In this document: positions 1 through 64,000 of the stretch, piece after piece | How positions within the stretch are numbered: position 1 is the first letter of the stretch | Layout of the letters: each line of letters starts with the position of its first letter | DNA from: Alphaproteobacteria bacterium | Lineage (GTDB): Bacteria > Pseudomonadota > Alphaproteobacteria > UBA9219 | Assembly: GCA_026225415.1 (NCBI GenBank) | Contig: JAMFSS010000002.1 | Coordinates: 151,915 to 215,914, forward strand | DNA length: 64,000 nt | Reading direction: 5' to 3' | The notes under the pieces: generated by a model | Told to the model about the DNA's origin: nothing | Databases searched by the model: none | The model's input: the letters and a program-made list of their open reading frames with translations, nothing else | Translations under genes and position numbers: made by a program

Positions 1-79
1 ACGCGGCAAACAAAGCCGAATAAGCATGTCCCAGATGCAAATAACCCGTCGGGCTGGGCGCAAAGCGTGTGACAACCAT
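1..79 (-). CDS. gluQ: GluQ-type glutamyl-Q tRNA(Asp) synthetase, N-terminal fragment
   Basis: Only the first 26 codons lie in the window; the gene runs off the left edge. Starting at the ATG at 79 it reads MVVTRFAPSPTGYLHLGHAY and continues. This is the first part of the class I synthetase fold, with the HIGH-type signature in the form HLGH. Tyr-Leu-His-Leu-Gly-His-Ala followed by Ser-Ala-Leu is typical of the tRNA(Asp)-modifying paralogue, whereas GltX usually has HIGGARTAL. GluQ glutamylates queuosine in tRNA(Asp), which fits queF elsewhere in the window. An upstream ATG is blocked by a stop after four codons. GltX itself cannot be fully excluded from so short a fragment. Confidence 0.7.
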   Translation of the reverse strand, partial: MVVTRFAPSPTGYLHLGHAYSALFAA

Positions 80-180
80 GTTTTATTCCAGTGGCATAAG
101 TTAATTATAAATCCATCTGCCCGTCACATTATTTTCATGTTACAATGCGCGCCAACAAAAAATAAACAAGGAGAGATATT

Positions 181-396
181 GTGCGCGCTTATTTCCTGAT
201 TTACGCATGCGAATTATTGACACGTGAAACGGCTAAAGATTTTGGAAAAGCCGTTATGACCTCTTCTGTCATATCGCTTGCCATGACTGGCGCAGTTCGC
301 CCCGGCTTGATCGCGCTTTCCACCGCTGTCTACACAGCGGATTCCGTCGCCAAGCGCACGAAGCAGCTCATTCAATACCGCTCCATCGGGCTCTGA
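181..396 (+). CDS. small hypothetical protein (GTG start)
   Basis: This 71-residue frame begins with GTG. A strong ribosome-binding site, AAGGAG, lies about 5 bases upstream, which is the main reason to accept it. The N-terminus (RAYFLIYACELL) is hydrophobic and is followed by a small, Ala/Ser/Thr-rich middle, so it may be membrane associated. I recognise no family. A TACAAT element at 141-146 could be its -10, but no convincing -35 accompanies it. Confidence 0.5.
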   Translation: MRAYFLIYACELLTRETAKDFGKAVMTSSVISLAMTGAVRPGLIALSTAVYTADSVAKRTKQLIQYRSIGL

Positions 397-399
397 ATA

Positions 400-654
400 T
401 TATCGCCGCTTGATAAGCGAGATAATCAGCAACACCACAATGCCGCCAATCGCGCCATCGATGATATAAGCCACCAAACCGGTGCCCAGATGGATGCCCA
501 AGCGCGGCAATAAATAACCGGCAACGGCAGAGCCCAAAATGCCGACGATGATATCGCCAATCAAGCCCAGCCCGCCGCCGACAACAACTTGCCCCGCAAG
601 CCACCCCGACGCCGCACCGACCAATAACCAGATAATCAAAGCTTCCATTGGCAT
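400..654 (-). CDS. GlsB/YeaQ/YmgE-family stress-response membrane protein
   Basis: The 84-residue protein has three hydrophobic segments rich in glycine and ends in the basic tail LIKRR. The pattern IIWLLVGAASGWLAG near the start and GDIIVGILGSAVAGYLL in the middle matches the small transglycosylase-associated (GlsB/YeaQ) membrane family, which is induced by general stress in several bacteria; its biochemical role is not established. A perfect AGGAGG lies 5 bases before the ATG at 654. It is convergent with the small gene at 181-396. Confidence 0.85.
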   Translation of the reverse strand: MPMEALIIWLLVGAASGWLAGQVVVGGGLGLIGDIIVGILGSAVAGYLLPRLGIHLGTGLVAYIIDGAIGGIVVLLIISLIKRR

Positions 655-723
655 GATAACCTCCTAAAAAAACAAATCTGTAAAACCGGACGCGCAAGAA
701 TAATAACAGGCAAATCCAGCCAC

Positions 724-746
724 GTCATCCCGGACTTGATCCGGGA
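724..746. repeat. REP-like palindrome, TCATCCC head
   Basis: A short inverted repeat, CCCGGA-cttga-TCCGGG, preceded by GTCAT. The same GTCATCCC head introduces the palindromes at about 1372-1402 and 20503-20526, so the three look like members of one dispersed REP-type family. It lies in the gap between the GlsB-like gene and the TPR gene. Confidence 0.55.
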
Positions 747-797
747 GGCGCCCAAGAGCCATTTGCCGCGAAGCAACAATACTCTCGTAAAAAGACT

Positions 798-1433
798 TTA
801 CGGTGAATTTGCCGCAGCCGCCTCTAAATCCTGCGCCCGGCCAAAATCTTCCTGCGCATTCTTGTCATTACCCAAATGTACCCACGCAAGCCCCCGCTGG
901 CGCAAGGCATCGGCATTTTTTGGATTGTTTTTTAAAACCCTGTTCAAATCGTCCAAAGCATCCCAATATTTTTCCGACATCATAAGAGTTTCGGCGCGGC
1001 CAATCAAAGCCGCGCTGTTCATCGGCGCGATTTTTAGCACCGACGCAAATTGACCTTCGGCATTTTTGGCATCCTTGGCCGCCAGAAATTCCTTGCCCGA
1101 CAAATTATGCATCATCACGCCGCGACCCTTGTCGCGCTTGTCGAACCCCGAAGCCAAAGCCCAGAATTCTCGCGCCGCATCTTCATGCATGCCCCGCGCG
1201 CCTTGGGCAAAGGCGCGGCATAAATGCGCGTCATTGCCGCCGTTATTTTTTATCCATGCCTGCGCTTCCGCCGCTGCAATATCGGGCATTTCCTCGACAT
1301 GCTTCAGGCATTTTTGCAGGTGGGGGGATTCAGTGGAAATATCCGCCGCATAAGCCCCCGAAACAAGAAGCACCATCATCCCCGCGAAGGCGGGGATCCA
1401 TCTTCTTAATAATGTTCTGCGCTTATCGGTCAT
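798..1433 (-). CDS. secreted TPR-repeat protein
   Basis: The product is 211 residues. An N-terminal signal-like segment (RRTLLRR, then a hydrophobic stretch ending AYAA near residue 30) precedes alpha-helical repeats. Residues about 120-205 contain two or three TPR motifs ([30 protein letters not shown]). It probably acts as a periplasmic protein-interaction scaffold. The ATG at 1433 overlaps the lepA stop by 11 bases, so translation is probably coupled to lepA. Residues 10-20 ([11 protein letters not shown]) are encoded by a REP-like palindrome that has entered the signal peptide. Function unknown. Confidence 0.8.
1372..1402. repeat. REP-like palindrome inside a coding sequence
   Basis: CCCCGC-gaag-GCGGGG with the TCATCCC head, lying within the 5' part of the TPR gene and encoding the middle of its signal peptide. 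Elements of this type in proteobacteria give the recurring translation IPAFAGM on one strand and PREGGDP on the other; both are seen here. Confidence 0.7.
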
Positions 1434-3228
1434 CCATCTTCAACGCCGCAATAAACGCCGATTGCGGAATTTCCACCTGCCCAAATTGGCGCATGCGCTT
1501 CTTGCCTTCTTTTTGCTTATCCAACAATTTTTTCTTACGCGAAATGTCGCCGCCATAACATTTGGCCGTTACGTCCTTACGCATCGCCGAAATGGTTTCG
1601 CGGGCAATAACCTTGGCGCCAATCGATGCCTGAACCGCAATTTTAAACAACTGTTTCGGGATCAACTCCTTCAACCGTTCACACAACATACGCCCGCGTT
1701 TTTCCGCATTGGCGCGATGCACGATGATACCCAAAGCATCGACAGGTTCGGCATTGACCAAAATCGACATATTGACCAAATCGCCTTCGCGGTATTCTTC
1801 AACCTGATAATCGAAACTCGCGTAACCTTGGCTGATGGATTTCAAACGATCATAAAAATCGAATACCACTTCGTTCAACGGCAATTTATAAACCAACATG
1901 GCTCGCGCCCCGACATAGGTCAGCTCGACCTGCTCACCGCGACGGTCATTACACAATGCCAAAATACTACCCAAATAATCATCGGGCGTTAAAATAGTCG
2001 CCTTAATCCACGGCTCTTCAATCATATCAATCTGCGAAGGATCCGGCATATCCACGGGGTTGTGCAATTCCTTAATCCCGCGCCCATGCGCCAAATGCAC
2101 CTTGTAAATAACCGAAGGCGCTGTTGTGATCAGGTTCAAATTAAACTCGCGCTCCAGCCGTTCCTGAATAATTTCCAGATGCAACAAACCAAGGAAGCCG
2201 CAACGGAATCCAAAACCCAAAGCCATCGAACTTTCGGCCTCAAACTTAAAACTCGCATCATTTAATGCCAATTTGCCCAGCGACTCGCGCAAATGTTCGA
2301 AATCCGCCGCATCAACCGGAAACAATCCGCAGAACACAACCGGCACCGAAGGCTTAAAGCCGGGCAATAAATCGCTCGCCGGATTTTTATCGTCCGTGAT
2401 CGTATCGCCGACTTTGGTATCCGCAATCTGTTTGATGCCGGCAGTCACAAAACCCATCTCGCCAGCCTTCAACTCGCCAATTTCAATTTTCTTGGGCGAA
2501 AAAATACCCACGCGTTCGGCATCCCTCACCGCGCCCGTCACCATAAAGCGCAGCTTCTGACCCTTTTTCAAAGTGCCATCAACCACGCGCACAAGAATAA
2601 CAACGCCGAGATAGGAATCGTACCAGCTATCAACAAGCAAAGCCTTCAACGGCGCCGTCGGGTTGCCTTTGGGCGCGGGCAAACGTTTCACAACCGCCTC
2701 CAACACATCGCCAATGCCCAATCCGGTCTTGGCGGAAATCATCACGGCATCCGACGCATCCAACCCGATCACATCTTCAATCTGTTGCTTGATACGGTCC
2801 GGTTCGGCGGCAGGCAAATCGATTTTATTCAGAACCGGAATAATTTCGTGGTTGTTATCCAACGCCTGATATACGTTTGCCAAAGTCTGCGCTTCAACGC
2901 CCTGCGACGCATCGACCACCAGAATGGAACCCTCGCATGCCGCCAATGACCGGCTGACTTCATACGCGAAATCGACATGCCCGGGTGTATCCATCAAATT
3001 CAATTGATAGGTTTCGCCATCCTTGGCTTTGTAATTCAAACGCACCGTCTGCGCCTTGATGGTAATACCGCGTTCGCGCTCGATATCCATGCTGTCGAGC
3101 ATCTGCTCTTTCATATCGCGCAACTCAACCGCGCCACAGGTTTGTATTAACCGGTCGGCCAAGGTCGATTTGCCATGATCGATATGGGCGATAATCGAGA
3201 AATTACGAATATGGGATTGGTCTGTCAT
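1423..3228 (-). CDS. lepA: elongation factor 4 (LepA), ribosome back-translocating GTPase
   Basis: The 601-residue product has the usual EF4 length. It begins with the P-loop AHIDHGKST (residues 14-22), switch I RGITIKAQ (from residue 53) and DTPGH (from 80), followed by NKID. The C-terminal half carries the EF4-specific domain and ends in a lysine-rich tail ([15 protein letters not shown]) typical of LepA. LepA binds the ribosome and affects elongation and initiation under stress. It lies upstream of, and overlaps, the TPR gene. The only Shine-Dalgarno-like bases (TTGAG, 4 bases before ATG) sit in one arm of an inverted repeat, which could limit initiation. Confidence 0.98.
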
Positions 3229-3232
3229 TTAA

Positions 3233-3295
3233 CTCAAAATGTTTTGGTTGCCGCGCCACGCCCTTCGGAGCCTTGGCGCAGGAGGGTGTTTTGAG
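3233..3295 (-). promoter_or_regulatory. inverted repeat in the lepA 5' leader
   Basis: CTCAAAA at 3233-3239 pairs with TTTTGAG at 3289-3295. Inside it, GCGCCA at 3253-3258 pairs with TGGCGC at 3274-3279. On the minus strand the outer arm includes the GAG that would serve as lepA's ribosome-binding site. It could be a translational control element, or the 3' end structure of the gene upstream; it lacks a T-run. Confidence 0.35.
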
Positions 3296-3313
3296 CATAC
3301 CCCCCGCGAAAAT

Positions 3314-3553
3314 TCAAGATTTCTCGCTGTTTTTCTCAACCGCATAGCGCAAAGCGCGCATATTCTCGTTAATTTCTATCAACAGGAACAACAAGCCAAA
3401 CAAAAAAGTGCTGACAATAAAGGCCACAACCAAGCCCGCAATGGCCACAAACGGGTTGCCCGTCATCAATCCGGCGGCCAACCCGCCTATCAACATCAAC
3501 CCCACGCCGATCTTGCACAAAACTTCCAAAGAATTAATGATGAGGTTTTTCAT
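3314..3553 (-). CDS. small two-TM membrane protein
   Basis: The 79-residue protein has two hydrophobic helices (about residues 9-30 and 34-60) and a charged C-terminal tail (EINENMRALRYAVEKNSEKS). AAAGGA stands 6 bases before the ATG. It follows the secreted propeller-like gene at 3563-4846 in the same direction with a 9-base gap, so the two are probably co-transcribed. Family not recognised. Confidence 0.65.
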   Translation of the reverse strand: MKNLIINSLEVLCKIGVGLMLIGGLAAGLMTGNPFVAIAGLVVAFIVSTFLFGLLFLLIEINENMRALRYAVEKNSEKS

Positions 3554-3562
3554 GGCGTTCCT

Positions 3563-4846
3563 TTATTGGCATAAATCCTGAGGCGCTGCCGGCGGCATAA
3601 CTCTCACATCAAAATCCGCTTCCTGCAATCCCGTTCTTGCTAACGAAAAATAATGTAATTTATCAATGCCGTTCGGCAAACCCAAACTCCCCACCACCGA
3701 CCATTCCAACGGCGAGTCCATGATACCCGTCACAGCTAACGAAGTCGCCGCTGCATGAACACGCACCAATTTATTATCTTCGGCGGGAATAAAAACATCG
3801 CTACCCACAACAGCGATGCCCGCTTCGCGCATAATCGGCGGCATGCAATCAATCTTGGCCGCTATTTCGCCCTGCCCGTCAATCAGATACGCAAACGCCC
3901 GTCCCTTGCGCGTGGTGCCCGCCACAAAGAAACGATCAATCGCCGGAATATATTTCACCGCATAGGTGTAATAACGTAACCCATCATCCAGAATTTTCGT
4001 CGCGGTCACCGCGCCCGACGATTCCATCACCGCAAATTTCAATGTCGCGTAAGTTTCATCTTCCACAAATGCCTGCCACACCAACAATGCCTTTTGCGAA
4101 GATGCCGCAATCAATGGCCACCATTCGCGTTTATGCGCGGCGATAGGCACAAACTTTAATTCGCGCCCATTGCTGTCATAAATTTTTGCGTAAACGCCGC
4201 CGCCGGTGCCCAGATTGTCGACGCCGCCGCCTTTTATCCATTCATCGCTGTAAAAAACCACAAAGCGATTGCCCATTGCCGCAGAATGGCCGGAATGGCC
4301 GCCATCCGAAACCGTATTGGGATATTTTTTAATCGGCTTTAACGTTGCATCGTAAACGCTGTAACGCTGCTCAACCTCGCCGTAAGTGTCCCACCCGTCT
4401 TCATTGGTCACCAACACATGCCCATCATCGCTACGCGCGACTGAAACCGGCTCTTGCGCTTCGGGTTTTGCCAGAAACGGCTTGGGGTTTAGCCTCGCCT
4501 GCCCTGCCCGCCACGTGCCCATATATATGTCATGCGTCCAATTGCCATTGTCGTCGCTTCCCGTCGGCACCAAACCTGATGAGCTGAAAAACACGCGATA
4601 CCCGCCCGAACCATCCGCTACCGCCTCGATGCCGTGATTATAAGAACGCAGATCTACGTCATCATCGGCATGGGCAACTGCTGAGAACATAGAAGCCGCC
4701 AAAACCATCAATACAATTATTAAATAAGAACAAAGCTGGCAGTTAAAGACTCCCTCCCCCCTCTGTGGGGGAGGAAGCAAAAACTTAGGCTTACGCTCTT
4801 CTGCGTAAGTCTTAGTTTTTGCAGGTGGGGGGATTATTGGTTCCAT
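3563..4846 (-). CDS. secreted protein of unknown function, probable beta-propeller; 5' end altered by a repeat
   Basis: The open frame encodes 427 residues. Residues about 41-60 (LIIVLMVLAASMFSAVAHA) form a signal peptide with an AHA cleavage site. The mature part is rich in short beta-type segments with Gly-Asn and aromatic turns, suggesting a propeller, but no family is recognised. The first 32 or so codons (PPPAKTKTYAEERKP...) are the translation of the 80-bp hairpin repeat at 4752-4832, not ordinary protein. The ATG at 4846 lies 4 bases after the pgeF stop and has no Shine-Dalgarno. An internal ATG at 4708 would give a shorter, poorly charged signal peptide. The true start is therefore uncertain. 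Confidence 0.65.
   Translation of the reverse strand: MEPIIPPPAKTKTYAEERKPKFLLPPPQRGEGVFNCQLCSYLIIVLMVLAASMFSAVAHADDDVDLRSYNHGIEAVADGSGGYRVFFSSSGLVPTGSDDNGNWTHDIYMGTWRAGQARLNPKPFLAKPEAQEPVSVARSDDGHVLVTNEDGWDTYGEVEQRYSVYDATLKPIKKYPNTVSDGGHSGHSAAMGNRFVVFYSDEWIKGGGVDNLGTGGGVYAKIYDSNGRELKFVPIAAHKREWWPLIAASSQKALLVWQAFVEDETYATLKFAVMESSGAVTATKILDDGLRYYTYAVKYIPAIDRFFVAGTTRKGRAFAYLIDGQGEIAAKIDCMPPIMREAGIAVVGSDVFIPAEDNKLVRVHAAATSLAVTGIMDSPLEWSVVGSLGLPNGIDKLHYFSLARTGLQEADFDVRVMPPAAPQDLCQ
4752..4832. repeat. 80-bp hairpin repeat, copy 1
   Basis: Order of parts: CCTCCCCC-ctctgt-GGGGGAGG, then the long stem GCAAAAACTTAGGCTTACGC paired with GCGTAAGTCTTAGTTTTTGC, then AGGTGGGGGG. It shares this plan with copies at 8577, 17620, 19215 and 30874. 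It lies inside the open frame of the gene at 3563-4846. Confidence 0.85.
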
Positions 4847-4849
4847 TTG

Positions 4850-5590
4850 TTATATCAATACTATCGCCGACATAATATTCCCGCCCCGCTTCTCATTCCG
4901 CAACGTCGAATAACGGTGGCTGAAAAACCGTTCGGGCTCGGCGCATGTATCGGCGGGCGAACCTGCGACTGATGCAACCCCCAGCCCCCGCAACTTCGCC
5001 ACCACATAGCCAGGCAAATCAAACTGATAATGGCCGGATTTAAAAGACGGCGTGAAGAAACGCGCATTGTCCGCATTTTCCGTCAAAAACGACGCAGGAA
5101 ATTCCGCCCCCACTTCATAAGATGCCTGCCAGATACAAGGGCCAATCGCGGCATAAATCCCCGCTCTCACCGCACCCAGCCTTTCCATCGCATCCAATGT
5201 ATTCTCAATCACCCCGCCAACAGCCCCACGCCAACCGGCATGCGCCGCGCCAATCACGCCGTTGCCCGCAAACAAAATCGGCACGCAATCCGCCGTCAAA
5301 ATCCCCAAGGCAATTCCCTTTTTCGCCGTGACCAAAGCATCGGCACGCGGCCTGTCGCCCGCAACCCAAACATCATCCACTATTACAACATTCGGCGAAT
5401 GAACCTGATAGGCGCTTAATAAATTATCGCCCGCAACTCCAAGATGCGCGGCCATAGCATCCCGCGCCACATGTGCATCAACCTCATTCTCCTGTCCCGA
5501 AAAACCGGCATTACCCCACTCCCGCGTAAAAAACGCGTGACGGACAGAAGACAACCCCGAAAGATTGGAAGCATTTAGAATCTGTTTCAT
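4850..5590 (-). CDS. pgeF: peptidoglycan editing factor PgeF (YfiH/laccase-domain)
   Basis: The 246-residue protein carries the copper-laccase-like YfiH motifs: QVHS near residue 64, ILTADCVP near 98 and GAAHAGWRG near 115, giving the His-Cys-His metal site. In E. coli this family removes misincorporated amino acids from UDP-MurNAc precursors; purine nucleosidase activity has also been reported for relatives. The ATG at 5590 is preferred because AGAGGGA lies 12 bases upstream; a TTG at 5599 sits too close to it. The gene is divergent from sucA. Confidence 0.93.
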   Translation of the reverse strand: MKQILNASNLSGLSSVRHAFFTREWGNAGFSGQENEVDAHVARDAMAAHLGVAGDNLLSAYQVHSPNVVIVDDVWVAGDRPRADALVTAKKGIALGILTADCVPILFAGNGVIGAAHAGWRGAVGGVIENTLDAMERLGAVRAGIYAAIGPCIWQASYEVGAEFPASFLTENADNARFFTPSFKSGHYQFDLPGYVVAKLRGLGVASVAGSPADTCAEPERFFSHRYSTLRNEKRGGNIMSAIVLI

Positions 5591-5680
5591 ACGGCACAAT
5601 AATCCCTCTTAACTTCTCCCGCAAAGGGGCTATTATGCCCTCCTCACCCTTATATAAGGACAGGCGCCGCCTGACATATC

Positions 5681-8566
5681 ATGCCCAATTCGCAATCGAC
5701 CGCCCAGAATTCATTCCTTTACAGCGCCAACGCCGATTTCATCGCGGAATTGTTCCAGCGTTACGCCACAGACCCGGGTTCGGTCGATAATAGCTGGCGC
5801 AGCTTTTTCGACGGTCTGAACGAAGATGCCCGTGCGGCCTTGTCCGAAATCAAGGGCGCAAGCTGGGCGCCATCCAAAGCCGCCAAAATTATCGCTAATG
5901 AAAACGAAGCCAAAGCGGCGGCCTTCGCCAAATCGGCCTCCACATCACCCGCGCCCAACCGCGATGTGCTGGACTCGGTGCGTATAGTCTGGCTGATCCG
6001 CGCCTTCCGCCAACGCGGGCATTTGCTCGCCAACCTCGATCCGCTCGGCCTCACCGCCATCCCGACCTTGGAAGATATCCAGCTCGACCCCAAATCTTTC
6101 GGTTTCGAAGATACGGATTTCGACCACCCCATCTTTTTGGGTGGCGCGTTGGGTTTCGACAACGCGACCTTGCGCGAAGTCATGGCCAAGCTGCACAGCA
6201 TCTATTGTTCAACAATGGGTTTCGAATTCGCCTATATCCAAAATTATGACGAGGTTCGCTGGCTGCAAGACAATATCGAACGCCGCGCCGGTTTCGCGAA
6301 TGATGCCAAGAAAAATATCCTGACGCGCCTGACCGCGGGCGACGCGTTCGAAAAATTCCTCGCCACCAAATTTGTCGGGGTCAAACGTTTCGGTCTTGAA
6401 GGCGGCGAAGCGATGATCCCCGCCATCGAAGCCGCCATCACCAAAGGCGCGACGATGGGTCTGCGCGAAGTCGTCGTCGGCATGGCGCATCGTGGCCGCC
6501 TGAATACCCTCACCAATCTTTTGGGCAAATCATTCACAGCCTTGTTCTCGGAATTTCAGGGAACATCCGCCTATCCCGACTCCGTCCAAGGTTCGGGCGA
6601 CGTCAAATATCATCTCGGCACCTCCATCGACCGCGAATTTGGTGGCCAGACCGTCCATTTGACGATGAACCCCAACCCGTCGCATCTGGAATGGGTCAAC
6701 CCTGTCGTCACAGGCCGCGTGCGCGCCAAGCAACAACAACGCGCCGGTGCCACTGCGGTCAACGAAGAATCCCTGAAACAAGTCGTCGCCCTCCTCATCC
6801 ACGGCGATGCGGCCTTTGCCGGCCAAGGCATTGTCGGCGAAACGCTGACACTCTCCGCTTTGCGTGGCTACCGCACCGGCGGCACGCTGCATTTCGTCAT
6901 CAATAATCAGGTCGGATTTACCACCAGCCCGCAATATTCACGCAGCGGCATCTATTGCACCGATGTCGCCAAAATGATTCAGGCACCCATCATCCATGTG
7001 AATGGCGATGATGTCGAAGCTGTTGTGTATGCGTCCGAACTCGCCGCGGAATATCGTCAAACATTCCAACGCGATATCGTGATCGACATGGTGTGTTACC
7101 GCCGCCACGGCCATAACGAAGGCGACGAACCGGCATTCACGCAACCCAAAATGTACCGCCAGATTAAATATCAACAAACCACACGCGAAGTTTATGTCGC
7201 CAAACTGGTGGCGGAAGGCAGCATCGCGCAAGAAGAAGCCGACAAAATCAACGCAGACTTCCTTGGCCGTCTGGAAAAAGATTTTGAAGTCGCGACCAGC
7301 TACAAACCCAACAAAGCCGATTGGCTGGAAGGCAAATGGAAAGGCCTCGAAGTCGCATCGGGCGATGACCGCGACGGCAAAACCGCCGTTCCGCTGGCCA
7401 TCTTGCAAGAAGTCGGCAATGCGCTGGCCCGCTTGCCCGATGGTTTTACCGTCAACCCCAAAATCGCCAAGCAGCTTGAAGCCAAGCGCGAAATGATGAA
7501 CAGCGGCGAAGGCATCGACTGGTCAACAGGAGAAGCCCTCGCTTTCGGCACCCTGCTTACCGAAGGCACGCCGGTTCGTTTGTCGGGTCAGGATTGCGGA
7601 CGCGGCACTTTCTCGCAACGCCATTCTGTTCTTGTCGATCAAAATGACGAAGGCCGTTATGTGCCGTTGAACGGCATCCGTACCGAACAAGCGACCTATG
7701 ACGTACATGACAGCCCCTTGTCAGAAGCATCTGTGATGGGCTTCGACTATGGCTTCTCGCTGGCCGAACCCAATACGCTCGTCTGCTGGGAAGGGCAATT
7801 CGGCGATTTTGCCAACACGGCGCAAGTTTTCGTCGATCAATTCATCTCGTCATCCGAAAGCAAATGGCTGCGCATGTCGGGCATTACTTTGCTGCTGCCG
7901 CACGGCTATGAAGGCCAGGGCCCTGAACATTCCTCGGCACGCCTTGAACGCTATCTTCAAATGTGTGCCGAAGATAATATGCAGGTGGCCAATTGTTCGA
8001 CACCTGCCAACTACTTCCACATCCTGCGCCGCCAGATGCGCCGCAATTTCCGCAAGCCCTTAATCCTGATGACGCCGAAATCGCTTCTGCGCCACAAGGC
8101 CTGCGTTTCTTCTCTGGCCGATATGGCGGAAAGCTCAACCTTCCTCAGCGTCATTCCTGAAAATCTGAAAACAATTGCGGAAGATAAAAAAATCCGCCGC
8201 GTCGTGATGTGCAGCGGTAAAATCTACTATGACCTTATCGCGGCACGCGACGAACGCAAAATCACCGATATCGCAATCGTGCGTTTGGAACAATTCTATC
8301 CGTTCCCGCAAAAACATCTGGCCAAAGAACTGGCGCGCTACAGCAAGGCGACCGATATCGTCTGGTGCCAGGAAGAACCGCAAAATATGGGCGCGTGGAA
8401 TTTCCTCGACCGCCGTATCGAAGCGACGCTGGCGGCAGTCGACCACCGCATTTCACGTCCTACCTATATAGGTCGCGTGGAATCCGCATCGACGGCAACC
8501 GGCTCCATGAAACGCCACATCAAAGAACAGGCCGAAATCATGGATAAGGCTCTGACCGCGAAGTAA
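5681..8566 (+). CDS. sucA: 2-oxoglutarate dehydrogenase E1 component
   Basis: The 961-residue protein is the thiamine-diphosphate decarboxylase of the 2-oxoglutarate dehydrogenase complex. Visible landmarks are the N-terminal E2-binding segment (YSANADFIAELFQRY), VGMAHRGRLN, NPSHLEWVNPVV, the TPP-binding region HVNGDDVEAV, and RRHGHNEGDEP. The length is standard. In most alphaproteobacteria sucB follows directly; here a four-gene unit of about 4.1 kb intervenes, followed by sucB at 13079. Confidence 0.98.
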   Translation: MPNSQSTAQNSFLYSANADFIAELFQRYATDPGSVDNSWRSFFDGLNEDARAALSEIKGASWAPSKAAKIIANENEAKAAAFAKSASTSPAPNRDVLDSVRIVWLIRAFRQRGHLLANLDPLGLTAIPTLEDIQLDPKSFGFEDTDFDHPIFLGGALGFDNATLREVMAKLHSIYCSTMGFEFAYIQNYDEVRWLQDNIERRAGFANDAKKNILTRLTAGDAFEKFLATKFVGVKRFGLEGGEAMIPAIEAAITKGATMGLREVVVGMAHRGRLNTLTNLLGKSFTALFSEFQGTSAYPDSVQGSGDVKYHLGTSIDREFGGQTVHLTMNPNPSHLEWVNPVVTGRVRAKQQQRAGATAVNEESLKQVVALLIHGDAAFAGQGIVGETLTLSALRGYRTGGTLHFVINNQVGFTTSPQYSRSGIYCTDVAKMIQAPIIHVNGDDVEAVVYASELAAEYRQTFQRDIVIDMVCYRRHGHNEGDEPAFTQPKMYRQIKYQQTTREVYVAKLVAEGSIAQEEADKINADFLGRLEKDFEVATSYKPNKADWLEGKWKGLEVASGDDRDGKTAVPLAILQEVGNALARLPDGFTVNPKIAKQLEAKREMMNSGEGIDWSTGEALAFGTLLTEGTPVRLSGQDCGRGTFSQRHSVLVDQNDEGRYVPLNGIRTEQATYDVHDSPLSEASVMGFDYGFSLAEPNTLVCWEGQFGDFANTAQVFVDQFISSSESKWLRMSGITLLLPHGYEGQGPEHSSARLERYLQMCAEDNMQVANCSTPANYFHILRRQMRRNFRKPLILMTPKSLLRHKACVSSLADMAESSTFLSVIPENLKTIAEDKKIRRVVMCSGKIYYDLIAARDERKITDIAIVRLEQFYPFPQKHLAKELARYSKATDIVWCQEEPQNMGAWNFLDRRIEATLAAVDHRISRPTYIGRVESASTATGSMKRHIKEQAEIMDKALTAK

Positions 8567-8576
8567 AGGTGATTTT

Positions 8577-8655
8577 CTCTCCCAGAGGGAGAGGAAGCAA
8601 AAACTTGGGTTTGCGCTCTTGGGGCGCAAGCCCTTAGTTTTTGCAGGTGAGGGGT
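8577..8655. repeat. 80-bp hairpin repeat, copy 2
   Basis: CTCTCCC-aga-GGGAGAG, then a stem from GCAAAAACT through TTGCGC to GCGCAAGCC and AGTTTTTGC, then AGGTGAGGGGT. It starts 10 bases after the sucA stop and marks the boundary between sucA and the accessory unit. Confidence 0.85.
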
Positions 8656-8743
8656 AACGCCGCTTGCCTTTTAAGGATAAATGGTAAAAACCCCTCCTTC
8701 CACACCCCCTTGATCAACAAAAACAACAGCATTTCCGACAATT

Positions 8744-8803
8744 AAGCCGCCCTTAACCCTGTTGGCATAGAATAAACCATATTTCTATTCCAACAGGCGG
8801 CTT
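8744..8803 (+). promoter_or_regulatory. stem-loop covering the ribosome-binding site of the first hydrolase gene
   Basis: AAGCCGCC (8744-8751) and CCTGTTGG (8758-8765) pair with CCAACAGG (8790-8797) and GGCGGCTT (8796-8803). The inner ATAGAATA and TATTTCTAT also nearly pair. The 3' arm contains AGGCGG, the only Shine-Dalgarno-like sequence, 6 bases before the ATG at 8807. The hairpin would hide the start site, so translational control is likely, by an unknown signal. Confidence 0.55.
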
Positions 8804-8806
8804 GAT

Positions 8807-9598
8807 ATGGGCGCAGATTTCAACAGCTCTATTCCCATCGGCAGCGGCAATAACGCCGCGCCGCTCGCCGCGCTCAAAAACCAGTCAGCCACCACCACCG
8901 CATCAACACCCGCCGCGCCCCCACAAACCCAACCCGAAGCGCATCAACCCGAAGGTTATTGGGCACGCACCAAAGATTATCTGGCCGACAATGCTTTGAC
9001 CAGACTCGTAAGTGGCGTGATCGCTGGCACCAGCAACCTCTACAGTAACAGACCGGGTCATCCGGTCATTGGCAAAAAACCGACCACGAAACTGGCGGGC
9101 TATTGTGCACATAATGTCGTGGCGGCGCTTAATGCTGCAGGCGTCCATGTCACATCGGCCAATGCCAAAGATTTACCCGCGCCTTTAAAAGCGGCGGGCT
9201 TCAATTCATTTGTGCCGCGCGATTGCGACAAACCACTTGCGGGTGATGTGATGGTTATCGCAGGCATCGGTCAGGTTCCCCCCAAAGGACAAAAACCAAA
9301 ACCCGGCGAACATCCCTATGGCCATGTCGCCGTCTATACCGGCGATCCACCCAAAGGCTGCGGCTGGGTATCCGACGGTATTCAATATGACGATAAATTC
9401 TGCCTCCGCGGTGTCTCCAAAGCCGAACAGGCCGCCAAAACAACCTATTTCCGCAACCCCACTTTGGCCGCCCAAGCGGTCAAAGCCGGTTTTGCGCTTA
9501 CCATCCCCAACGCCACAACCGATACGCCGCCCACAGCACCCCCCACAGGGCTGCAACCTTCTTCCACCCGCCTTCTTCTGCCCACCCCAGCCGCCTGA
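8807..9598 (+). CDS. CHAP/amidase-like cell-wall hydrolase, no signal peptide
   Basis: The 263-residue protein has a Pro/Ala/Thr/Gln-rich disordered head (residues 1-50) and a papain-like cysteine peptidase core: Cys100 in GYCAHNVVAALNAAG, GDVMVIAG at 146-153, His173 in YGHVAVYTG, and WVSDGIQ at 187-193. The Cys-His spacing and the GDV...GHVA motif resemble CHAP or NlpC/P60 peptidoglycan amidases, and the WVSD-Q motif recalls amidase effectors of secretion systems. It has no signal peptide or transmembrane segment. It is paralogous to the next gene (shared core, both with YFRNP-LAAQA tails) and opens the four-gene unit. Confidence 0.7.
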   Translation: MGADFNSSIPIGSGNNAAPLAALKNQSATTTASTPAAPPQTQPEAHQPEGYWARTKDYLADNALTRLVSGVIAGTSNLYSNRPGHPVIGKKPTTKLAGYCAHNVVAALNAAGVHVTSANAKDLPAPLKAAGFNSFVPRDCDKPLAGDVMVIAGIGQVPPKGQKPKPGEHPYGHVAVYTGDPPKGCGWVSDGIQYDDKFCLRGVSKAEQAAKTTYFRNPTLAAQAVKAGFALTIPNATTDTPPTAPPTGLQPSSTRLLLPTPAA

Positions 9599-9660
9599 AA
9601 ACGCTGAAAAATAACCACCCAACTACCCATATTTAGTCTTTATTCCGGCTATGCAATTAA

Positions 9661-9688
9661 TTGACCGTTAACCGTCTTTAGTTACAAT
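9661..9688 (+). promoter_or_regulatory. sigma-70-type promoter for the His-rich hydrolase genes
   Basis: TTGACC at 9661-9666, a 16-base spacer, and TACAAT at 9683-9688. It is the best promoter match in this area and lies 37 bases before the ATG at 9725, so the last three genes of the unit can be transcribed independently of the first. Confidence 0.6.
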
Positions 9689-9724
9689 ACAATCTATATT
9701 CATTTTTTTAGAAGGCTATTGGCC

Positions 9725-10444
9725 ATGCACCACGCGCACTCTCATCACGGTCACCACCATCATCGTCATCACGGGCATCGGCATCACTTGGCCTCGATGA
9801 AATCAGATCATGCCGCTGGTACACTTCATACGCTGGCCGGAACGCTGACGAAACTTGTGACCAACGCCATCAAGGGGACTGAAGTCAGACTTAATGACGC
9901 TGGCCATCCCGTTGGAACAAAACCCGCGCATACTTTCGGCGGTTGGTGCGCCCACAACGTTGTAACAGCGTTAAACGAAGCAGGCATTCACGTTCCAAGA
10001 ACGCATTTTGCAAAAGACCTTCCCACCCATTTGCAAAAAACAGGCTTTGAAAGAATGGAAACTTGTGAAAAACCGCTGGCTGGCGATGTTATGGTGATCG
10101 GCGCCTGCCCCCCAAGACATGACGCGGGTCATGTTGCTATCTATACCGGCAAACAAACCGGTTGGGTCTCAGACGCTACACAAGGCAACAACAGATTTGT
10201 GCTGGCTGGCGTGACGCAAGGTACACAGGAATCGCGCACAGCCTATTTCCGCAATCCTTCTTTAGCCGCACAAGCGGAAGCCTTACACGGCACTCGACTC
10301 GCCGCGTCCGACACTCCGACAAACGGCGCAGGACATCACCATCACCACCATCATGCCAGCCTTCGCTCAACGAGCCTTGCCTCTGCCGCATCGACAGTGG
10401 CGCCTACGACACAGCCCGCTATTGCAGCGCCATCCATAAGCTAA
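9725..10444 (+). CDS. His-rich CHAP/amidase-like cell-wall hydrolase
   Basis: The product is 239 residues. The first 21 contain 12 histidines, a second run of seven histidines lies at about 204-210, and an Ala/Ser/Thr tail follows. The core matches the previous gene: Cys75 in GWCAHNVVTALNEAG, GDVMVIG at 120-126, His136 in AGHVAIYTG, WVSDATQ. GAAGG stands 9 bases before this ATG; a TTG two codons upstream lies closer to it. No Sec or Tat signal is visible. Histidine tracts suggest divalent metal binding, but that is inference. Likely substrate: peptide cross-links of peptidoglycan. Confidence 0.7.
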   Translation: MHHAHSHHGHHHHRHHGHRHHLASMKSDHAAGTLHTLAGTLTKLVTNAIKGTEVRLNDAGHPVGTKPAHTFGGWCAHNVVTALNEAGIHVPRTHFAKDLPTHLQKTGFERMETCEKPLAGDVMVIGACPPRHDAGHVAIYTGKQTGWVSDATQGNNRFVLAGVTQGTQESRTAYFRNPSLAAQAEALHGTRLAASDTPTNGAGHHHHHHHASLRSTSLASAASTVAPTTQPAIAAPSIS

Positions 10445-10463
10445 CTTTGAAAGGTTGATTGAC

Positions 10464-11351
10464 ATGAACGCACACAATCATCGCCACCACCCCAAGGGCG
10501 TTCTGCACCATCATCATGCAGCGGAAATCACCGGCCAAACATCGGGCATCGCATCTTATTCCATCGATCAACTGCATCAGGTTCTGGCGGATGCAGCCAC
10601 TGTCACGCATTTGAAATACTCAAAATTGCTGCTCGAAGTCGCCAACCACGAAGCGCGCCATCCTTTTCAACTCGACAATCTCGCCGATGGTCATGGCCGC
10701 AACGGCGGCGTTGTCTCGCGCGGTCTTATGCAGATTGCACCCGCTACCCTGACCGCAAAACTGGAGGAACATAGAACAGAATTGGAAGGCATTTTCTCAA
10801 AACCGGAATATGGCAACCGTTTCAAAGCCGCGCTCGACTGGATGAAAGGCGACCATTCGCATGCCGCGCATGAAGCCCTTCTGAAAACAATGTATGACCC
10901 GATGTTCAGCGGCATCGTGGGCTCTAAAATTTTGCAGGATTGCGGTGGCAACTCCGCGCATCCCGGCCGCGCCTATCTTTCCTATGTCCATCCGGGTATG
11001 GCCGGCATCATTGCGCATGCCAAAGAAAACGGCTCGACCGAAAGCGCCCTTCAACTTGCCAGAGATAACGGTGTTGCAGATGCCGTTGTAACCAACAACC
11101 CTGCCGTTTTCGGCGCCGATGGCGCATGGACGGCACAAGAAGTCATCGATCATAACGACAAAAAATTTGAAGGCGTCATGCCGCCGGAACCTGTCCATCA
11201 TCACGCTCATCATAATCTAAAAGCCGCACAAGCGCATGAAGGGCATCACCATCACCTGCACCATCATCACAAACATCATCACCATCATCACCACCATCAT
11301 CACGCGTCGTCGCCTGCGGCTCCGGCGGCACCACCGCCGCCAGCGGTATAA
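10464..11351 (+). CDS. His-rich lysozyme/transglycosylase-like protein
   Basis: The 295-residue protein has histidines at both ends: HNHRHH and LHHHH within the first 18 residues, and a C-terminal tail with a run of ten histidines before ASSPAAPAAP. The core has a glutamate in EVANHEAR (Glu63) followed by SRGLMQIAPAT (85-95), the pattern of SLT-type lytic transglycosylases where a helix-borne Glu precedes a GLMQI motif. A likely role is cleavage of glycan strands. No signal peptide. The ATG at 10464 has AAAGG 9 bases upstream, 19 bases after the previous stop, so the genes form an operon. Confidence 0.65.
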   Translation: MNAHNHRHHPKGVLHHHHAAEITGQTSGIASYSIDQLHQVLADAATVTHLKYSKLLLEVANHEARHPFQLDNLADGHGRNGGVVSRGLMQIAPATLTAKLEEHRTELEGIFSKPEYGNRFKAALDWMKGDHSHAAHEALLKTMYDPMFSGIVGSKILQDCGGNSAHPGRAYLSYVHPGMAGIIAHAKENGSTESALQLARDNGVADAVVTNNPAVFGADGAWTAQEVIDHNDKKFEGVMPPEPVHHHAHHNLKAAQAHEGHHHHLHHHHKHHHHHHHHHHASSPAAPAAPPPPAV

Positions 11352-11404
11352 TGTCAAAAGAATTAATCAACCCACGACCCTGATATTTTAGAAGGAACCG
11401 AACA

Positions 11405-12925
11405 ATGGCCGCAACACATCGCCCTAGCCACCACACCTTGAAATCCGCCCCCACACCAAATGCGGGACAGATCGCTTATGACAAGCAACTACTGGCAGAC
11501 GCCAACACCTCCTATAATTACATCAACGGCAAACCCGGCAAGCCCGTAGGCATCGCGCCAAACTCCGCCGTTTACACGATGCGCAGCGGCTATGACAAAG
11601 ACAGCCTTAAAGGCTTAAACGATGCCCTTACCGATCTGGGTATCCCCGATGATGCGCGCCGCCTGTCCTATTACGCAACCGCCTTGCGCGAAAACGCCAG
11701 CGGCGACCCAACGCTTGATAACCCCACCAGCCCCCATTCGCGCGGCCTGATGCAGGTGTCGGACAGACCCGCCGACAACACCGCGCTGCACCTGCTCGAC
11801 CACTACGCCAAACAAGGCCCGCACATTGTCGGCACCCATCCGCCGAAATTCGCCCCCGGCCTGTTGGAAGTTCTGGCCGCAAGCAATGAAAAACCCATTC
11901 AAACTGGCAACGCAAAAGATGCGGAAGCCATCTTCAAGGGTTATGGCGATCGTTATCGCGCAATGGGATGGAACAATCACAATGCGCCTGTGATGTCTAG
12001 CGTAGCCAAAGACGATAAAAGCTTTACGCCGAATATCTACCAAGCCGCCATCGACTACATGAACGGCAAACGCACAGATGCGAATAAAAAAGCAGTCAGC
12101 CTGCTTTTACACGACGCCAAATTCAACGCCATTCTGGGCATCACCAATCAACGCGAATTGCTTGCGAAATACAGCACGCCAAAATATGCGGTCAAAGGCA
12201 TCAAGCCAGCCGTACTTGCCGATATCGCCTATATCGATCCCAAGGTAGCGGATAAAATTTCGGCGGCGGCGCAAAAAGGCCGCTACGGCGATAATGTCGC
12301 CATGCTTTTGCAAAGCAAGGAATTCGGCCCCGCAATGACCTCGAAACAGGTCAAGCTTTTGATGGCACGAAACGGTACCGCGCTGGATGGCACCGTGGGC
12401 GATGTGTTGAAATGGCACATCGATAAAACCACCAGCCTGCTTCCAATGCGTGAAGCCGCGCGCCAACGCGCCGTGATCGACTTGCTCATCATGCCGCCTC
12501 AGCAGTTACAAGCCGCAGCGCCAGCAAGTGCAGCAACCGGTATCGCCGTCGCGCCTCAACCAAAAGGCAACACGCCTGCGCCTGAATCTCTATTGCCACC
12601 GGAACCCACCACAACACGCGCGGGTTTAAGAGCTGCGCAAGCCGGCCTCGGCCCCGAAGCCGCGGCCATCCTCGACGGCCATAATGTCCACAGAACAAAA
12701 GGCTTTCTTGGCTTGGGGCTGATCGGTCGCAAAACAGATTACGATGGCCGTACCCTGCGCGGTGCCGAAAAACGCGAAACACTGCTCGCGCTCAAAGAAC
12801 GTCAGGCATTGGATGCAGGCAAAACCGCCAAAGCCGCCAAAATTGAATCCCAAATAAAACGCGTAGAAGCAAAGACGGGCGTAACCCCGTCACCCAACAA
12901 AGTCGGGTTTGATATCCCATTATAA
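11405..12925 (+). CDS. large lysozyme-like protein of the hydrolase unit
   Basis: The 506-residue protein starts after AAGGA. Its N-terminal half carries YYATALRENASG (Glu96) and HSRGLMQVSDRP (111-122), the same Glu then RGLMQ arrangement as the previous gene, so it is probably a second, longer glycan-cleaving enzyme. Residues about 370-400 are a Pro/Ala linker, and the C-terminus is a charged helical segment (AEKRETLLALKERQ). There is no signal peptide. It is less histidine-rich than its neighbours. A strong terminator follows at 12949. The family assignment rests on motifs only. Confidence 0.6.
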   Translation: MAATHRPSHHTLKSAPTPNAGQIAYDKQLLADANTSYNYINGKPGKPVGIAPNSAVYTMRSGYDKDSLKGLNDALTDLGIPDDARRLSYYATALRENASGDPTLDNPTSPHSRGLMQVSDRPADNTALHLLDHYAKQGPHIVGTHPPKFAPGLLEVLAASNEKPIQTGNAKDAEAIFKGYGDRYRAMGWNNHNAPVMSSVAKDDKSFTPNIYQAAIDYMNGKRTDANKKAVSLLLHDAKFNAILGITNQRELLAKYSTPKYAVKGIKPAVLADIAYIDPKVADKISAAAQKGRYGDNVAMLLQSKEFGPAMTSKQVKLLMARNGTALDGTVGDVLKWHIDKTTSLLPMREAARQRAVIDLLIMPPQQLQAAAPASAATGIAVAPQPKGNTPAPESLLPPEPTTTRAGLRAAQAGLGPEAAAILDGHNVHRTKGFLGLGLIGRKTDYDGRTLRGAEKRETLLALKERQALDAGKTAKAAKIESQIKRVEAKTGVTPSPNKVGFDIPL

Positions 12926-12948
12926 GCTTGCCAAACAGCAAATAAGGG

Positions 12949-12976
12949 GGCGGTGCTTCGGCATCGCCTCTTTTTT
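12949..12976 (+). terminator. Rho-independent terminator closing the hydrolase unit
   Basis: GGCGGTGC-ttcg-GCATCGCC followed by TC and six T. A UUCG tetraloop caps an 8-bp stem with one G-U pair. It isolates the hydrolase genes from sucB. Confidence 0.85.
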
Positions 12977-13015
12977 GTGCGCCATAAATTTCCCCTTCAC
13001 CCTTAATTCCCCGCT

Positions 13016-13043
13016 TTGACTTTCGCGCGATTCACGCTATCAA
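13016..13043 (+). promoter_or_regulatory. candidate promoter for sucB
   Basis: TTGACT at 13016-13021, a 16-base spacer and TATCAA at 13038-13043, between the upstream terminator and the sucB start. sucB needs its own promoter here because the terminator at 12949 separates it from sucA. Confidence 0.45.
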
Positions 13044-13078
13044 TACGCCTTCAAATGACCCCCACTGCTGAGGCCACA

Positions 13079-14305
13079 ATGTCCGTTCAAATCGTCGTTC
13101 CCCCCATGGGCGAATCCGTTTCCGAAGCCACCGTTGCCAAATGGCTGAAAAAAGTCGGCGATCAGGTGCGCATGGACGAACCGCTGGTCGAATTGGAAAC
13201 CGATAAAGTAACGCTCGAAGTCAACGCGCTAACCGCAGGCATCATCAGCGAAATCAAGGCACCTCAAGGCAGCAATGTCGGTGTCGGTGCCATTTTGGGC
13301 GTCATTCAGGAAGGCGCCGCTGCGGTATCCTCACCCACCGCCTCCGCCAGCACAGCGGCTCCCGCCAAGCCAGCGGCACCTATCGCAGCAAATGCGCCTG
13401 CAACAGCGCCAGTCCTTATGCCCGCCGCACAAAAACAAGCTGGTGATCGCGGCCTGAATCCGTACGAAATTCCTGGCACCGGCAAAGGCGGCCGCGTGAC
13501 CAAGGAAGATGTTGTGGCCTTTACGCCTTCCGCAACCCCATCCGCCATTCCAACCCCCGCACCCGCCGCGCGCGCACCACAACCCACCGGCCCCCGCGCC
13601 AAAGGCGACCGCGAAGAACGCGTGAAAATGACCAAACTGCGCAAGGTCATCGCGCAACGCTTGAAGGAAGCGCAAAACACCGCCGCCATGCTGACCACTT
13701 TCAACGAAGTGGATATGACCGCGATTATGGCGCTGCGCAATATGCACAAAGACGCGTTCGAGAAAAAGAACGGCGTCAAACTCGGCTTCATGTCGTTCTT
13801 TGTCAAAGCCTGTATTCAGGCGTTGAAAGAACTTCCCGCCGTTAATGCGGAAATCGAAGGCGACGATCTGGTTTACAAAAACTATTATGATATCGGCGTG
13901 GCGGTCGGCACCCCCAACGGTCTGGTCGTGCCTGTGTTGCGCGATGCGGATGCGCTCAGCTTTGCCGAAGTCGAAAAAGGTATCGGCGATCTGGGCAAAC
14001 GCGCCAAGGATGGCAAGCTGTCTATGTCAGATCTGTCGGGCGGCACCTTCACTATCACAAATGGCGGCATCTATGGCTCGCTCATGTCGACCCCCATCCT
14101 CAACCCGCCGCAATCCGGCATCTTGGGCATGCACTCCATCAAGGAACGCGCCGTTGTGATTAACGGCAAGGTCGAAGCCCGCCCGATGATGTATCTGGCA
14201 CTGTCCTACGACCACCGCGTTATCGATGGCCGCGAAGCGGTAACCTTCCTTGTCCGCGTTAAGGAATGCATCGAAAGCCCCGAACGCCTCCTTATCGGCG
14301 TGTGA
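13079..14305 (+). CDS. sucB: 2-oxoglutarate dehydrogenase E2, dihydrolipoamide succinyltransferase
   Basis: The 408-residue protein has one lipoyl domain with Lys43 in ETDKVTLEV, an Ala/Pro-rich linker (about 78-120), a peripheral-subunit-binding domain ([20 protein letters not shown]), and the acyltransferase domain ending in [11 protein letters not shown]. The ATG at 13079 is preceded by TGAGG at 5 bases; a longer in-frame extension to 13016 runs through the promoter and is rejected. It works with sucA and lpdA, neither of which is adjacent here. Confidence 0.97.
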
Positions 14306-14383
14306 TACCGATAGCGCGTTAACCAAAGAATCACCGATGAAAGCAAACGAATCTATTGCATCGCACAAGGCGCATGTATAAAT

Positions 14384-14416
14384 AGGCAATAAGTTTTTCA
14401 TTATTGCTTATTTTTT
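14384..14416 (+). terminator. Rho-independent terminator after sucB
   Basis: AGGCAATAA and TTATTGCTT form a 9-bp stem with one G-U pair around an 8-base loop, followed by A and six T. It ends 9 bases before the next start codon. Confidence 0.7.
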
Positions 14417-14425
14417 AGGTGTTCA

Positions 14426-16597
14426 ATGCGTGGCGAAACCGGCTTTTCCCTGAGCGATCTGCGGAACCACCCCGGATTTACATTTGTTATCGCCACCCAC
14501 ACCGATGAAAAGCCATTCAATTTTTCGGTGATCGGCGATTACTTCACGCAAAATTACGGCTTCCCCCTCGCTATTTTTCCCCTTGTACATTTCCGCCCCC
14601 ACTCCGCGCCCCTGGAGGATGGAAAAAGTTCGGCAGCCAACGCCATTATTAAACGCGCGGCGGCGGAAGAGGGCCGTATCACCCTCAGCAATCCCGACAC
14701 TAAAGAACACAGGGCATTGGTCAAAGGTGCCAGCAGACATGGTGTTGCCTTCCATCAGCATACAACTATCTTGTTCAGCGAAGACAGCATTCAGGGTATT
14801 CCTCTTTCTCTCGCGCCACTCTTCCTGAAAAAACTTGTATCCGCAGGCGCAAATCCTGACTTGCTGAAAAATACCAGAACGCACAACCATAAGGATATCG
14901 ATTATCTGATGCTCGTCGACTACGGCATCATCAAAAACGCCATCGGAACCTACGCATTTTACGACCTCCTCCGACAAACCGCCCATGAAAGCGGATACAA
15001 GAATTTTGACTCAGTCCCCCTCATCGATGATGTAAGCTGCTCATGGATGCGCCTCGACGAAGAAAAGAAGATGCAAGACAGGGAACCGGTCAAAGCCATT
15101 ACCGAAGTTTTTCTTTATGCACCCGATGGGCTTGATAAACCTCTGCGCAAACCAGACAAAGAAAGCATCTATCCCAAACAACTGCTCTGCACATCCGTCC
15201 GTCCCGATGAGCCTATCAGCAACTATTTTTTCGACTATCTGCGTCATGAAAGCTTCCGCGCTGTTGTCTTTCAAAAACTCCTTATCGACATTGCCCGCGA
15301 CTCCCAACCCATTCCCATCAGCAAGAATTTCGTCAAAGCGCGCAAAGCCCTTGCCCACCGTCCGGCGGCGCAAGACGTTCTGGTGGTTCAGGTTACCCCA
15401 GGCAAAGCCCCCGCCATTTTCAAGGGCACACAACTCAAACGCTATATCCCCACAAGCTTTGACGAAGCCGCCGGTCTTTTATCGCTAGAATTCCCGTCTT
15501 ACGCCGCCCCACAACCGCGCACGGCGGATATCATCGTCGTCCCGCCCCACAAGCCGGAAAGTTTCGAAGGACGCCTGATCCATGCCGTCATGATCAACAG
15601 CATGAAAACCGCAAGACAAATCGACCCGCGCTATGGGCGTCAGACATCTTTTATCATCAACAATCTCAAAGGCTGCCTTAACAGGACGTTACGCGCCTCG
15701 CGCCGCCTGGATGATGCCGGTCTTGTTGGCAATTATCCCCGTTGCCTGCATAACGAAAGCCCGACAGGCCGCAAAATCATCGACATAGCCGGCGTCACAT
15801 TAAAATCCGACCAATATTTTCATGAACTCAGAAGCGATGACGAAGACGCGCTCAACAAAGCGAACCGCATCCTCGTCAGGCATTTGTCGGAAAATATCAT
15901 CCGCAGCCCGCATCAAGCAGCCCCGGATTATTTCTATCCGGAAAATATCGAGAAACCCGAAGGCATGTTCACTGGTGTTGGCTTCATGAGCGCCAATCAT
16001 GAAAATCTTGGCTCCGTGCAAGTCGCGGCGGATCTTTCGTCCATGCTCGCACGTAAGGATATGGCCGCAGGTTGGGGCGGCATGAACAAATTGCCTGGCA
16101 AGCAATTTATGGAATCATATTTGGCCAATGGAGGACAGTATCTTTTCGCTTCCTCCACTCATGATCTGGAGCAAATGGAAACAGTGGCTGGACTTGACAG
16201 CCGCATTCATCACCGCATCCTTCGCCGTACCATCGCGCCGCGCGCTATCGACCTTATCGGCTTTGCCGATATCCTCTACAGCCTCTATGGCGGCGTCGGC
16301 ACAGTGGTCGAAGATGGGATGGGCATCTTGTCAGACAAGCCCCTTATCTTCATTGACCCAATGCTCACAGGCATCAAACAATCGCCATGGAAATCTTCGC
16401 CCAAGGGTGAAGAAATGCGCTATCTGCTCGGCGAGGACCTCACTAATCTTATGGCATACTCGCACGATGCCTTATCGGGCAAAGGCATATTCCTCGCCAC
16501 TTCGGTCGACGAAGCGGAAGATTTCACGAATGAAATACTCAACAGGCCATCCGTTGTTGCGCGTCCGTCACAGGCTCCGCGACTCATTGCGGGCTAA
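14426..16597 (+). CDS. 723-residue protein with a LOG-like C-terminal domain, otherwise unknown
   Basis: No whole-length family is recognised. The last third holds TGVGFMSANHENLGSVQ (about 515) and LYGGVGTVVEDGMGIL (about 625), which match the Rossmann-fold LOG/PpnN pattern where GGxGTxxE binds the nucleotide phosphate and supplies the catalytic Glu; LSDKPLIFIDP follows as in that family. LOG proteins cleave nucleoside 5'-monophosphates at the N-glycosidic bond. The first about 450 residues are novel to me, with mixed alpha/beta character and no signal peptide or membrane segment. It stands alone between a terminator and the convergent tag gene, whose stop overlaps its own by 4 bases. Confidence 0.75.
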   Translation: MRGETGFSLSDLRNHPGFTFVIATHTDEKPFNFSVIGDYFTQNYGFPLAIFPLVHFRPHSAPLEDGKSSAANAIIKRAAAEEGRITLSNPDTKEHRALVKGASRHGVAFHQHTTILFSEDSIQGIPLSLAPLFLKKLVSAGANPDLLKNTRTHNHKDIDYLMLVDYGIIKNAIGTYAFYDLLRQTAHESGYKNFDSVPLIDDVSCSWMRLDEEKKMQDREPVKAITEVFLYAPDGLDKPLRKPDKESIYPKQLLCTSVRPDEPISNYFFDYLRHESFRAVVFQKLLIDIARDSQPIPISKNFVKARKALAHRPAAQDVLVVQVTPGKAPAIFKGTQLKRYIPTSFDEAAGLLSLEFPSYAAPQPRTADIIVVPPHKPESFEGRLIHAVMINSMKTARQIDPRYGRQTSFIINNLKGCLNRTLRASRRLDDAGLVGNYPRCLHNESPTGRKIIDIAGVTLKSDQYFHELRSDDEDALNKANRILVRHLSENIIRSPHQAAPDYFYPENIEKPEGMFTGVGFMSANHENLGSVQVAADLSSMLARKDMAAGWGGMNKLPGKQFMESYLANGGQYLFASSTHDLEQMETVAGLDSRIHHRILRRTIAPRAIDLIGFADILYSLYGGVGTVVEDGMGILSDKPLIFIDPMLTGIKQSPWKSSPKGEEMRYLLGEDLTNLMAYSHDALSGKGIFLATSVDEAEDFTNEILNRPSVVARPSQAPRLIAG

Positions 16598-17109
16598 TTC
16601 GCCAATTTCTTCCCAACCGCGCATCCTTCCCAATGCGCACCCGGCAAATAACCAAGGCTCATCAAAAATTCGCCGGTAATTTCGCCGCCGGTAAATTTGA
16701 AAGTCTTTTTAAATAACTTCACCCATTCCGCCTTGCCCAAAGGATGTTGCGCATCCAGCCACGCCGAAAACCCGCCATGCGTCTTCCGCATTTCCAGCAC
16801 CACACCAGCATTATGAATAATCGCCGCAATCTTCAACCGGTTGCGGATAATCCCCTCATCCGCCAATAACCGCTTCACCTCCATTGCGCCATACCCCGCA
16901 ACCGTCGCCACACGAAAACGCCCAAACGCCTTGTTCAACGCCTTGCGTTTCTTCAACACAATCTCCCAAGACAACCCGGCTTGCATAATTTCCATCGCCA
17001 GCCGTTCAAAAAGCACCGTTTCATCGGCAGAGTGAAAGCCATATTCCGTCCCGTGATAGGAAGCATGAACGGGGTGGTCGGGGGCCATTTCACAGTAAGC
17101 GCGGCTCAT
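16594..17109 (-). CDS. tag: DNA-3-methyladenine glycosylase I
   Basis: The 171-residue protein matches Tag: YHGTEYGFHSADETVLFERLAMEIMQAGLSWEIVLKKR near the start contains the base-pocket Glu and Trp residues, and VKRLLADEGIIRNRLKI follows the usual helix pattern. It excises 3-methyladenine in base-excision repair. The ATG at 17109 has TGGAGG 5 bases upstream and is preferred over a start four codons earlier. The N-terminal Cys and C-terminal His/Cys zinc site of E. coli Tag is only partly evident (YCEM near the start; HWEGC near the end). Confidence 0.92.
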   Translation of the reverse strand: MSRAYCEMAPDHPVHASYHGTEYGFHSADETVLFERLAMEIMQAGLSWEIVLKKRKALNKAFGRFRVATVAGYGAMEVKRLLADEGIIRNRLKIAAIIHNAGVVLEMRKTHGGFSAWLDAQHPLGKAEWVKLFKKTFKFTGGEITGEFLMSLGYLPGAHWEGCAVGKKLAN

Positions 17110-17227
17110 TAAGGCCTCCAAATGGGTTATATTTCGTTATTTTACCCTATTCTGCGGGTAATGCTTGCATTTTCAACGTCCTTTCCCTAAAACCTGCAAA
17201 GAATTTCTTACGCAGAAAGCTACGACA

Positions 17228-17548
17228 ATGAAAGCAAGCATCCACCCCGATTATCACGACATCACCGTCCTCATGACGGATGGCACCGAATTCAAGACGC
17301 GCAGCACCTATGGCCAAGCCGGTGCGAAGCTGCATTTGGATATCGACCCCAAGACCCATCCGGCATGGACAGGCCAGCATCGCATGGTCGATCGCGGCGG
17401 CCAGTTGGCCAAGTTCAACAAGCGTTTTGCTGGCATCACCGGCGCCAAGAAAGCCGAAGGCGAAGCAGAGGCACCCACAGCCGAAGCGGCACCAGCAGAA
17501 AAGATCAAGCTGACCACCAGCGCAGCTTCAGCCAAGAAGAACAAGTAA
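17228..17548 (+). CDS. rpmE: 50S ribosomal protein L31
   Basis: The 106-residue protein starts [24 protein letters not shown] and contains HPAWTGQ, the standard L31 signatures. The four zinc-binding cysteines of the C+ type are absent, as in many alphaproteobacterial L31 proteins. An Ala/Glu/Lys-rich extension of about 35 residues makes it longer than the usual 70-75. A terminator follows. Confidence 0.96.
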
Positions 17549-17566
17549 TCTTTCTTCGCGACCCAA

Positions 17567-17601
17567 TAAAAAACCCTGCATCACAAAATGCGGGGTTTTT
17601 C
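17567..17601 (+). terminator. Rho-independent terminator after rpmE
   Basis: AAACCCTGCAT and ATGCGGGGTTT form an 11-bp stem with one G-U pair around a short loop, followed by a T-run. Confidence 0.85.
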
Positions 17602-17619
17602 TTTTTCTTGCTTCCTTTT

Positions 17620-17700
17620 CCTCTCCCCTTGAGGGAGAGGGCTTGAAAACTTAGGCTTACGCTCTTGAGGCGTAAGTCTTAGTTTTCAAGGGTGAGGGGT
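17620..17700. repeat. 80-bp hairpin repeat, copy 3 (diverged stem)
   Basis: Same plan as the other copies, but the long stem ends in TTGAAAACT and AGTTTTCAA instead of GCAAAAACT and AGTTTTTGC. Both arms changed together, so pairing is kept. It lies between rpmE and lpdA, which are convergent. Confidence 0.85.
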
Positions 17701-17725
17701 CGACTTGCTTACATCCCATCAAAAA

Positions 17726-19129
17726 CTAAATATGAATAGGCCGCCCATCAACCGCCAGCGCAGCTTCCTTCACCGCCTCGTTCAATGTCGGATGCGCATG
17801 GCATGTGCGGGCGATGTCCTCACTGCTCGCGCCAAATTCAATCGCCATTGCCAGTTCGGCAATAATGGTTCCGGCATCGGCGCCGACAATATGCGCGCCC
17901 AACACGCGGTCGGTCGTCGCATCGGCCAAAATCTTCACAAACCCTTCCGTTTCATTCATCGCGCGCGCGCGGCCATTGGCCGAAAACGGAAACTTGCCCA
18001 CCTTGTACGCAACGCCCGCCTTCTTCAATTCTTCTTCCGTCTTCCCAACAGAAGCCGCCTCCGGCCAAGTATAAACAACGCCCGGAATGGCATCATAATT
18101 GATATGGCCTGATTGCCCCGCCATAATTTCGGCACAGACAACACCTTCATCTTCGGCCTTATGCGCCAACATGGCACCGGCAATCACATCGCCAATCGCA
18201 TAGATGCCCGCGACATTGGTTTGGAAATGCGCATCGACCGCAATGCGTTTACGCTCATCCAATTTCACGCCCACGCCTTCCAACCCCAACCCTTCGGTGT
18301 AAGGACGGCGGCCAATTGCCAACAACACAACATCGGCAACCGTCTTTTCCGGCGCGCCGCCAGCAGCGGGTTCGATAACCAACGATACCTGCGCCCCATC
18401 AACCACAGCCGATGTGACTTTGGACGATAATTTGAACTGCATGCCCTGCTTGGCCAAAACCTTCTGCATCGTCTTGGAAATTTCGCCATCCATCGTCGGC
18501 AAAATACGGTCGACAAATTCCACCACAGTCACTTGCGTGCCCAACCGCTGCCACACCGAGCCCAACTCCAACCCGATCACGCCGCCACCAATCACCACCA
18601 TCGTCTTTGGTACAGGATCCAGCGACAACGCGCCGGTCGACGTCACAATGCGCTTTTCATCCACGGCAATGCCGGGCAGTGGCATCGATTCCGAACCCGT
18701 CGCGATCAAAATATTCTTGGTTGTATAGGTCTTCGCGCCATCCGCGCCCTCAACCGAAACCTGATCAGCCGCTACAATCTTGCCGCGCCCTTTCAACCAA
18801 TCGATCTTGTTCTTCTTGAACAGATATTCGATACCGGCGGTGTTGTCCTTCACCACTTTGTTCTTGTGCCCCATCATGGTCGGCAGATCGAACCCGACCG
18901 AACCCACGCGCACGCCATGCGCCGACAACCCATGCATCGCATCGGCATATTTTTCCGAAGACACCAGCAAAGCCTTGGACGGAATACAGCCCACATTCAA
19001 ACAGGTGCCACCCAAAGTCGGGTTCATCTCCACACAGGCGGTTTTCATGCCCAGCTGGGCCGCGCGAATAGCCGCGACATAACCGCCGGGGCCGGAACCG
19101 ATAACGATAAGATCATATTGTGTGGACAT
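17726..19129 (-). CDS. lpdA: dihydrolipoyl dehydrogenase (E3)
   Basis: The 467-residue FAD enzyme has GSGPGG at 11-16, the redox disulfide pair Cys43 and Cys48 in GGTCLNVGCIPSK, a second Rossmann motif (VVIGGGVIGLELG) for NAD, and the C-terminal HAHPTLNEA with the catalytic His. It reoxidises lipoamide on E2 of 2-oxoglutarate and pyruvate dehydrogenases. It lies about 3.4 kb from sucB on the opposite strand. Hairpin repeats flank it on both sides. Confidence 0.98.
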   Translation of the reverse strand: MSTQYDLIVIGSGPGGYVAAIRAAQLGMKTACVEMNPTLGGTCLNVGCIPSKALLVSSEKYADAMHGLSAHGVRVGSVGFDLPTMMGHKNKVVKDNTAGIEYLFKKNKIDWLKGRGKIVAADQVSVEGADGAKTYTTKNILIATGSESMPLPGIAVDEKRIVTSTGALSLDPVPKTMVVIGGGVIGLELGSVWQRLGTQVTVVEFVDRILPTMDGEISKTMQKVLAKQGMQFKLSSKVTSAVVDGAQVSLVIEPAAGGAPEKTVADVVLLAIGRRPYTEGLGLEGVGVKLDERKRIAVDAHFQTNVAGIYAIGDVIAGAMLAHKAEDEGVVCAEIMAGQSGHINYDAIPGVVYTWPEAASVGKTEEELKKAGVAYKVGKFPFSANGRARAMNETEGFVKILADATTDRVLGAHIVGADAGTIIAELAMAIEFGASSEDIARTCHAHPTLNEAVKEAALAVDGRPIHI

Positions 19130-19214
19130 GTTTTTACTCTACGGATGGAGTGAAGAAGAGGCAGAAATTAGAATGCCTACCTATCGGATGAGAACAAGCT
19201 TTGCAACAGGACTT

Positions 19215-19297
19215 CCTCTCCCCTCTGTGGGAGAGGAAGCAAAAACTTGGGTTTACGCTCTTGAGGCGCAAGCCCTTAGTTTTTGCAGGTGAGGGGG
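19215..19297. repeat. 80-bp hairpin repeat, copy 4
   Basis: CCTCTCCC-ctctgt-GGGAGAGG, then the GCAAAAACT ... AGTTTTTGC stem, then AGGTGAGGGGG. It lies between the divergent lpdA and SPFH genes. Confidence 0.85.
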
Positions 19298-19416
19298 TTT
19301 GCTTTTATCCGATAAGAAAAACCCTAACGACGCGAATTTAAGCCCCCAAACGCCTATTGGCAATGACATTCAGAAGGAATAACCTATATCATCCCTCACC
19401 CCCAAAGGCTCACCCT

Positions 19417-20310
19417 ATGCCCCTCCTCATCGCCCTCGTCTTTCTGGTCGCCATCGTCGCTATCAGCAGCTTTTTCACCGTCAGCACAGCCCAAGTCGCC
19501 ATCATCACGCGCTTTGGCAAATTTCTGGCGGTCGCCAATCCGGGGCTTAATTGGAAATGGCCGTTTATCGATATGGTCGCGGGCCGCATCAGCCTGCGCA
19601 TCAACCAGATCAGCCTGACGATGGAAACCAAAACCAAAGACAATGTTTTCGTGACCATCCCCATTTCGGTGCAAACCCGCGTGCGACCCGAAAAAATCTA
19701 TGACGCGTTTTACAAACTTTCCAACCCTGCCCAACAAATCCAATCCTATGTCGAACAAGTCATCCTTGGGCATGTGCCGGGCATGACATTGGACGAAGTC
19801 TTCGCCAGCCAATCAGGCATAGCATCGGCGGTGAAACAGGAACTCGACGCCGATATGGCCGGTTTCGGTTATGAAATCGTCAATGTTCTGGTGACCGATA
19901 TCGTGCCCGATGCCAAGGTGAAATCGGCCATGAACGATATCAACGCCGCGCAACGCGAACAGGTCGCGGCCAATGCGCGCGGCGAAGCGCAAAAAACCCT
20001 TATCGTCAAACAGGCCGAAGCGGAAGCCGAAAGCAACGCGTTGCAAGGCCAAGGCATCGCCAACCAGCGCAAAGCAATTATCGAAGGGCTGCAAGCCTCT
20101 ATCGAAGCTTTCCAAAAAGGCGTCGGCGATACCAGCACAGCCGAAGTGATGCAGCTCGTCCTCATCACCCAATATTTCGATATGCTGAAATCTATCGGCC
20201 AAACCGACAAAACTAACACGCTGTTTTTGTCCCACTCCCCCTCCGCCGTCAAAGATGTTGGCGACCAGATTATGCAGGCGATGATCGTTGCGGATAGGGC
20301 GAAGGGGTAA
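19417..20310 (+). CDS. SPFH/Band 7 membrane protein (QmcA/stomatin-like)
   Basis: The 297-residue protein has one N-terminal transmembrane helix (LLIALVFLVAIVAISSFF) and then the Band 7 domain: EVAII-like VAIITRFGKF, NPGLNWKWPFID, ending in an Ala/Glu/Gln-rich coiled coil (about 190-245). Members form membrane rafts or chambers that shield FtsH-type proteases. The ATG at 19417 with AAAGG 9 bases upstream is preferred to an in-frame start at 19357. No NfeD partner gene is adjacent, which favours the QmcA type. Confidence 0.88.
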   Translation: MPLLIALVFLVAIVAISSFFTVSTAQVAIITRFGKFLAVANPGLNWKWPFIDMVAGRISLRINQISLTMETKTKDNVFVTIPISVQTRVRPEKIYDAFYKLSNPAQQIQSYVEQVILGHVPGMTLDEVFASQSGIASAVKQELDADMAGFGYEIVNVLVTDIVPDAKVKSAMNDINAAQREQVAANARGEAQKTLIVKQAEAEAESNALQGQGIANQRKAIIEGLQASIEAFQKGVGDTSTAEVMQLVLITQYFDMLKSIGQTDKTNTLFLSHSPSAVKDVGDQIMQAMIVADRAKG

Positions 20311-20468
20311 ACAGGTATATATCTAGAGTTGCAAAAGAAACAAAAATTTCAGCTACTAGGGCGCTCCCTCAAAACGAGCCAACGATTAAAATGTTTCATA
20401 ATGGTAAGCAAGATTCTGAAAAATCCATTGATGCTACCGCTATAATTGCCGCGAACAGCCAGCAGTGA
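20298..20468 (+). other. open frame without a start, possible gene remnant
   Basis: The frame between a TAG and the TGA at 20466 reads NRYISRVAKETKISATRAL and on to IIAANSQQ. Its composition looks protein-like, but the first ATG is at 20391, giving only 25 codons, and there is no Shine-Dalgarno. It may be the tail of a decayed gene. The rest of this 265-base gap holds only a REP-like palindrome. Confidence 0.25.
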
Positions 20469-20502
20469 CGCTTGAAGCGTACCCACATCCAGAACTTGAT
20501 TC

Positions 20503-20526
20503 GTCATCCCAACGAAAGTCGGGATC
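20503..20526. repeat. REP-like palindrome
   Basis: GTCATCCCaaCGAAAGtcGGGAT, an imperfect palindrome with the same head as those at 724 and about 1372. It lies between the convergent SPFH and monooxygenase genes. Confidence 0.5.
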
Positions 20527-20575
20527 TAACGCACCCTAAGGGTTATTTAATGTCAGCATCAAAACAACGACTTTC

Positions 20576-21727
20576 CTAAAGTTTATATTGCCTCTCCGCA
20601 ATCGACGTAACCCCCAGTTTGGCATCAAGGCGTTGGCGCAATGACCGATAGTGCCATTTCTCTTTCCGCTCCATCACGTCGGCCTTTACCTGATGGGCAT
20701 ATTCCATGCGCTGGGCGTTGTATTCGTGGAGCGCTTGTTCGGCGGGAAAGGATGCTAATAATTTGCCGAGCGTTATGCCGTCACCAATGGCGGTGTTTAG
20801 GCCGTTGCCGCCGATTGGCAGAAAAACATGCGCTGCATCCCCTACCAGAACTGCGCTGGGGCGAATAAAAGTTTCGGCAATTTGTTTGCTGATGCGATAA
20901 ACCGCTATCTGTCGGCCAGTGCGCGGGATAATTTCTATGCCGCCCCGGTAATCCGCCAGTTGTTGAATAGCCGCAATCAATTCATCTTGCGGTGTTTCGC
21001 GGGTGATATCACCGGGCAGTTTTCCCGTTAATTTAAAATTTCTGTCACCGCGCATAGGTACAAGCGTTATGGTTTCCCCCACGCGAAAAAACCTGTGGCA
21101 AAAATCATGCGAAAGCTCGCGGCCATAAACTTCGCAATCAATGGCGAAGGATAGAGCCTCGCTTGTCGAACCCGGACATTCGATATTCAGGCTGGTGCGA
21201 GTTGTGCTGTTAATGCCGTCCGCCCCGACAACGAGGCCGGCTCTGTGTTGCCATTGTTGCTGCGCGTTTTTTAGAAGCAGGGTGGCTCCCGTGGTGTCAC
21301 TCGTCACATTTTGCAATTCAACGCCGCGTTCCACCCCCACGCCCAAATTGTTGAGATGCGCTTCCAAAATCTGTTCCGTGATGCTCTGCTCGAGCGATAT
21401 ATTGCTGGCCAACAGATCATCGGTACCATTATCGAAAATCTCCTCCGTCACCAGTTGCTGGTCGGCATACATCTTGTTGCCAAGCAAAAGATGCCCATTT
21501 TTCAATATCTTATCCGCACCCCCACATTCGATAAGGAATTGGGTGGTTTCGGGGTGCAATCCGGTTGCTTTTGTCGCGTCAGACTTGGTTAACGCCTTAT
21601 CAAAGACTTTGCATGAAAGTAAATGCTTCGTTAATGTTACTGCTGTAGCCAGCCCTGAAGGGCCAGCGCCAATGATTACGATTGGGGAGTGTGCGTCGCT
21701 CTTTGGGTTAAAAAATGTTTCTGACAT
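20576..21727 (-). CDS. FAD-dependent monooxygenase (UbiH/PheA/TfdB class A type)
   Basis: The 383-residue protein has the dinucleotide motif IIGAGPSG (18-25), a central LVVGADGINSTTR with the DG motif, and VLVGDAAHVFLPIGGNGLNTAIGDG, which binds FAD and NAD(P)H in group A flavoprotein hydroxylases. It is a soluble aromatic or ubiquinone-type hydroxylase; the substrate cannot be read from the sequence. Its start overlaps the divergent VOC gene by 13 bases, so both share a promoter region that lies inside the two coding sequences. Confidence 0.87.
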   Translation of the reverse strand: MSETFFNPKSDAHSPIVIIGAGPSGLATAVTLTKHLLSCKVFDKALTKSDATKATGLHPETTQFLIECGGADKILKNGHLLLGNKMYADQQLVTEEIFDNGTDDLLASNISLEQSITEQILEAHLNNLGVGVERGVELQNVTSDTTGATLLLKNAQQQWQHRAGLVVGADGINSTTRTSLNIECPGSTSEALSFAIDCEVYGRELSHDFCHRFFRVGETITLVPMRGDRNFKLTGKLPGDITRETPQDELIAAIQQLADYRGGIEIIPRTGRQIAVYRISKQIAETFIRPSAVLVGDAAHVFLPIGGNGLNTAIGDGITLGKLLASFPAEQALHEYNAQRMEYAHQVKADVMERKEKWHYRSLRQRLDAKLGVTSIAERQYKL

Positions 21728-22065
21728 TATGTCTCAACGATTCAAAAGTTGAAATTACGCGCCGTTTTTATGAACGGCTAGGCTACGATTTTGCGCCTGA
21801 ACAACACGGTGAAAAGGGGCTGCCCCATTACGCCACGGTTGTTTCATCGATGCCGGTAGAAATATATCCGGCTCCCAAAAAACCACTTCCCCCTGAAGAT
21901 CGTCTGTGGATAGGGGTTACAGTTAACCATCCAGAGAATATTAAAGCCGAACTCATCAAAGAGTTTGGCGGTGACGATGAGCCGCGTGTGCCGACGACAA
22001 AAACGGGCATCGCAACGCTTCGTGACCCTAGTGGGATTTTGGTCAGGTTATTCCCAAAGCCTTAA
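21715..22065 (+). CDS. VOC-superfamily (glyoxalase/bleomycin-resistance-like) protein
   Basis: The 116-residue protein has one beta-alpha-beta-beta-beta pair: VEITRRFYERLGYDF at the start and the C-terminal TGIATLRDPSGILVRLFPKP, typical of VOC dioxygenase/isomerase folds. The metal-ligand pattern is incomplete, so catalysis is uncertain. The ATG at 21715 lies within the 5' end of the flavin monooxygenase on the other strand; no clear Shine-Dalgarno is present. The divergent pair may act on one compound class. Confidence 0.75.
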   Translation: MFLTLCLNDSKVEITRRFYERLGYDFAPEQHGEKGLPHYATVVSSMPVEIYPAPKKPLPPEDRLWIGVTVNHPENIKAELIKEFGGDDEPRVPTTKTGIATLRDPSGILVRLFPKP

Positions 22066-22099
22066 AAAGCATTTAATTTCCCCACTTCAAAAATAAATC

Positions 22100-22128
22100 T
22101 TGTATTTTTCCCACATTTGATATAGGAT
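22100..22128 (+). promoter_or_regulatory. weak candidate promoter for the structured RNA
   Basis: TTGTAT at 22100-22105, a 17-base spacer and TAGGAT at 22123-22128. It would start transcription near 22135, at the 5' edge of the structured region. The match is modest. Confidence 0.3.
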
Positions 22129-22134
22129 ATATCC

Positions 22135-22277
22135 CTTACCGCTTAGATAAGGATCATCAAGCGGTGACGAGCCGAGGTAACATTGCTCCGAGCGCCCGGG
22201 CGCGGAGAAACGATGTCGATCGGTTCGGGCGTTGTACATCCCCGCCTTGGCAAGCGGGGAACCCATGGGAGCGTCTT
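22135..22277 (+). ncRNA. candidate structured non-coding RNA, class unknown
   Basis: Three hairpins and a T-run fill this stretch. CCGCTT (22139) pairs with AAGCGG (22159). GAGCCGA pairs with TCGGTTC, enclosing CATTG/CGATG, CTCC/GGAG and GCGC/GCGC around a CCGG loop. CCCCGC pairs with GCGGGG. GACG (22166-22169) can pair with CGTC (22272-22275), which runs into TTTTTTT. It lies in a 318-base gap and reads towards no adjacent gene on its strand except radA, about 720 bases on, so a free-standing small RNA is more likely than a riboswitch. It does not match tmRNA, 4.5S, RNase P or the riboswitches I know. The rest of the gap (22278-22383) shows nothing. Confidence 0.5.
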
Positions 22278-22383
22278 TTTTTATGCAAGGGAAACTGGAG
22301 AATAAAGGAAAAGGAACCAAATGATCAAAAGACAAACATAATCACCCCGCCCCATCTTCCCGGACAGGCCATAACTCGACAAT

Positions 22384-22860
22384 CTATTTGTTCAGAACGG
22401 CAACAGCTGCGCCCGGAATGGGCGGCACTTTGGGTGCGCGGCGCGCCTCGATCACGGCGACCATTGTATGGCACAGCAATTCATCAAATGTTTGCTTCGA
22501 TTGAAATTGCGGGGAAACCAGACCCTCAACGAACCCATCTGCGCCGATATTATATAAATAAGAACCTTCCTCATTATGCGACAACCGATAATGTTTGCCA
22601 TCCGCCTCCTGATACTCCTGATAGACAGAAACCTGCTTGGTCTCGGAACGCCAGCTTTGATCCGCCTCTTGCACAAGATGCGCGCTAATCGAAACCCAGC
22701 TTTCAACCCCGTCAACCGCAACAGGCAGACTGGAGAAGGATGCAGATGTATGATCAGTCAGCATAAACCTGTCCGACGCGCCGCAATCTTCGGGCACGAG
22801 CGCAAAACAATCATTCGATTGTGGGCGCGGCACATTCAGCCAATTAAATTTCTTTTCCAT
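22384..22860 (-). CDS. hypothetical cytoplasmic protein
   Basis: The 158-residue protein has no signal peptide or membrane segment. It is acidic and rich in Gln, Ser and Glu (SISAHLVQEADQSWRSETKQV, SVYQEYQEADGKHY), with a conserved-looking C-terminal LLCHTMVAVIEARRAPKVPPIPG. A purine-rich GGATAGG precedes the ATG. It is divergent from radA. No family recognised. Confidence 0.6.
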   Translation of the reverse strand: MEKKFNWLNVPRPQSNDCFALVPEDCGASDRFMLTDHTSASFSSLPVAVDGVESWVSISAHLVQEADQSWRSETKQVSVYQEYQEADGKHYRLSHNEEGSYLYNIGADGFVEGLVSPQFQSKQTFDELLCHTMVAVIEARRAPKVPPIPGAAVAVLNK

Positions 22861-22999
22861 GCACCTATCCGTTTAAAAAATATGCCCTGATATGGTTTCC
22901 GTATCTTAATCGCCAGGCGATGAATGAACTGTAAAAAAGCACAGGATATCCACGTATTTTATTATGTACAAAAGGTGAACATCGGTATAGGATCTACTC

Positions 23000-24400
23000 A
23001 TGGCCAAACCAACCACCCTCTTCGCCTGTCAGGCATGCGGCGCATCCTATCCTAAATGGGCTGGCAAATGCGAAGCGTGCGGCGGATGGAATTGTCTGGT
23101 CGAAGAAACCCATAATGCAGGCCCCCCGAAAGGCCTGAATGACACCAAGAATCGGTCGAAATCGAACCGAATCGAGTTTGTTCCGCTCAAAAGCGAGAAT
23201 AATCAGGTCATACCCCGCCGTTTTTCCAACATTGGCGAGTTCGACCGCGTTGTCGGGGGCGGTTTGGTCAAAGGCTCCGCCACTTTGGTCGGCGGTGATC
23301 CCGGAATCGGCAAATCAACCCTCCTCCTCCAAGTCGTCTGCAAACTTGCCGCCATTCACAAAGTCGCCTATGTCTCCGGCGAAGAAGCGATTGAACAAGT
23401 GCGCCTGCGCGCGGCGCGTTTGGGTTTGGCCGATGCGCCCTGCTCGCTCGCCAGCGAAACGTCGGTGCGAGATATTGTCGCCTCTGTCGATTCGAACGAT
23501 TCCCCTGATATTCTCATCATCGATTCGATTCAAACCATGTATGTCGACACGCTCGATTCGGCACCTGGAACAGTGGCGCAAGTGCGCACATCCGCACAAG
23601 AACTCATCCGAATCGCCAAGAAACGGGGAATCAGCCTGATTCTCGTCGGCCATGTCACCAAAGATGGCACCATTGCCGGCCCCCGCGTGTTGGAACACAT
23701 GGTTGATACGGTTTTATATCTGGAAGGCGACCGCGGCCATCAATTCCGTGTCCTTCGCGGCGTAAAGAATCGATTCGGCCCCACGGATGAAATCGGTGTC
23801 TTTGAAATGACCGACAAAGGATTGATGGAAGTCCATAACCCTTCCGCCTTGTTCCTCGCCGACCGCCGCGAAGACATGTCGGGTGCCGCAGTCTTTGCCG
23901 GATTGGAAGGAACGCGCCCCGTTCTGGTCGAAATTCAGGCACTTGTCGCACCCACAGCGTACGGAACGCCGCGCCGCGCGGTTATCGGATGGGATTCGGG
24001 TCGATTGGCGATGATTCTTGCGGTATTGGAAGCCAGATGTGGGGTCGCGTTCGGCAATAACGATGTTTATCTGAATGTGGCCGGTGGATTCCGAATCACC
24101 GAACCCGCGGCCGATTTGGCCGTGGCCGCCGCACTGCTCTCTTCCCTCACCGGCGAACCCGTCCCCGCCGCATGTGTCGCCTTTGGCGAAATCGGCCTGT
24201 CCGGCGAAGTCCGCCAGGTCAGCCAGCCCGATCTGCGCCTGAAAGAAGCCCTGAAACTGGGGTTCGAGCAAGCCATTATGCCCCAGAATGACAAGGCGCG
24301 AAAAACAGGCACCGCCCCCATGCTTCGAACTACCGAAATCAGGCAACTCAGCGAATTACTGCCTTTGTTTGAAGCTGCGCCGCAAATAAAGAGAGCCTGA
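23000..24400 (+). CDS. radA: DNA repair protein RadA/Sms
   Basis: The 466-residue protein has an N-terminal C4 zinc finger (Cys10, Cys13, Cys24, Cys27), the Walker A GGDPGIGKST at 98-107, Walker B ILIIDSIQT, the RadA-specific KNRFGPTDEIGVFEM, and a C-terminal Lon-like domain. RadA is a hexameric helicase-like ATPase for branch migration in recombinational repair. AGGA stands 7 bases before the ATG. By eye the gene holds 17 GANTC sites, about three times the number in the similarly sized purF nearby. Confidence 0.97.
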   Translation: MAKPTTLFACQACGASYPKWAGKCEACGGWNCLVEETHNAGPPKGLNDTKNRSKSNRIEFVPLKSENNQVIPRRFSNIGEFDRVVGGGLVKGSATLVGGDPGIGKSTLLLQVVCKLAAIHKVAYVSGEEAIEQVRLRAARLGLADAPCSLASETSVRDIVASVDSNDSPDILIIDSIQTMYVDTLDSAPGTVAQVRTSAQELIRIAKKRGISLILVGHVTKDGTIAGPRVLEHMVDTVLYLEGDRGHQFRVLRGVKNRFGPTDEIGVFEMTDKGLMEVHNPSALFLADRREDMSGAAVFAGLEGTRPVLVEIQALVAPTAYGTPRRAVIGWDSGRLAMILAVLEARCGVAFGNNDVYLNVAGGFRITEPAADLAVAAALLSSLTGEPVPAACVAFGEIGLSGEVRQVSQPDLRLKEALKLGFEQAIMPQNDKARKTGTAPMLRTTEIRQLSELLPLFEAAPQIKRA

Positions 24401-24475
24401 AAAATTACCAGAAGAAAGCATTAACTTTACCATTTTTTATGGTAGAACAAGCCGCAATCACAGCACAGGCGGCGC

Positions 24476-25165
24476 ATGGAACCCCATACTGGCTTTAATA
24501 ATCTTGATTACATAATTATCGGCATTGTTTTGCTGTCGGGTTTGCTGGCCCTGTTGCGCGGATTTGTGCGCGAGGTTTTTTCACTCATCGCCTGGGCGGG
24601 CGCTTACTTCGCCGCCACCACCTTCTATAAAATTGCCCTGCCCACCACGCATCATTACATCAAAAACGACAAAGCCGCCGAATGGATGGCGATGGCGGCC
24701 GTGTTTCTTGTCGCGCTGATTATCTTGATGGTTGCCGGCAATTTTATCTGCGGGCTTATCAAACATCCAGCGCTAACTACCATCGACCGTTCATTGGGTT
24801 TTCTCTATGGCCTCGCGCGCGGCGTCCTGGTCGTCAGCCTTATCTATCTGGGCGCGGTGATGATTTTGTGGCCCGATATTGACGAACCGCAATCGATACA
24901 ACAACAAGACAAAGACCGTAACGCGCCACCCGATACGCTGGTCGATGCCAAAACGCGTCCGGCAATCGCGTTTTTCGCCGATAAATTAAAAGCCATCGTG
25001 CCCAAGGAAATGATCGATAAGAAGATCAAGGAATCCGAAGGCGCGATGCAGGACGGCGAAAAAGCCGCCAAGCAACAAATGCTCGACAGGCTTTCAACAC
25101 CCGCACCGTCATCGACGCCAGATGTGCCCTCCACCAGCGCAACGCAACAAGGAACCAAGCCATGA
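24476..25165 (+). CDS. cvpA: CvpA family membrane protein
   Basis: The 229-residue protein has four hydrophobic helices within the first 135 residues (DYIIIGIVLLSGLLALLRGFVREVFSL, a typical CvpA opening) and a long polar tail. CvpA homologues are needed for colicin V export and envelope integrity. The stop overlaps the purF ATG by four bases (ATGA), the usual cvpA-purF operon arrangement. Confidence 0.92.
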   Translation: MEPHTGFNNLDYIIIGIVLLSGLLALLRGFVREVFSLIAWAGAYFAATTFYKIALPTTHHYIKNDKAAEWMAMAAVFLVALIILMVAGNFICGLIKHPALTTIDRSLGFLYGLARGVLVVSLIYLGAVMILWPDIDEPQSIQQQDKDRNAPPDTLVDAKTRPAIAFFADKLKAIVPKEMIDKKIKESEGAMQDGEKAAKQQMLDRLSTPAPSSTPDVPSTSATQQGTKP

Positions 25166-26622
25166 AGTTCAGCACCAATCCATTTGATGACGACAAGCTG
25201 AAAGAAGAATGCGGCGTCTTCGGCATCATCGGCAAAGATTCCGCGGCCGCCATGACCGCGCTTGGGTTACACGCCTTACAACATCGCGGGCAAGAAGCCG
25301 CGGGCATCGTCTGCCATGACGGTGAACATTTCAACGCGCATCACGCGTTGGGGCATGTCGGCGAGAATTTTAATTCCGAAAGTATCGTCAAAAGATTGAC
25401 CGGCAATTCGGCCATCGGCCATACGCGCTATGCAACCACGGGTGAAACCGCACTGCGCAACGTTCAACCCTTGTTTGCCGATTTTGATTTCGGCGGTTTT
25501 GCCGTCGCCCATAACGGCAATTTGACCAATGCGCTCACGCTACGCAAACAGCTGGTGAAACGCGGTTGCCTGTTCCGCTCCACAACCGATACAGAAACCA
25601 TCATCCATCTTATGGCGCTGTCGCGATCCGGAAGCCCCGTCGACCGTCTGATCGAAGCCCTGCGCCAGGTCGAAGGTGCCTATGCGCTGGTGTGTCTGGC
25701 CAAAGATTTGTTGATCGGCGCGCGCGACCCCAACGGCGTTCGCCCGCTGGTCTTGGGCAAAATTGATGATGCTTATGTGCTGGCATCCGAAACATGCGCG
25801 CTTGATATCATCGGCGCGGATTTCGTGCGCGATATCGAACCCGGCGAAATGGTGATGATCGACAAGGACGGCATCCAGTCGTTGCGCCCGTTCGGCAAGG
25901 CGCCCAGCAAATTCTGCGTGTTTGAATATATCTATTTCGCGCGTCCCGACTCATCGGTCGAAGGACGTTCGGTCTATGAAATGCGCAAAAATATTGGTGT
26001 AGAACTGGCGCGCGAATCCGGCATTGATGCCGATATCGTCGTGCCCATTCCCGACTCCGGCGTGCCTTCCGCCATCGGCTATGCCGAAGAAAGCGGCATC
26101 CCGTTCGAACTCGGAATCATCCGCAACCATTATGTTGGCCGAACCTTCATTCAACCAACCGACCATATCCGCCATTTGGGCGTGAAATTGAAACATAACG
26201 CCAACCGCCGTTTCATCGAAGGTAAACGCGTTATTCTGGTCGATGATTCCATCGTGCGCGGCACAACATCCGTCAAGATTGTCGAGATGATGCGCAGCGC
26301 GGGTGCCAAAGAAGTCCATATGCGTATTTCCAGCCCGCCAACGGCGCACAGCTGTTTTTACGGCGTCGATACGCCTGAAGTCGATAAATTGCTGGCGCAT
26401 AAACACACGGTCGAAGAAATGTGCAAATTCATCGGCACCGACAGTCTGGCATTTATCTCGCTTGATGGATTATACCGCGCGATGGGCGAAACCAAACGCA
26501 ACAGCGCTTTGCCGCAATTCTGTGACGCGTGTTTCAGCGGCGACTATCCCATCCGCCTGACAGACATGAACTCCAACGATCCCCAGCCGGAACTGTCATT
26601 GCTGGCACGCGGAAATCGTTAA
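25162..26622 (+). CDS. purF: amidophosphoribosyltransferase
   Basis: The 486-residue protein catalyses the first step of purine synthesis. The propeptide is 16 residues long and ends before Cys17 of CGVFGI, the N-terminal nucleophile of the glutaminase domain. HNGNL and GARDPNGVRPL are present, and the PRPP loop VILVDDSIVRGTT appears near residue 355. It is translationally coupled to cvpA, and its stop directly abuts the next start. Confidence 0.97.
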   Translation: MKFSTNPFDDDKLKEECGVFGIIGKDSAAAMTALGLHALQHRGQEAAGIVCHDGEHFNAHHALGHVGENFNSESIVKRLTGNSAIGHTRYATTGETALRNVQPLFADFDFGGFAVAHNGNLTNALTLRKQLVKRGCLFRSTTDTETIIHLMALSRSGSPVDRLIEALRQVEGAYALVCLAKDLLIGARDPNGVRPLVLGKIDDAYVLASETCALDIIGADFVRDIEPGEMVMIDKDGIQSLRPFGKAPSKFCVFEYIYFARPDSSVEGRSVYEMRKNIGVELARESGIDADIVVPIPDSGVPSAIGYAEESGIPFELGIIRNHYVGRTFIQPTDHIRHLGVKLKHNANRRFIEGKRVILVDDSIVRGTTSVKIVEMMRSAGAKEVHMRISSPPTAHSCFYGVDTPEVDKLLAHKHTVEEMCKFIGTDSLAFISLDGLYRAMGETKRNSALPQFCDACFSGDYPIRLTDMNSNDPQPELSLLARGNR

Positions 26623-30822
<4,200 letters not shown>

Positions 30823-30873
30823 TTTTGAACCTGTGTCTTGTTGCACGAAAAAATGAAAACTACATACAGGGTT

Positions 30874-30954
30874 ACCCCTCACCTGCAAAAACTAAGGGCT
30901 TGCGCCCCAAGAACGCAAGCCCAAGTTTTTGCTTCCTCTCCCAAAAGGAGAGGA
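30874..30954. repeat. 80-bp hairpin repeat, copy 5 (opposite orientation)
   Basis: Reverse of the other copies: ACCCCTCACCTGCAAAAACT, the long stem, then CCTCTCCCaaaaGGAGAGG. It separates queF from the WXXGXW gene, both on the minus strand. Confidence 0.85.
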
Positions 30955-30962
30955 AAGAAAGA

Positions 30963-31268
30963 TTACTTCCAATGGCCTTCCTGGAAATGATAACCGTCTT
31001 CGTGATGATCCCAACGGGGCGCTTCCCACACGGCGTGGGGATGCGGGGGTTGCGCATAATGGCCGGGGATCCAGACATGGCGTTCATCAACCCAACGCCA
31101 ATAACCGGGGCGCCAAACATAATCGGGGCCGGGCGCGACAGGAATGGCTTCAACAACGGGTGCCGGTGGCGGCGTGCCGATTGTCAGGTTAAAGCTGTCG
31201 GCAAAAGCAGCCGAAGACAGGGTCGCGAGCAACAAAGCGCCTGCAAGTAAGGATTTGTAGTTTTTCAT
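30963..31268 (-). CDS. secreted YXWGXW/WXXGXW-repeat protein
   Basis: The 101-residue protein has a signal peptide (MKNYKSLLAGALLLATLSSAAFA) and repeats of the form WRPGYWRW, VWIPGHY and FQEGHW, typical of the YXWGXW repeat family of small envelope proteins of unknown function. The second of two ATGs, at 31268, has GGAGAGG 5 bases upstream and is preferred. A paralogue with a lipobox lies at 62814. Confidence 0.85.
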   Translation of the reverse strand: MKNYKSLLAGALLLATLSSAAFADSFNLTIGTPPPAPVVEAIPVAPGPDYVWRPGYWRWVDERHVWIPGHYAQPPHPHAVWEAPRWDHHEDGYHFQEGHWK

Positions 31269-31312
31269 CATAGCCTCTCCCTCTGTTGTGAAACTTGCAT
31301 TGTAAAACCGAA

Positions 31313-32113
31313 TTACTTGAAATGATACGCGACACCCAGACGCAGCGCGGTGTCTTCGGTATGGCTGCCGGGTTCCTGCGCATAGCCGTTGATGGTCGCA
31401 TCATATTGCGGCTGGCTTTGCGCATAACGGAAATGGTCGTAATCCAATGTGCCGAACACTTCCAGTTTCGGGATGACCAGATAACCAGCTTTGAATCCCG
31501 CCTTATAAACACCGGCGGAACCCAAATCGAAATCGGTACTGTCGGTTGTCATCTTGCTGCCAAAGGTAGTGCCCACAGCGCCATAGGCGGTTAGCACCAA
31601 CTTGCTGATAGGGGCGATTTGAAACATCAACCCGCCCAAACTGTCGAAATTCTGATAATCTTCCGTCTGCCCTGCCCCCAGATTGCGATCCCAATAACGG
31701 TACCCCAAATCGAGATAGGGGGTGAGCATAACCATCCCGCCAAGCGGAAAACCCTTGCCGACTTTGCCGTCGATGTTGGTGATGCTTTCACTGGTGGTGC
31801 CTTGCAGCGATGTCGCGGGCGCATTGAAATACGCGCCGTTATAATGGGCATCGCCCCAATTCACCGACCCGTCGAGATCGAGATAGATATTGTTGTTGGT
31901 CATCATGCTCGCGCCGCCCGCGACCGAGCCCAGCCATCCATGTTCGCTGTCGGGCAGCGGCGTTACGGATTCCTGATAGCTGAAAAGCGATTCACCGCCC
32001 GCGATCCATATTGCGTTATTCTCGCTGCGTATCGCCGAGGTGTCGGCATGCGCCGCATAGGTCACGAGACACAAAAACGCCACACCAAAAACAAGCGAGG
32101 GGGAAATTCTCAT
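31313..32113 (-). CDS. outer-membrane beta-barrel protein
   Basis: The 266-residue protein has a signal peptide ending AAHA and then alternating amphipathic strands rich in Gly, Tyr and Asn, ending TALRLGVAYHFK. The near-terminal aromatic is the outer-membrane sorting signal, though Lys rather than Phe is last. Strands such as VMLTPYLDLGYRYWD and VYKAGFKAGYLVIP fit an 8- to 12-strand barrel, OmpW- or Omp25-like, but no family is certain. ATG at 32113, GGAG at 5 bases. Confidence 0.8.
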   Translation of the reverse strand: MRISPSLVFGVAFLCLVTYAAHADTSAIRSENNAIWIAGGESLFSYQESVTPLPDSEHGWLGSVAGGASMMTNNNIYLDLDGSVNWGDAHYNGAYFNAPATSLQGTTSESITNIDGKVGKGFPLGGMVMLTPYLDLGYRYWDRNLGAGQTEDYQNFDSLGGLMFQIAPISKLVLTAYGAVGTTFGSKMTTDSTDFDLGSAGVYKAGFKAGYLVIPKLEVFGTLDYDHFRYAQSQPQYDATINGYAQEPGSHTEDTALRLGVAYHFK

Positions 32114-32147
32114 CAAGGCTCCGCAGGAAAGATTCTAGACGCTGGAC

Positions 32148-32585
32148 TTATTCCCCAACAGTGCGCCAACTTCCATCCGGTTGCAAGCATGCCGTACCGT
32201 TGACGGCGGCACCATCCATCACCGATTGGAACTGGCGGCAGGTGCGGCCTTTGGAATCGATATAGGTCGGAACGGCTTGCGGCGCAGCCTGACGGGTCAA
32301 GGGGACCGGCTCGGCCAGTGGCGCCGGTTGCGCAGGAGGTGCGGTGATGATTTCGGTTTCCGCCGGTTGTTGATAGATAACCGTGGGCGCGGGCGCATAA
32401 TATCCGGGATAGCCATACCCATAGGCATAGGGCGCATAATAAGGCGCGTAATACGGGTTGTAAAAACCGCCGCCATAATAACCGCGGCCACCGATATCGA
32501 CCGAAAAATGATCGCGCGCCTGTGCCGCGGGTGCAACGCCAATGCAGACAAGGGCGGCGAGAGTGATAAGGGCAAAACGCTTCAT
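32148..32585 (-). CDS. secreted Gly/Tyr-rich protein with a surface-antigen-like C-terminus
   Basis: The 145-residue protein has a signal peptide (ends AQA), a Tyr/Gly/Pro-rich region (GGGFYNPYYAPYYAPYAYG) and a C-terminal GRTCRQFQSVMDGAAVNGTACLQPDGSW, which resembles the RT0821/Lpp0805 or 17-kDa antigen-type tail with two cysteines. AGGAGG stands 6 bases before the ATG. Function unknown; probably an envelope structural protein. Confidence 0.75.
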   Translation of the reverse strand: MKRFALITLAALVCIGVAPAAQARDHFSVDIGGRGYYGGGFYNPYYAPYYAPYAYGYGYPGYYAPAPTVIYQQPAETEIITAPPAQPAPLAEPVPLTRQAAPQAVPTYIDSKGRTCRQFQSVMDGAAVNGTACLQPDGSWRTVGE

Positions 32586-32645
32586 GGCAAACCTCCTGTT
32601 ATCTGACGGTTTATTAGGCGCTGTTTCTATGTCAAAATAAGGGCG

Positions 32646-33476
32646 TCACGACAACATTATTAAGGCAATCGCACCGGCCACCCAGCAATAGATGGCAAAG
32701 GGTTTCAATGCGCTGGTTTCGGTATGTTTAAAATACCGCATAAGAACCAACGTGCTGCCATAAGCCGTGACCCCCGCCACAATACCCGCCACGATAACCA
32801 TAGTGCCATCAAAGGCGATGGCGTCATGCGCCTTGATCATTTTAGGCACTTCCAGCACGCCCGCGCCCGCGATGATGGGGGTTGCCATCAGGAAGGAAAA
32901 ACGCGCGGCTTCTTTATGGGTCAGGCCTGCGATAACGCCGCCGACCATGGTTGAACCCGCGCGCGAAATGCCCGGAATGAGCGCAAGCGCCTGACAGGCA
33001 CCGATAATAAACGCGGCCTTGAAACCGACTTCATCGAGGTTCTTTTTGCCCGCATGTTTGATACGCTCACCGAAAAACAGGATGAAGCCGTTGACGATCA
33101 GGAACGCGGCGGCAATCACCGGCGTGCCGAAAATATCGCGCAGTTTATGTTCAAGCGCGAAGCCGAGGATAACGGCAGGCAGTGTCGCGGCACAAACCAA
33201 TGCAAAGATTTTACGTTCTCGTTTAATGGTGGCCGCATCGCCGCGCCCCAGAACGGCACAGGCAAAACCCGCCCAGTCGCGCCAGAAATAAAGCAACAAA
33301 GCGACCGCGGTGCCCAGATGAAGCACCACAAGGAAAGGCAGAAAGTCAGGCGATTTTTGATCGACCGACCAGCCCAACAGGCCGGGAAGGATGACGGCGT
33401 GCCCCAGGCTGCTGACCGGAAAAAGCTCGGTAGCGCCTTGCAAAATGGCGATAATAAGGGATTGTATATAGGTCAT
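32646..33476 (-). CDS. uppP: undecaprenyl-diphosphatase
   Basis: The 276-residue integral membrane protein has the BacA/UppP signatures ILQGATELFPVSSLGHAVILP near the start (Glu and the SSLGH pattern) and GISRAGSTMVGGVIAGL. It recycles undecaprenyl phosphate for peptidoglycan and O-antigen synthesis. The ATG at 33476 is chosen because the family begins with this sequence; a start at 33518 would add 14 unrelated residues. Confidence 0.95.
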   Translation of the reverse strand: MTYIQSLIIAILQGATELFPVSSLGHAVILPGLLGWSVDQKSPDFLPFLVVLHLGTAVALLLYFWRDWAGFACAVLGRGDAATIKRERKIFALVCAATLPAVILGFALEHKLRDIFGTPVIAAAFLIVNGFILFFGERIKHAGKKNLDEVGFKAAFIIGACQALALIPGISRAGSTMVGGVIAGLTHKEAARFSFLMATPIIAGAGVLEVPKMIKAHDAIAFDGTMVIVAGIVAGVTAYGSTLVLMRYFKHTETSALKPFAIYCWVAGAIALIMLS

Positions 33477-33624
33477 AGCGGATACTCGGTTCGGGTTTGG
33501 GCGGGGAAAGATAGGCATGAAGGAGGACGCGTTGCAAATTGAATCTGGGGCTTATTTATCGGGTTGCAGAATCAACCCCACCCTCTACATCTGTTAGTGT
33601 CTTCTCTTACCCCTGCCCCAAACC

Positions 33625-34479
33625 ATGTCCGATCCAAACGCCTGTTATGTTCGTCATTTTGTCGCATGCAATAAGTGCGACATGGGGCAATTTGCGCCTT
33701 TGTTCATCGATGGGCGGCGGTTTGGGTATGTGACCACCAAACTGGCGGGATTGTTACCGCGCGAAACAAGGTTGTTTGTGCCGCACGCCGACGGCATTGC
33801 GCTGGATGCAAAGTTTAACAGTTACGCCGCACGCAGCGAGGCGTTGATGCAGGCGACAAAATGGATTGCGGCGCGTTATGAGAAAAATCTGCGCAATGAG
33901 AAATATGCCGTTGTCGAAAAATGGGGCGATACGCCGATTGCGGAAATCGATCGCGTGGCTGTGCCGTGGTTTGGCGTGCGGGCGTGGGGCGTGCATGTCA
34001 ATGGTTATGTGCGCAAAGCGGATGGCATTTATTTATGGGTCGGCACACGCGCTGACGACCGGCCAGCCGACCCCGGCAAGCTGGATAATCTGATTGGCGG
34101 CGGGCAACCGATTGGATTAAGCGAGCGCGAAAATTTGTGCAAGGAAGCCAAAGAGGAAGCGGGCATTGAAGAAGCGCTGGCAATGACGGCGAAACTGGCG
34201 CGGACAATGGATTACCGCATGCAGCGCAGCGACGGGTTGCGCACCGATACTTTATTTATTTATGATCTGGAATTGCCGCAGGATTTTGTGCCGCAGAACA
34301 CCGATGGCGAAGTCGCGCGGTTTGATCTTATGCCGTTACGCGAAGTCGCGGCGATTGTGCGCGACACCAATAAATTCAAATTCAACTGCAATCTGGTGAT
34401 TATCGATTTCCTGATGCGGCATGGATTTATTACGGCGCAGGATGACGCGCATACTCCGCTTGCGAAATGGCTAGAATAA
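33625..34479 (+). CDS. Nudix hydrolase with N-terminal DUF4743-type domain
   Basis: The 284-residue protein has an N-terminal domain (FAPLFIDGRRFGYVTTKLAGLL) as in thiamine-pyrophosphokinase-linked Nudix proteins, and a Nudix box GGGQPIGLSERENLCKEAKEEAGI in which Lys stands where Arg is usual (KEAKEE). Substrates of the family include damaged thiamine diphosphate analogues. No Shine-Dalgarno was identified. It is convergent with the HTH-like gene at 34490. Confidence 0.85.
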   Translation: MSDPNACYVRHFVACNKCDMGQFAPLFIDGRRFGYVTTKLAGLLPRETRLFVPHADGIALDAKFNSYAARSEALMQATKWIAARYEKNLRNEKYAVVEKWGDTPIAEIDRVAVPWFGVRAWGVHVNGYVRKADGIYLWVGTRADDRPADPGKLDNLIGGGQPIGLSERENLCKEAKEEAGIEEALAMTAKLARTMDYRMQRSDGLRTDTLFIYDLELPQDFVPQNTDGEVARFDLMPLREVAAIVRDTNKFKFNCNLVIIDFLMRHGFITAQDDAHTPLAKWLE

Positions 34480-34489
34480 GGTTGGCAAC

Positions 34490-34897
34490 TCAGCCCCGCA
34501 TATAAGCTATTTGCCGAGCAAAGGGCATAGCGCGAAGTTCTCTGCCCAGCTCCCCCAACGAAATCGGCTTCAGGTAATCGGCCAAAGTGTTACCAAACTC
34601 TGGCATCCACACAGGTGAAATTTCTGACCCGGGCAGATCGCGTAAAGCATCAAACGCTTCAAGCCCATCCGTCGCCGCAGCGCCGCCACGCCTTTGTAAA
34701 ATATTGACAACCATACGCAGCTGATCACCTCTGGGGACGGCTTTGTCCGTTATCCAATTGACCAATTTCTCTTCGCGCGTGGAACAAAAATACGCCCAGC
34801 TTGAACGGTCATAAAATTGCGTTTCATCCAGCAATCTTTTGATTGCTGTGGCCAAAGGACTGTAGGCGGCATCTCCACGTTCGACTGGGTCTGTCAT
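34490..34897 (-). CDS. hypothetical protein with a possible HTH
   Basis: The 135-residue protein starts MTDPVERGD and includes AIKRLLDETQFYDRSSWAYFCSTREEKLVNWITDKAVPRGDQLRMVVNIL, whose spacing resembles a Cro/XRE-type helix-turn-helix followed by a P-R loop. No other domain is visible. GAAAG precedes the ATG by 8 bases. It is followed upstream by a 110-base A+T-rich gap that may hold its promoter. Confidence 0.6.
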   Translation of the reverse strand: MTDPVERGDAAYSPLATAIKRLLDETQFYDRSSWAYFCSTREEKLVNWITDKAVPRGDQLRMVVNILQRRGGAAATDGLEAFDALRDLPGSEISPVWMPEFGNTLADYLKPISLGELGRELRAMPFARQIAYMRG

Positions 34898-35007
34898 ATT
34901 GTTTGCTTTCTACAAAATGGCTCAAATTATTTTGATAATTTACGTCTAAACTTTATCAGATTGATCATTGTCTGCAACAAAGCAAATTATAGTTAATAAA
35001 CATAAGT

Positions 35008-35919
35008 TTATAGAATCCCGATCCGCTTGATTTCCCATCGCAATTCAATGCCTGAATGGTCGCGCACGCGGCGGCGCACTTCTTCACCCAACGCTTCGAT
35101 ATCGGATGCTGTGGCGTTACCGGTATTGATCAAAAAGTTGCAATGTTTTTCCGACATCATCGCCTGGCCCATTTTTAACCCACGACAACCTGCCGCATCG
35201 ATCAACTGCCACGACTTATGACCTTCCGGATTGGCGAAGGTTGAGCCGCCGGTTTTCTCGCGTATTGGTTGGCTGTCGGCGCGGGATGTTTGGATTTCAT
35301 TCATGCGGGTTTGGATGGCGTCACGCTCGTCTGGCGTGCCGCGCAGCAAAGCCGACACAAAAATCACATCATCCGGCACGTCTGTGTGGCGATATGAAAA
35401 ACCGATTTCATCCTGTGTCAAAGTTTGGCGCAGCCCGTCGCGCGTGACGATGTCCGCCGATACAACAATATCTTTGAACTCGCGCCCATAAGAACCGCCG
35501 TTCATGCGTAACCCGCCACCGATGGTTCCCGGTATGCCGCACAGAAATTCCATACCCGCCAAACCGGTACTTTGCGCGGCGCGCGCAACATTCAGATCTA
35601 TAGCCGCAGCCCCCGCGCGAAGAAAATCATTTTCGGGTTTAATGGTAGCAAAGCTTGGAGAGAAACGAATGACGATGCCCGGCACGCCGCCATCGCGAAT
35701 AAGCAGGTTGGAGGCTGCGCCGATAACGGTAACAGGAACATCACGCGGACATGCAGATAAAAACACAGCCAAATCTTCTTCATCCGCCGGACGAAACAGA
35801 ACTTCGGCAGGGCCGCCAACGCGAAACCATGTTTGGTCGGCCAGCGGCGCATTGGCGATAAGCTTGCCGCGCACGGTTGGCAATTGGTTGATAAGAGCGC
35901 CGTTTTCAAACATGGGCAT
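35008..35919 (-). CDS. murB: UDP-N-acetylenolpyruvoylglucosamine reductase
   Basis: The 303-residue flavoprotein reduces UDP-GlcNAc enolpyruvate to UDP-MurNAc. Motifs: TWFRVGGPAEVLFRP, GAASNLLIRDGG, GIPGTIGGGLRMNGGSYG, and the C-terminal RVRDHSGIELRWEIKRIG. The ATG at 35919 is chosen because the upstream extension lies in another gene; it overlaps the amidotransferase stop by 14 bases. An ATG at 35913 is equally plausible. Confidence 0.95.
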   Translation of the reverse strand: MPMFENGALINQLPTVRGKLIANAPLADQTWFRVGGPAEVLFRPADEEDLAVFLSACPRDVPVTVIGAASNLLIRDGGVPGIVIRFSPSFATIKPENDFLRAGAAAIDLNVARAAQSTGLAGMEFLCGIPGTIGGGLRMNGGSYGREFKDIVVSADIVTRDGLRQTLTQDEIGFSYRHTDVPDDVIFVSALLRGTPDERDAIQTRMNEIQTSRADSQPIREKTGGSTFANPEGHKSWQLIDAAGCRGLKMGQAMMSEKHCNFLINTGNATASDIEALGEEVRRRVRDHSGIELRWEIKRIGIL

Positions 35920-36637
35920 GGCGGCGGTTAAGAAATTCGCTGAGCGCCGGCACGAGTTTGGGCGAGTCCAATGGTTCGCAGTCATAAGACGCCAATGCTT
36001 TTTCATACAGCGTTACATCCACGGCGGCTTTTTTCTGCCAGCCGCGTGTCGTGTCGCGGCCAATATCGGCTGTGTATTCGGGGTGCGCCTGAAACGACAG
36101 GCCAAATCGGCCATAGGCCAATGCGCCGTTAGGACAGAAGGATGATGAAGCCAGAATGATTGCACTGTCCGGCACGACAACAACCTGATCCTGATGCATC
36201 GCCGCCAGATTGATGAAGGATTGTTCCAGACCCAGACATTTTTTACCCGCTTCGGATAGACCGTAGCTGTGAATGCCGATGCAACGGCCTTTGTCGGATT
36301 TTTCGACCACGCCGCCCATGGCTTGCGCCATAAGTTGATGACCGAAACAGATGCCGAGTGTGGGAATGGATGCCGCCAACGCCGCGCGCACAAAATCGCG
36401 CATCGCCGGCAACCACGCATGATCTTCGTACACCGCAGAAGGCGAGCCGGAAATAATCCAGCCATCCAGCGATTGCGGGTTTGGCACCGCATCACCATCG
36501 TAAATGCTGAACACAGAAAAAGTAATTTCTGTATGCTCTGCGAAATAGGCGCGGAACATATCCGTGTAATTTCCGTATTTTTGGCGCGTCACGATATAGG
36601 ACGGGCAACCCATTTCCAGGATACCGATATGGGGCAT
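35906..36637 (-). CDS. class I glutamine amidotransferase-like protein
   Basis: The 243-residue protein has the nucleophile elbow GICFGHQLMAQA with Cys near 97 and the triad histidine in FQAHPEY, as in GuaA-type and GATase1 proteins such as PF00117 members. It begins one base after murC and overlaps murB, so it is embedded in the mur cluster. The oxyanion strand (GWIISGSPSAVYED) is present. No synthetase partner is attached. The substrate is not known; a role in amidating a cell-wall or glutamate-gamma compound is inference only. Confidence 0.85.
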   Translation of the reverse strand: MPHIGILEMGCPSYIVTRQKYGNYTDMFRAYFAEHTEITFSVFSIYDGDAVPNPQSLDGWIISGSPSAVYEDHAWLPAMRDFVRAALAASIPTLGICFGHQLMAQAMGGVVEKSDKGRCIGIHSYGLSEAGKKCLGLEQSFINLAAMHQDQVVVVPDSAIILASSSFCPNGALAYGRFGLSFQAHPEYTADIGRDTTRGWQKKAAVDVTLYEKALASYDCEPLDSPKLVPALSEFLNRRHAHV

Positions 36638-36638
36638 G

Positions 36639-38102
36639 TTAATTTGCTTTTTTGGCGGGCGATTGCGCAATCGCTTCCAGCTCACCCGGCAAGGCATAGG
36701 CCCACTGGCTTATGGTGCCCGCACCAAGGCATATAACATAATCACCCGGCTGTGCGATGTCGGCGACCATTGCCGCAAGATTTTTGGGATCGGGCAAGGC
36801 ATAGACATCGCGGTGACCGTGGGCGCGGAGGCCTTCGACCAGCGTATCGCGGTTGATATTTTCAATCGGTTGTTCGCCCGCGGCATAGACATCGGAAACA
36901 ATTACGCTGTCGGCGTCATTGAATGCTTTGCAAAAATCACCGAACAGGCTTTGCAGGCGCGAATAGCGATGAGGTTGCATGACGGCGATGATTTTGCCCT
37001 GCTCGCCTTTGGCCTGTTGCGCGGCTTTCAACGTCGCGGCGATTTCAACCGGATGATGGCCGTAATCATCGACAATCGTGATATTGTTTACGGTACCGGT
37101 GCGGGTGAAACGGCGCTTGACGCCTTCAAATTTCGCGAAGGCCAGACGCAACACGGCATCGGTGAAACCCAGCTGAATACCGACACTCAGCGCGGCCAAA
37201 GCATTTTGCACATTATGTTGACCGATAACGGGCAAGAAGATTCCATCAATAACCCGCGTCGTGTCATTTTTGCGATCGGCGATAGTTACGTCAAAACGGG
37301 TGCCATCCATTTTCGCTTCCATATTGGTCGCTCGAATATCGGCTTGCGGTGAAAAACCATAGGTGACGATTTTGCGGTCTTGGACGCGGGCGATCAGTTC
37401 TTGCACTTCGGGATGGTCGACACACAAAACGGCGAAACCGTAAAACGGGATGTTGGTGACAAAGGTTTCATAGGCGCGGCGCACCGCGTCAAAATCCTGA
37501 TAATGATCCATATGTTCGGGGTCGATATTGGTGACAATCGCGACCGTGGCCGGAAGTTTGGTGAAACTACCGTCGCTTTCGTCCGATTCCACCACCATCC
37601 ATTCGCCGCTGCCCAAACGCGCATTGGTGCCATAGGCGTTGATGATGCCGCCATTGATAACCGTGGGGTCAAGTTGTGCCACTTCGAACAAAGACGCCAC
37701 CATGGATGTGGTCGTCGTTTTGCCATGCGTGCCGCCGACCGCAACCGCCCATTTCAGGCGCATGAGTTCGCCCAGCATTTCGGCGCGGCGCACAATGGGA
37801 AGGAACGCGGCGCGTGCCGCAACCGCTTCGGGATTGTCGCGTTTGACGGCCGATGACACCACCACCACATTGGCATTTTCCACATTTTCGGCGCGGTGGC
37901 CGACAGCAACATTAATGCCTTTGTCGCGCAATCGTTTGACGTTGGCGTTGTCGCTTTGGTCGCTGCCCTGTACTTTGTAACCCAGATTAAACAAAATCTC
38001 GGCAATGCCGCTCATCCCTATGCCGCCGATGCCGATGAAGTGAATCGTGCCGACCGATTGCGGCGAGAAATGCGTGCGGGTTGTGGCGTGAGTCCAATTC
38101 AT
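36639..38102 (-). CDS. murC: UDP-N-acetylmuramate-L-alanine ligase
   Basis: The 487-residue Mur ligase has the N-terminal Rossmann motif [17 protein letters not shown], the ATP loop [23 protein letters not shown], and QPHRYSRL in the C-terminal domain. It adds L-alanine to UDP-MurNAc. The ATG overlaps the murG stop by four bases (ATGA). Confidence 0.98.
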
Positions 38103-39235
38103 GCGGCGAAATCCTGAGAGTAAAAAGAAACAGAACGGGAAGATTTAACAATGTCGGCCACGCAATCGGCCAACGCGTCGGCCGCCGTGACCTTGCCCCA
38201 CGCGCGGGAAGCCGCCGCCGTTTTGGTGAGGGTTGATGGCAAGGCCATCAGCGATTCCAGACGTATCGCCAACGCTTCAGGTGTAAAGGCCTGTTCGGGG
38301 ATAATCCATGCGCCGCCAGCTTCCGCTACCGCTTCCGCATTGGCGCTTTGTTCGCCCGCATGACCATGGGGATAAGGAACGAGAATGGATGGACGTCCAA
38401 TAGTAGTGAGTTCGGCAATTGTTGATCCACCCGCGCGACAAATGACCAAATGCACATCGGCCATACGTTCCGGCACATCGCGGAAGAAGGTCGAAAGTTC
38501 GGCATCGACACCGGCGGCGGCAAACGCCGAACGCGCAGATTCCACATCATCCTTGCGGCATTGTTGCGAGATAATAATACGGCGGCGCAAATGTTCGGGC
38601 ATCAACGCCAGGGCTTGCGGCACCACATGGCTGAACACGCGCGCGCCAAGGCTTCCGCCCATCACCAGAATTTTCACCGCACCGTCGTCGGAAAGCCCCG
38701 CATAGGGTGTCCCGCGCAACGCCATAAAGGACGGGCGCACAGGATTGCCGGTATAGACCAGCCGCAATTTCGATGAGGGTTTGAGTCCGGCGACCTGCGG
38801 GAACGATGTCGCGATAATGCGCGCCTTTTCCATCATGACGCGGTTGGCACGCCCCAAAACCGCATTTTGTTCATGCAAAATGATGGGAATATTCATTTGC
38901 GCGGCGGCATAGAGTGTCGGCACCGAAGGATACCCGCCAAAACCCACAACCACATCGGGACGCAATTTGCCCAGACGGTGACGCGCCTGCAAAACACCGA
39001 TGCCCATTTCAACAACACTGCGGATTTTGCCGATAACGCCCGCGCCCAGACTTTTGGCGCGGGTGCGGAAAACGGGCACCAACAAATCATCGCTGAATTT
39101 CGTGCCGCGTTGGTCGGTCATCAGGGCGACGCGATAGCCACGTCCCAATAATTCACGCGCCAAGGCTTCCGCCGGAAAAATATGGCCGCCTGTGCCGCCT
39201 GCGGCCAAAATCACGAAAGGTACGGGTTCACTCAT
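38099..39235 (-). CDS. murG: UDP-GlcNAc:lipid I GlcNAc transferase
   Basis: The 378-residue glycosyltransferase makes lipid II at the inner face of the membrane. It has [10 protein letters not shown] at the start, [22 protein letters not shown] and the C-terminal [11 protein letters not shown] with [11 protein letters not shown]. The ATG at 39235 overlaps sppA by 8 bases; an upstream start five codons earlier is possible. It precedes murC. Confidence 0.97.
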
Positions 39236-41009
39236 GTACGATACCCACATTCATTTGCGCCGATACCGGCCTTGTTGCCATTTGCGCGCCGCCCAATAAG
39301 GGCGACAACAAAACCTGCATCCGGTTTAATGTCGCGGACGCATCGGAAAACGACGCGCTTTCCGCCCCCATATGGTGGAACAGTTTCATGATGCGTTCCG
39401 CAGGGCTTGGCGGTGTCGGGAAAGTTTCCAAATCCACCGGCGCATTGCCCTCCAGCTTCAGGATTTTACGAATGTCGGATAACGCAACATCATAACCGCC
39501 CAATTCATCGACCAGACCAATTTTGACAGCCTGGTCACCCGTCCATACGCGACCCTTGGCGATATCCGGCATTTTTTCCATCGGGATTTTACGCGCTGAA
39601 GCCACATTGCTGACAAACGCGTGATAGGCGTTATCGAGCAAGGCATTGACGCGGGCGCGTTGCGGCGCGGTGAAAGTGGATTCAGGATTCCACATGCCCG
39701 CATTTTCCGAACTCGATGCGCCGTCGAACGACACGCCCAGTTTTTGCAGCAAGCCATTATTGGCAAATTTTCCGGCAACAACGCCGATCGAACCGGTCAA
39801 TGTGCCGGGGTCGGCGATAATCTTGTCGCCATTCATCGCAATCCAATAACCGCCTGATGCCGCGGTTTCACCCATCGACACGATAACCGGTTTACCTTTT
39901 TTCTGGGCGTGGATCATCGCGCGGCGAATGGTTTCCGATGCGGCGGGGCTTCCGCCCGGGCTGTCGACGCGGAACAAAATCGCTTTCACATCTTTGTTAT
40001 CGGCGGCATCGTCAAACGCGCTGGCGATATCATCGGCGCCCATAACCTTGTCGGCCATTAAACCACCGCCTTCGCCGCCCTTGTCGGTGATAAGGCCGGT
40101 GCCGTAAATCACCGCGATTTTGGTTGCGTCTTTGGAAGCACCACCATCGGTGTAATCCAGATAGGATCCGACATCGACCTGTTTGGAATCCTTGCCTGCC
40201 TTGGCGTCCAGCTCATCATCCAATTCATCGGCATAAGCCAGTTTGGTGACCAGCCCTTCCTGTTTCGCTTCTTCATCCGTATAGGGGCCGCGCGCCATGA
40301 TGTCTTTGACATGCGCCATATCCCATTGGCGGCTTTCGGCGATGCCGCCCGCGATCTGGTCGGCCAGATTTTGCACCATCACTTCCATTTCGGCTTTGAC
40401 GGGCGGCGAGAAACTGTCGCGCTGTCCCATTTCCATAAAGGATTTATATTCTTCGCGTTGCATGAAATCGGCGATGATGCCGATTTTATCCAAAGCCGAT
40501 TTACCAAACGGCGATTGCAATGATACGCCCGTTAAACTGACGGTGCCGACAGGTTGCAGCCAGATATTCTCGAACGCGCTGGCCAGAAAATAGGCGCGGT
40601 TGCCGGTGCCAAAATCCCCAAAATCTGTCCCAAATGCATAGGTGAATTTGCCGCTGCTGCGGAAACGCGCCAGTGCCGCGCGGATTTCCTGCGCCTGCGC
40701 CAGATCGGGTTGTTCGCCGCCAAAACGCGCCGCAATGCCTTTGACATGCGCATCATCCTTGGCGATATCGATGGCGCGAAGGATATCCAGCAACGCTACG
40801 GGTTCATCCGCTGACGCCAGATTAAAAGGCGAAGGATCGTTTTGTTCGACAATCGGCTGGTTGAAATCGAGCGTCAAGATAACCGCATTGGGTTCAGGCT
40901 CCACATGGGTTTGGGCGCGTGCGATCAATGCCCCGACCAGTACAACCAGAGCGACAACAGCGAAGCCGATGACGGCGAAAAAACGGGTGATGAATTTCAG
41001 CACGAGCAT
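39228..41009 (-). CDS. sppA: signal peptide peptidase SppA, 67-kDa type
   Basis: The 593-residue protein has one N-terminal membrane helix (9-31) and two tandem S49 domains. The catalytic pair is Lys189 in EEYKSF and Ser385 in TAASGGYW, matching the E. coli enzyme, which uses Lys from the first repeat and Ser from the second. It degrades cleaved signal peptides in the periplasm. It stands at the head of the mur run and overlaps murG, which is an unusual neighbour for it. Confidence 0.96.
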   Translation of the reverse strand: MLVLKFITRFFAVIGFAVVALVVLVGALIARAQTHVEPEPNAVILTLDFNQPIVEQNDPSPFNLASADEPVALLDILRAIDIAKDDAHVKGIAARFGGEQPDLAQAQEIRAALARFRSSGKFTYAFGTDFGDFGTGNRAYFLASAFENIWLQPVGTVSLTGVSLQSPFGKSALDKIGIIADFMQREEYKSFMEMGQRDSFSPPVKAEMEVMVQNLADQIAGGIAESRQWDMAHVKDIMARGPYTDEEAKQEGLVTKLAYADELDDELDAKAGKDSKQVDVGSYLDYTDGGASKDATKIAVIYGTGLITDKGGEGGGLMADKVMGADDIASAFDDAADNKDVKAILFRVDSPGGSPAASETIRRAMIHAQKKGKPVIVSMGETAASGGYWIAMNGDKIIADPGTLTGSIGVVAGKFANNGLLQKLGVSFDGASSSENAGMWNPESTFTAPQRARVNALLDNAYHAFVSNVASARKIPMEKMPDIAKGRVWTGDQAVKIGLVDELGGYDVALSDIRKILKLEGNAPVDLETFPTPPSPAERIMKLFHHMGAESASFSDASATLNRMQVLLSPLLGGAQMATRPVSAQMNVGIVHE

Positions 41010-41078
41010 ACCTTTGCGGAGGGAAAAGAGAGTGCTAAAGAATTAACTTAGTTTTACCTCCTTGTCACTTGTAAATAA

Positions 41079-42545
41079 ATGAAAAACGCGCCTTCCATCC
41101 TTTGGTTTTACCGCGATTTGCGGTTGGGCGATAATGCCGCGCTGACAGGGGCCATTGCCCGCGGTGAAGCCGTGATTCCCCTTTATATCCGCGATGGCAA
41201 TGATGACGAAGGCGGCGCGTCGAAATGGTGGTTGCATCATGCGCTTGAAAATCTGGGCTCCGATTTATCTGCGTGCGGTGCGGGATTGATTCTGCGTCAC
41301 GGCAAACCGCTTGATATTTTACGGCGCGTGATTGCCGAAACGGGCGCCAAAGCCGTGACATGGGCGCGGCGGTACGAACCGGAACTGGCCGCGCGTGACG
41401 CGAAGATTATCGCCGCATTGAAAGAAGACGGTATCGAGGTTGTTGTTCATCCCGGATTTTTGTTGTTCGAGCCGGAGCAGATCAAAACCGGTGGCAGCAC
41501 GCCGTTCAAAGTTTTCACGCCGTTTTCCAAAGCCTGTTTCGCCGCCCCTGCCCCCGCACACACTTTGGCAGCACCTAAAAAGATCAAGGGCATCGAAGCT
41601 ATCGCAAGCGATGATTTGGTCGATTGGAAGCTGATCCCCAAAACTGCGTGGTGGGTCAAGGGCTTGGGCGATGATTGGCATGTTGGCGAAAAAGCCGCCG
41701 GAAGACAGTTGCAGCATTTCATCAAAAGCAACTTGATGGGTTATAAAACCGCCCGTGACAGACCGGATATCGCTGGCACATCGCGCCTGTCTCCCTCTTT
41801 GCATTTCGGCCATATCAGCCCGCGCCAGGTCTGGCACGCCATTCATCATGCGCAGGATGCGTCCCCTGCCTGCGCCCAAAGCGCGCATCGTTATTTACTG
41901 GAAATTTTGTGGCGCGAATTTTCGTGGCATTTGCTGTGCGCCATTCCCGATTTTACGACCCAGCCTTTGCAAAAATCCTTCATGCAATTTCCGTGGTTGA
42001 ATGACGATGCAGGGTTGGCGGCATGGCAACGCGGCCAGACGGGATACCCGATTGTCGATGCCGGCATGCGCGAGCTGTGGCAAACGGGGTGGATGCATAA
42101 CCGCGTGCGGATGATTGTCGCGTCGTTTTTGATAAAAGATTTGCTTATCGATTGGCGCATAGGCATGGCGTGGTTTTGGGATACGCTGGTCGATGCCGAT
42201 TTGGGCAGCAACACCGCCAGTTGGCAATGGGTGGCGGGGTGTGGCGCCGATGCCTCGCCCTATTTCCGCATTTTTAATCCCACTTTGCAGGGTGAAAAGT
42301 TTGACCCGCAAGGCGATTATGTCCGGCGCTTTGTGCCGGAACTGGCCAAAATGGACGCAAAATTCATCCACGAGCCGTGGAAAGCGCCCGCGGATGTCCT
42401 TGCCAAGGCGGGGGTGGTTTTGGGCAGAACCTACCCCAAACCCATTGTGGATCATGCCACCGCGCGGGCGCGGGCGCTTAAAGCCCTTAAAACAAGCAAG
42501 GGTGAGGATGGGCAAGCCCCTGAATCGGAGGATTTATTCGAATAA
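41079..42545 (+). CDS. phrB: deoxyribodipyrimidine photolyase (class I)
   Basis: The 488-residue protein has the N-terminal antenna-binding domain (LWFYRDLRLGDNAAL) and the FAD domain: TSRLSPSLHFGHISPRQVW, WREFSWHLL, GYPIVDAGMRELWQTGWMHNRVRMIVASFL and DADLGSNTASWQWVAGCG. It repairs cyclobutane pyrimidine dimers using light. No good Shine-Dalgarno is seen before the ATG. It is divergent from sppA. Confidence 0.96.
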   Translation: MKNAPSILWFYRDLRLGDNAALTGAIARGEAVIPLYIRDGNDDEGGASKWWLHHALENLGSDLSACGAGLILRHGKPLDILRRVIAETGAKAVTWARRYEPELAARDAKIIAALKEDGIEVVVHPGFLLFEPEQIKTGGSTPFKVFTPFSKACFAAPAPAHTLAAPKKIKGIEAIASDDLVDWKLIPKTAWWVKGLGDDWHVGEKAAGRQLQHFIKSNLMGYKTARDRPDIAGTSRLSPSLHFGHISPRQVWHAIHHAQDASPACAQSAHRYLLEILWREFSWHLLCAIPDFTTQPLQKSFMQFPWLNDDAGLAAWQRGQTGYPIVDAGMRELWQTGWMHNRVRMIVASFLIKDLLIDWRIGMAWFWDTLVDADLGSNTASWQWVAGCGADASPYFRIFNPTLQGEKFDPQGDYVRRFVPELAKMDAKFIHEPWKAPADVLAKAGVVLGRTYPKPIVDHATARARALKALKTSKGEDGQAPESEDLFE

Positions 42546-42611
42546 TCTTGACATTGGGGGGCGTTTTCACGACATTGCGCCCCTGTTACACGACATTCAG
42601 GATTTAGAGAC

Positions 42612-42791
42612 ATGGCAAAAGCAAAGAACGACATCAAACTGGTCAGCTCGGCAAACACGGGCTTTTTCTATGTGACCAAAAAGAACCCCAAGAACAACAC
42701 CAATAAGCTTGAGCTGAAAAAGTACGACCCCGTCGCACGCAAGCATGTTGTTTTCAAAGAAGGCAAGATCAAGGAAAGCAAGAAGTCGTAA
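42612..42791 (+). CDS. rpmG: 50S ribosomal protein L33
   Basis: This 59-residue protein is shorter than most gene-finder cut-offs. It reads [20 protein letters not shown] and on to [18 protein letters not shown], the standard L33 with the cysteines replaced (zinc-independent type). AGGA lies about 9 bases before the ATG. Confidence 0.97.
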
Positions 42792-42822
42792 CTTCTTTCT
42801 CCTTCGATATTTTCTTAAAATT

Positions 42823-43902
42823 TTAAAGCGACGGAAGCGGCATCTGCGAAACAGATGCTGTATCCGGTTTGTCTGATGTGTCGGGTCGTAATGGCGCGAT
42901 GCTGTCCGGCAATGGCAGAAGTGCGGGCTGTGCCGGAGTATTATCGACTGGTTTCGGTTCTGCCGCCGCGACTGTTGGCGTTGACGGCGCATCATCGACT
43001 TTGGCTTCTTCCGTTTGGTTTTTTTCGCAAACACCGATGATGTTCGATGATGCCGCGCGCATTTTCAACAATGCGGGATTGGACAGCGCGAAGTCGATGC
43101 CCGCGGCCAGCCTTTTGTTCAATTGCAGCAAAAATTTGGGATTGGTGATCGATCTCAAATCATGCTGATTTTCTAAATCAGACTCTTCGAAAAGGGCGGC
43201 TACGCGATCAAGATTTTTATTCAACGGTTGTTTGCTGTGATAGCGCGGGCTCAGAACGCCAATGCCACGCCAGTTGCGCTTGGCAACGCCGCCTGATCCT
43301 TCCGCCACCAGTTCGGCAAATGTTTGGTCTGTATTACGGCCACAGGCGGAATAATAAATATTCGGATGATCGACGATGCTCTGTTTGCTCACTTCGTCAT
43401 CTTGATGAATGGCGATGAAGGCATCGGCACCCGGCAAAATGCTGGTTCTGGCGATTGCCATTGGCGTTGCGTCATCGGTGCCAAAAATCCTGTCGACTTC
43501 ATTCGTCCATTCTGTCGTGCGGGTTAACACGACCAGATAATTCAATTTTTCCAATTCGGATTTTAACATCAGCGCCGAAGCAAAATTGCGTTCGACTTCC
43601 ATGACTTCAATTTCTTGTGGGCTGCATCTGTGCTTTTTCTTTTTTGAACAAGCGACTTGAAGATAACCTGTTGCGCCCGAGTCATTTTTATTGGGCGATG
43701 TTTTGCCGCCATGGCCGATATCCAAAACAATGGTTCCTTTGTAATGATGCGGTGGCGGCGGTTTTTTGGCGGAAAGAATTTTCAGATTTTGTAATACCGA
43801 GGGGGATTCATCGGCATGCGACGGAATAGCGCAAACAACAGCTGCCGCTGCCGCGAATAGCATGTGTAAATGAGGAGAAAGTTTTTTAAGTGCCGTGATC
43901 AT
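42823..43902 (-). CDS. N-acetylmuramoyl-L-alanine amidase (Amidase_3, AmiC-like)
   Basis: The 359-residue protein has a signal peptide ending SHA, and zinc ligands in DIGHGG (His64), MEVERN (Glu104) and FIAIHQDD (His166), the Amidase_3 pattern. Between the first two ligands lies a Lys-rich insert with two cysteines (VACSKKKKHRCSP). The C-terminal about 70 residues are Pro/Ala/Thr-rich. It cleaves peptide stems during cell separation. Gene order does not suggest an operon. Confidence 0.88.
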   Translation of the reverse strand: MITALKKLSPHLHMLFAAAAAVVCAIPSHADESPSVLQNLKILSAKKPPPPHHYKGTIVLDIGHGGKTSPNKNDSGATGYLQVACSKKKKHRCSPQEIEVMEVERNFASALMLKSELEKLNYLVVLTRTTEWTNEVDRIFGTDDATPMAIARTSILPGADAFIAIHQDDEVSKQSIVDHPNIYYSACGRNTDQTFAELVAEGSGGVAKRNWRGIGVLSPRYHSKQPLNKNLDRVAALFEESDLENQHDLRSITNPKFLLQLNKRLAAGIDFALSNPALLKMRAASSNIIGVCEKNQTEEAKVDDAPSTPTVAAAEPKPVDNTPAQPALLPLPDSIAPLRPDTSDKPDTASVSQMPLPSL

Positions 43903-43970
43903 AAAACCAAGATACAGGCCGGAAATAGTTTCATTAAAAGGAAATCGGATGTTTTTCTTGGTTAACGCAC

Positions 43971-44004
43971 AAAAAAGTGCCCCGCTTTAAAACGGGGCAT
44001 TTTT
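43971..44004 (-). terminator. Rho-independent terminator after mscL
   Basis: On the minus strand ATGCCCCG and CGGGGCA form the stem around TTTTAAAG, followed by C and six T. Confidence 0.85.
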
Positions 44005-44021
44005 AATCACTGTAGCTTTTA

Positions 44022-44444
44022 TTAGATATCGGCTGTGCATTTGGGGCATTTGGTTGCCGCAGGCGCTATAGCCGAGGTGCAGCGCGGGCAATCTTTGGTT
44101 GCAACAGGTTTCGGCATAAAACGCGCCAGCGAGCGCACGACCAGAAACACCACAAAAGCGACGATAAGGAAATCGACGATATTATTGGCGAAAGAACCGA
44201 TCATCATAACAGGCGCTTTGGCGGCTTTGGCCTCGATCAAATTGTCGTAATGCTGGCCGTTCAATGGCACGAAAATCTGGGAAAAGTCGATTTTGCCAAG
44301 CAACAAGCCAATCGGCGGCATTAAAACATCTGCGACCAGAGAAGAAACGATTTTGCCGAACGCGGCACCGATAATGACACCGACCGCCAGATCGACGACA
44401 TTGCCACGGGCGATAAAGTCACGGAAATCCTTGGCTATCGACAT
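44022..44444 (-). CDS. mscL: large-conductance mechanosensitive channel with C-terminal zinc ribbon
   Basis: The 140-residue protein opens with KDFRDFIARGNVVDLAVGVIIGAAFGKIV, the MscL gating helix. A second helix (IVDFLIVAFVVFLVV) follows. The tail has two CxxC pairs (119-122 and 133-136), a zinc-ribbon-like extension seen in many MscL proteins. It releases osmolytes on hypo-osmotic shock. It is divergent from glmS. Confidence 0.95.
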   Translation of the reverse strand: MSIAKDFRDFIARGNVVDLAVGVIIGAAFGKIVSSLVADVLMPPIGLLLGKIDFSQIFVPLNGQHYDNLIEAKAAKAPVMMIGSFANNIVDFLIVAFVVFLVVRSLARFMPKPVATKDCPRCTSAIAPAATKCPKCTADI

Positions 44445-44512
44445 TTACTTCTCCTTAGGTTTTTTATGATTAGATTCATGTATCTAGTAACATTATGTCG
44501 TCAAAACTGAAT

Positions 44513-44539
44513 TTGGCAATTGTTGTTTTTGGGTAATAT
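44513..44539 (+). promoter_or_regulatory. candidate promoter for glmS
   Basis: TTGGCA at 44513-44518, a short 15-base spacer and TAATAT at 44534-44539, 35 bases before the ATG. The short spacer weakens the case. No glmS-ribozyme-like element was seen. Confidence 0.3.
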
Positions 44540-44574
44540 GCCCCTGCCCTTTCTTTAACCCGTGAGTGTCCCCT

Positions 44575-46395
44575 ATGTGCGGTATTGTTGGAATTAACGG
44601 CTCGCGCCCTGTGTCGCCTTTACTGGTCGATGGGTTGCGGCGCTTGGAATATCGCGGTTATGACAGCGCGGGTATCGCCACGTTGGTCGGCGGACAGATT
44701 GATGCGCGCCGCGCCGAAGGCAAGCTGGACAGGTTGGCGGAAAAACTGGTGGGCGAGCCGTTGTCAGGTACAATGGGCATCGGCCATACCAGATGGGCAA
44801 CGCATGGCAAACCGACCGAAGCCAACGCCCATCCACACCGCACCGACAAAGTCGCCGTGGTCCATAACGGCATTATCGAAAATTACCGCGAATTGCGCAA
44901 CGAGCTGGAAAAGAAGGGTTGCGTTTTCGCATCGGAAACCGACACCGAAACAATCGCGCATTTGATAAGCGATTATTTGCGCCAGGGCATGTCGCCGCAG
45001 GAAGCCGCCGCGATTTCGTTGAAACGATTGGAAGGCGCTTTTGCTGTCGCAATTATTTTTGCGGGTCATGAGGATTTACTAATTGGTGCGCGACGCGGCA
45101 GCCCACTGGCCTTGGGTTATGGCGACGGCGAGATGTTTTTGGGTTCGGACGCTTTGGCGCTTGCGCCGCTTACCAACCGCATTGCCTATCTGGAAGAAGG
45201 CGATTGGGTTGAGGTGTATAAGGACAAAGCCATTATCCATGATGCGGGTGACAAGATTGTGGAACGTAAAATCCACATCACCGCTTTGTCGGGCGCGATG
45301 ATTGGCAAAGGGCAATATCGCCATTTCATGCTGAAGGAAATTTTTGAACAGCCCGCCGTTATTGGCGATACGCTATCGACGCTTGTGACGCCCGACGATA
45401 TTTTGACAATGCCGCAAATGCCGTTTGATTGGAAAACGGTTCCGCGCGTGACAATTATCGGTTGCGGTACTGCGTCTTATGCCGGTTTGGTGGGCAAATA
45501 CTGGTTTGAACAATTGGCGCGTTTGCCTGTGGAAATTGATATCGCATCGGAATTCCGTTACCGCGAAGCCCCCATGCCCGCAGGCGGCGTGACGATTGTG
45601 GTTTCGCAATCGGGCGAAACGGCGGATACTTTGGCGGCATTGAATTACGCCAAATCACAGGGACAGAAAATTTTGGCGGTGGTTAATGTGCCGCAAAGCT
45701 CGATTGCCCGCGCATCGGATATTGTGGTGCCGACTTTGGCGGGACCCGAAATTGGCGTGGCATCGACCAAGGCATACACCACGCAATTGGCGGTGTTATT
45801 GTGTTTGGCGTTAGATGCCGCACAGACGCGGGGCGGTATTACGCCTCAGCGCAGCAAGGAAATCATCCATGCCCTGCACCAAATTCCGGCGCAGATTAAT
45901 GCCGTGTTGCGCGACGAACATCACGTTCAGGAATTGGCGCATCACATCAGCGAGGCGCGGGATGTTTTGTATATGGGGCGCGGGTTACTGTTCCCGCTGG
46001 CAATGGAAGGCGCGTTGAAGCTGAAAGAAATTTCGTATATTCATGCCGAAGGTTATCCGGCCGGTGAGATGAAACACGGCCCGATTGCCTTGATTGACGA
46101 AAATATGCCGGTGGTTTTTTTGGCGCCTAGTGACAATTTGTATGAAAAAACTGCATCCAATGTGCAGGAAGTGGCAGCGCGCGGCGGCAAGGTAATTTTG
46201 ATTTCCGATAAAATGGGTATCGCCAATTGTGGCGCAAAACTTTTCCACAGCATTGCGGTGCCGACCGCCGACAATGCCGTGTTGCCCTTGCTCTATGCCG
46301 TTCCTATTCAATTGCTGGCCTATTACACCGCCATTGCCAAAGGCACCGATGTCGATATGCCGCGCAATCTGGCCAAAAGCGTGACGGTGGAGTAA
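44575..46395 (+). CDS. glmS: glutamine-fructose-6-phosphate aminotransferase
   Basis: The 606-residue protein begins MCGIVGI, so Cys2 becomes the N-terminal nucleophile; the in-frame codons upstream (GTG at 44566) are therefore excluded. It has GHTRWATHG, HNGIIENY, the SIS domains (SQSGETADTLAAL, GPEIGVASTKAYTTQ) and ends MPRNLAKSVTVE. It makes glucosamine-6-phosphate for the cell wall. The last 48 bases recur at 47065-47112. Confidence 0.98.
   Translation: MCGIVGINGSRPVSPLLVDGLRRLEYRGYDSAGIATLVGGQIDARRAEGKLDRLAEKLVGEPLSGTMGIGHTRWATHGKPTEANAHPHRTDKVAVVHNGIIENYRELRNELEKKGCVFASETDTETIAHLISDYLRQGMSPQEAAAISLKRLEGAFAVAIIFAGHEDLLIGARRGSPLALGYGDGEMFLGSDALALAPLTNRIAYLEEGDWVEVYKDKAIIHDAGDKIVERKIHITALSGAMIGKGQYRHFMLKEIFEQPAVIGDTLSTLVTPDDILTMPQMPFDWKTVPRVTIIGCGTASYAGLVGKYWFEQLARLPVEIDIASEFRYREAPMPAGGVTIVVSQSGETADTLAALNYAKSQGQKILAVVNVPQSSIARASDIVVPTLAGPEIGVASTKAYTTQLAVLLCLALDAAQTRGGITPQRSKEIIHALHQIPAQINAVLRDEHHVQELAHHISEARDVLYMGRGLLFPLAMEGALKLKEISYIHAEGYPAGEMKHGPIALIDENMPVVFLAPSDNLYEKTASNVQEVAARGGKVILISDKMGIANCGAKLFHSIAVPTADNAVLPLLYAVPIQLLAYYTAIAKGTDVDMPRNLAKSVTVE
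46348..46395 (+). repeat. direct repeat, left copy (glmS 3' end)
   Basis: The final 48 bases of glmS. They match 47065-47112 at 44 of 48 positions, including the stop codon. The two copies enclose the toxin-antitoxin genes. Confidence 0.85.
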
Positions 46396-46405
46396 TAAAT
46401 AAGGC

Positions 46406-46434
46406 TTGCTTTTATGTATCTAGTTGGATACAAT
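46406..46434 (+). promoter_or_regulatory. toxin-antitoxin promoter with internal operator
   Basis: TTGCTT (46406-46411), a 17-base spacer, and TACAAT (46429-46434). TGTATC (46415-46420) and GATACA (46427-46432) form an inverted repeat between and over the core elements, a likely site for autoregulation by the antitoxin. The toxin ATG is only 6 bases after the -10, so the transcript should be leaderless. Confidence 0.65.
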
Positions 46435-46439
46435 GATTT

Positions 46440-46745
46440 ATGAACCAATTTATTCGATCATCTGTTTTTGACGATTGGTTATTGGCGCTGTCCGACCAGA
46501 AAGCCAAAGCCCGCATATTGGCAAGGATTCAAAGCGCGGTGTTCGGCAATTTTGGCGATTGCAAACCTGTTGGTGATGGCATTTCAGAAATGCGCATTCA
46601 TGCCGGCGCGGGATACCGCGTATATTACTTCCGCACCGGGACCGTTGTGTATGTTCTATTGGCAGGCGGTGATAAAGCCTCACAGAAAAAAGATATCCTG
46701 CAAGCCAAGACATTGGCCAAACAATTTAAGGAAAACAAACAATGA
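46440..46745 (+). CDS. RelE/ParE-superfamily toxin (HigB-like addiction killer)
   Basis: The 101-residue protein matches the Gp49-like HigB family: GISEMRIHAGAGYRVYYFRTGTVVYVLLAGGDKASQKKDI. Such toxins cleave ribosome-bound mRNA. The stop overlaps the antitoxin ATG by four bases. In the order toxin then antitoxin it follows the higBA layout. It lies between duplicated ends of glmS. Confidence 0.88.
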   Translation: MNQFIRSSVFDDWLLALSDQKAKARILARIQSAVFGNFGDCKPVGDGISEMRIHAGAGYRVYYFRTGTVVYVLLAGGDKASQKKDILQAKTLAKQFKENKQ

Positions 46746-47041
46746 AAAAAACAACTTTTGCCAATTTTGATATCGCGGCTTATCTGGACAATGACAAAAT
46801 TATTGCCGAATATCTTTCTGCCGCTGCTGAAGATGCAAACCCCGATGTATTTGTTGCGGCGCTGGGCGATGTTGCAAAGGCGCGAGGCATGACGCAAATC
46901 GCCAAGGATGCGAAACTGGGCAGAGAAAGCCTGTATAAGGCTTTAAGCTCTGGCGCACATCCACGTTTTGAAACCATCAATTCCGTCTTGCATGCGTTGG
47001 GCGTTAAATTTGCCGTTGTCGCCAACCGACCACATTCTTAA
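46742..47041 (+). CDS. HigA-like antitoxin with helix-turn-helix
   Basis: The 99-residue protein has the addiction-module antidote pattern: AAYLDNDKIIAEYLSAAAED, then an XRE-like HTH (MTQIAKDAKLGRESLYKALSSGAHPRFETINSVLHALG). It neutralises the toxin and probably represses the shared promoter. Its TAA overlaps the ATG of the small frame carrying the glmS-end copy. Confidence 0.88.
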   Translation: MKKTTFANFDIAAYLDNDKIIAEYLSAAAEDANPDVFVAALGDVAKARGMTQIAKDAKLGRESLYKALSSGAHPRFETINSVLHALGVKFAVVANRPHS

Positions 47042-47112
47042 TGTTTCCATCTACATTGCTTAAAGATGTCGATATGCTGCGCAATCTGACGAAGAGCGTG
47101 ACGGTGGAGTAA
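47041..47112 (+). pseudogene. duplicated glmS 3' end in a 23-codon frame
   Basis: The frame starts ATGTTTCCATCTAC and then reads KDVDMLRNLTKSVTVE, matching the glmS C-terminus TDVDMPRNLAKSVTVE. The similarity runs from 47065 to the stop. It is probably a relic of an insertion event rather than a working gene. Confidence 0.7.
47065..47112 (+). repeat. direct repeat, right copy (glmS 3' end)
   Basis: 44 of 48 bases identical to 46348-46395; the differences are single-base. It ends with the same stop codon. Confidence 0.85.
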
Positions 47113-47119
47113 CGCCACC

Positions 47120-48946
47120 TTACCGCTTCTGCGCCGCATTAATCTTGTCAGTCTTGGCGGGGTCGATCCACCAGCCATCGGTGACCGCCCCTTGTGATGC
47201 ATATTTGGGCATTGAGGGCGGCATGCCGAATTTATCCCAATAGGCGATGCGGTAAGTGCCGATATGCCATTCGGGAATAACATAATGGTTCCACAATAAA
47301 ATGCGGTCAAGCGCGCGACAGGCGGCGACCAGATCTTCGCGGCTGTTGGCGTGGATAATTTTATCGATCATCACATCGACCGCCGGGTCGCGCACGCCGA
47401 TCAAATTATTGCTGCCTTCGACATCGGCGCGGGTCGAACCGAAATAATCCAGCTCCTCATTGCCGGGCGATAATTTTTGGCCGAACACCGCAACCGTCAT
47501 ATCAAAATCAAAATTATTCATGCGGTTTTGATATTGCGACGCATCGACCGTACGCATGGTTGCATGGATACCCAACCGTTCAAGATTGCGGAACCAGGGT
47601 TGCGTCCAGCGTTCAAACATCGGCTCGTCAATAATCACTTCAAAGACAAACGGTTTGCCGGTGGCGTCAACCAGCGTGCCGTTTTTCAATGTCCAGCCTG
47701 CGTCTTTCAGCAACGCTGCAGCTTTTTGCAGATTGTCGCGGTTATCGCCGCTGCCATCCGATACGGGTTCTTTATATTCTGTCGTAAAAACGTCGTCGGG
47801 GATTTTGCCGCGGAGCGGTGTCAGCAATTTCAGTTCCGCTGGCGAAGGCAAACCTGTCGCCGCCAGTTCGGAATTATCGAAAAAGCTTTGCGTGCGGGTA
47901 TAGGAATTATAGGCAAAGTTTTTATCCGACCATTCAAAGTCAAACGCATCGTCTAACGCTTCACGCACGCGCTTATCCTGAAAAATGGGGCGACGGGTAT
48001 TTATGATCCAGGCCTGCATGCCTGCTGGTAATTCATTTTTCAGCACGCTCTTTTTAATCAATCCTTGCTGAACCGCTGGCGTGTCGTAATCGAGCGCCCA
48101 ATGTTTGGCGATATTTTCAAACCGGTAATCATAGCGTCCGGCAAAAAACGCTTCCAATGCCACAGTCGCATCGCGGTAATAATCATAGGTGATGCGATCG
48201 AAATTATAACGGCCTTTATTCACGGGCAGATTGGCGCCCCACCAGTTTTTATCGCGCACATAGCTGATGCTGCGCCCCTGTGTCAGATTATCGATTTTAT
48301 AGGGGCCGCTGCCGATAATCGGGTCGAGTGTTGTGGCGGCAAAATCCCTGCCCTGCCATGATTTTTTGGAGAAGACAGGCAGTTGCCCCATGATGATTGG
48401 CAATTCGGTATTGGTCGCATCACGGAAAGTGAATTTGACCTCGTGTGGCCCTGTTTGTTCGGCCTTGACCACGTCTTTGTAATAGCTGCGGTAAAAAGGG
48501 TGGCCTTTGTCGCGCAAAGTTTCAAACGAGAAAATAACGTCTTCGGGGGTTAACGGCGAGCCGTCGCTGAACTTCGCTTCGGGGCGCAATTTATACGACA
48601 CCCATGTTTTGTCGGGCGCGACGGTGACAGATTGCGCAATCCATCCATATTCGGTGGAAGGTTCATCGAGCGAGGAGGCCATCAGGCTTTCGAACACGAT
48701 GCCTGCGTCTGCCGCGCTAACGCCTTTTAATGTAAACGGATTGACGGTATCGAAACTTTGCAACGCGCTGAAATGCGCTTCGCCGCCTTTGGGCGCGTCG
48801 GGGTTCACATAATCGAAATGCGTGAAACCGGCGGTGTATTTCGGCGCGCCGTGGAGGGCTATGCCGATTTGTTGCGCAAAAGCAGGGGAGCAAAAAACGA
48901 GAAGCAAGGCGAGCAAAACAGAGGGAACAAACTGATGGGACTTCAT
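47120..48946 (-). CDS. family 5 extracellular solute-binding protein (peptide ABC transporter)
   Basis: The 608-residue protein has a signal peptide (MKSHQFVPSVLLALLLVFCSPAFA) and the SBP_bac_5 pattern, resembling the YejA or OppA type (GKPLTP-like SDGSPLTPEDVIFSFE; LDPIIGSGPYKI). It binds oligopeptides in the periplasm. No permease or ATPase genes are adjacent, so it is an orphan component in this window. The start at 48946 is favoured over an in-frame extension to 49099, which has no signal-peptide logic. Confidence 0.92.
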   Translation of the reverse strand: MKSHQFVPSVLLALLLVFCSPAFAQQIGIALHGAPKYTAGFTHFDYVNPDAPKGGEAHFSALQSFDTVNPFTLKGVSAADAGIVFESLMASSLDEPSTEYGWIAQSVTVAPDKTWVSYKLRPEAKFSDGSPLTPEDVIFSFETLRDKGHPFYRSYYKDVVKAEQTGPHEVKFTFRDATNTELPIIMGQLPVFSKKSWQGRDFAATTLDPIIGSGPYKIDNLTQGRSISYVRDKNWWGANLPVNKGRYNFDRITYDYYRDATVALEAFFAGRYDYRFENIAKHWALDYDTPAVQQGLIKKSVLKNELPAGMQAWIINTRRPIFQDKRVREALDDAFDFEWSDKNFAYNSYTRTQSFFDNSELAATGLPSPAELKLLTPLRGKIPDDVFTTEYKEPVSDGSGDNRDNLQKAAALLKDAGWTLKNGTLVDATGKPFVFEVIIDEPMFERWTQPWFRNLERLGIHATMRTVDASQYQNRMNNFDFDMTVAVFGQKLSPGNEELDYFGSTRADVEGSNNLIGVRDPAVDVMIDKIIHANSREDLVAACRALDRILLWNHYVIPEWHIGTYRIAYWDKFGMPPSMPKYASQGAVTDGWWIDPAKTDKINAAQKR

Positions 48947-49008
48947 GGCGTTATGCTCTTTCTGTCTCTGTTCTTTCTCAACCTTACTCCACCCTGCTCG
49001 CTCTTCCC

Positions 49009-49752
49009 TCACTTCTGCATTAAATCGACCAGATTTTGCCAGCGATGCGACGACAGAAGCTGGGCATAAACCAATGCCAGCCACCCTTTTTTGCGCCATT
49101 GCAGAATAATGCTGTCGGGCAGCTCATCGAACTTTTTCGGGTCGATGATCAGAAAACCGCTGAGCTGTAACCGCGAACCGTCACGCGCATCAATCTCGGC
49201 ATTGTTGGGCATCAACAGATCATTTTCCTTGAGCGCCTTCACAAATTCGTCGGTGCTGTCGCCTTGCTGGCGCAGCGCGGCACAGAATTCCATCGCGCTT
49301 TTGGTAAAGCCGCTGGGCTCTTCCCCTTCAAACAACGGAAATTCGCCTTCGGGTTTCAACAAATCGCTGGCTTCGTCGATGCACAAAACGAATTGTTTGT
49401 TATCGGGGTCATCCATCAAAATGAAAGGATAACGGCGCACATAGGCTGGCAGATAGGCGCCATTAACCCACGCATTATCCTTGCCAACAAACAGATTGGT
49501 ATCGTTTTTCAAACCCACAACCGCCGCCGGAACCGGCAAAGGCCCGTCGGCGAACACAATGGGGTAATAGGCCGCGGCCAACGGAAATTCATCCACCAGC
49601 AAGGGGATCGCATTGGTTTTCGCCGCGAATTTGAAATTGGTCGGGCGGTTCAGCTTCATCTTGCCGTCCTTAACGCGGTCGAGCGGGCGCGGCGATGCAT
49701 AAAACATCGGCATGGCGTTTTCGGGGGCGGCTGGAGGCGTTGGCTGGTTCAT
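49009..49752 (-). CDS. SapC family protein
   Basis: The 247-residue protein matches the SapC family (S-layer-linked): FYASPRPLDRVKDGKMKLNRPTNFKFA, VPAAVVGLKND and GAYLPAYVRRYPFIL are typical. The function is not established. ATG at 49752 with AGGGA 6 bases upstream; an extension to 49911 overlaps rnd and is rejected. The gene is followed by the solute-binding protein on the same strand after 62 bases. Confidence 0.88.
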   Translation of the reverse strand: MNQPTPPAAPENAMPMFYASPRPLDRVKDGKMKLNRPTNFKFAAKTNAIPLLVDEFPLAAAYYPIVFADGPLPVPAAVVGLKNDTNLFVGKDNAWVNGAYLPAYVRRYPFILMDDPDNKQFVLCIDEASDLLKPEGEFPLFEGEEPSGFTKSAMEFCAALRQQGDSTDEFVKALKENDLLMPNNAEIDARDGSRLQLSGFLIIDPKKFDELPDSIILQWRKKGWLALVYAQLLSSHRWQNLVDLMQK

Positions 49753-49860
49753 AGAGAATCCCTGTTGGAAATGGACAGGGAATATATAGGCCAAGGGTGG
49801 GGTTGTGGCAAGGCGGGGATAGCTGCTAAAGCTATAGAGTATGCAACTGGTTAAATTGAA

Positions 49861-51018
49861 ATGTCCCTTATCACCACCACCCCGGAACTCGCCGCTTTTT
49901 GCGCCCGCCAAAAAGGCGCGGCCTTTGTAACCGTCGATACCGAATTTATGCGCGAGCGCACTTTTTGGCCGAAACTATGTCTGGTGCAGGTTGGGGGCGC
50001 CGATGAATCTGTCGCGATTGATCCCTTGGCCGAGGGTATCGATTTGACCCCTTTGTTTGATTTGATGAATGATGTTTCAATTTTAAAAGTTTTTCATGCC
50101 GCGCGTCAGGATGTGGAAATTTTTTATAATCTGACCGGCCGCGTGCCCACGCCGATGTTTGACACGCAAGTGGCCGCTATGGTTTGCGGCTATGGCGAGT
50201 CGGCCAGCTATGAAACGCTGGCTTCGTCTTTGGCCAATGCCAAGATTGATAAATCCAGCCGCTTTACCGATTGGGCGCATCGACCTTTGTCGGAAAAACA
50301 AATCACTTACGCATTGGGCGATGTCATTTATTTGCGCGATGTCTATACGCGGTTGAAAACCATGTTGGAAAAAAATAACCGCATCGAATGGGTTCAGGAA
50401 GAAATGGCGGTGCTGACCAGCCTCGAAACCTATGCCATTAATCCGCGCAGCGCGTGGAAACGGTTGAAATTACGCACAGACAAGCCACGTTTATGCGCGT
50501 TGGTGCAGGAATTGGCCGCATGGCGCGAAAACGAAGCGCAACGCATCAATGTGCCGCGCAGCCGCGTGTTGCGCGATGAGGCTTTGCTGGAAATCGCCTA
50601 TCATCCGCCACAGGTTGCGGGTGATCTGGCGCGTATTCGCGGGCTTAGCAACGGTTTCGCCGAGAGCCGTCAGGGACAGGAAATTTTGCATGCCGTCGCA
50701 ACCGCACTGGCGTTGCCCAACGATCAATGCCCCACAGGTGAAGAACGCCGCCATGTGCCGAACGGTATCGGCGCCGTGATCGATCTGTTGAAAGTGTTGT
50801 TAAAACAGGTAAGCGAAGAACATGGCGTGGCAACCAAGTTAATCGCCACCACGGATGATCTGGAGGATATCGCCATGAGCGATAATGCCGACAGTCCCGC
50901 CCTGCGCGGTTGGCGGCGCGAATTATTCGGCAATCTGGCCGTTGCGTTGAAACGCGGCGAAGTGGTTATGGGGTTAAGTGGGAAAAAAGTCGTCCTAAGC
51001 CCGGCGACTTCTTCTTAG
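49861..51018 (+). CDS. rnd: ribonuclease D
   Basis: The 385-residue protein has the DEDD exonuclease motifs: Asp26 and Glu28 in TVDTEFM, HAARQDVEIF, and YALGDVIYL, followed by an HRDC domain (KPRLCALVQELAAWREN). It trims tRNA 3' ends. Its last 53 bases overlap the end of the convergent exopolyphosphatase gene. Confidence 0.95.
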   Translation: MSLITTTPELAAFCARQKGAAFVTVDTEFMRERTFWPKLCLVQVGGADESVAIDPLAEGIDLTPLFDLMNDVSILKVFHAARQDVEIFYNLTGRVPTPMFDTQVAAMVCGYGESASYETLASSLANAKIDKSSRFTDWAHRPLSEKQITYALGDVIYLRDVYTRLKTMLEKNNRIEWVQEEMAVLTSLETYAINPRSAWKRLKLRTDKPRLCALVQELAAWRENEAQRINVPRSRVLRDEALLEIAYHPPQVAGDLARIRGLSNGFAESRQGQEILHAVATALALPNDQCPTGEERRHVPNGIGAVIDLLKVLLKQVSEEHGVATKLIATTDDLEDIAMSDNADSPALRGWRRELFGNLAVALKRGEVVMGLSGKKVVLSPATSS

Positions 51019-52003
51019 CATTATCCATGCGATACGCGTGCATTTGATGCGCGATGGCATCGCGGATAGTCGCATCAAGAAAAAGTAATTTTTTGCTGTC
51101 AAAATGTTTGGCGACGCGGCGCAACATCGCCGCCGCGAGCGGCAACGTATCCGCGCATTTTTCGACGCGCCCGCCCTTGGCGACGAAATAATCTCTTTCA
51201 CGATGCGTCATCTGGATTAATTTTTTCCTGATATCGTCCCCTTCCAGAATTTGCGAGCCTTTGTCACAGGCTGCATCGCCCACAGCACGCCAGTTGCGGC
51301 CAAGCGCAACCAGAACTTTGTGGCGGTCTATGGGGTAGTGGTCGAGCAGAATACCATTCAGGATTTTACCGGCGCGTTCGATATCGCCGCCGCTTTCTTC
51401 CATAAGGGGATAAACGCCATAAGGCAGTGAAACCGGATTTTCGATTTGCCCCCAGGAGGACAGCACGCCAAGCTGGATGCTGCCGCCGCCGATTGCCGCA
51501 AAGGCTGCACTGCATCTTTTGCCGTCAAAATCGCGCAAGGACTTCGCCGCGATATTGATGGCTTCGCCGTCCAAAATGGCTTCTTCTTCGCCGGTCAAAA
51601 TATACATGGGGCGGCCGCCAAAGGCTTGGGCCAGTTGCGCGATATCCTCTTGCCCCCGTTCTGTGCCGCTTACGGCGCGAATGGCCGCGGTCATAACGGC
51701 GCAGGTATTTTCCGGTTTGATATTATGTTCTTCCAGAACACGCCGAAAAGATGACACGGCGTCTATCGCATTGGCCAGATACTCCCTATTCAACATCGGG
51801 TTATCGGTTTTAATGCCCTTCCCCAGATTGCATTCATGTGTATCGTTCAATGCTTTTATTTTGTGCGGATGGGTGGCATGGGCGGTGCCTTCTTCGATAG
51901 CATACAAAGCCATGCGGACATTGTGCGAACCAACATCGATCGCGGCATAAACGGGCACGCGGGGCCGTTGTTTAAATCGCCGCGGTTCTTTTGAATTCAT
52001 CAT
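50966..52003 (-). CDS. exopolyphosphatase/GppA-family phosphatase
   Basis: The 345-residue protein has the actin-fold signatures YAAIDVGSHNVRMALY, AVMTAAIRAVS, ILTGEEEAILDGEAI, and AFAAIGGGSIQLGV. It hydrolyses polyphosphate or pppGpp; the paralogue type cannot be chosen. It overlaps the rnd 3' end by 53 bases. Two adjacent ATGs start the frame, and no strong Shine-Dalgarno is seen. Confidence 0.92.
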   Translation of the reverse strand: MMNSKEPRRFKQRPRVPVYAAIDVGSHNVRMALYAIEEGTAHATHPHKIKALNDTHECNLGKGIKTDNPMLNREYLANAIDAVSSFRRVLEEHNIKPENTCAVMTAAIRAVSGTERGQEDIAQLAQAFGGRPMYILTGEEEAILDGEAINIAAKSLRDFDGKRCSAAFAAIGGGSIQLGVLSSWGQIENPVSLPYGVYPLMEESGGDIERAGKILNGILLDHYPIDRHKVLVALGRNWRAVGDAACDKGSQILEGDDIRKKLIQMTHRERDYFVAKGGRVEKCADTLPLAAAMLRRVAKHFDSKKLLFLDATIRDAIAHQMHAYRMDNAKKKSPGLGRLFSHLTP

Positions 52004-52018
52004 TATAAAAAATTTCTG

Positions 52019-52050
52019 CTAAAAAAATCGGGGTTTTTACACCCCGATTT
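52019..52050 (-). terminator. Rho-independent terminator after mgtA
   Basis: On the minus strand AATCGGGGT and ACCCCGATT form a 9-bp stem with a short loop, followed by seven T. Confidence 0.85.
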
Positions 52051-52088
52051 CTATACCCTGACTTCATTAGTTTCACTAGGAAAACCGG

Positions 52089-54779
52089 TCAATTCCACCC
52101 AAAACGCTTGATAAACCAGGTTTTAACTATGTGAGCCAAAACCATATAGCTGCCGACGATCACCGCCAGAATTGGCCACCAGATGGTGGGCAATGCGACA
52201 AAACCGAGGCTGTGCGCCGCAATCGATGTGGGTAACATGATCCCAATCGTGCAGATAATCACTGTGGTTAAAATCAACGGCCAGCTGGCGCGGCTTTCGA
52301 TAAACGGGATTTTATTCGTGCGGATGATGTGGATAATGATCGTCTGCGTTAAAATAGATTCCACAAACCACGCCGTTTGGAACAACGGCGCAGTCGCTTC
52401 GGTGTTGGCATGGAAACCGAAATACATCACGGCAAATGTGATATAGTCGAAGATCGAGCTGATGGGACCCAGAAATATCATAAACTTCGCGATATGGCTG
52501 ATATCCCAACGGCGTGGTGCTGTCAGATAATCTTCATCGACATTATCCGTGGGGATTGTCGTTTGCGAAAAATCATACAGCAGATTGTTGGTCAGAACCT
52601 GAATGGGGAGCATCGGCAGGAACGGCAGCCAGGCGCTGGCGCCCAGCATGCTGAACATATTGCCGAAATTCGAGCTGGCGCCCATTTTGATATATTTGGT
52701 GATATTGCCGAAAACCTTGCGGCCTTCCAATACGCCAGCCTCTAAGACCATTAAGCTTTTTTCCAGCAAGATGATATCGGCGGATTCTTTGGCAATGTCG
52801 GCGGCAGTGTCGACCGAAATGCCGACATCGGCGGCTTTCAGCGCAGGGCCGTCATTGATGCCGTCGCCCAAGAACCCGACCACATGATCATTGGCATGTA
52901 GCGCTGCAATCACGCGGGCCTTTTGCGCGGGCGAGAGTTTGGCGAACAAGGTCGTGCTGTCGACGCGGAGCGCCAATTCGGTATCAGTCATGTTGGCCAC
53001 TTCTGCGCCCAGCATGACACCTTCGACTTTCAAATTCACATCCTTGCAGATGCGCAACGCGACAATATCATTATCGCCGGTGAGGATTTTGACCTTGATA
53101 CCGTGGCTTTCCAGAGCGGCGATTGCCGGCGCGGCGCTTTCCTTGGGCGGGTCGAGGAAAGCGATAAAACCGATCAGGGTCATATCGTTTTCGTCCTTAA
53201 CGCCATAGACCGATTGTTCGGGCGGCATGTCTTTGTGCGCGACCGCGATGACACGGAAACCATCCTCGTTCAAATCGCGGGCGAGCTGCAAAGTTTCGTC
53301 GCGATGCGCCATTGTCATATCGAACGGTTGGCCGTTCAATTCGCCGCGCGTGCAGGAATTGAGGATTTCTTCGACCGCGCCTTTGCAGATAAGGATATGT
53401 TCGGATGTTTCCTTTTTACCGACCACGACAGACATGCGGCGGCGCACGAAATCGAAGGGGATTTCGTCGATTTTCGCATAAGCCTGATCATCAATTTGCA
53501 AATCTTTGCGGATATCGACTTCGTTCAAAACGGCAACATCCAACAGATTCTTCAAGCCGGATTGGTAAAAGCTGTTCAAGTAAGCATATTCCAAAACCGC
53601 GTCATTATCCTCGCCCTGAAGATCGACCGATTTTTTCATGATGACTTTATCTTGCGTCAATGTGCCTGTCTTGTCGGTGCATAACACATCCATCGCGCCG
53701 AAATTCTGGATCGAATTCAGGCGTTTGACGATGACCTTCTTGCGCGACATAGCAAGCGCGCCCTTGGACAGATTGACCGTCACAATCATCGGCAACATTT
53801 CCGGTGTCAGGCCGACCGCAACCGACATGGCGAAGACAAAGGATTCCATCCAGTTATGTTTGGTGAAACCGTTGATAAGGAAAACCAGCGGCACCATAAT
53901 CGCCATGAATTTGATCATGAGCCAGGTAAAGCGGTTGATACCTTTTTCAAAGCTGGTCGTTACGCGCTGCGCGGTGATGGAATGCGCCAATGAACCGAAA
54001 TAGGTTTGGCCGCCTGTCGCCAGAATAACCGCTTTGGCGGTGCCGCTGGTCACATGGCTGCCCATGAATGCCAGATTGGCGAGCTCGAGAAAATTTTTAT
54101 CCGCGCCCGTTACAAGGGTCGGGAATTTTTCCACGGGCATGGATTCACCGGTCAAAGCCGATTGGTTGATGAATAAATCACGCGCCGACAATAACCGCAC
54201 ATCGGCGGGAATGATATCGCCCGCTGACAGCCATAAAATATCGCCCGGCACCAAATCTTCGATAGGCAATTCAAGGCGCGATGATTTACGGGCATCGCGG
54301 CCTTCTGTTCCTTGTTCTTCATCATCGGCGCGGCGCAACACGGACGCAGTTGTACTGACCATCGCGCGCAGTTTTTCCGCCGCATCATTGGAACGGCGTT
54401 CTTGCACAAAGCACAGACCAACACTGAGGATGACCATCAGGGAAACGATAGAGCCGGATTCAAAATCATCCAGAAAAACGAAATTGATCACAGCCAGTAT
54501 CAACAACATGATATTGAGCGGATTAATGATCAGACGCAGCAATTGCTTCGAGGTGCTGCTGTGGTTATCGCTGATAACCTGATTTTTGCCGTAAGTTTCG
54601 GTACGCGTTTCGGCTTGCTCAACCGTCAACCCATCGGCGTTGGTTTCCATGCGGGCCAAGGCGTCTTCGGGTGACAGGCACGCCACTTCGGACAGCATAT
54701 CCGTGATTTTGCCGCTTTGTTCCGTGGCAATTTGCTTTGCCGTGAACAGAGATGTGATGTGGGTATAGATATTTGTCAT
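52089..54779 (-). CDS. mgtA: magnesium-transporting P-type ATPase
   Basis: The 896-residue P3B ATPase has TGES at 210-213, the MgtA helix motif GLTPEMLPM at 323-331, the phosphorylated Asp369 in CTDKTGTLT, and GDGINDGPALK in the P domain. It imports Mg2+. GGAAGG stands 6 bases before the ATG. The leader (54780-54992) contains a 27-codon frame and competing hairpins, so it is probably regulated after transcription starts. A terminator follows the stop. Confidence 0.97.
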   Translation of the reverse strand: MTNIYTHITSLFTAKQIATEQSGKITDMLSEVACLSPEDALARMETNADGLTVEQAETRTETYGKNQVISDNHSSTSKQLLRLIINPLNIMLLILAVINFVFLDDFESGSIVSLMVILSVGLCFVQERRSNDAAEKLRAMVSTTASVLRRADDEEQGTEGRDARKSSRLELPIEDLVPGDILWLSAGDIIPADVRLLSARDLFINQSALTGESMPVEKFPTLVTGADKNFLELANLAFMGSHVTSGTAKAVILATGGQTYFGSLAHSITAQRVTTSFEKGINRFTWLMIKFMAIMVPLVFLINGFTKHNWMESFVFAMSVAVGLTPEMLPMIVTVNLSKGALAMSRKKVIVKRLNSIQNFGAMDVLCTDKTGTLTQDKVIMKKSVDLQGEDNDAVLEYAYLNSFYQSGLKNLLDVAVLNEVDIRKDLQIDDQAYAKIDEIPFDFVRRRMSVVVGKKETSEHILICKGAVEEILNSCTRGELNGQPFDMTMAHRDETLQLARDLNEDGFRVIAVAHKDMPPEQSVYGVKDENDMTLIGFIAFLDPPKESAAPAIAALESHGIKVKILTGDNDIVALRICKDVNLKVEGVMLGAEVANMTDTELALRVDSTTLFAKLSPAQKARVIAALHANDHVVGFLGDGINDGPALKAADVGISVDTAADIAKESADIILLEKSLMVLEAGVLEGRKVFGNITKYIKMGASSNFGNMFSMLGASAWLPFLPMLPIQVLTNNLLYDFSQTTIPTDNVDEDYLTAPRRWDISHIAKFMIFLGPISSIFDYITFAVMYFGFHANTEATAPLFQTAWFVESILTQTIIIHIIRTNKIPFIESRASWPLILTTVIICTIGIMLPTSIAAHSLGFVALPTIWWPILAVIVGSYMVLAHIVKTWFIKRFGWN

Positions 54780-54785
54780 TGCTCA

Positions 54786-54836
54786 CCTTCCATGCAGACC
54801 TGCTGCCGGAAGGGAGCCGTTGGACGGTTACCTTCC
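54786..54836 (-). promoter_or_regulatory. competing hairpins in the mgtA leader (putative attenuator)
   Basis: On the minus strand GGAAGG (54836-54831) pairs with CCTTCC (54813-54808), enclosing ACCGT and ACGG. A second GGAAGG (54791-54786) is the mgtA Shine-Dalgarno. CCTTCC can therefore pair with either, so a ribosome on the upstream frame, which ends in GGAAGGTAA, would decide which forms. Confidence 0.6.
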
Positions 54837-54911
54837 TGCGCGGGGCAGGATAACTTCGGATAATGTTAGGCGGGTTTTCTGTGACGAAAAGCCGCTACTG
54901 TCGCCGTCCAT
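54828..54911 (-). CDS. 27-codon leader frame upstream of mgtA
   Basis: It reads MDGDSSGFSSQKTRLTLSEV and ends in the arginine-glycine-rich PRAGR. A GAGAG precedes the ATG. The stop codon directly follows GGAAGG. It has no relation to the proline-rich mgtL peptide of enterics that I can see, but its position is alike. Confidence 0.5.
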   Translation of the reverse strand: MDGDSSGFSSQKTRLTLSEVILPRAGR

Positions 54912-54962
54912 TGTTCTCTCTATAGATTGAAAGAGGCCGAGAACCGCCCGACCTTTGGACAG

Positions 54963-54992
54963 GCTGTACACCCGTGACGCGTTAAAAGTCAA
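54963..54992 (-). promoter_or_regulatory. candidate mgtA promoter
   Basis: On the minus strand TTGACT (54992-54987), an 18-base spacer, and TACAGC (54968-54963). The -35 is good and the -10 weak, which would suit an activated promoter. Confidence 0.35.
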
Positions 54993-55011
54993 CCTTTACG
55001 GATGGATGGGG

Positions 55012-55299
55012 TTATTTTTTATCTGCGGCCATGGGGCGCAGGAGTTCGCACAAAGATTGGTCGCAGGAAATAAGCAGCGTATCGGGCGCAGCGCTACTGG
55101 CGCTTGTGTCCGTGGTTTTGGGCAAGGTGCAGGTGACCTGATAGATCACCTTGCCCGCGCTTCCCAACTGGTTTTGGTACACATCGATTTTCTTGGGGTT
55201 GCAGTTATTGATGCGCGCGGTTTCACGGGCTTCCGGTTGGCCTGCAAAGGCCGGAGCTGTCGCAAAAGTCAGAACGGCAATGAGAATGAGACGGTACAT
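55012..55299 (-). CDS. small secreted protein, unknown
   Basis: The 95-residue protein has a signal peptide (MYRLILIAVLTFATAPAFA) and four cysteines (NNCNPK, QVTCTL, ISCDQSLCEL), which may form two disulfides in the periplasm. The family is not recognised. It lies 42 bases downstream of mfd on the same strand. Confidence 0.65.
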   Translation of the reverse strand: MYRLILIAVLTFATAPAFAGQPEARETARINNCNPKKIDVYQNQLGSAGKVIYQVTCTLPKTTDTSASSAAPDTLLISCDQSLCELLRPMAADKK

Positions 55300-55341
55300 A
55301 AGAAAAGCATAGGCCGGGAAAGTTAACGGCTGGTTACCGGC

Positions 55342-58300
55342 CTACACAGCCAACCCCGCCAATTCTTCCAAAATTTTCTTCACACCCGCAGGACGCACCG
55401 CGACATCATCCCATGCCCGCATGATAACCAGTTTTTGGTCGGGGCGAACGGCAACGGTACCGGACTGACGGCCTATCCATGAAATCAACCGTTCCGGTTG
55501 GGCGAAACGGTCTTTGTGGAACGCGATAATCGCGCCACGTTCGGCGGCATCGACTTTCGACACACCTGCCCTGCGGCAGATTTGTTTGATAGCGACCGTT
55601 TGCAATAGGTTTTCGACTTCGGGTGGCAAGGGACCGAAACGGTCGATCATTTCTGCCGCCAGCGGTTCCACTTCGGCGTCTTCCGCTATATCCGCCAAGC
55701 GGCGATATAAACCAAGTCGCACATTCAGATCGGTGACATAGGTTTCGGGAATAAGAACAGACAGCCCCAGATTGATTTGCGGCGTAAACCGGTCTTGCGC
55801 CGCTTCTTCGGCATTGCTGCCCAAACGTGCCGCCGCAACGGCATCTTCCAGCATTTGTTGATACAGCTCGACACCGACTTCGCGGACATGGCCTGATTGT
55901 TCTTCGCCCAGCAAATTGCCGGAGCCGCGAATATCCATATCATGGCTGGCCAGTTGGAAGCCCGCGCCCAATTGTTCCAAAGTTTGGATGACTTCCAATC
56001 TTTGTTGCGCGGTTTGCGACAAGGCAGTTATTGGCGGATAGGTAAGATAGGCATAACCGCGCAGCTTGCCGCGCCCGACGCGCCCGCGCAACTGATACAA
56101 TCCCGCCAGACCGAACCTGTCGGCGCGGTGCAGGATAATGGTGTTTGCATTGGGGATGTCCAAACCGGATTCAATGATGTTGGTCGCCAGCAAAATATCA
56201 TATTGCCGCGCATCGAACGCAGTCATGATGTCTTCCAACTGGGTCGGCGTCATGCGGCCATGCGCCATAACCATTTTTACCTCGGGCACTAGTTCGCGCA
56301 ACGCATCGGCCACGCCCGCAAGGTCTTCGACATAAGGACAAACATAGAATGATTGCCCGCCGCGATAATGTTCGCGCATGATCGCTTCGCGGATCACCAG
56401 CGGATCGTAAGGCAGCACAAAAGTACGCACCGATAGACGGTCGAGCGGCGGCGTTGCGATAAGACTGAGTTCGCGCACACCCGCCAGCGCCAATTGCAAG
56501 GTACGCGGAATGGGCGTTGCGGTAAGGGTCAACACATGCGTTTCGGCGCGAAATTCTTTCAACCGCTCTTTTTGTTTGACGCCAAAATGTTGTTCTTCAT
56601 CGATAATCATGAGCCCCAGATTGCTGAAGCCGATCTCTTTACCCAATAAGGCATGCGTGCCGATAACGATATCGACGCGGCCAGCCTTTAAATCTTCGCG
56701 GTTTTGTTTGGCCTCGGCCACCGGCACCATGCGCGACAATTGCGCGATGCGCACCGGAAAACCGCGAAAACGGTTGGTGAAATTATTGAAATGTTGCCGT
56801 GCCAATAAGGTTGTAGGCACCACAACCGCGACCTGCAACCCGGCCTGCACAGTGGCGAAAGCGGCACGCAACGCGACTTCGGTTTTGCCAAAACCGACAT
56901 CACCGCACACCAACCGATCCATCGGTTTGCCGCTGGCCAGATCGCCCAGCACATCGGTTATCGCCCGTTCCTGATCTTCGGTTTCGGCATAGGGGAAACG
57001 GGCGGCGAATTCTTGATAGGTGCCTTCGGGGACTTCGATAATTTCGCCCTGTTTGATTTCACGCTCGGCGGCGATTTTCATCAAAGCTTCGGCCATGTCT
57101 TTCAGGCGTTTTTTAACGCGTGATTTCCGTTGTTGCCAGCCAAGGCCACCGAGTTTGTCTAACACTGCGCCGCATTCCGCACCGCCATAACGCGTCAGCA
57201 AATCCAGATTTTCGACAGGCACGAATAATTTATCGCCGCCGTCATAAATCAATTTTACGCAATCATGCGACAACCCAAGAACGGTGACCGTTTCAAGTCC
57301 TTCATAACGCCCGATACCATGTTCGTTATGCACCACAAAATCGCCGGGGTTGAGCGAGCCAAGTTCGATCTGGAATTGTTTGGCGGCGCGGCGTTTTTTT
57401 GGCGCGCGCACCAGACGGTCGCCCAGGATATCCTGTTCGGTGACAAGCGTTAGGTCAGGTGAGGTAAAGCCATGTTCAAGGCCGAGGATGACCAGCCCGA
57501 CAAGTTTGGTATCGAGTTTTTTAAGCGCCTCGTAATTTTCAACTTTCTCTTGCGCCGATACGCCATGCGCGCGCAACAACCCCGCCATACGGTCAGCAGA
57601 ACCTTGCGAGTAGCACGCGATAGAAGTGCGGCGGTTTTGTTTTTGTTGATTGGTTATATAAGTCTGTAATTCTGAATAGATTTCCGACTCTTTTCCTGAG
57701 ACTCTCGCCGAAGCGAAATCGCGCCCGCGCGCGCCCTGACAATCGATCCCGGTACAATCGACCACGGCAAAGGGGGACAGCTGCGCAACCGCCCTGCCCG
57801 CAAAAATATCGTTTAAGGGTGTTTGTGACAGATACAGGCTTTCAACCGGCGCAGGTTTGTAGGGCACGCTGCCATCACGTTTTTTCGCGCGTTTGGCGGC
57901 CTGATACATGGAAAAGCGTGATTGATAAAAATCTTCAACCTGTTGCAGGCGCGATGTTATCGCTTCATCCGATTGATAATCGAACATCACCGGCGATTGC
58001 GGCGCATAATCGAACAGGCTGAACAGATGCGGGTAAAACAACCCCAACCAATGTTCGACACCGGGGAATTTGTGGCCTTGTGTAACCGCTTCATACAACG
58101 CGTCGCTGTCGGTTATCGCCCCGAACAATTTACGATATTCGCCGCGAAAATGCGCAATGCTGGCTTCTGATAATATCGCCTCGGCGATAGGCCCCAGATG
58201 GAAACGGTCGATTTTGTCGGTGGTAGTTTGCGTTAATGGATCGAAAACGCGGATACTCTCGATCTCGTCGCCAAAAAAATCCAACCGCAACGGCGCATCA

Positions 58301-58830
58301 TAACCGGGCGGAAAGAGATCGACGATGCCGCCGCGCACGGCGAATTCGCCCGCCTCACGCACCGTGCCCGCATTGACATAACCGCTTTGCGCCAGAAACA
58401 GGCGCAGTTTTTCCACGGACAATGTTTCGCCAACGGCGGCGTTTAAACTGACTTGCTCCAACACATCCGGCGGCAAAGTTTTTTGTACAATCGCGTTGAT
58501 GGTCGTGATGATGATGCAAGGCTGTTTGAATTTTTGGCGCACGCGCGACAAAGTCGCGATGCGTTGCGCCGTGATATCGCTGTGCGGCGAAACGCGGTCA
58601 TAGGGCAAACAATCCCATGCGGGAAAAGTAAGGATTTCGGTATGCGGCGCGAAAAACGCCAAAGCATCGGCCAGCACCGCCGCGCGCGTATCATCAAGCG
58701 CGACATGGATAAGGGGCGTGCCGACGCAACGCGCGGCGCTTTCGGCCAACACGCGGGCATCATGCCCCTCTGGCATACCGGCCAGAGTGACGCGCCCTGT
58801 TTCCCCTATTTTCCAATTACTTCCGAACAT
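55342..58830 (-). CDS. mfd: transcription-repair coupling factor
   Basis: The 1162-residue protein has the UvrB-like N-terminal part, the RNA polymerase interaction domain (FVVHNEHGIGRYEGLE), and the RecG-like motor: VCGDVGFGKTEVALRAAF, DEEQHFGVKQKER, TATPIPRTLQLAL, and ATNIIESGLDIPNAN. It pushes stalled polymerase off DNA lesions and recruits UvrA. It begins 3 bases after the sdhE stop. Confidence 0.98.
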   Translation of the reverse strand: MFGSNWKIGETGRVTLAGMPEGHDARVLAESAARCVGTPLIHVALDDTRAAVLADALAFFAPHTEILTFPAWDCLPYDRVSPHSDITAQRIATLSRVRQKFKQPCIIITTINAIVQKTLPPDVLEQVSLNAAVGETLSVEKLRLFLAQSGYVNAGTVREAGEFAVRGGIVDLFPPGYDAPLRLDFFGDEIESIRVFDPLTQTTTDKIDRFHLGPIAEAILSEASIAHFRGEYRKLFGAITDSDALYEAVTQGHKFPGVEHWLGLFYPHLFSLFDYAPQSPVMFDYQSDEAITSRLQQVEDFYQSRFSMYQAAKRAKKRDGSVPYKPAPVESLYLSQTPLNDIFAGRAVAQLSPFAVVDCTGIDCQGARGRDFASARVSGKESEIYSELQTYITNQQKQNRRTSIACYSQGSADRMAGLLRAHGVSAQEKVENYEALKKLDTKLVGLVILGLEHGFTSPDLTLVTEQDILGDRLVRAPKKRRAAKQFQIELGSLNPGDFVVHNEHGIGRYEGLETVTVLGLSHDCVKLIYDGGDKLFVPVENLDLLTRYGGAECGAVLDKLGGLGWQQRKSRVKKRLKDMAEALMKIAAEREIKQGEIIEVPEGTYQEFAARFPYAETEDQERAITDVLGDLASGKPMDRLVCGDVGFGKTEVALRAAFATVQAGLQVAVVVPTTLLARQHFNNFTNRFRGFPVRIAQLSRMVPVAEAKQNREDLKAGRVDIVIGTHALLGKEIGFSNLGLMIIDEEQHFGVKQKERLKEFRAETHVLTLTATPIPRTLQLALAGVRELSLIATPPLDRLSVRTFVLPYDPLVIREAIMREHYRGGQSFYVCPYVEDLAGVADALRELVPEVKMVMAHGRMTPTQLEDIMTAFDARQYDILLATNIIESGLDIPNANTIILHRADRFGLAGLYQLRGRVGRGKLRGYAYLTYPPITALSQTAQQRLEVIQTLEQLGAGFQLASHDMDIRGSGNLLGEEQSGHVREVGVELYQQMLEDAVAAARLGSNAEEAAQDRFTPQINLGLSVLIPETYVTDLNVRLGLYRRLADIAEDAEVEPLAAEMIDRFGPLPPEVENLLQTVAIKQICRRAGVSKVDAAERGAIIAFHKDRFAQPERLISWIGRQSGTVAVRPDQKLVIMRAWDDVAVRPAGVKKILEELAGLAV

Positions 58831-58833
58831 TTC

Positions 58834-59100
58834 TTAACCTGATTTTTTGGCATAATGATGCGCGCACAGAAGGCGCAGCACCTCGCCGCCTTTGTCCGCG
58901 GGCAATGGCTCTATACCCGCTATCCAATTATAAAGATCGGGGTCGATTTCCAGCAAAACCGCTTCATATTCATCCAGTTGCGCGGGGGTAAAACCGGCCA
59001 GATGGGCGTCGGCAAAGCTGCCCATCAGCAGATCCATCTCGCGGGTGCCACGGTGCCAGCTGCGGTAACGCAGGCGTTCGATACGATTTTGTTCAGACAT
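58834..59100 (-). CDS. sdhE: FAD assembly factor SdhE
   Basis: The 88-residue protein has the RGxxE flavinylation motif (Arg17-Gly18-Thr-Arg-Glu21). It attaches FAD to succinate dehydrogenase. It leads a two-gene unit with mfd and is divergent from recG, a grouping I recognise from other alphaproteobacteria. Confidence 0.93.
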   Translation of the reverse strand: MSEQNRIERLRYRSWHRGTREMDLLMGSFADAHLAGFTPAQLDEYEAVLLEIDPDLYNWIAGIEPLPADKGGEVLRLLCAHHYAKKSG

Positions 59101-59129
59101 AGTGAATTCCCCAAAGCCGAAACAGTCTC

Positions 59130-59135
59130 TATAAT
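59130..59135 (+). promoter_or_regulatory. candidate recG -10 element
   Basis: A perfect TATAAT 25 bases before the recG ATG. No clear -35 is found at 16-18 bases upstream. Confidence 0.3.
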
Positions 59136-59160
59136 AAAACCTTCAACAATACCAGACATC

Positions 59161-61251
59161 ATGCGCCCTAGTATCCTTTATCCTTTATTTGCAAGCCTCG
59201 CCTCGTTACGGGGCGTGGGGCCGCGCCTGTCCGCCCTCTACAAAAAACTATGTGGCGATTATGTGGTGGATTTATTATGGCATTTGCCCGGCGGGGTTAT
59301 CGACCGCAGTTACACGCCGCAATTGAAATATGCCGACCGCGACCGCATCGCCACTTTGACATTAAATATCGTTGAACATAATCCGCCCGCGCAGCACCAT
59401 TTGCCCTATCGCATTGTGGGCGAGGATGGCAGCGACCAGATTGTGCTGACTTACTTTAATGTGAAGGGTGATTATCTTTCCAAACTTTATCCCACGAATG
59501 AAAAAGTGGTGGTGAGTGGATTGCTGGAACGGTATCGCGCTCTGTGGGTAATGAATCATCCCGATTACGCAGTGCCTATCGCGCGCGCCGCCGAAATCCC
59601 CAAATTTGAGCCCGTCTATCCTCTCACCGGTGGCATCAGTGGCAAGATGTTGCGCAAGACCGTTGCACAGGCCTTGGAAAAATTACCGAACCTGCCGGAA
59701 TGGAACGACCCGCATTTGATGAAGCGCGAGGGATGGGATGCGTGGAAAACATCCGTGTTGGCAGCGCATAGCCCCCTGCCCATGGCACCGGGCGAAGAAG
59801 CACCGCGAAGTAAATATGCGCGGCGATTGGCTTACGATGAATTACTGGCAGATCAATTATCGCTGACCATTATCCGCACGCATAATAAATCAATCAAGGG
59901 GCGCAGTTTTGCAGGGACAGGAAAATTGACCGCCAAGCTGGAATCCGGCCTGCCATTTTCGCTGACCGGCGGCCAAAGACAGGCGATTGCCGAAATTGCC
60001 GGTGATATGAAATCGACCAAGCGCATGTTGCGTTTATTGCAAGGCGATGTCGGCGCGGGCAAAACCATCGTTGCCGTGATGGCGATGTTGCAAGCGGTGG
60101 AATCCGGCGCACAGGCGGCGATGATGGCACCGACGGAAATTCTGGCGAAACAACATCACGCGAAATTGTCGCAATTTCTGGCGCCGCTTGGCATAGAAAT
60201 TGGTTTGCTTGTGGGGCGTGGCAAGGCTGCGGTGCGGCAACCGGTTTTGGATGCGCTGGCATCCGGTGAAATGAAAATGGTTGTCGGGACGCATGCGTTG
60301 TTTCAGCAAGATGTCGCGTTTCAGGATTTGGGTCTGGCCGTAATTGATGAACAACACCGCTTTGGCGTCAATCAACGTTTGTTATTGTCGGGCAAAGGCA
60401 AAGGCGTCGATATTCTGGCGATGACTGCGACACCTATTCCGCGCACGCTTACGCTCACCGCTTATGGCGATATGGATGTGTCGCGTTTGACCGATAAACC
60501 CGTTGGACGACAGGCGATTGACACCAGCCTGATTGATATGGCGAAACTGGATGAAGTTATTGCGGGCGTCAAACGCCAAATTACCAAGGGTGCGCAGATT
60601 TATTGGGTGTGCCCATTAGTCGAGGAATCCGAAACATCGGATTTAGCAGCCGCCACCGAACGCGCCGGATTATTGCGGCAGTTTTTGGGTGATAATGTCG
60701 TCGGCCTTGTGCATGGCCGATTAAAATCCGAAGAAAAAGAACAGGTGATGCGCGATTTTTCGGCGGGGGCGTTGAAAATACTGGTTGCCACAACCGTAAT
60801 CGAGGTTGGCGTCGATGTGCCGCAAGCGACCGTCATGATTGTCGAACATGCCGAACGTTTTGGCCTGGCGCAGCTGCATCAGCTGCGCGGGCGCGTGGGG
60901 CGCGGCGCGGATAAATCACACTGCCTGTTGCTGTATCACGGCAAGCTGGGCGAGGTCGCCAAGGCGCGGCTGAAAATGATGCGCGATACGCAGGACGGAT
61001 TTGTGATTGCCGAAGAAGATTTGCGTTTGCGCGGCGCGGGAGAAGTATTGGGCACGCGCCAAAGCGGGTTGCGCGAATTTCGTCTGGCCGATCTGGTGCG
61101 TGACCGTGATTTGTTGGATATCGCGCATGATGATGCGGCGCTTATTTTATCGCGCGACCCTGAATTGAACAGCGAGCGCGGCAAGGCTTTGCGCATTTTG
61201 CTTTATTTGTTCAACAAGGATGCGTCTGTGCCGCTCTTGCGGGCGGGGTAA
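59161..61251 (+). CDS. recG: ATP-dependent DNA helicase RecG
   Basis: The 696-residue protein has the wedge/OB part (LRGVGPRLSALYKKL), Walker A LLQGDVGAGKT, Walker B IDEQHRFGVNQR, TATPIPRTL, and the C-terminal motif HQLRGRVGRG. It remodels stalled replication forks. The ATG at 59161 is chosen; an open frame to 58855 would overlap sdhE. Confidence 0.97.
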   Translation: MRPSILYPLFASLASLRGVGPRLSALYKKLCGDYVVDLLWHLPGGVIDRSYTPQLKYADRDRIATLTLNIVEHNPPAQHHLPYRIVGEDGSDQIVLTYFNVKGDYLSKLYPTNEKVVVSGLLERYRALWVMNHPDYAVPIARAAEIPKFEPVYPLTGGISGKMLRKTVAQALEKLPNLPEWNDPHLMKREGWDAWKTSVLAAHSPLPMAPGEEAPRSKYARRLAYDELLADQLSLTIIRTHNKSIKGRSFAGTGKLTAKLESGLPFSLTGGQRQAIAEIAGDMKSTKRMLRLLQGDVGAGKTIVAVMAMLQAVESGAQAAMMAPTEILAKQHHAKLSQFLAPLGIEIGLLVGRGKAAVRQPVLDALASGEMKMVVGTHALFQQDVAFQDLGLAVIDEQHRFGVNQRLLLSGKGKGVDILAMTATPIPRTLTLTAYGDMDVSRLTDKPVGRQAIDTSLIDMAKLDEVIAGVKRQITKGAQIYWVCPLVEESETSDLAAATERAGLLRQFLGDNVVGLVHGRLKSEEKEQVMRDFSAGALKILVATTVIEVGVDVPQATVMIVEHAERFGLAQLHQLRGRVGRGADKSHCLLLYHGKLGEVAKARLKMMRDTQDGFVIAEEDLRLRGAGEVLGTRQSGLREFRLADLVRDRDLLDIAHDDAALILSRDPELNSERGKALRILLYLFNKDASVPLLRAG

Positions 61252-61264
61252 TTTAGGCAAAAAA

Positions 61265-61315
61265 ATAGCGGCACGATTATTCTTGCGTAATTACACAAGA
61301 AAATCGTGCCGCTAT
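61265..61315 (-). terminator. long inverted repeat, terminator for the minus-strand gene
   Basis: ATAGCGGCACGATT through TTCTTG pairs with CAAGAA through CCGCTAT over 20 bp with one bulged A. On the minus strand it is followed by TTTTTTT, which fits a terminator for the small gene at 61322. On the plus strand it has no T-run. Confidence 0.75.
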
Positions 61316-61321
61316 CCTGTA

Positions 61322-61534
61322 TTATCTAGCGTGAGTACGCAAACGTGAAGGACGACGCGAAGCGCGAGCTTCTGGACGCGTTGAACCTGTTTTATCCGAA
61401 ACAACCAAAGGGCTTAATGTGGCTGTTGGTTGGATGTTTGCGGCGGCTGCTGCGCGGCATGCATCGCTCATTTGGTAAATCGTTGGGGTTTCATCGATTT
61501 CAACAGGGACTACTGTAGGGATGAACGTATTCAT
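61322..61534 (-). CDS. small hypothetical protein
   Basis: The 70-residue protein has a plain N-terminal half (IPTVVPVEIDETPTIYQ) and a strongly basic Arg/Ser tail (EARASRRPSRLRTHAR). GAGAG lies 7 bases before the ATG, and a terminator follows. TATAAT is found on the minus strand upstream. No family recognised. Confidence 0.5.
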   Translation of the reverse strand: MNTFIPTVVPVEIDETPTIYQMSDACRAAAAANIQPTATLSPLVVSDKTGSTRPEARASRRPSRLRTHAR

Positions 61535-61714
61535 GATAATCTCTCTTTGCGTTGGGCATTATAAAATAGACCACCAACTGGTGATATCTTCTTAAACAGT
61601 AACTTCTTGTCAAATTTGTGTTCAAAAGCGACATAATACTGGATAAAGTTTTTCATCGTGTCCCTGCACACACAATAGTCACCTAAAACCAATAAAATCA
61701 GCATGTTAAGAAGA

Positions 61715-61743
61715 TTGTTTTACGGTTCGCATCTTGCTATAAG
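61715..61743 (+). promoter_or_regulatory. promoter for purC-purS
   Basis: TTGTTT (61715-61720), a 17-base spacer and TATAAG (61738-61743), about 50 bases before the purC ATG. The rest of the gap 61535-61793 shows a CACCA-AC-TGGTG inverted repeat but no gene. Confidence 0.55.
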
Positions 61744-61793
61744 CAAGGCGGCGGTAAATGGGCCGCCCACAGATTCCCGCAGGATCAAAAGAA

Positions 61794-62561
61794 ATGAATT
61801 TCCGCATGAGCCGCCGTCGCCGCGTGTATGAAGGCAAAGCCAAAGTTTTGTTCGAAGGCCCCGAACCCGGCACCCTTGTGCAATATTTCAAGGATGACGC
61901 GACCGCCTTTAACAATGTGAAAAAAGGCACCATCACCGGCAAGGGCGTTTTGAACAACCGCATTTCCGAATATCTGATGGTCAAGCTGGGTGAAATCGGC
62001 GTGCCGACGCATTTCATGAAGCGTTTGAATATGCGCGAACAGCTTATCCGCAAGGTCGATATCATCCCCATCGAAGTCGTTGTGCGCAATATCGTCGCCG
62101 GTTCTTTGGCCAAACGTTTAGGTATTCCCGAAGGCACCGTGTTACCGCGTTCGATCGTCGAGTTTTATTACAAGAAGGATGAGTTGGGCGATCCGATGGT
62201 ATCGGACGAACATATCACCGCCTTTGGTTGGGCCAACCCGCATGAGCTGGACGAGATTATGTCTTTGTCCTTGCGTATCAATGATTATCTGTCGGGCTTG
62301 TTCCTTGGCATCGGATTAAAACTGGTGGATTTCAAATTGGAATTTGGCCGGTTGTGGGATAATGACGAGCTGCACATTATTCTGGCCGACGAAATCAGCC
62401 CCGATAATTGCCGTTTGTGGGATGTAAAAACCAATGACAAGATGGACAAAGACCGTTTCCGTCAGGATCTGGGCAAGGTTGAAGAAGCCTATCAGGAAGT
62501 CGCGAAACGTCTGGGTATTATGCCCGAAAATGTAACCGCCGAAGCGAATGAGAAAGCCTAA
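61794..62561 (+). CDS. purC: phosphoribosylaminoimidazole-succinocarboxamide synthase
   Basis: The 255-residue protein has the SAICAR synthetase signatures [41 protein letters not shown]-like [15 protein letters not shown] and [14 protein letters not shown] lies 9 bases before the ATG at 61794; starts at 61758 and 61806 are alternatives. It is followed by purS with a one-base stop-start overlap. Confidence 0.96.
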
Positions 62562-62800
62562 TGAAAATACGCGTTGATGTGATGTTGAAGAATGGCGTTC
62601 TGGATCCACAAGGCAAAGCGATTGGCCATGCGCTCGGCAATCTGGGTTTTGGCGGCGTTGGCGATGTGCGTCAGGGTAAAGTAATTGAATTGGAACTGGC
62701 CGAAAGCGACAAGGACAAGGCTGTTGCGTTGGCAAAGCAGATGGCCGAAAAACTATTGGCCAATCTGGTTATCGAGGATTTTAAAATCAGCGTTATTTAA
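62561..62800 (+). CDS. purS: phosphoribosylformylglycinamidine synthase subunit PurS
   Basis: The 79-residue protein reads VDVMLKNGVLDPQGKAIGHALGNLGF and KVIELEL, the full PurS pattern. PurS links PurL and PurQ in the split FGAM synthase. purQ and purL, which usually follow, are not present within the next 1.2 kb. Confidence 0.95.
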   Translation: MKIRVDVMLKNGVLDPQGKAIGHALGNLGFGGVGDVRQGKVIELELAESDKDKAVALAKQMAEKLLANLVIEDFKISVI

Positions 62801-62813
62801 GGTATCTTTTCTC

Positions 62814-63143
62814 ATGAATAAAAAAACTTTCGCACGCCTTTGTTTGATGCTTGCGCTTATCGCCGCCCTTCCTTTATTTGCGGCCTGTAGCAGCGAAAAT
62901 CAGGAACCTATGGTATCGGTTGATCCACCGCCGCCCGCGCCATTGCAAGTGGAAGCCATTCCGTTTATGTCGAATCCGCAAACAGAAATCTGGCGCCCCG
63001 GCTATTGGGTTCTGTCGGGTCACGATTTTGCATGGGTGCCGGGTAAAACAATTCCACGCCCGTCGCCCACCGCCGTTTGGTCGTCTGCCCATTGGATGCA
63101 GCATAATTATGGCTGGTCATTTGAACAGGGTCATTGGGAATAA
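62814..63143 (+). CDS. YXWGXW-repeat lipoprotein
   Basis: The 109-residue protein has a lipoprotein signal (LPLFAACSSE, Cys25) and repeats WRPGYWVLSG, FAWVPGK, and SFEQGHWE. It is a paralogue of the secreted protein at 30963-31268. It follows purS by 13 bases. Function unknown. Confidence 0.85.
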   Translation: MNKKTFARLCLMLALIAALPLFAACSSENQEPMVSVDPPPPAPLQVEAIPFMSNPQTEIWRPGYWVLSGHDFAWVPGKTIPRPSPTAVWSSAHWMQHNYGWSFEQGHWE

Positions 63144-63170
63144 TTTCTCTAGCCCCGCGCGTGCCCGCTT

Positions 63171-63986
63171 GTGACTGACATCACCTTCACCATCGACCTT
63201 GAAGACCCGACCGGCGTTTATGCGCCGGATGGTCGTTATATTCTCATGACACGACGCATTTTGGATTTGTGCGACACGGTGGGATGCAAGGCGACCTTTT
63301 TCACCATTGGCCGCGTTGCGCAATCCGCGCCCGATCTTGTGCGCAACATCGCCGCGCGCGGACATGAAATTGCCTATCATTCCCATAATCATGTTTCGCT
63401 AACCGCGGAAGAACCGGCGCGTTTCCGCCGTGAAAGCGCCGAAGACAAAGACCAGCTGGAACAAGTGTCGGGACAGCGTGTGATTGGTTTTCGCGCCCCG
63501 CGTTTTTCGCTCACCCCGCAAAGCCTGTGGTGTTTGGATGTTCTGGCCGAGTTGGGTTTCCGTTATTCTTCCAGCATTATGCCGACCGAATTTTCTTTGT
63601 TTGGTTTTCCGAATGCATCGCGCACGCCTTTTGTATGGCCGAACGGTATGATGGAGTTTCCTTTGCCCGTGGTGCAAATGGGCAAATACCGTGTGCCTTA
63701 TCTGGGGGGGATTTATTTGTACACGATGCCAATGTTTATCGTGCGCCAGTTTTTGGCCAAGGCCGACCCGCATGAAGTGTTGTGGACCTACACGCATCCT
63801 TATGATTTCGACGCAGAAGAAAAATTCGCATCGATGCCCGATGCGCCTTTATGGGTCAGTTTGATTCTGTGGATGGCGCGGCGCGTGGCGGCAAAAAAAA
63901 TCGGCAAATTAATAGTTTCAACGGGCGGAAAAACGCTCGGTGAACGTCATTTTATCCTTTCGCAATTGCACACAAACACCTTGTAA
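63171..63986 (+). CDS. polysaccharide deacetylase family protein (GTG start)
   Basis: The 271-residue protein has the NodB-like motifs: TIDLEDP near residue 7 with Asp9, ATFFTIGRVA, the zinc pair His70 and His74 in YHSHNH, and GFRAPRFSLTP. The ED in place of DD in the first motif resembles XrtA-linked deacetylases. No signal peptide is seen. It probably removes acetyl groups from an exopolysaccharide or cell-wall sugar. Confidence 0.88.
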   Translation: MTDITFTIDLEDPTGVYAPDGRYILMTRRILDLCDTVGCKATFFTIGRVAQSAPDLVRNIAARGHEIAYHSHNHVSLTAEEPARFRRESAEDKDQLEQVSGQRVIGFRAPRFSLTPQSLWCLDVLAELGFRYSSSIMPTEFSLFGFPNASRTPFVWPNGMMEFPLPVVQMGKYRVPYLGGIYLYTMPMFIVRQFLAKADPHEVLWTYTHPYDFDAEEKFASMPDAPLWVSLILWMARRVAAKKIGKLIVSTGGKTLGERHFILSQLHTNTL

Positions 63987-64000
63987 ATTAAGCATAATGT

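Follow-up and report, generated by a model that had tools for sequence, protein, structure and literature searches.

The 64,000-nucleotide stretch of DNA that we analysed, here called the window, encodes on its minus strand an Mg2+-translocating P-type ATPase, MgtA, whose sequence scores 1162.9 bits against TIGR01524 (cut-off 610.75). Between mgtA and a promoter-like sequence lies a short reading frame that begins with an acidic peptide, accompanied by predicted hairpins and by three short segments that can pair with one another (Table 1). The promoter-like boxes were recognised by eye; in many relatives, inspected in the same way, a TTGAC and, about 17 nt further on, a GTGTAC-like stretch likewise lie upstream of the leader ATG. 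We set aside a 54-residue frame that would start with the TTG at 54992 as probably not real, since this TTG opens the promoter-like TTGACT and conservation among relatives sets in about 9 nt before the ATG. Immediately upstream of the leader (55012-55299, minus strand) lies the gene of an exported-looking protein of 95 residues without a Pfam match; L037, L038 and L039 have homologues of it (57-64% identity), likewise upstream of their leaders.

Table 1. Mapped parts of the mgtA leader region in the window.
Feature	Position	Strand	Remark
mgtA, Mg2+-translocating P-type ATPase, 896 aa	52089..54779	-	TIGR01524
Hairpin predicted to occlude the mgtA ribosome site while the leader is covered	54781..54817	-	-22.9 kcal/mol
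Region 3, GGAAGG, the mgtA ribosome-binding site	54786..54791	-	6 nt before ATG 54779
Region 2, CCTTCC, able to pair with region 1 or the mgtA ribosome site	54808..54813	-	
Leader frame, 27 codons, MDGDSSGFSSQKTRLTLSEVILPRAGR and stop (MDGDSSGFSS...)	54828..54911	-	ATG at 54911, TAA ending at 54828; start kept in 13 family copies
Region 1, GGAAGG, the last two sense codons of the leader, then TAA	54831..54836	-	
Hairpin just 3' of the MDGDS codons (+17..+42)	54870..54895	-	-10.9 kcal/mol, shuffle test
Start box ATGGACGGCGACAGT (M-D-G-D-S), proposed to destabilise ribosomes in an Mg2+-sensitive way	54897..54911	-	
GAGAGAACA, weak Shine-Dalgarno-like, adjoining the leader ATG on its 5' side	54912..54920	-	13-copy alignment
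Promoter-like TTGACT-N16-TGTACA	54965..54992	-	recognised by eye

The original prediction had described a 27-codon frame ending in GGAAGG-TAA, a single CCTTCC and an mgtA ribosome site that is again GGAAGG, and all of these are present in the layout it gave. Its statement that the CCTTCC can pair with either GGAAGG agrees with our calculations, in which both pairings were computed for the window. The M-box (ykoK) is an Mg2+ riboswitch that controls Mg2+ transport genes in cis. No M-box had been seen in the leader, and we recognised none either: across the whole window, no match to an Rfam family attains the gathering score. The proposed sensor here also differs from that of the M-box in being the ribosome, not an RNA pocket.

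A degenerate pattern search in the 24 genomes of the family yielded 19 places, of which six are not leaders; the other 13 are leaders starting MD(G/D)D, distributed over 12 genomes. Aspartates are present at positions 2 and 4 in all 13, both residues having been demanded by the search patterns. When 29 related genomes were searched with the MgtA protein, seven MgtA at ≥73% identity were obtained, the window and two partial sequences included, and six of the seven genes have a leader with window-like first codons upstream. The original prediction had named loss of the frame in close relatives as an outcome that would count against it; this was seen at the mgtA of G004 (76% identity), which has no such leader in the upstream sequence examined, while the six other close MgtA genes have one.

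Among 33 genomes of the order, a pattern search with ≤2 mismatches returned 13 places, 11 of them leaders, and a further copy, whose peptide equals that of the G034 copy, came from a named contig (L050). L031, which has an MDGAG frame, was set aside. A search with a two-part pattern across the class matched none of 385 genomes, a count that is uninformative for the family, as the sample held only three family genomes: the window genome, which lacks the second part of the pattern, and two in which no leader was found. Viral contigs gave no matches.

Six of the 13 family leaders lie upstream of mgtA, four directly and two with small genes between, and five upstream of NRAMP-family genes, in each case with one small gene between; the remaining two lead into a DUF736 protein (PF05284) or a small protein of no assigned family. 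The ribosome site that is hidden belongs, in nine of the 13 copies, to a small first gene and not to a transporter, so that control of the transporter would there need coupling. The motif DxxG-TxxA/T has been described as the signature of Mg2+-transporting NRMTs (PMC8806188). It is fitted by the DAGG of the NRAMPs in G008 and G001 and by the TTIA in G008; the NRAMPs of G014 and G033, with DPSG and TTxS, are near the signature without being identical to it. When we anchored the search on NRAMP genes and examined 420 nt upstream at 18 of 19 loci, a leader was found at three of the 18; the leaders of G008 and G001 lie further upstream. Several family NRAMP genes, including the window genome's own, have no such leader within the 420 nt.

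Two further placements concern genes other than transporters. At L036/L060 (G007), the DUF736 gene comes first behind an MDGDS leader, and a 38% identical homologue is found behind the leader of G005 (L038), among the small genes of its mgtA copy; this hints that the DUF736 family belongs to Mg2+ balance in these bacteria. On contig C5 of G002, a second leader copy in one genome (L043/L059) is followed by a small ORF and a 95-residue protein of no assigned family, with no transporter behind it; an NRAMP gene is found on the opposite strand at a distance of about 1.3 kb.

In the alignment of the 13 family copies, the start ATGGACGRYGACA and the GAGAnnAnA preceding it are nearly invariant, GAGAnnAnA itself being the same in all. 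Residue 5 is S in ten leaders, R in two and T in one, and from about residue 6 on the peptide has diverged. The start codons and GAGAnnAnA recur in relatives mostly upstream of transport genes, and to judge by the sequences this recurrence is more than chance. The most conserved part of the leader is its acidic start, MDGD, which had no place in the original prediction.

Directly behind this start, a hairpin is predicted in all 13 copies, beginning +16 to +20 from the ATG. Its sequence is mostly specific to the copy, with G008 and G001 sharing theirs, and MAFFT with RNAalifold, applied to the starts of the 13 leaders, yielded no consensus stem; we therefore tested the hairpins copy by copy. 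Stability exceeds that of dinucleotide shuffles at p ≤ 0.05 in nine of the 13 (combined p ~5e-8, over copies that are related), among them the hairpin of the window with -10.9 kcal/mol against -4.4 ± 1.9 for its shuffles (p 0.003). The hairpins of G015 (p 0.83), G014 (0.35), G009 (0.30) and G033 (0.07) are ordinary. The hairpin is so placed that a ribosome would run into it while making the acidic residues, and it might act as a speed bump. Further into the frame, six of the 13 copies share an exact block TGTCTCCAG at about 50-60 nt from the ATG, and others have it in altered form; it is absent from the window copy and from G015, and a model based on the peptide leaves it unexplained.

At the other end of the leader, each of the 12 copies tabulated has a hairpin that conceals the first ribosome site downstream, and over these copies one pair of this hairpin occurs as T-A, T-G and C-G, another as C-G and T-A. 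To see how the leader bears on this site, we computed the energy of opening it with the leader free and with the leader masked to 9 nt past its stop, as by a terminating ribosome. Opening was cheaper with the free leader in 12 of the 13 copies, by 0.8-8.5 kcal/mol (window: 11.0 free, 14.2 masked), and went in the wrong direction in G001 (6.76 free, 5.94 masked). Because any added RNA eases opening to some extent, the leader bodies were each shuffled 100 times. In nine of the 13 copies, a fraction of ≤0.04 of the shuffled leaders opened the site as easily as the natural one (combined p ~9e-7, over copies that are not independent); the test was failed by the window (0.22), G012 (0.18), G007 (0.22) and G001 (0.38). 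By these calculations, the window copy is among the weaker ones for competition between leader and ribosome site.

The same comparison can be made for nascent RNA that ends before the ribosome site. Here the CCTTCC arm of the window pairs with the leader frame at a probability of 0.68, against 0.35 ± 0.20 in 60 shuffles, of which a fraction of 0.05 reach the natural value. With G001 left out, pairing between region 2 and the leader exceeds the shuffle mean in 12 of 12 copies and is reached by ≤0.05 of 60 shuffles in nine of the 12. At equilibrium, forcing the leader GGAAGG:CCTTCC pairing in the window costs 5.8 kcal/mol (-36.9 versus -42.7), and the ribosome-site hairpin wins; the pairing thus forms in nascent RNA and loses once the ribosome site has been transcribed. 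This pairing is weak at equilibrium; if functional, it would act during transcription or be aided by the rest of the leader.

Competition of the leader for the blocking arm, as originally predicted, is supported by the predicted folds of most copies and with the proposed sign, by which a ribosome reaching the stop turns the gene off and failure to do so turns it on, whereas the window itself does not pass the shuffle test. The specific six-base GGAAGG/CCTTCC competition is not conserved, other copies using other leader sequence, and in the window it makes a poor rival to the blocking hairpin, being weaker by the 5.8 kcal/mol given above.

The closest functional parallels come from enteric bacteria. 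On the MgtL leader peptide, ribosomes have been reported to fall off at EPDP when Mg2+ is low, an effect that is removed by changing Glu2 and Asp4 (PMC11282234). Like MgtL, the leader described here is a short frame upstream of mgtA with acidic residues at positions 2 and 4 (E2-P-D4 there, D2-G-D4 here), and the sign we propose is the same as the one given for MgtL, with full translation turning expression off and early ribosome loss turning it on (PMC11282234). The two differ in that MDGDS contains no proline, unlike EPDP, and in the readout, which is described as a Rho-dependent terminator in MgtL and would here be a hidden ribosome site. MgtL belongs to another phylogenetic group, and we compared the two without a sequence alignment. 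The original prediction had contrasted the leader with the enteric one as different in sequence and design; this holds for sequence and readout, whereas the sensing logic looks alike, the acids of MDGD corresponding to Glu2 and Asp4 of MgtL.

The proposed readout instead resembles that of Salmonella MgtQ, an 8-codon frame for which alternative stem-loops hide or reveal the ribosome site of mgtB and acidic residues are reported to be required (PMC8092293). Both have an acidic short frame, and the stem-loops predicted here may, like those of MgtQ, mask or reveal the ribosome site of a transporter gene at the translational level. MgtQ differs by its eight codons, its acids Asp2 and Glu5 and its location between mgtC and mgtB, whereas the leader described here has 27 codons, is close to the promoter and includes an extra hairpin; the window leader lies not in an MgtQ-type position between mgtC and mgtB but upstream of mgtA. 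By its sequence, the window leader would join the acid positions of MgtL to the readout of MgtQ. In the open-licence literature we found no report of MDGDS leaders, or of such leaders in alphaproteobacteria or Clostridia.

Taking these observations together, we think it probable that the leader is translated and couples Mg2+-dependent ribosome survival to translation of the importer MgtA. With adequate Mg2+, a ribosome would start at the leader ATG, pass M-D-G-D and the hairpin behind it and reach the stop codon, where it would cover region 1; region 2 would then fold onto the mgtA ribosome site and mgtA would be off. At low Mg2+, the ribosome would fall off at the acidic start by intrinsic ribosome destabilisation, the free leader RNA would capture region 2 during transcription, and the mgtA site would stay open, so that the importer is made. 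We infer that the frame is translated, that ribosomes drop off when Mg2+ is low and that expression changes as a result, with the abort step modelled on the enteric work.

The main doubts attach to the sensing step, namely the missing proline and the report, again from enteric work, that di-acidic residues alone are insufficient (PMC11282234). As a guess, the start-box hairpin may supply the slow-down that is missing. That hairpin could also serve another scheme with an identical readout, in which the ribosome is not lost in the leader but stalls there, through acidic codons and hairpin or through some other signal such as amino-acid supply, and thereby frees the mgtA site. A hairpin directly behind the acidic start could indeed slow the ribosome. 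Stalling nevertheless appears unlikely to us, since beyond about position 5 the peptide is not conserved and so keeps no regulatory run of codons, and since the shared acids sit at the very positions that cause Mg2+-sensitive drop-off in MgtL, according to the account in PMC11282234. Ribosome drop-off thus seems the likelier of the two. Most likely, the window holds an Mg2+-responsive leader that follows enteric logic in a new group, its own pairing being weak.

Outside the family, we scanned one genome each of 84,980 species for AMAATGGACGRCGACAGKWG and obtained 15 loci: 11 contigs titled as proteobacterial or alphaproteobacterial MAGs, three Clostridia and one chance match in Rhizobium. Each Clostridial locus has the motif at the opening of a frame of 43-46 codons with a good ribosome site, located before a CorC/HlyC-type gene. 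We followed this within one Clostridial order by motif searches in 147 genomes (synonyms allowed at MDGD) and 394 genomes (one mismatch) and by a motif-free search anchored on CorC in 59 genomes, 29 of which had a match. In total, 13 CorC-type leaders were found, nine by motif (L063, L064, L065, L086, L088, L090, L096, L100, L101) and four by protein and not motif (L106, L107, L108, L109); L086/L100 and L108/L109 are close pairs. An exact search of the phylum around G413 matched one of 398 genomes, G413 itself.

All 13 CorC-type leaders have D at positions 2 and 4, which was partly selected for in the nine found by motif. Their MD(G/S)D codons vary (GAT TCG GAT, GAT AGC GAC, GAT GGT GAC, GAT GGC GAC, GAC GGA GAC, GAC AGC GAC), and as the two aspartates are kept despite these changes, it is the peptide that seems to be selected. 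The leader is present at all four CorC orthologues of 54-60% identity, counting those found by protein without the query's own. None of the nine orthologues of 41-49% identity that we looked at (L110-L118) has the full pattern: three have frames beginning MDES, MDDG and MDS without a terminator, two genes themselves begin MDSQ or MDSG, and the other four have no such frame. L119 (41%) and orthologues of lower identity showed none. Among 127 short frames preceded by a ribosome site at the Clostridial loci, seven (six distinct) have acids at positions 2 and 4, all of them before CorC- or MgtE-type genes, in a scan for which many loci had been fetched by motif and which misses real leaders with a distant ribosome site.

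A search anchored on MgtE, with 21 of 22 loci examined and one weak partial match left out, found an MDGDS leader only at L154 (the same as L098). Two frames of other kinds turned up in that search. At L169 (G1227), the last 110 bases before 1500 hold an MDADS frame with a strong ribosome site, which overruns the ribosome site and start of mgtE in another frame; its translation would, by this arrangement, block mgtE directly. L168 has a doubtful MDSDYHGQ frame. We set aside as non-leaders L041, L054, L066-L068, L070-L085, L087, L097, L099, L102-L104, L179, L180, L186, L189, L193 and L194, which we judged to lie mostly inside other genes, to be very short or to be without a transporter.

The leaders before Mg2+-transport-type genes in Clostridia also bear on whether the frame in the window might be a chance ORF, with pairings that reflect ordinary RNA folding. 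This would suit the short and weak exact GGAAGG/CCTTCC competition of the window and the lack of a leader at the close mgtA relative in G004, yet it is very hard to reconcile with the Clostridial cases, with a start box kept in 13 copies, of which 11 precede transport genes, and with pairings that beat nearly all shuffles in nine of the 13; we regard it as highly improbable.

The codon variation bears in turn on whether the signal resides in an Mg2+-sensing RNA fold, a riboswitch, with the reading frame of secondary importance. Several observations would suit such a fold: the first 14 nt and the preceding GAGAnnAnA are nearly invariant in the family, the internal block TGTCTCCAG is exact in six of 13 copies, a hairpin follows the box, if mostly of differing sequence, and the synonym-allowing search in Clostridia returned three leaders with identical first 15 nucleotides. 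Synonymous variants do occur, however, with GGT in G001, GGA in L090 and GAT codons in L106-L109, the last of which could not have matched the synonym-allowing pattern, and these changes weaken the nucleotide motif as the selected feature. Further, none of the 12 Clostridial leaders tested has a remarkable hairpin behind the box, the internal block is missing from the window copy, and to the absence of Rfam families from the window can be added that ten relatives gave only three unrelated matches below threshold. A riboswitch is therefore improbable in our view.

The Clostridial leaders differ from those of the family in where the inhibitory hairpin lies. All 13 CorC-type leaders contain an intrinsic terminator (hairpin and T4-T6) starting about 48-74 nt after the leader ATG, which is located inside the frame or, in L096 and L107, across the leader stop codon. 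A ribosome going through would break this terminator, and one lost at MDGD would let it form, so that the same kind of start would act with the opposite sign, as expected for CorC-type exporters. CorC-domain proteins have been implicated in Mg2+ efflux (PMC12421838), a role with which 'translation = on' would fit for an exporter. The CorC-type query scores below the NCBIfam cut-offs (230.6 bits versus 376.05 for the GldE model, 95.1 versus 379 for the CorC model), so that we infer an exporter of CorC type, and with it export, at the level of the family.

In contrast, the hairpin follows the frame in all family copies, 11 with and two without a transporter, and also in two Clostridial leaders, L091 before a CorA gene and L098 before an MgtE gene. 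At L091, opening of the hairpin costs 2.9 kcal/mol with the leader free and 12.5 when masking extends to 3 nt beyond the leader stop; this leader has D2 but G4, and its CorA scores 82.5 against a family cut-off of 200.75. At L098, the effect on opening the terminator arm is small (13.8 kcal/mol free, 15.7 masked). The contrast between importers and exporters in hairpin position lies largely between two lineages and thus represents few independent events.

In six further CorC-type genes (L069, L089, L092-L095), the gene itself begins MDGDSW, MDGDGSW or MDSDSW, as if an Mg2+-sensitive start had been built into the exporter gene. They recall E. coli CorC (YbeX), for which an N-terminal ribosome-destabilising sequence has been reported (PMC12421838, citing Chadani et al.); unlike in E. 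coli CorC, the acidic start of the other Clostridial cases is in a separate leader with a terminator inside.

A broader reading would be that different phyla share a single nascent-peptide code for low Mg2+, M-D-x-D at the very opening of a short frame, with the place of the hairpin relative to the frame setting the sign. With the hairpin after the frame, importers would be shut off by translation (in the family MgtA and NRAMP/NRMT, in Clostridia one case each of MgtE and CorA); with a terminator inside the frame, the translating ribosome would have to break the hairpin to turn CorC-type exporters on; and in those Clostridia where MDSDSW lies within the exporter-type gene itself, the protein would not be made at low Mg2+. 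We see the case for this code as evenly balanced, and place it no higher because the unbiased sample comprises four leaders and the CorC assignment lies below family cut-offs.

Mg2+ sensing by ribosome destabilisation has been documented in enteric bacteria, with MgtL and MgtQ. If our reading is true, the same trick is used in an alphaproteobacterial family and in Clostridia, wired oppositely for import and export. An M-D-x-D start together with the position of a hairpin would then provide a simple sequence rule for finding Mg2+-controlled genes, and genes located behind such leaders, for instance those of DUF736 type, would become candidates for a role in Mg2+ balance.
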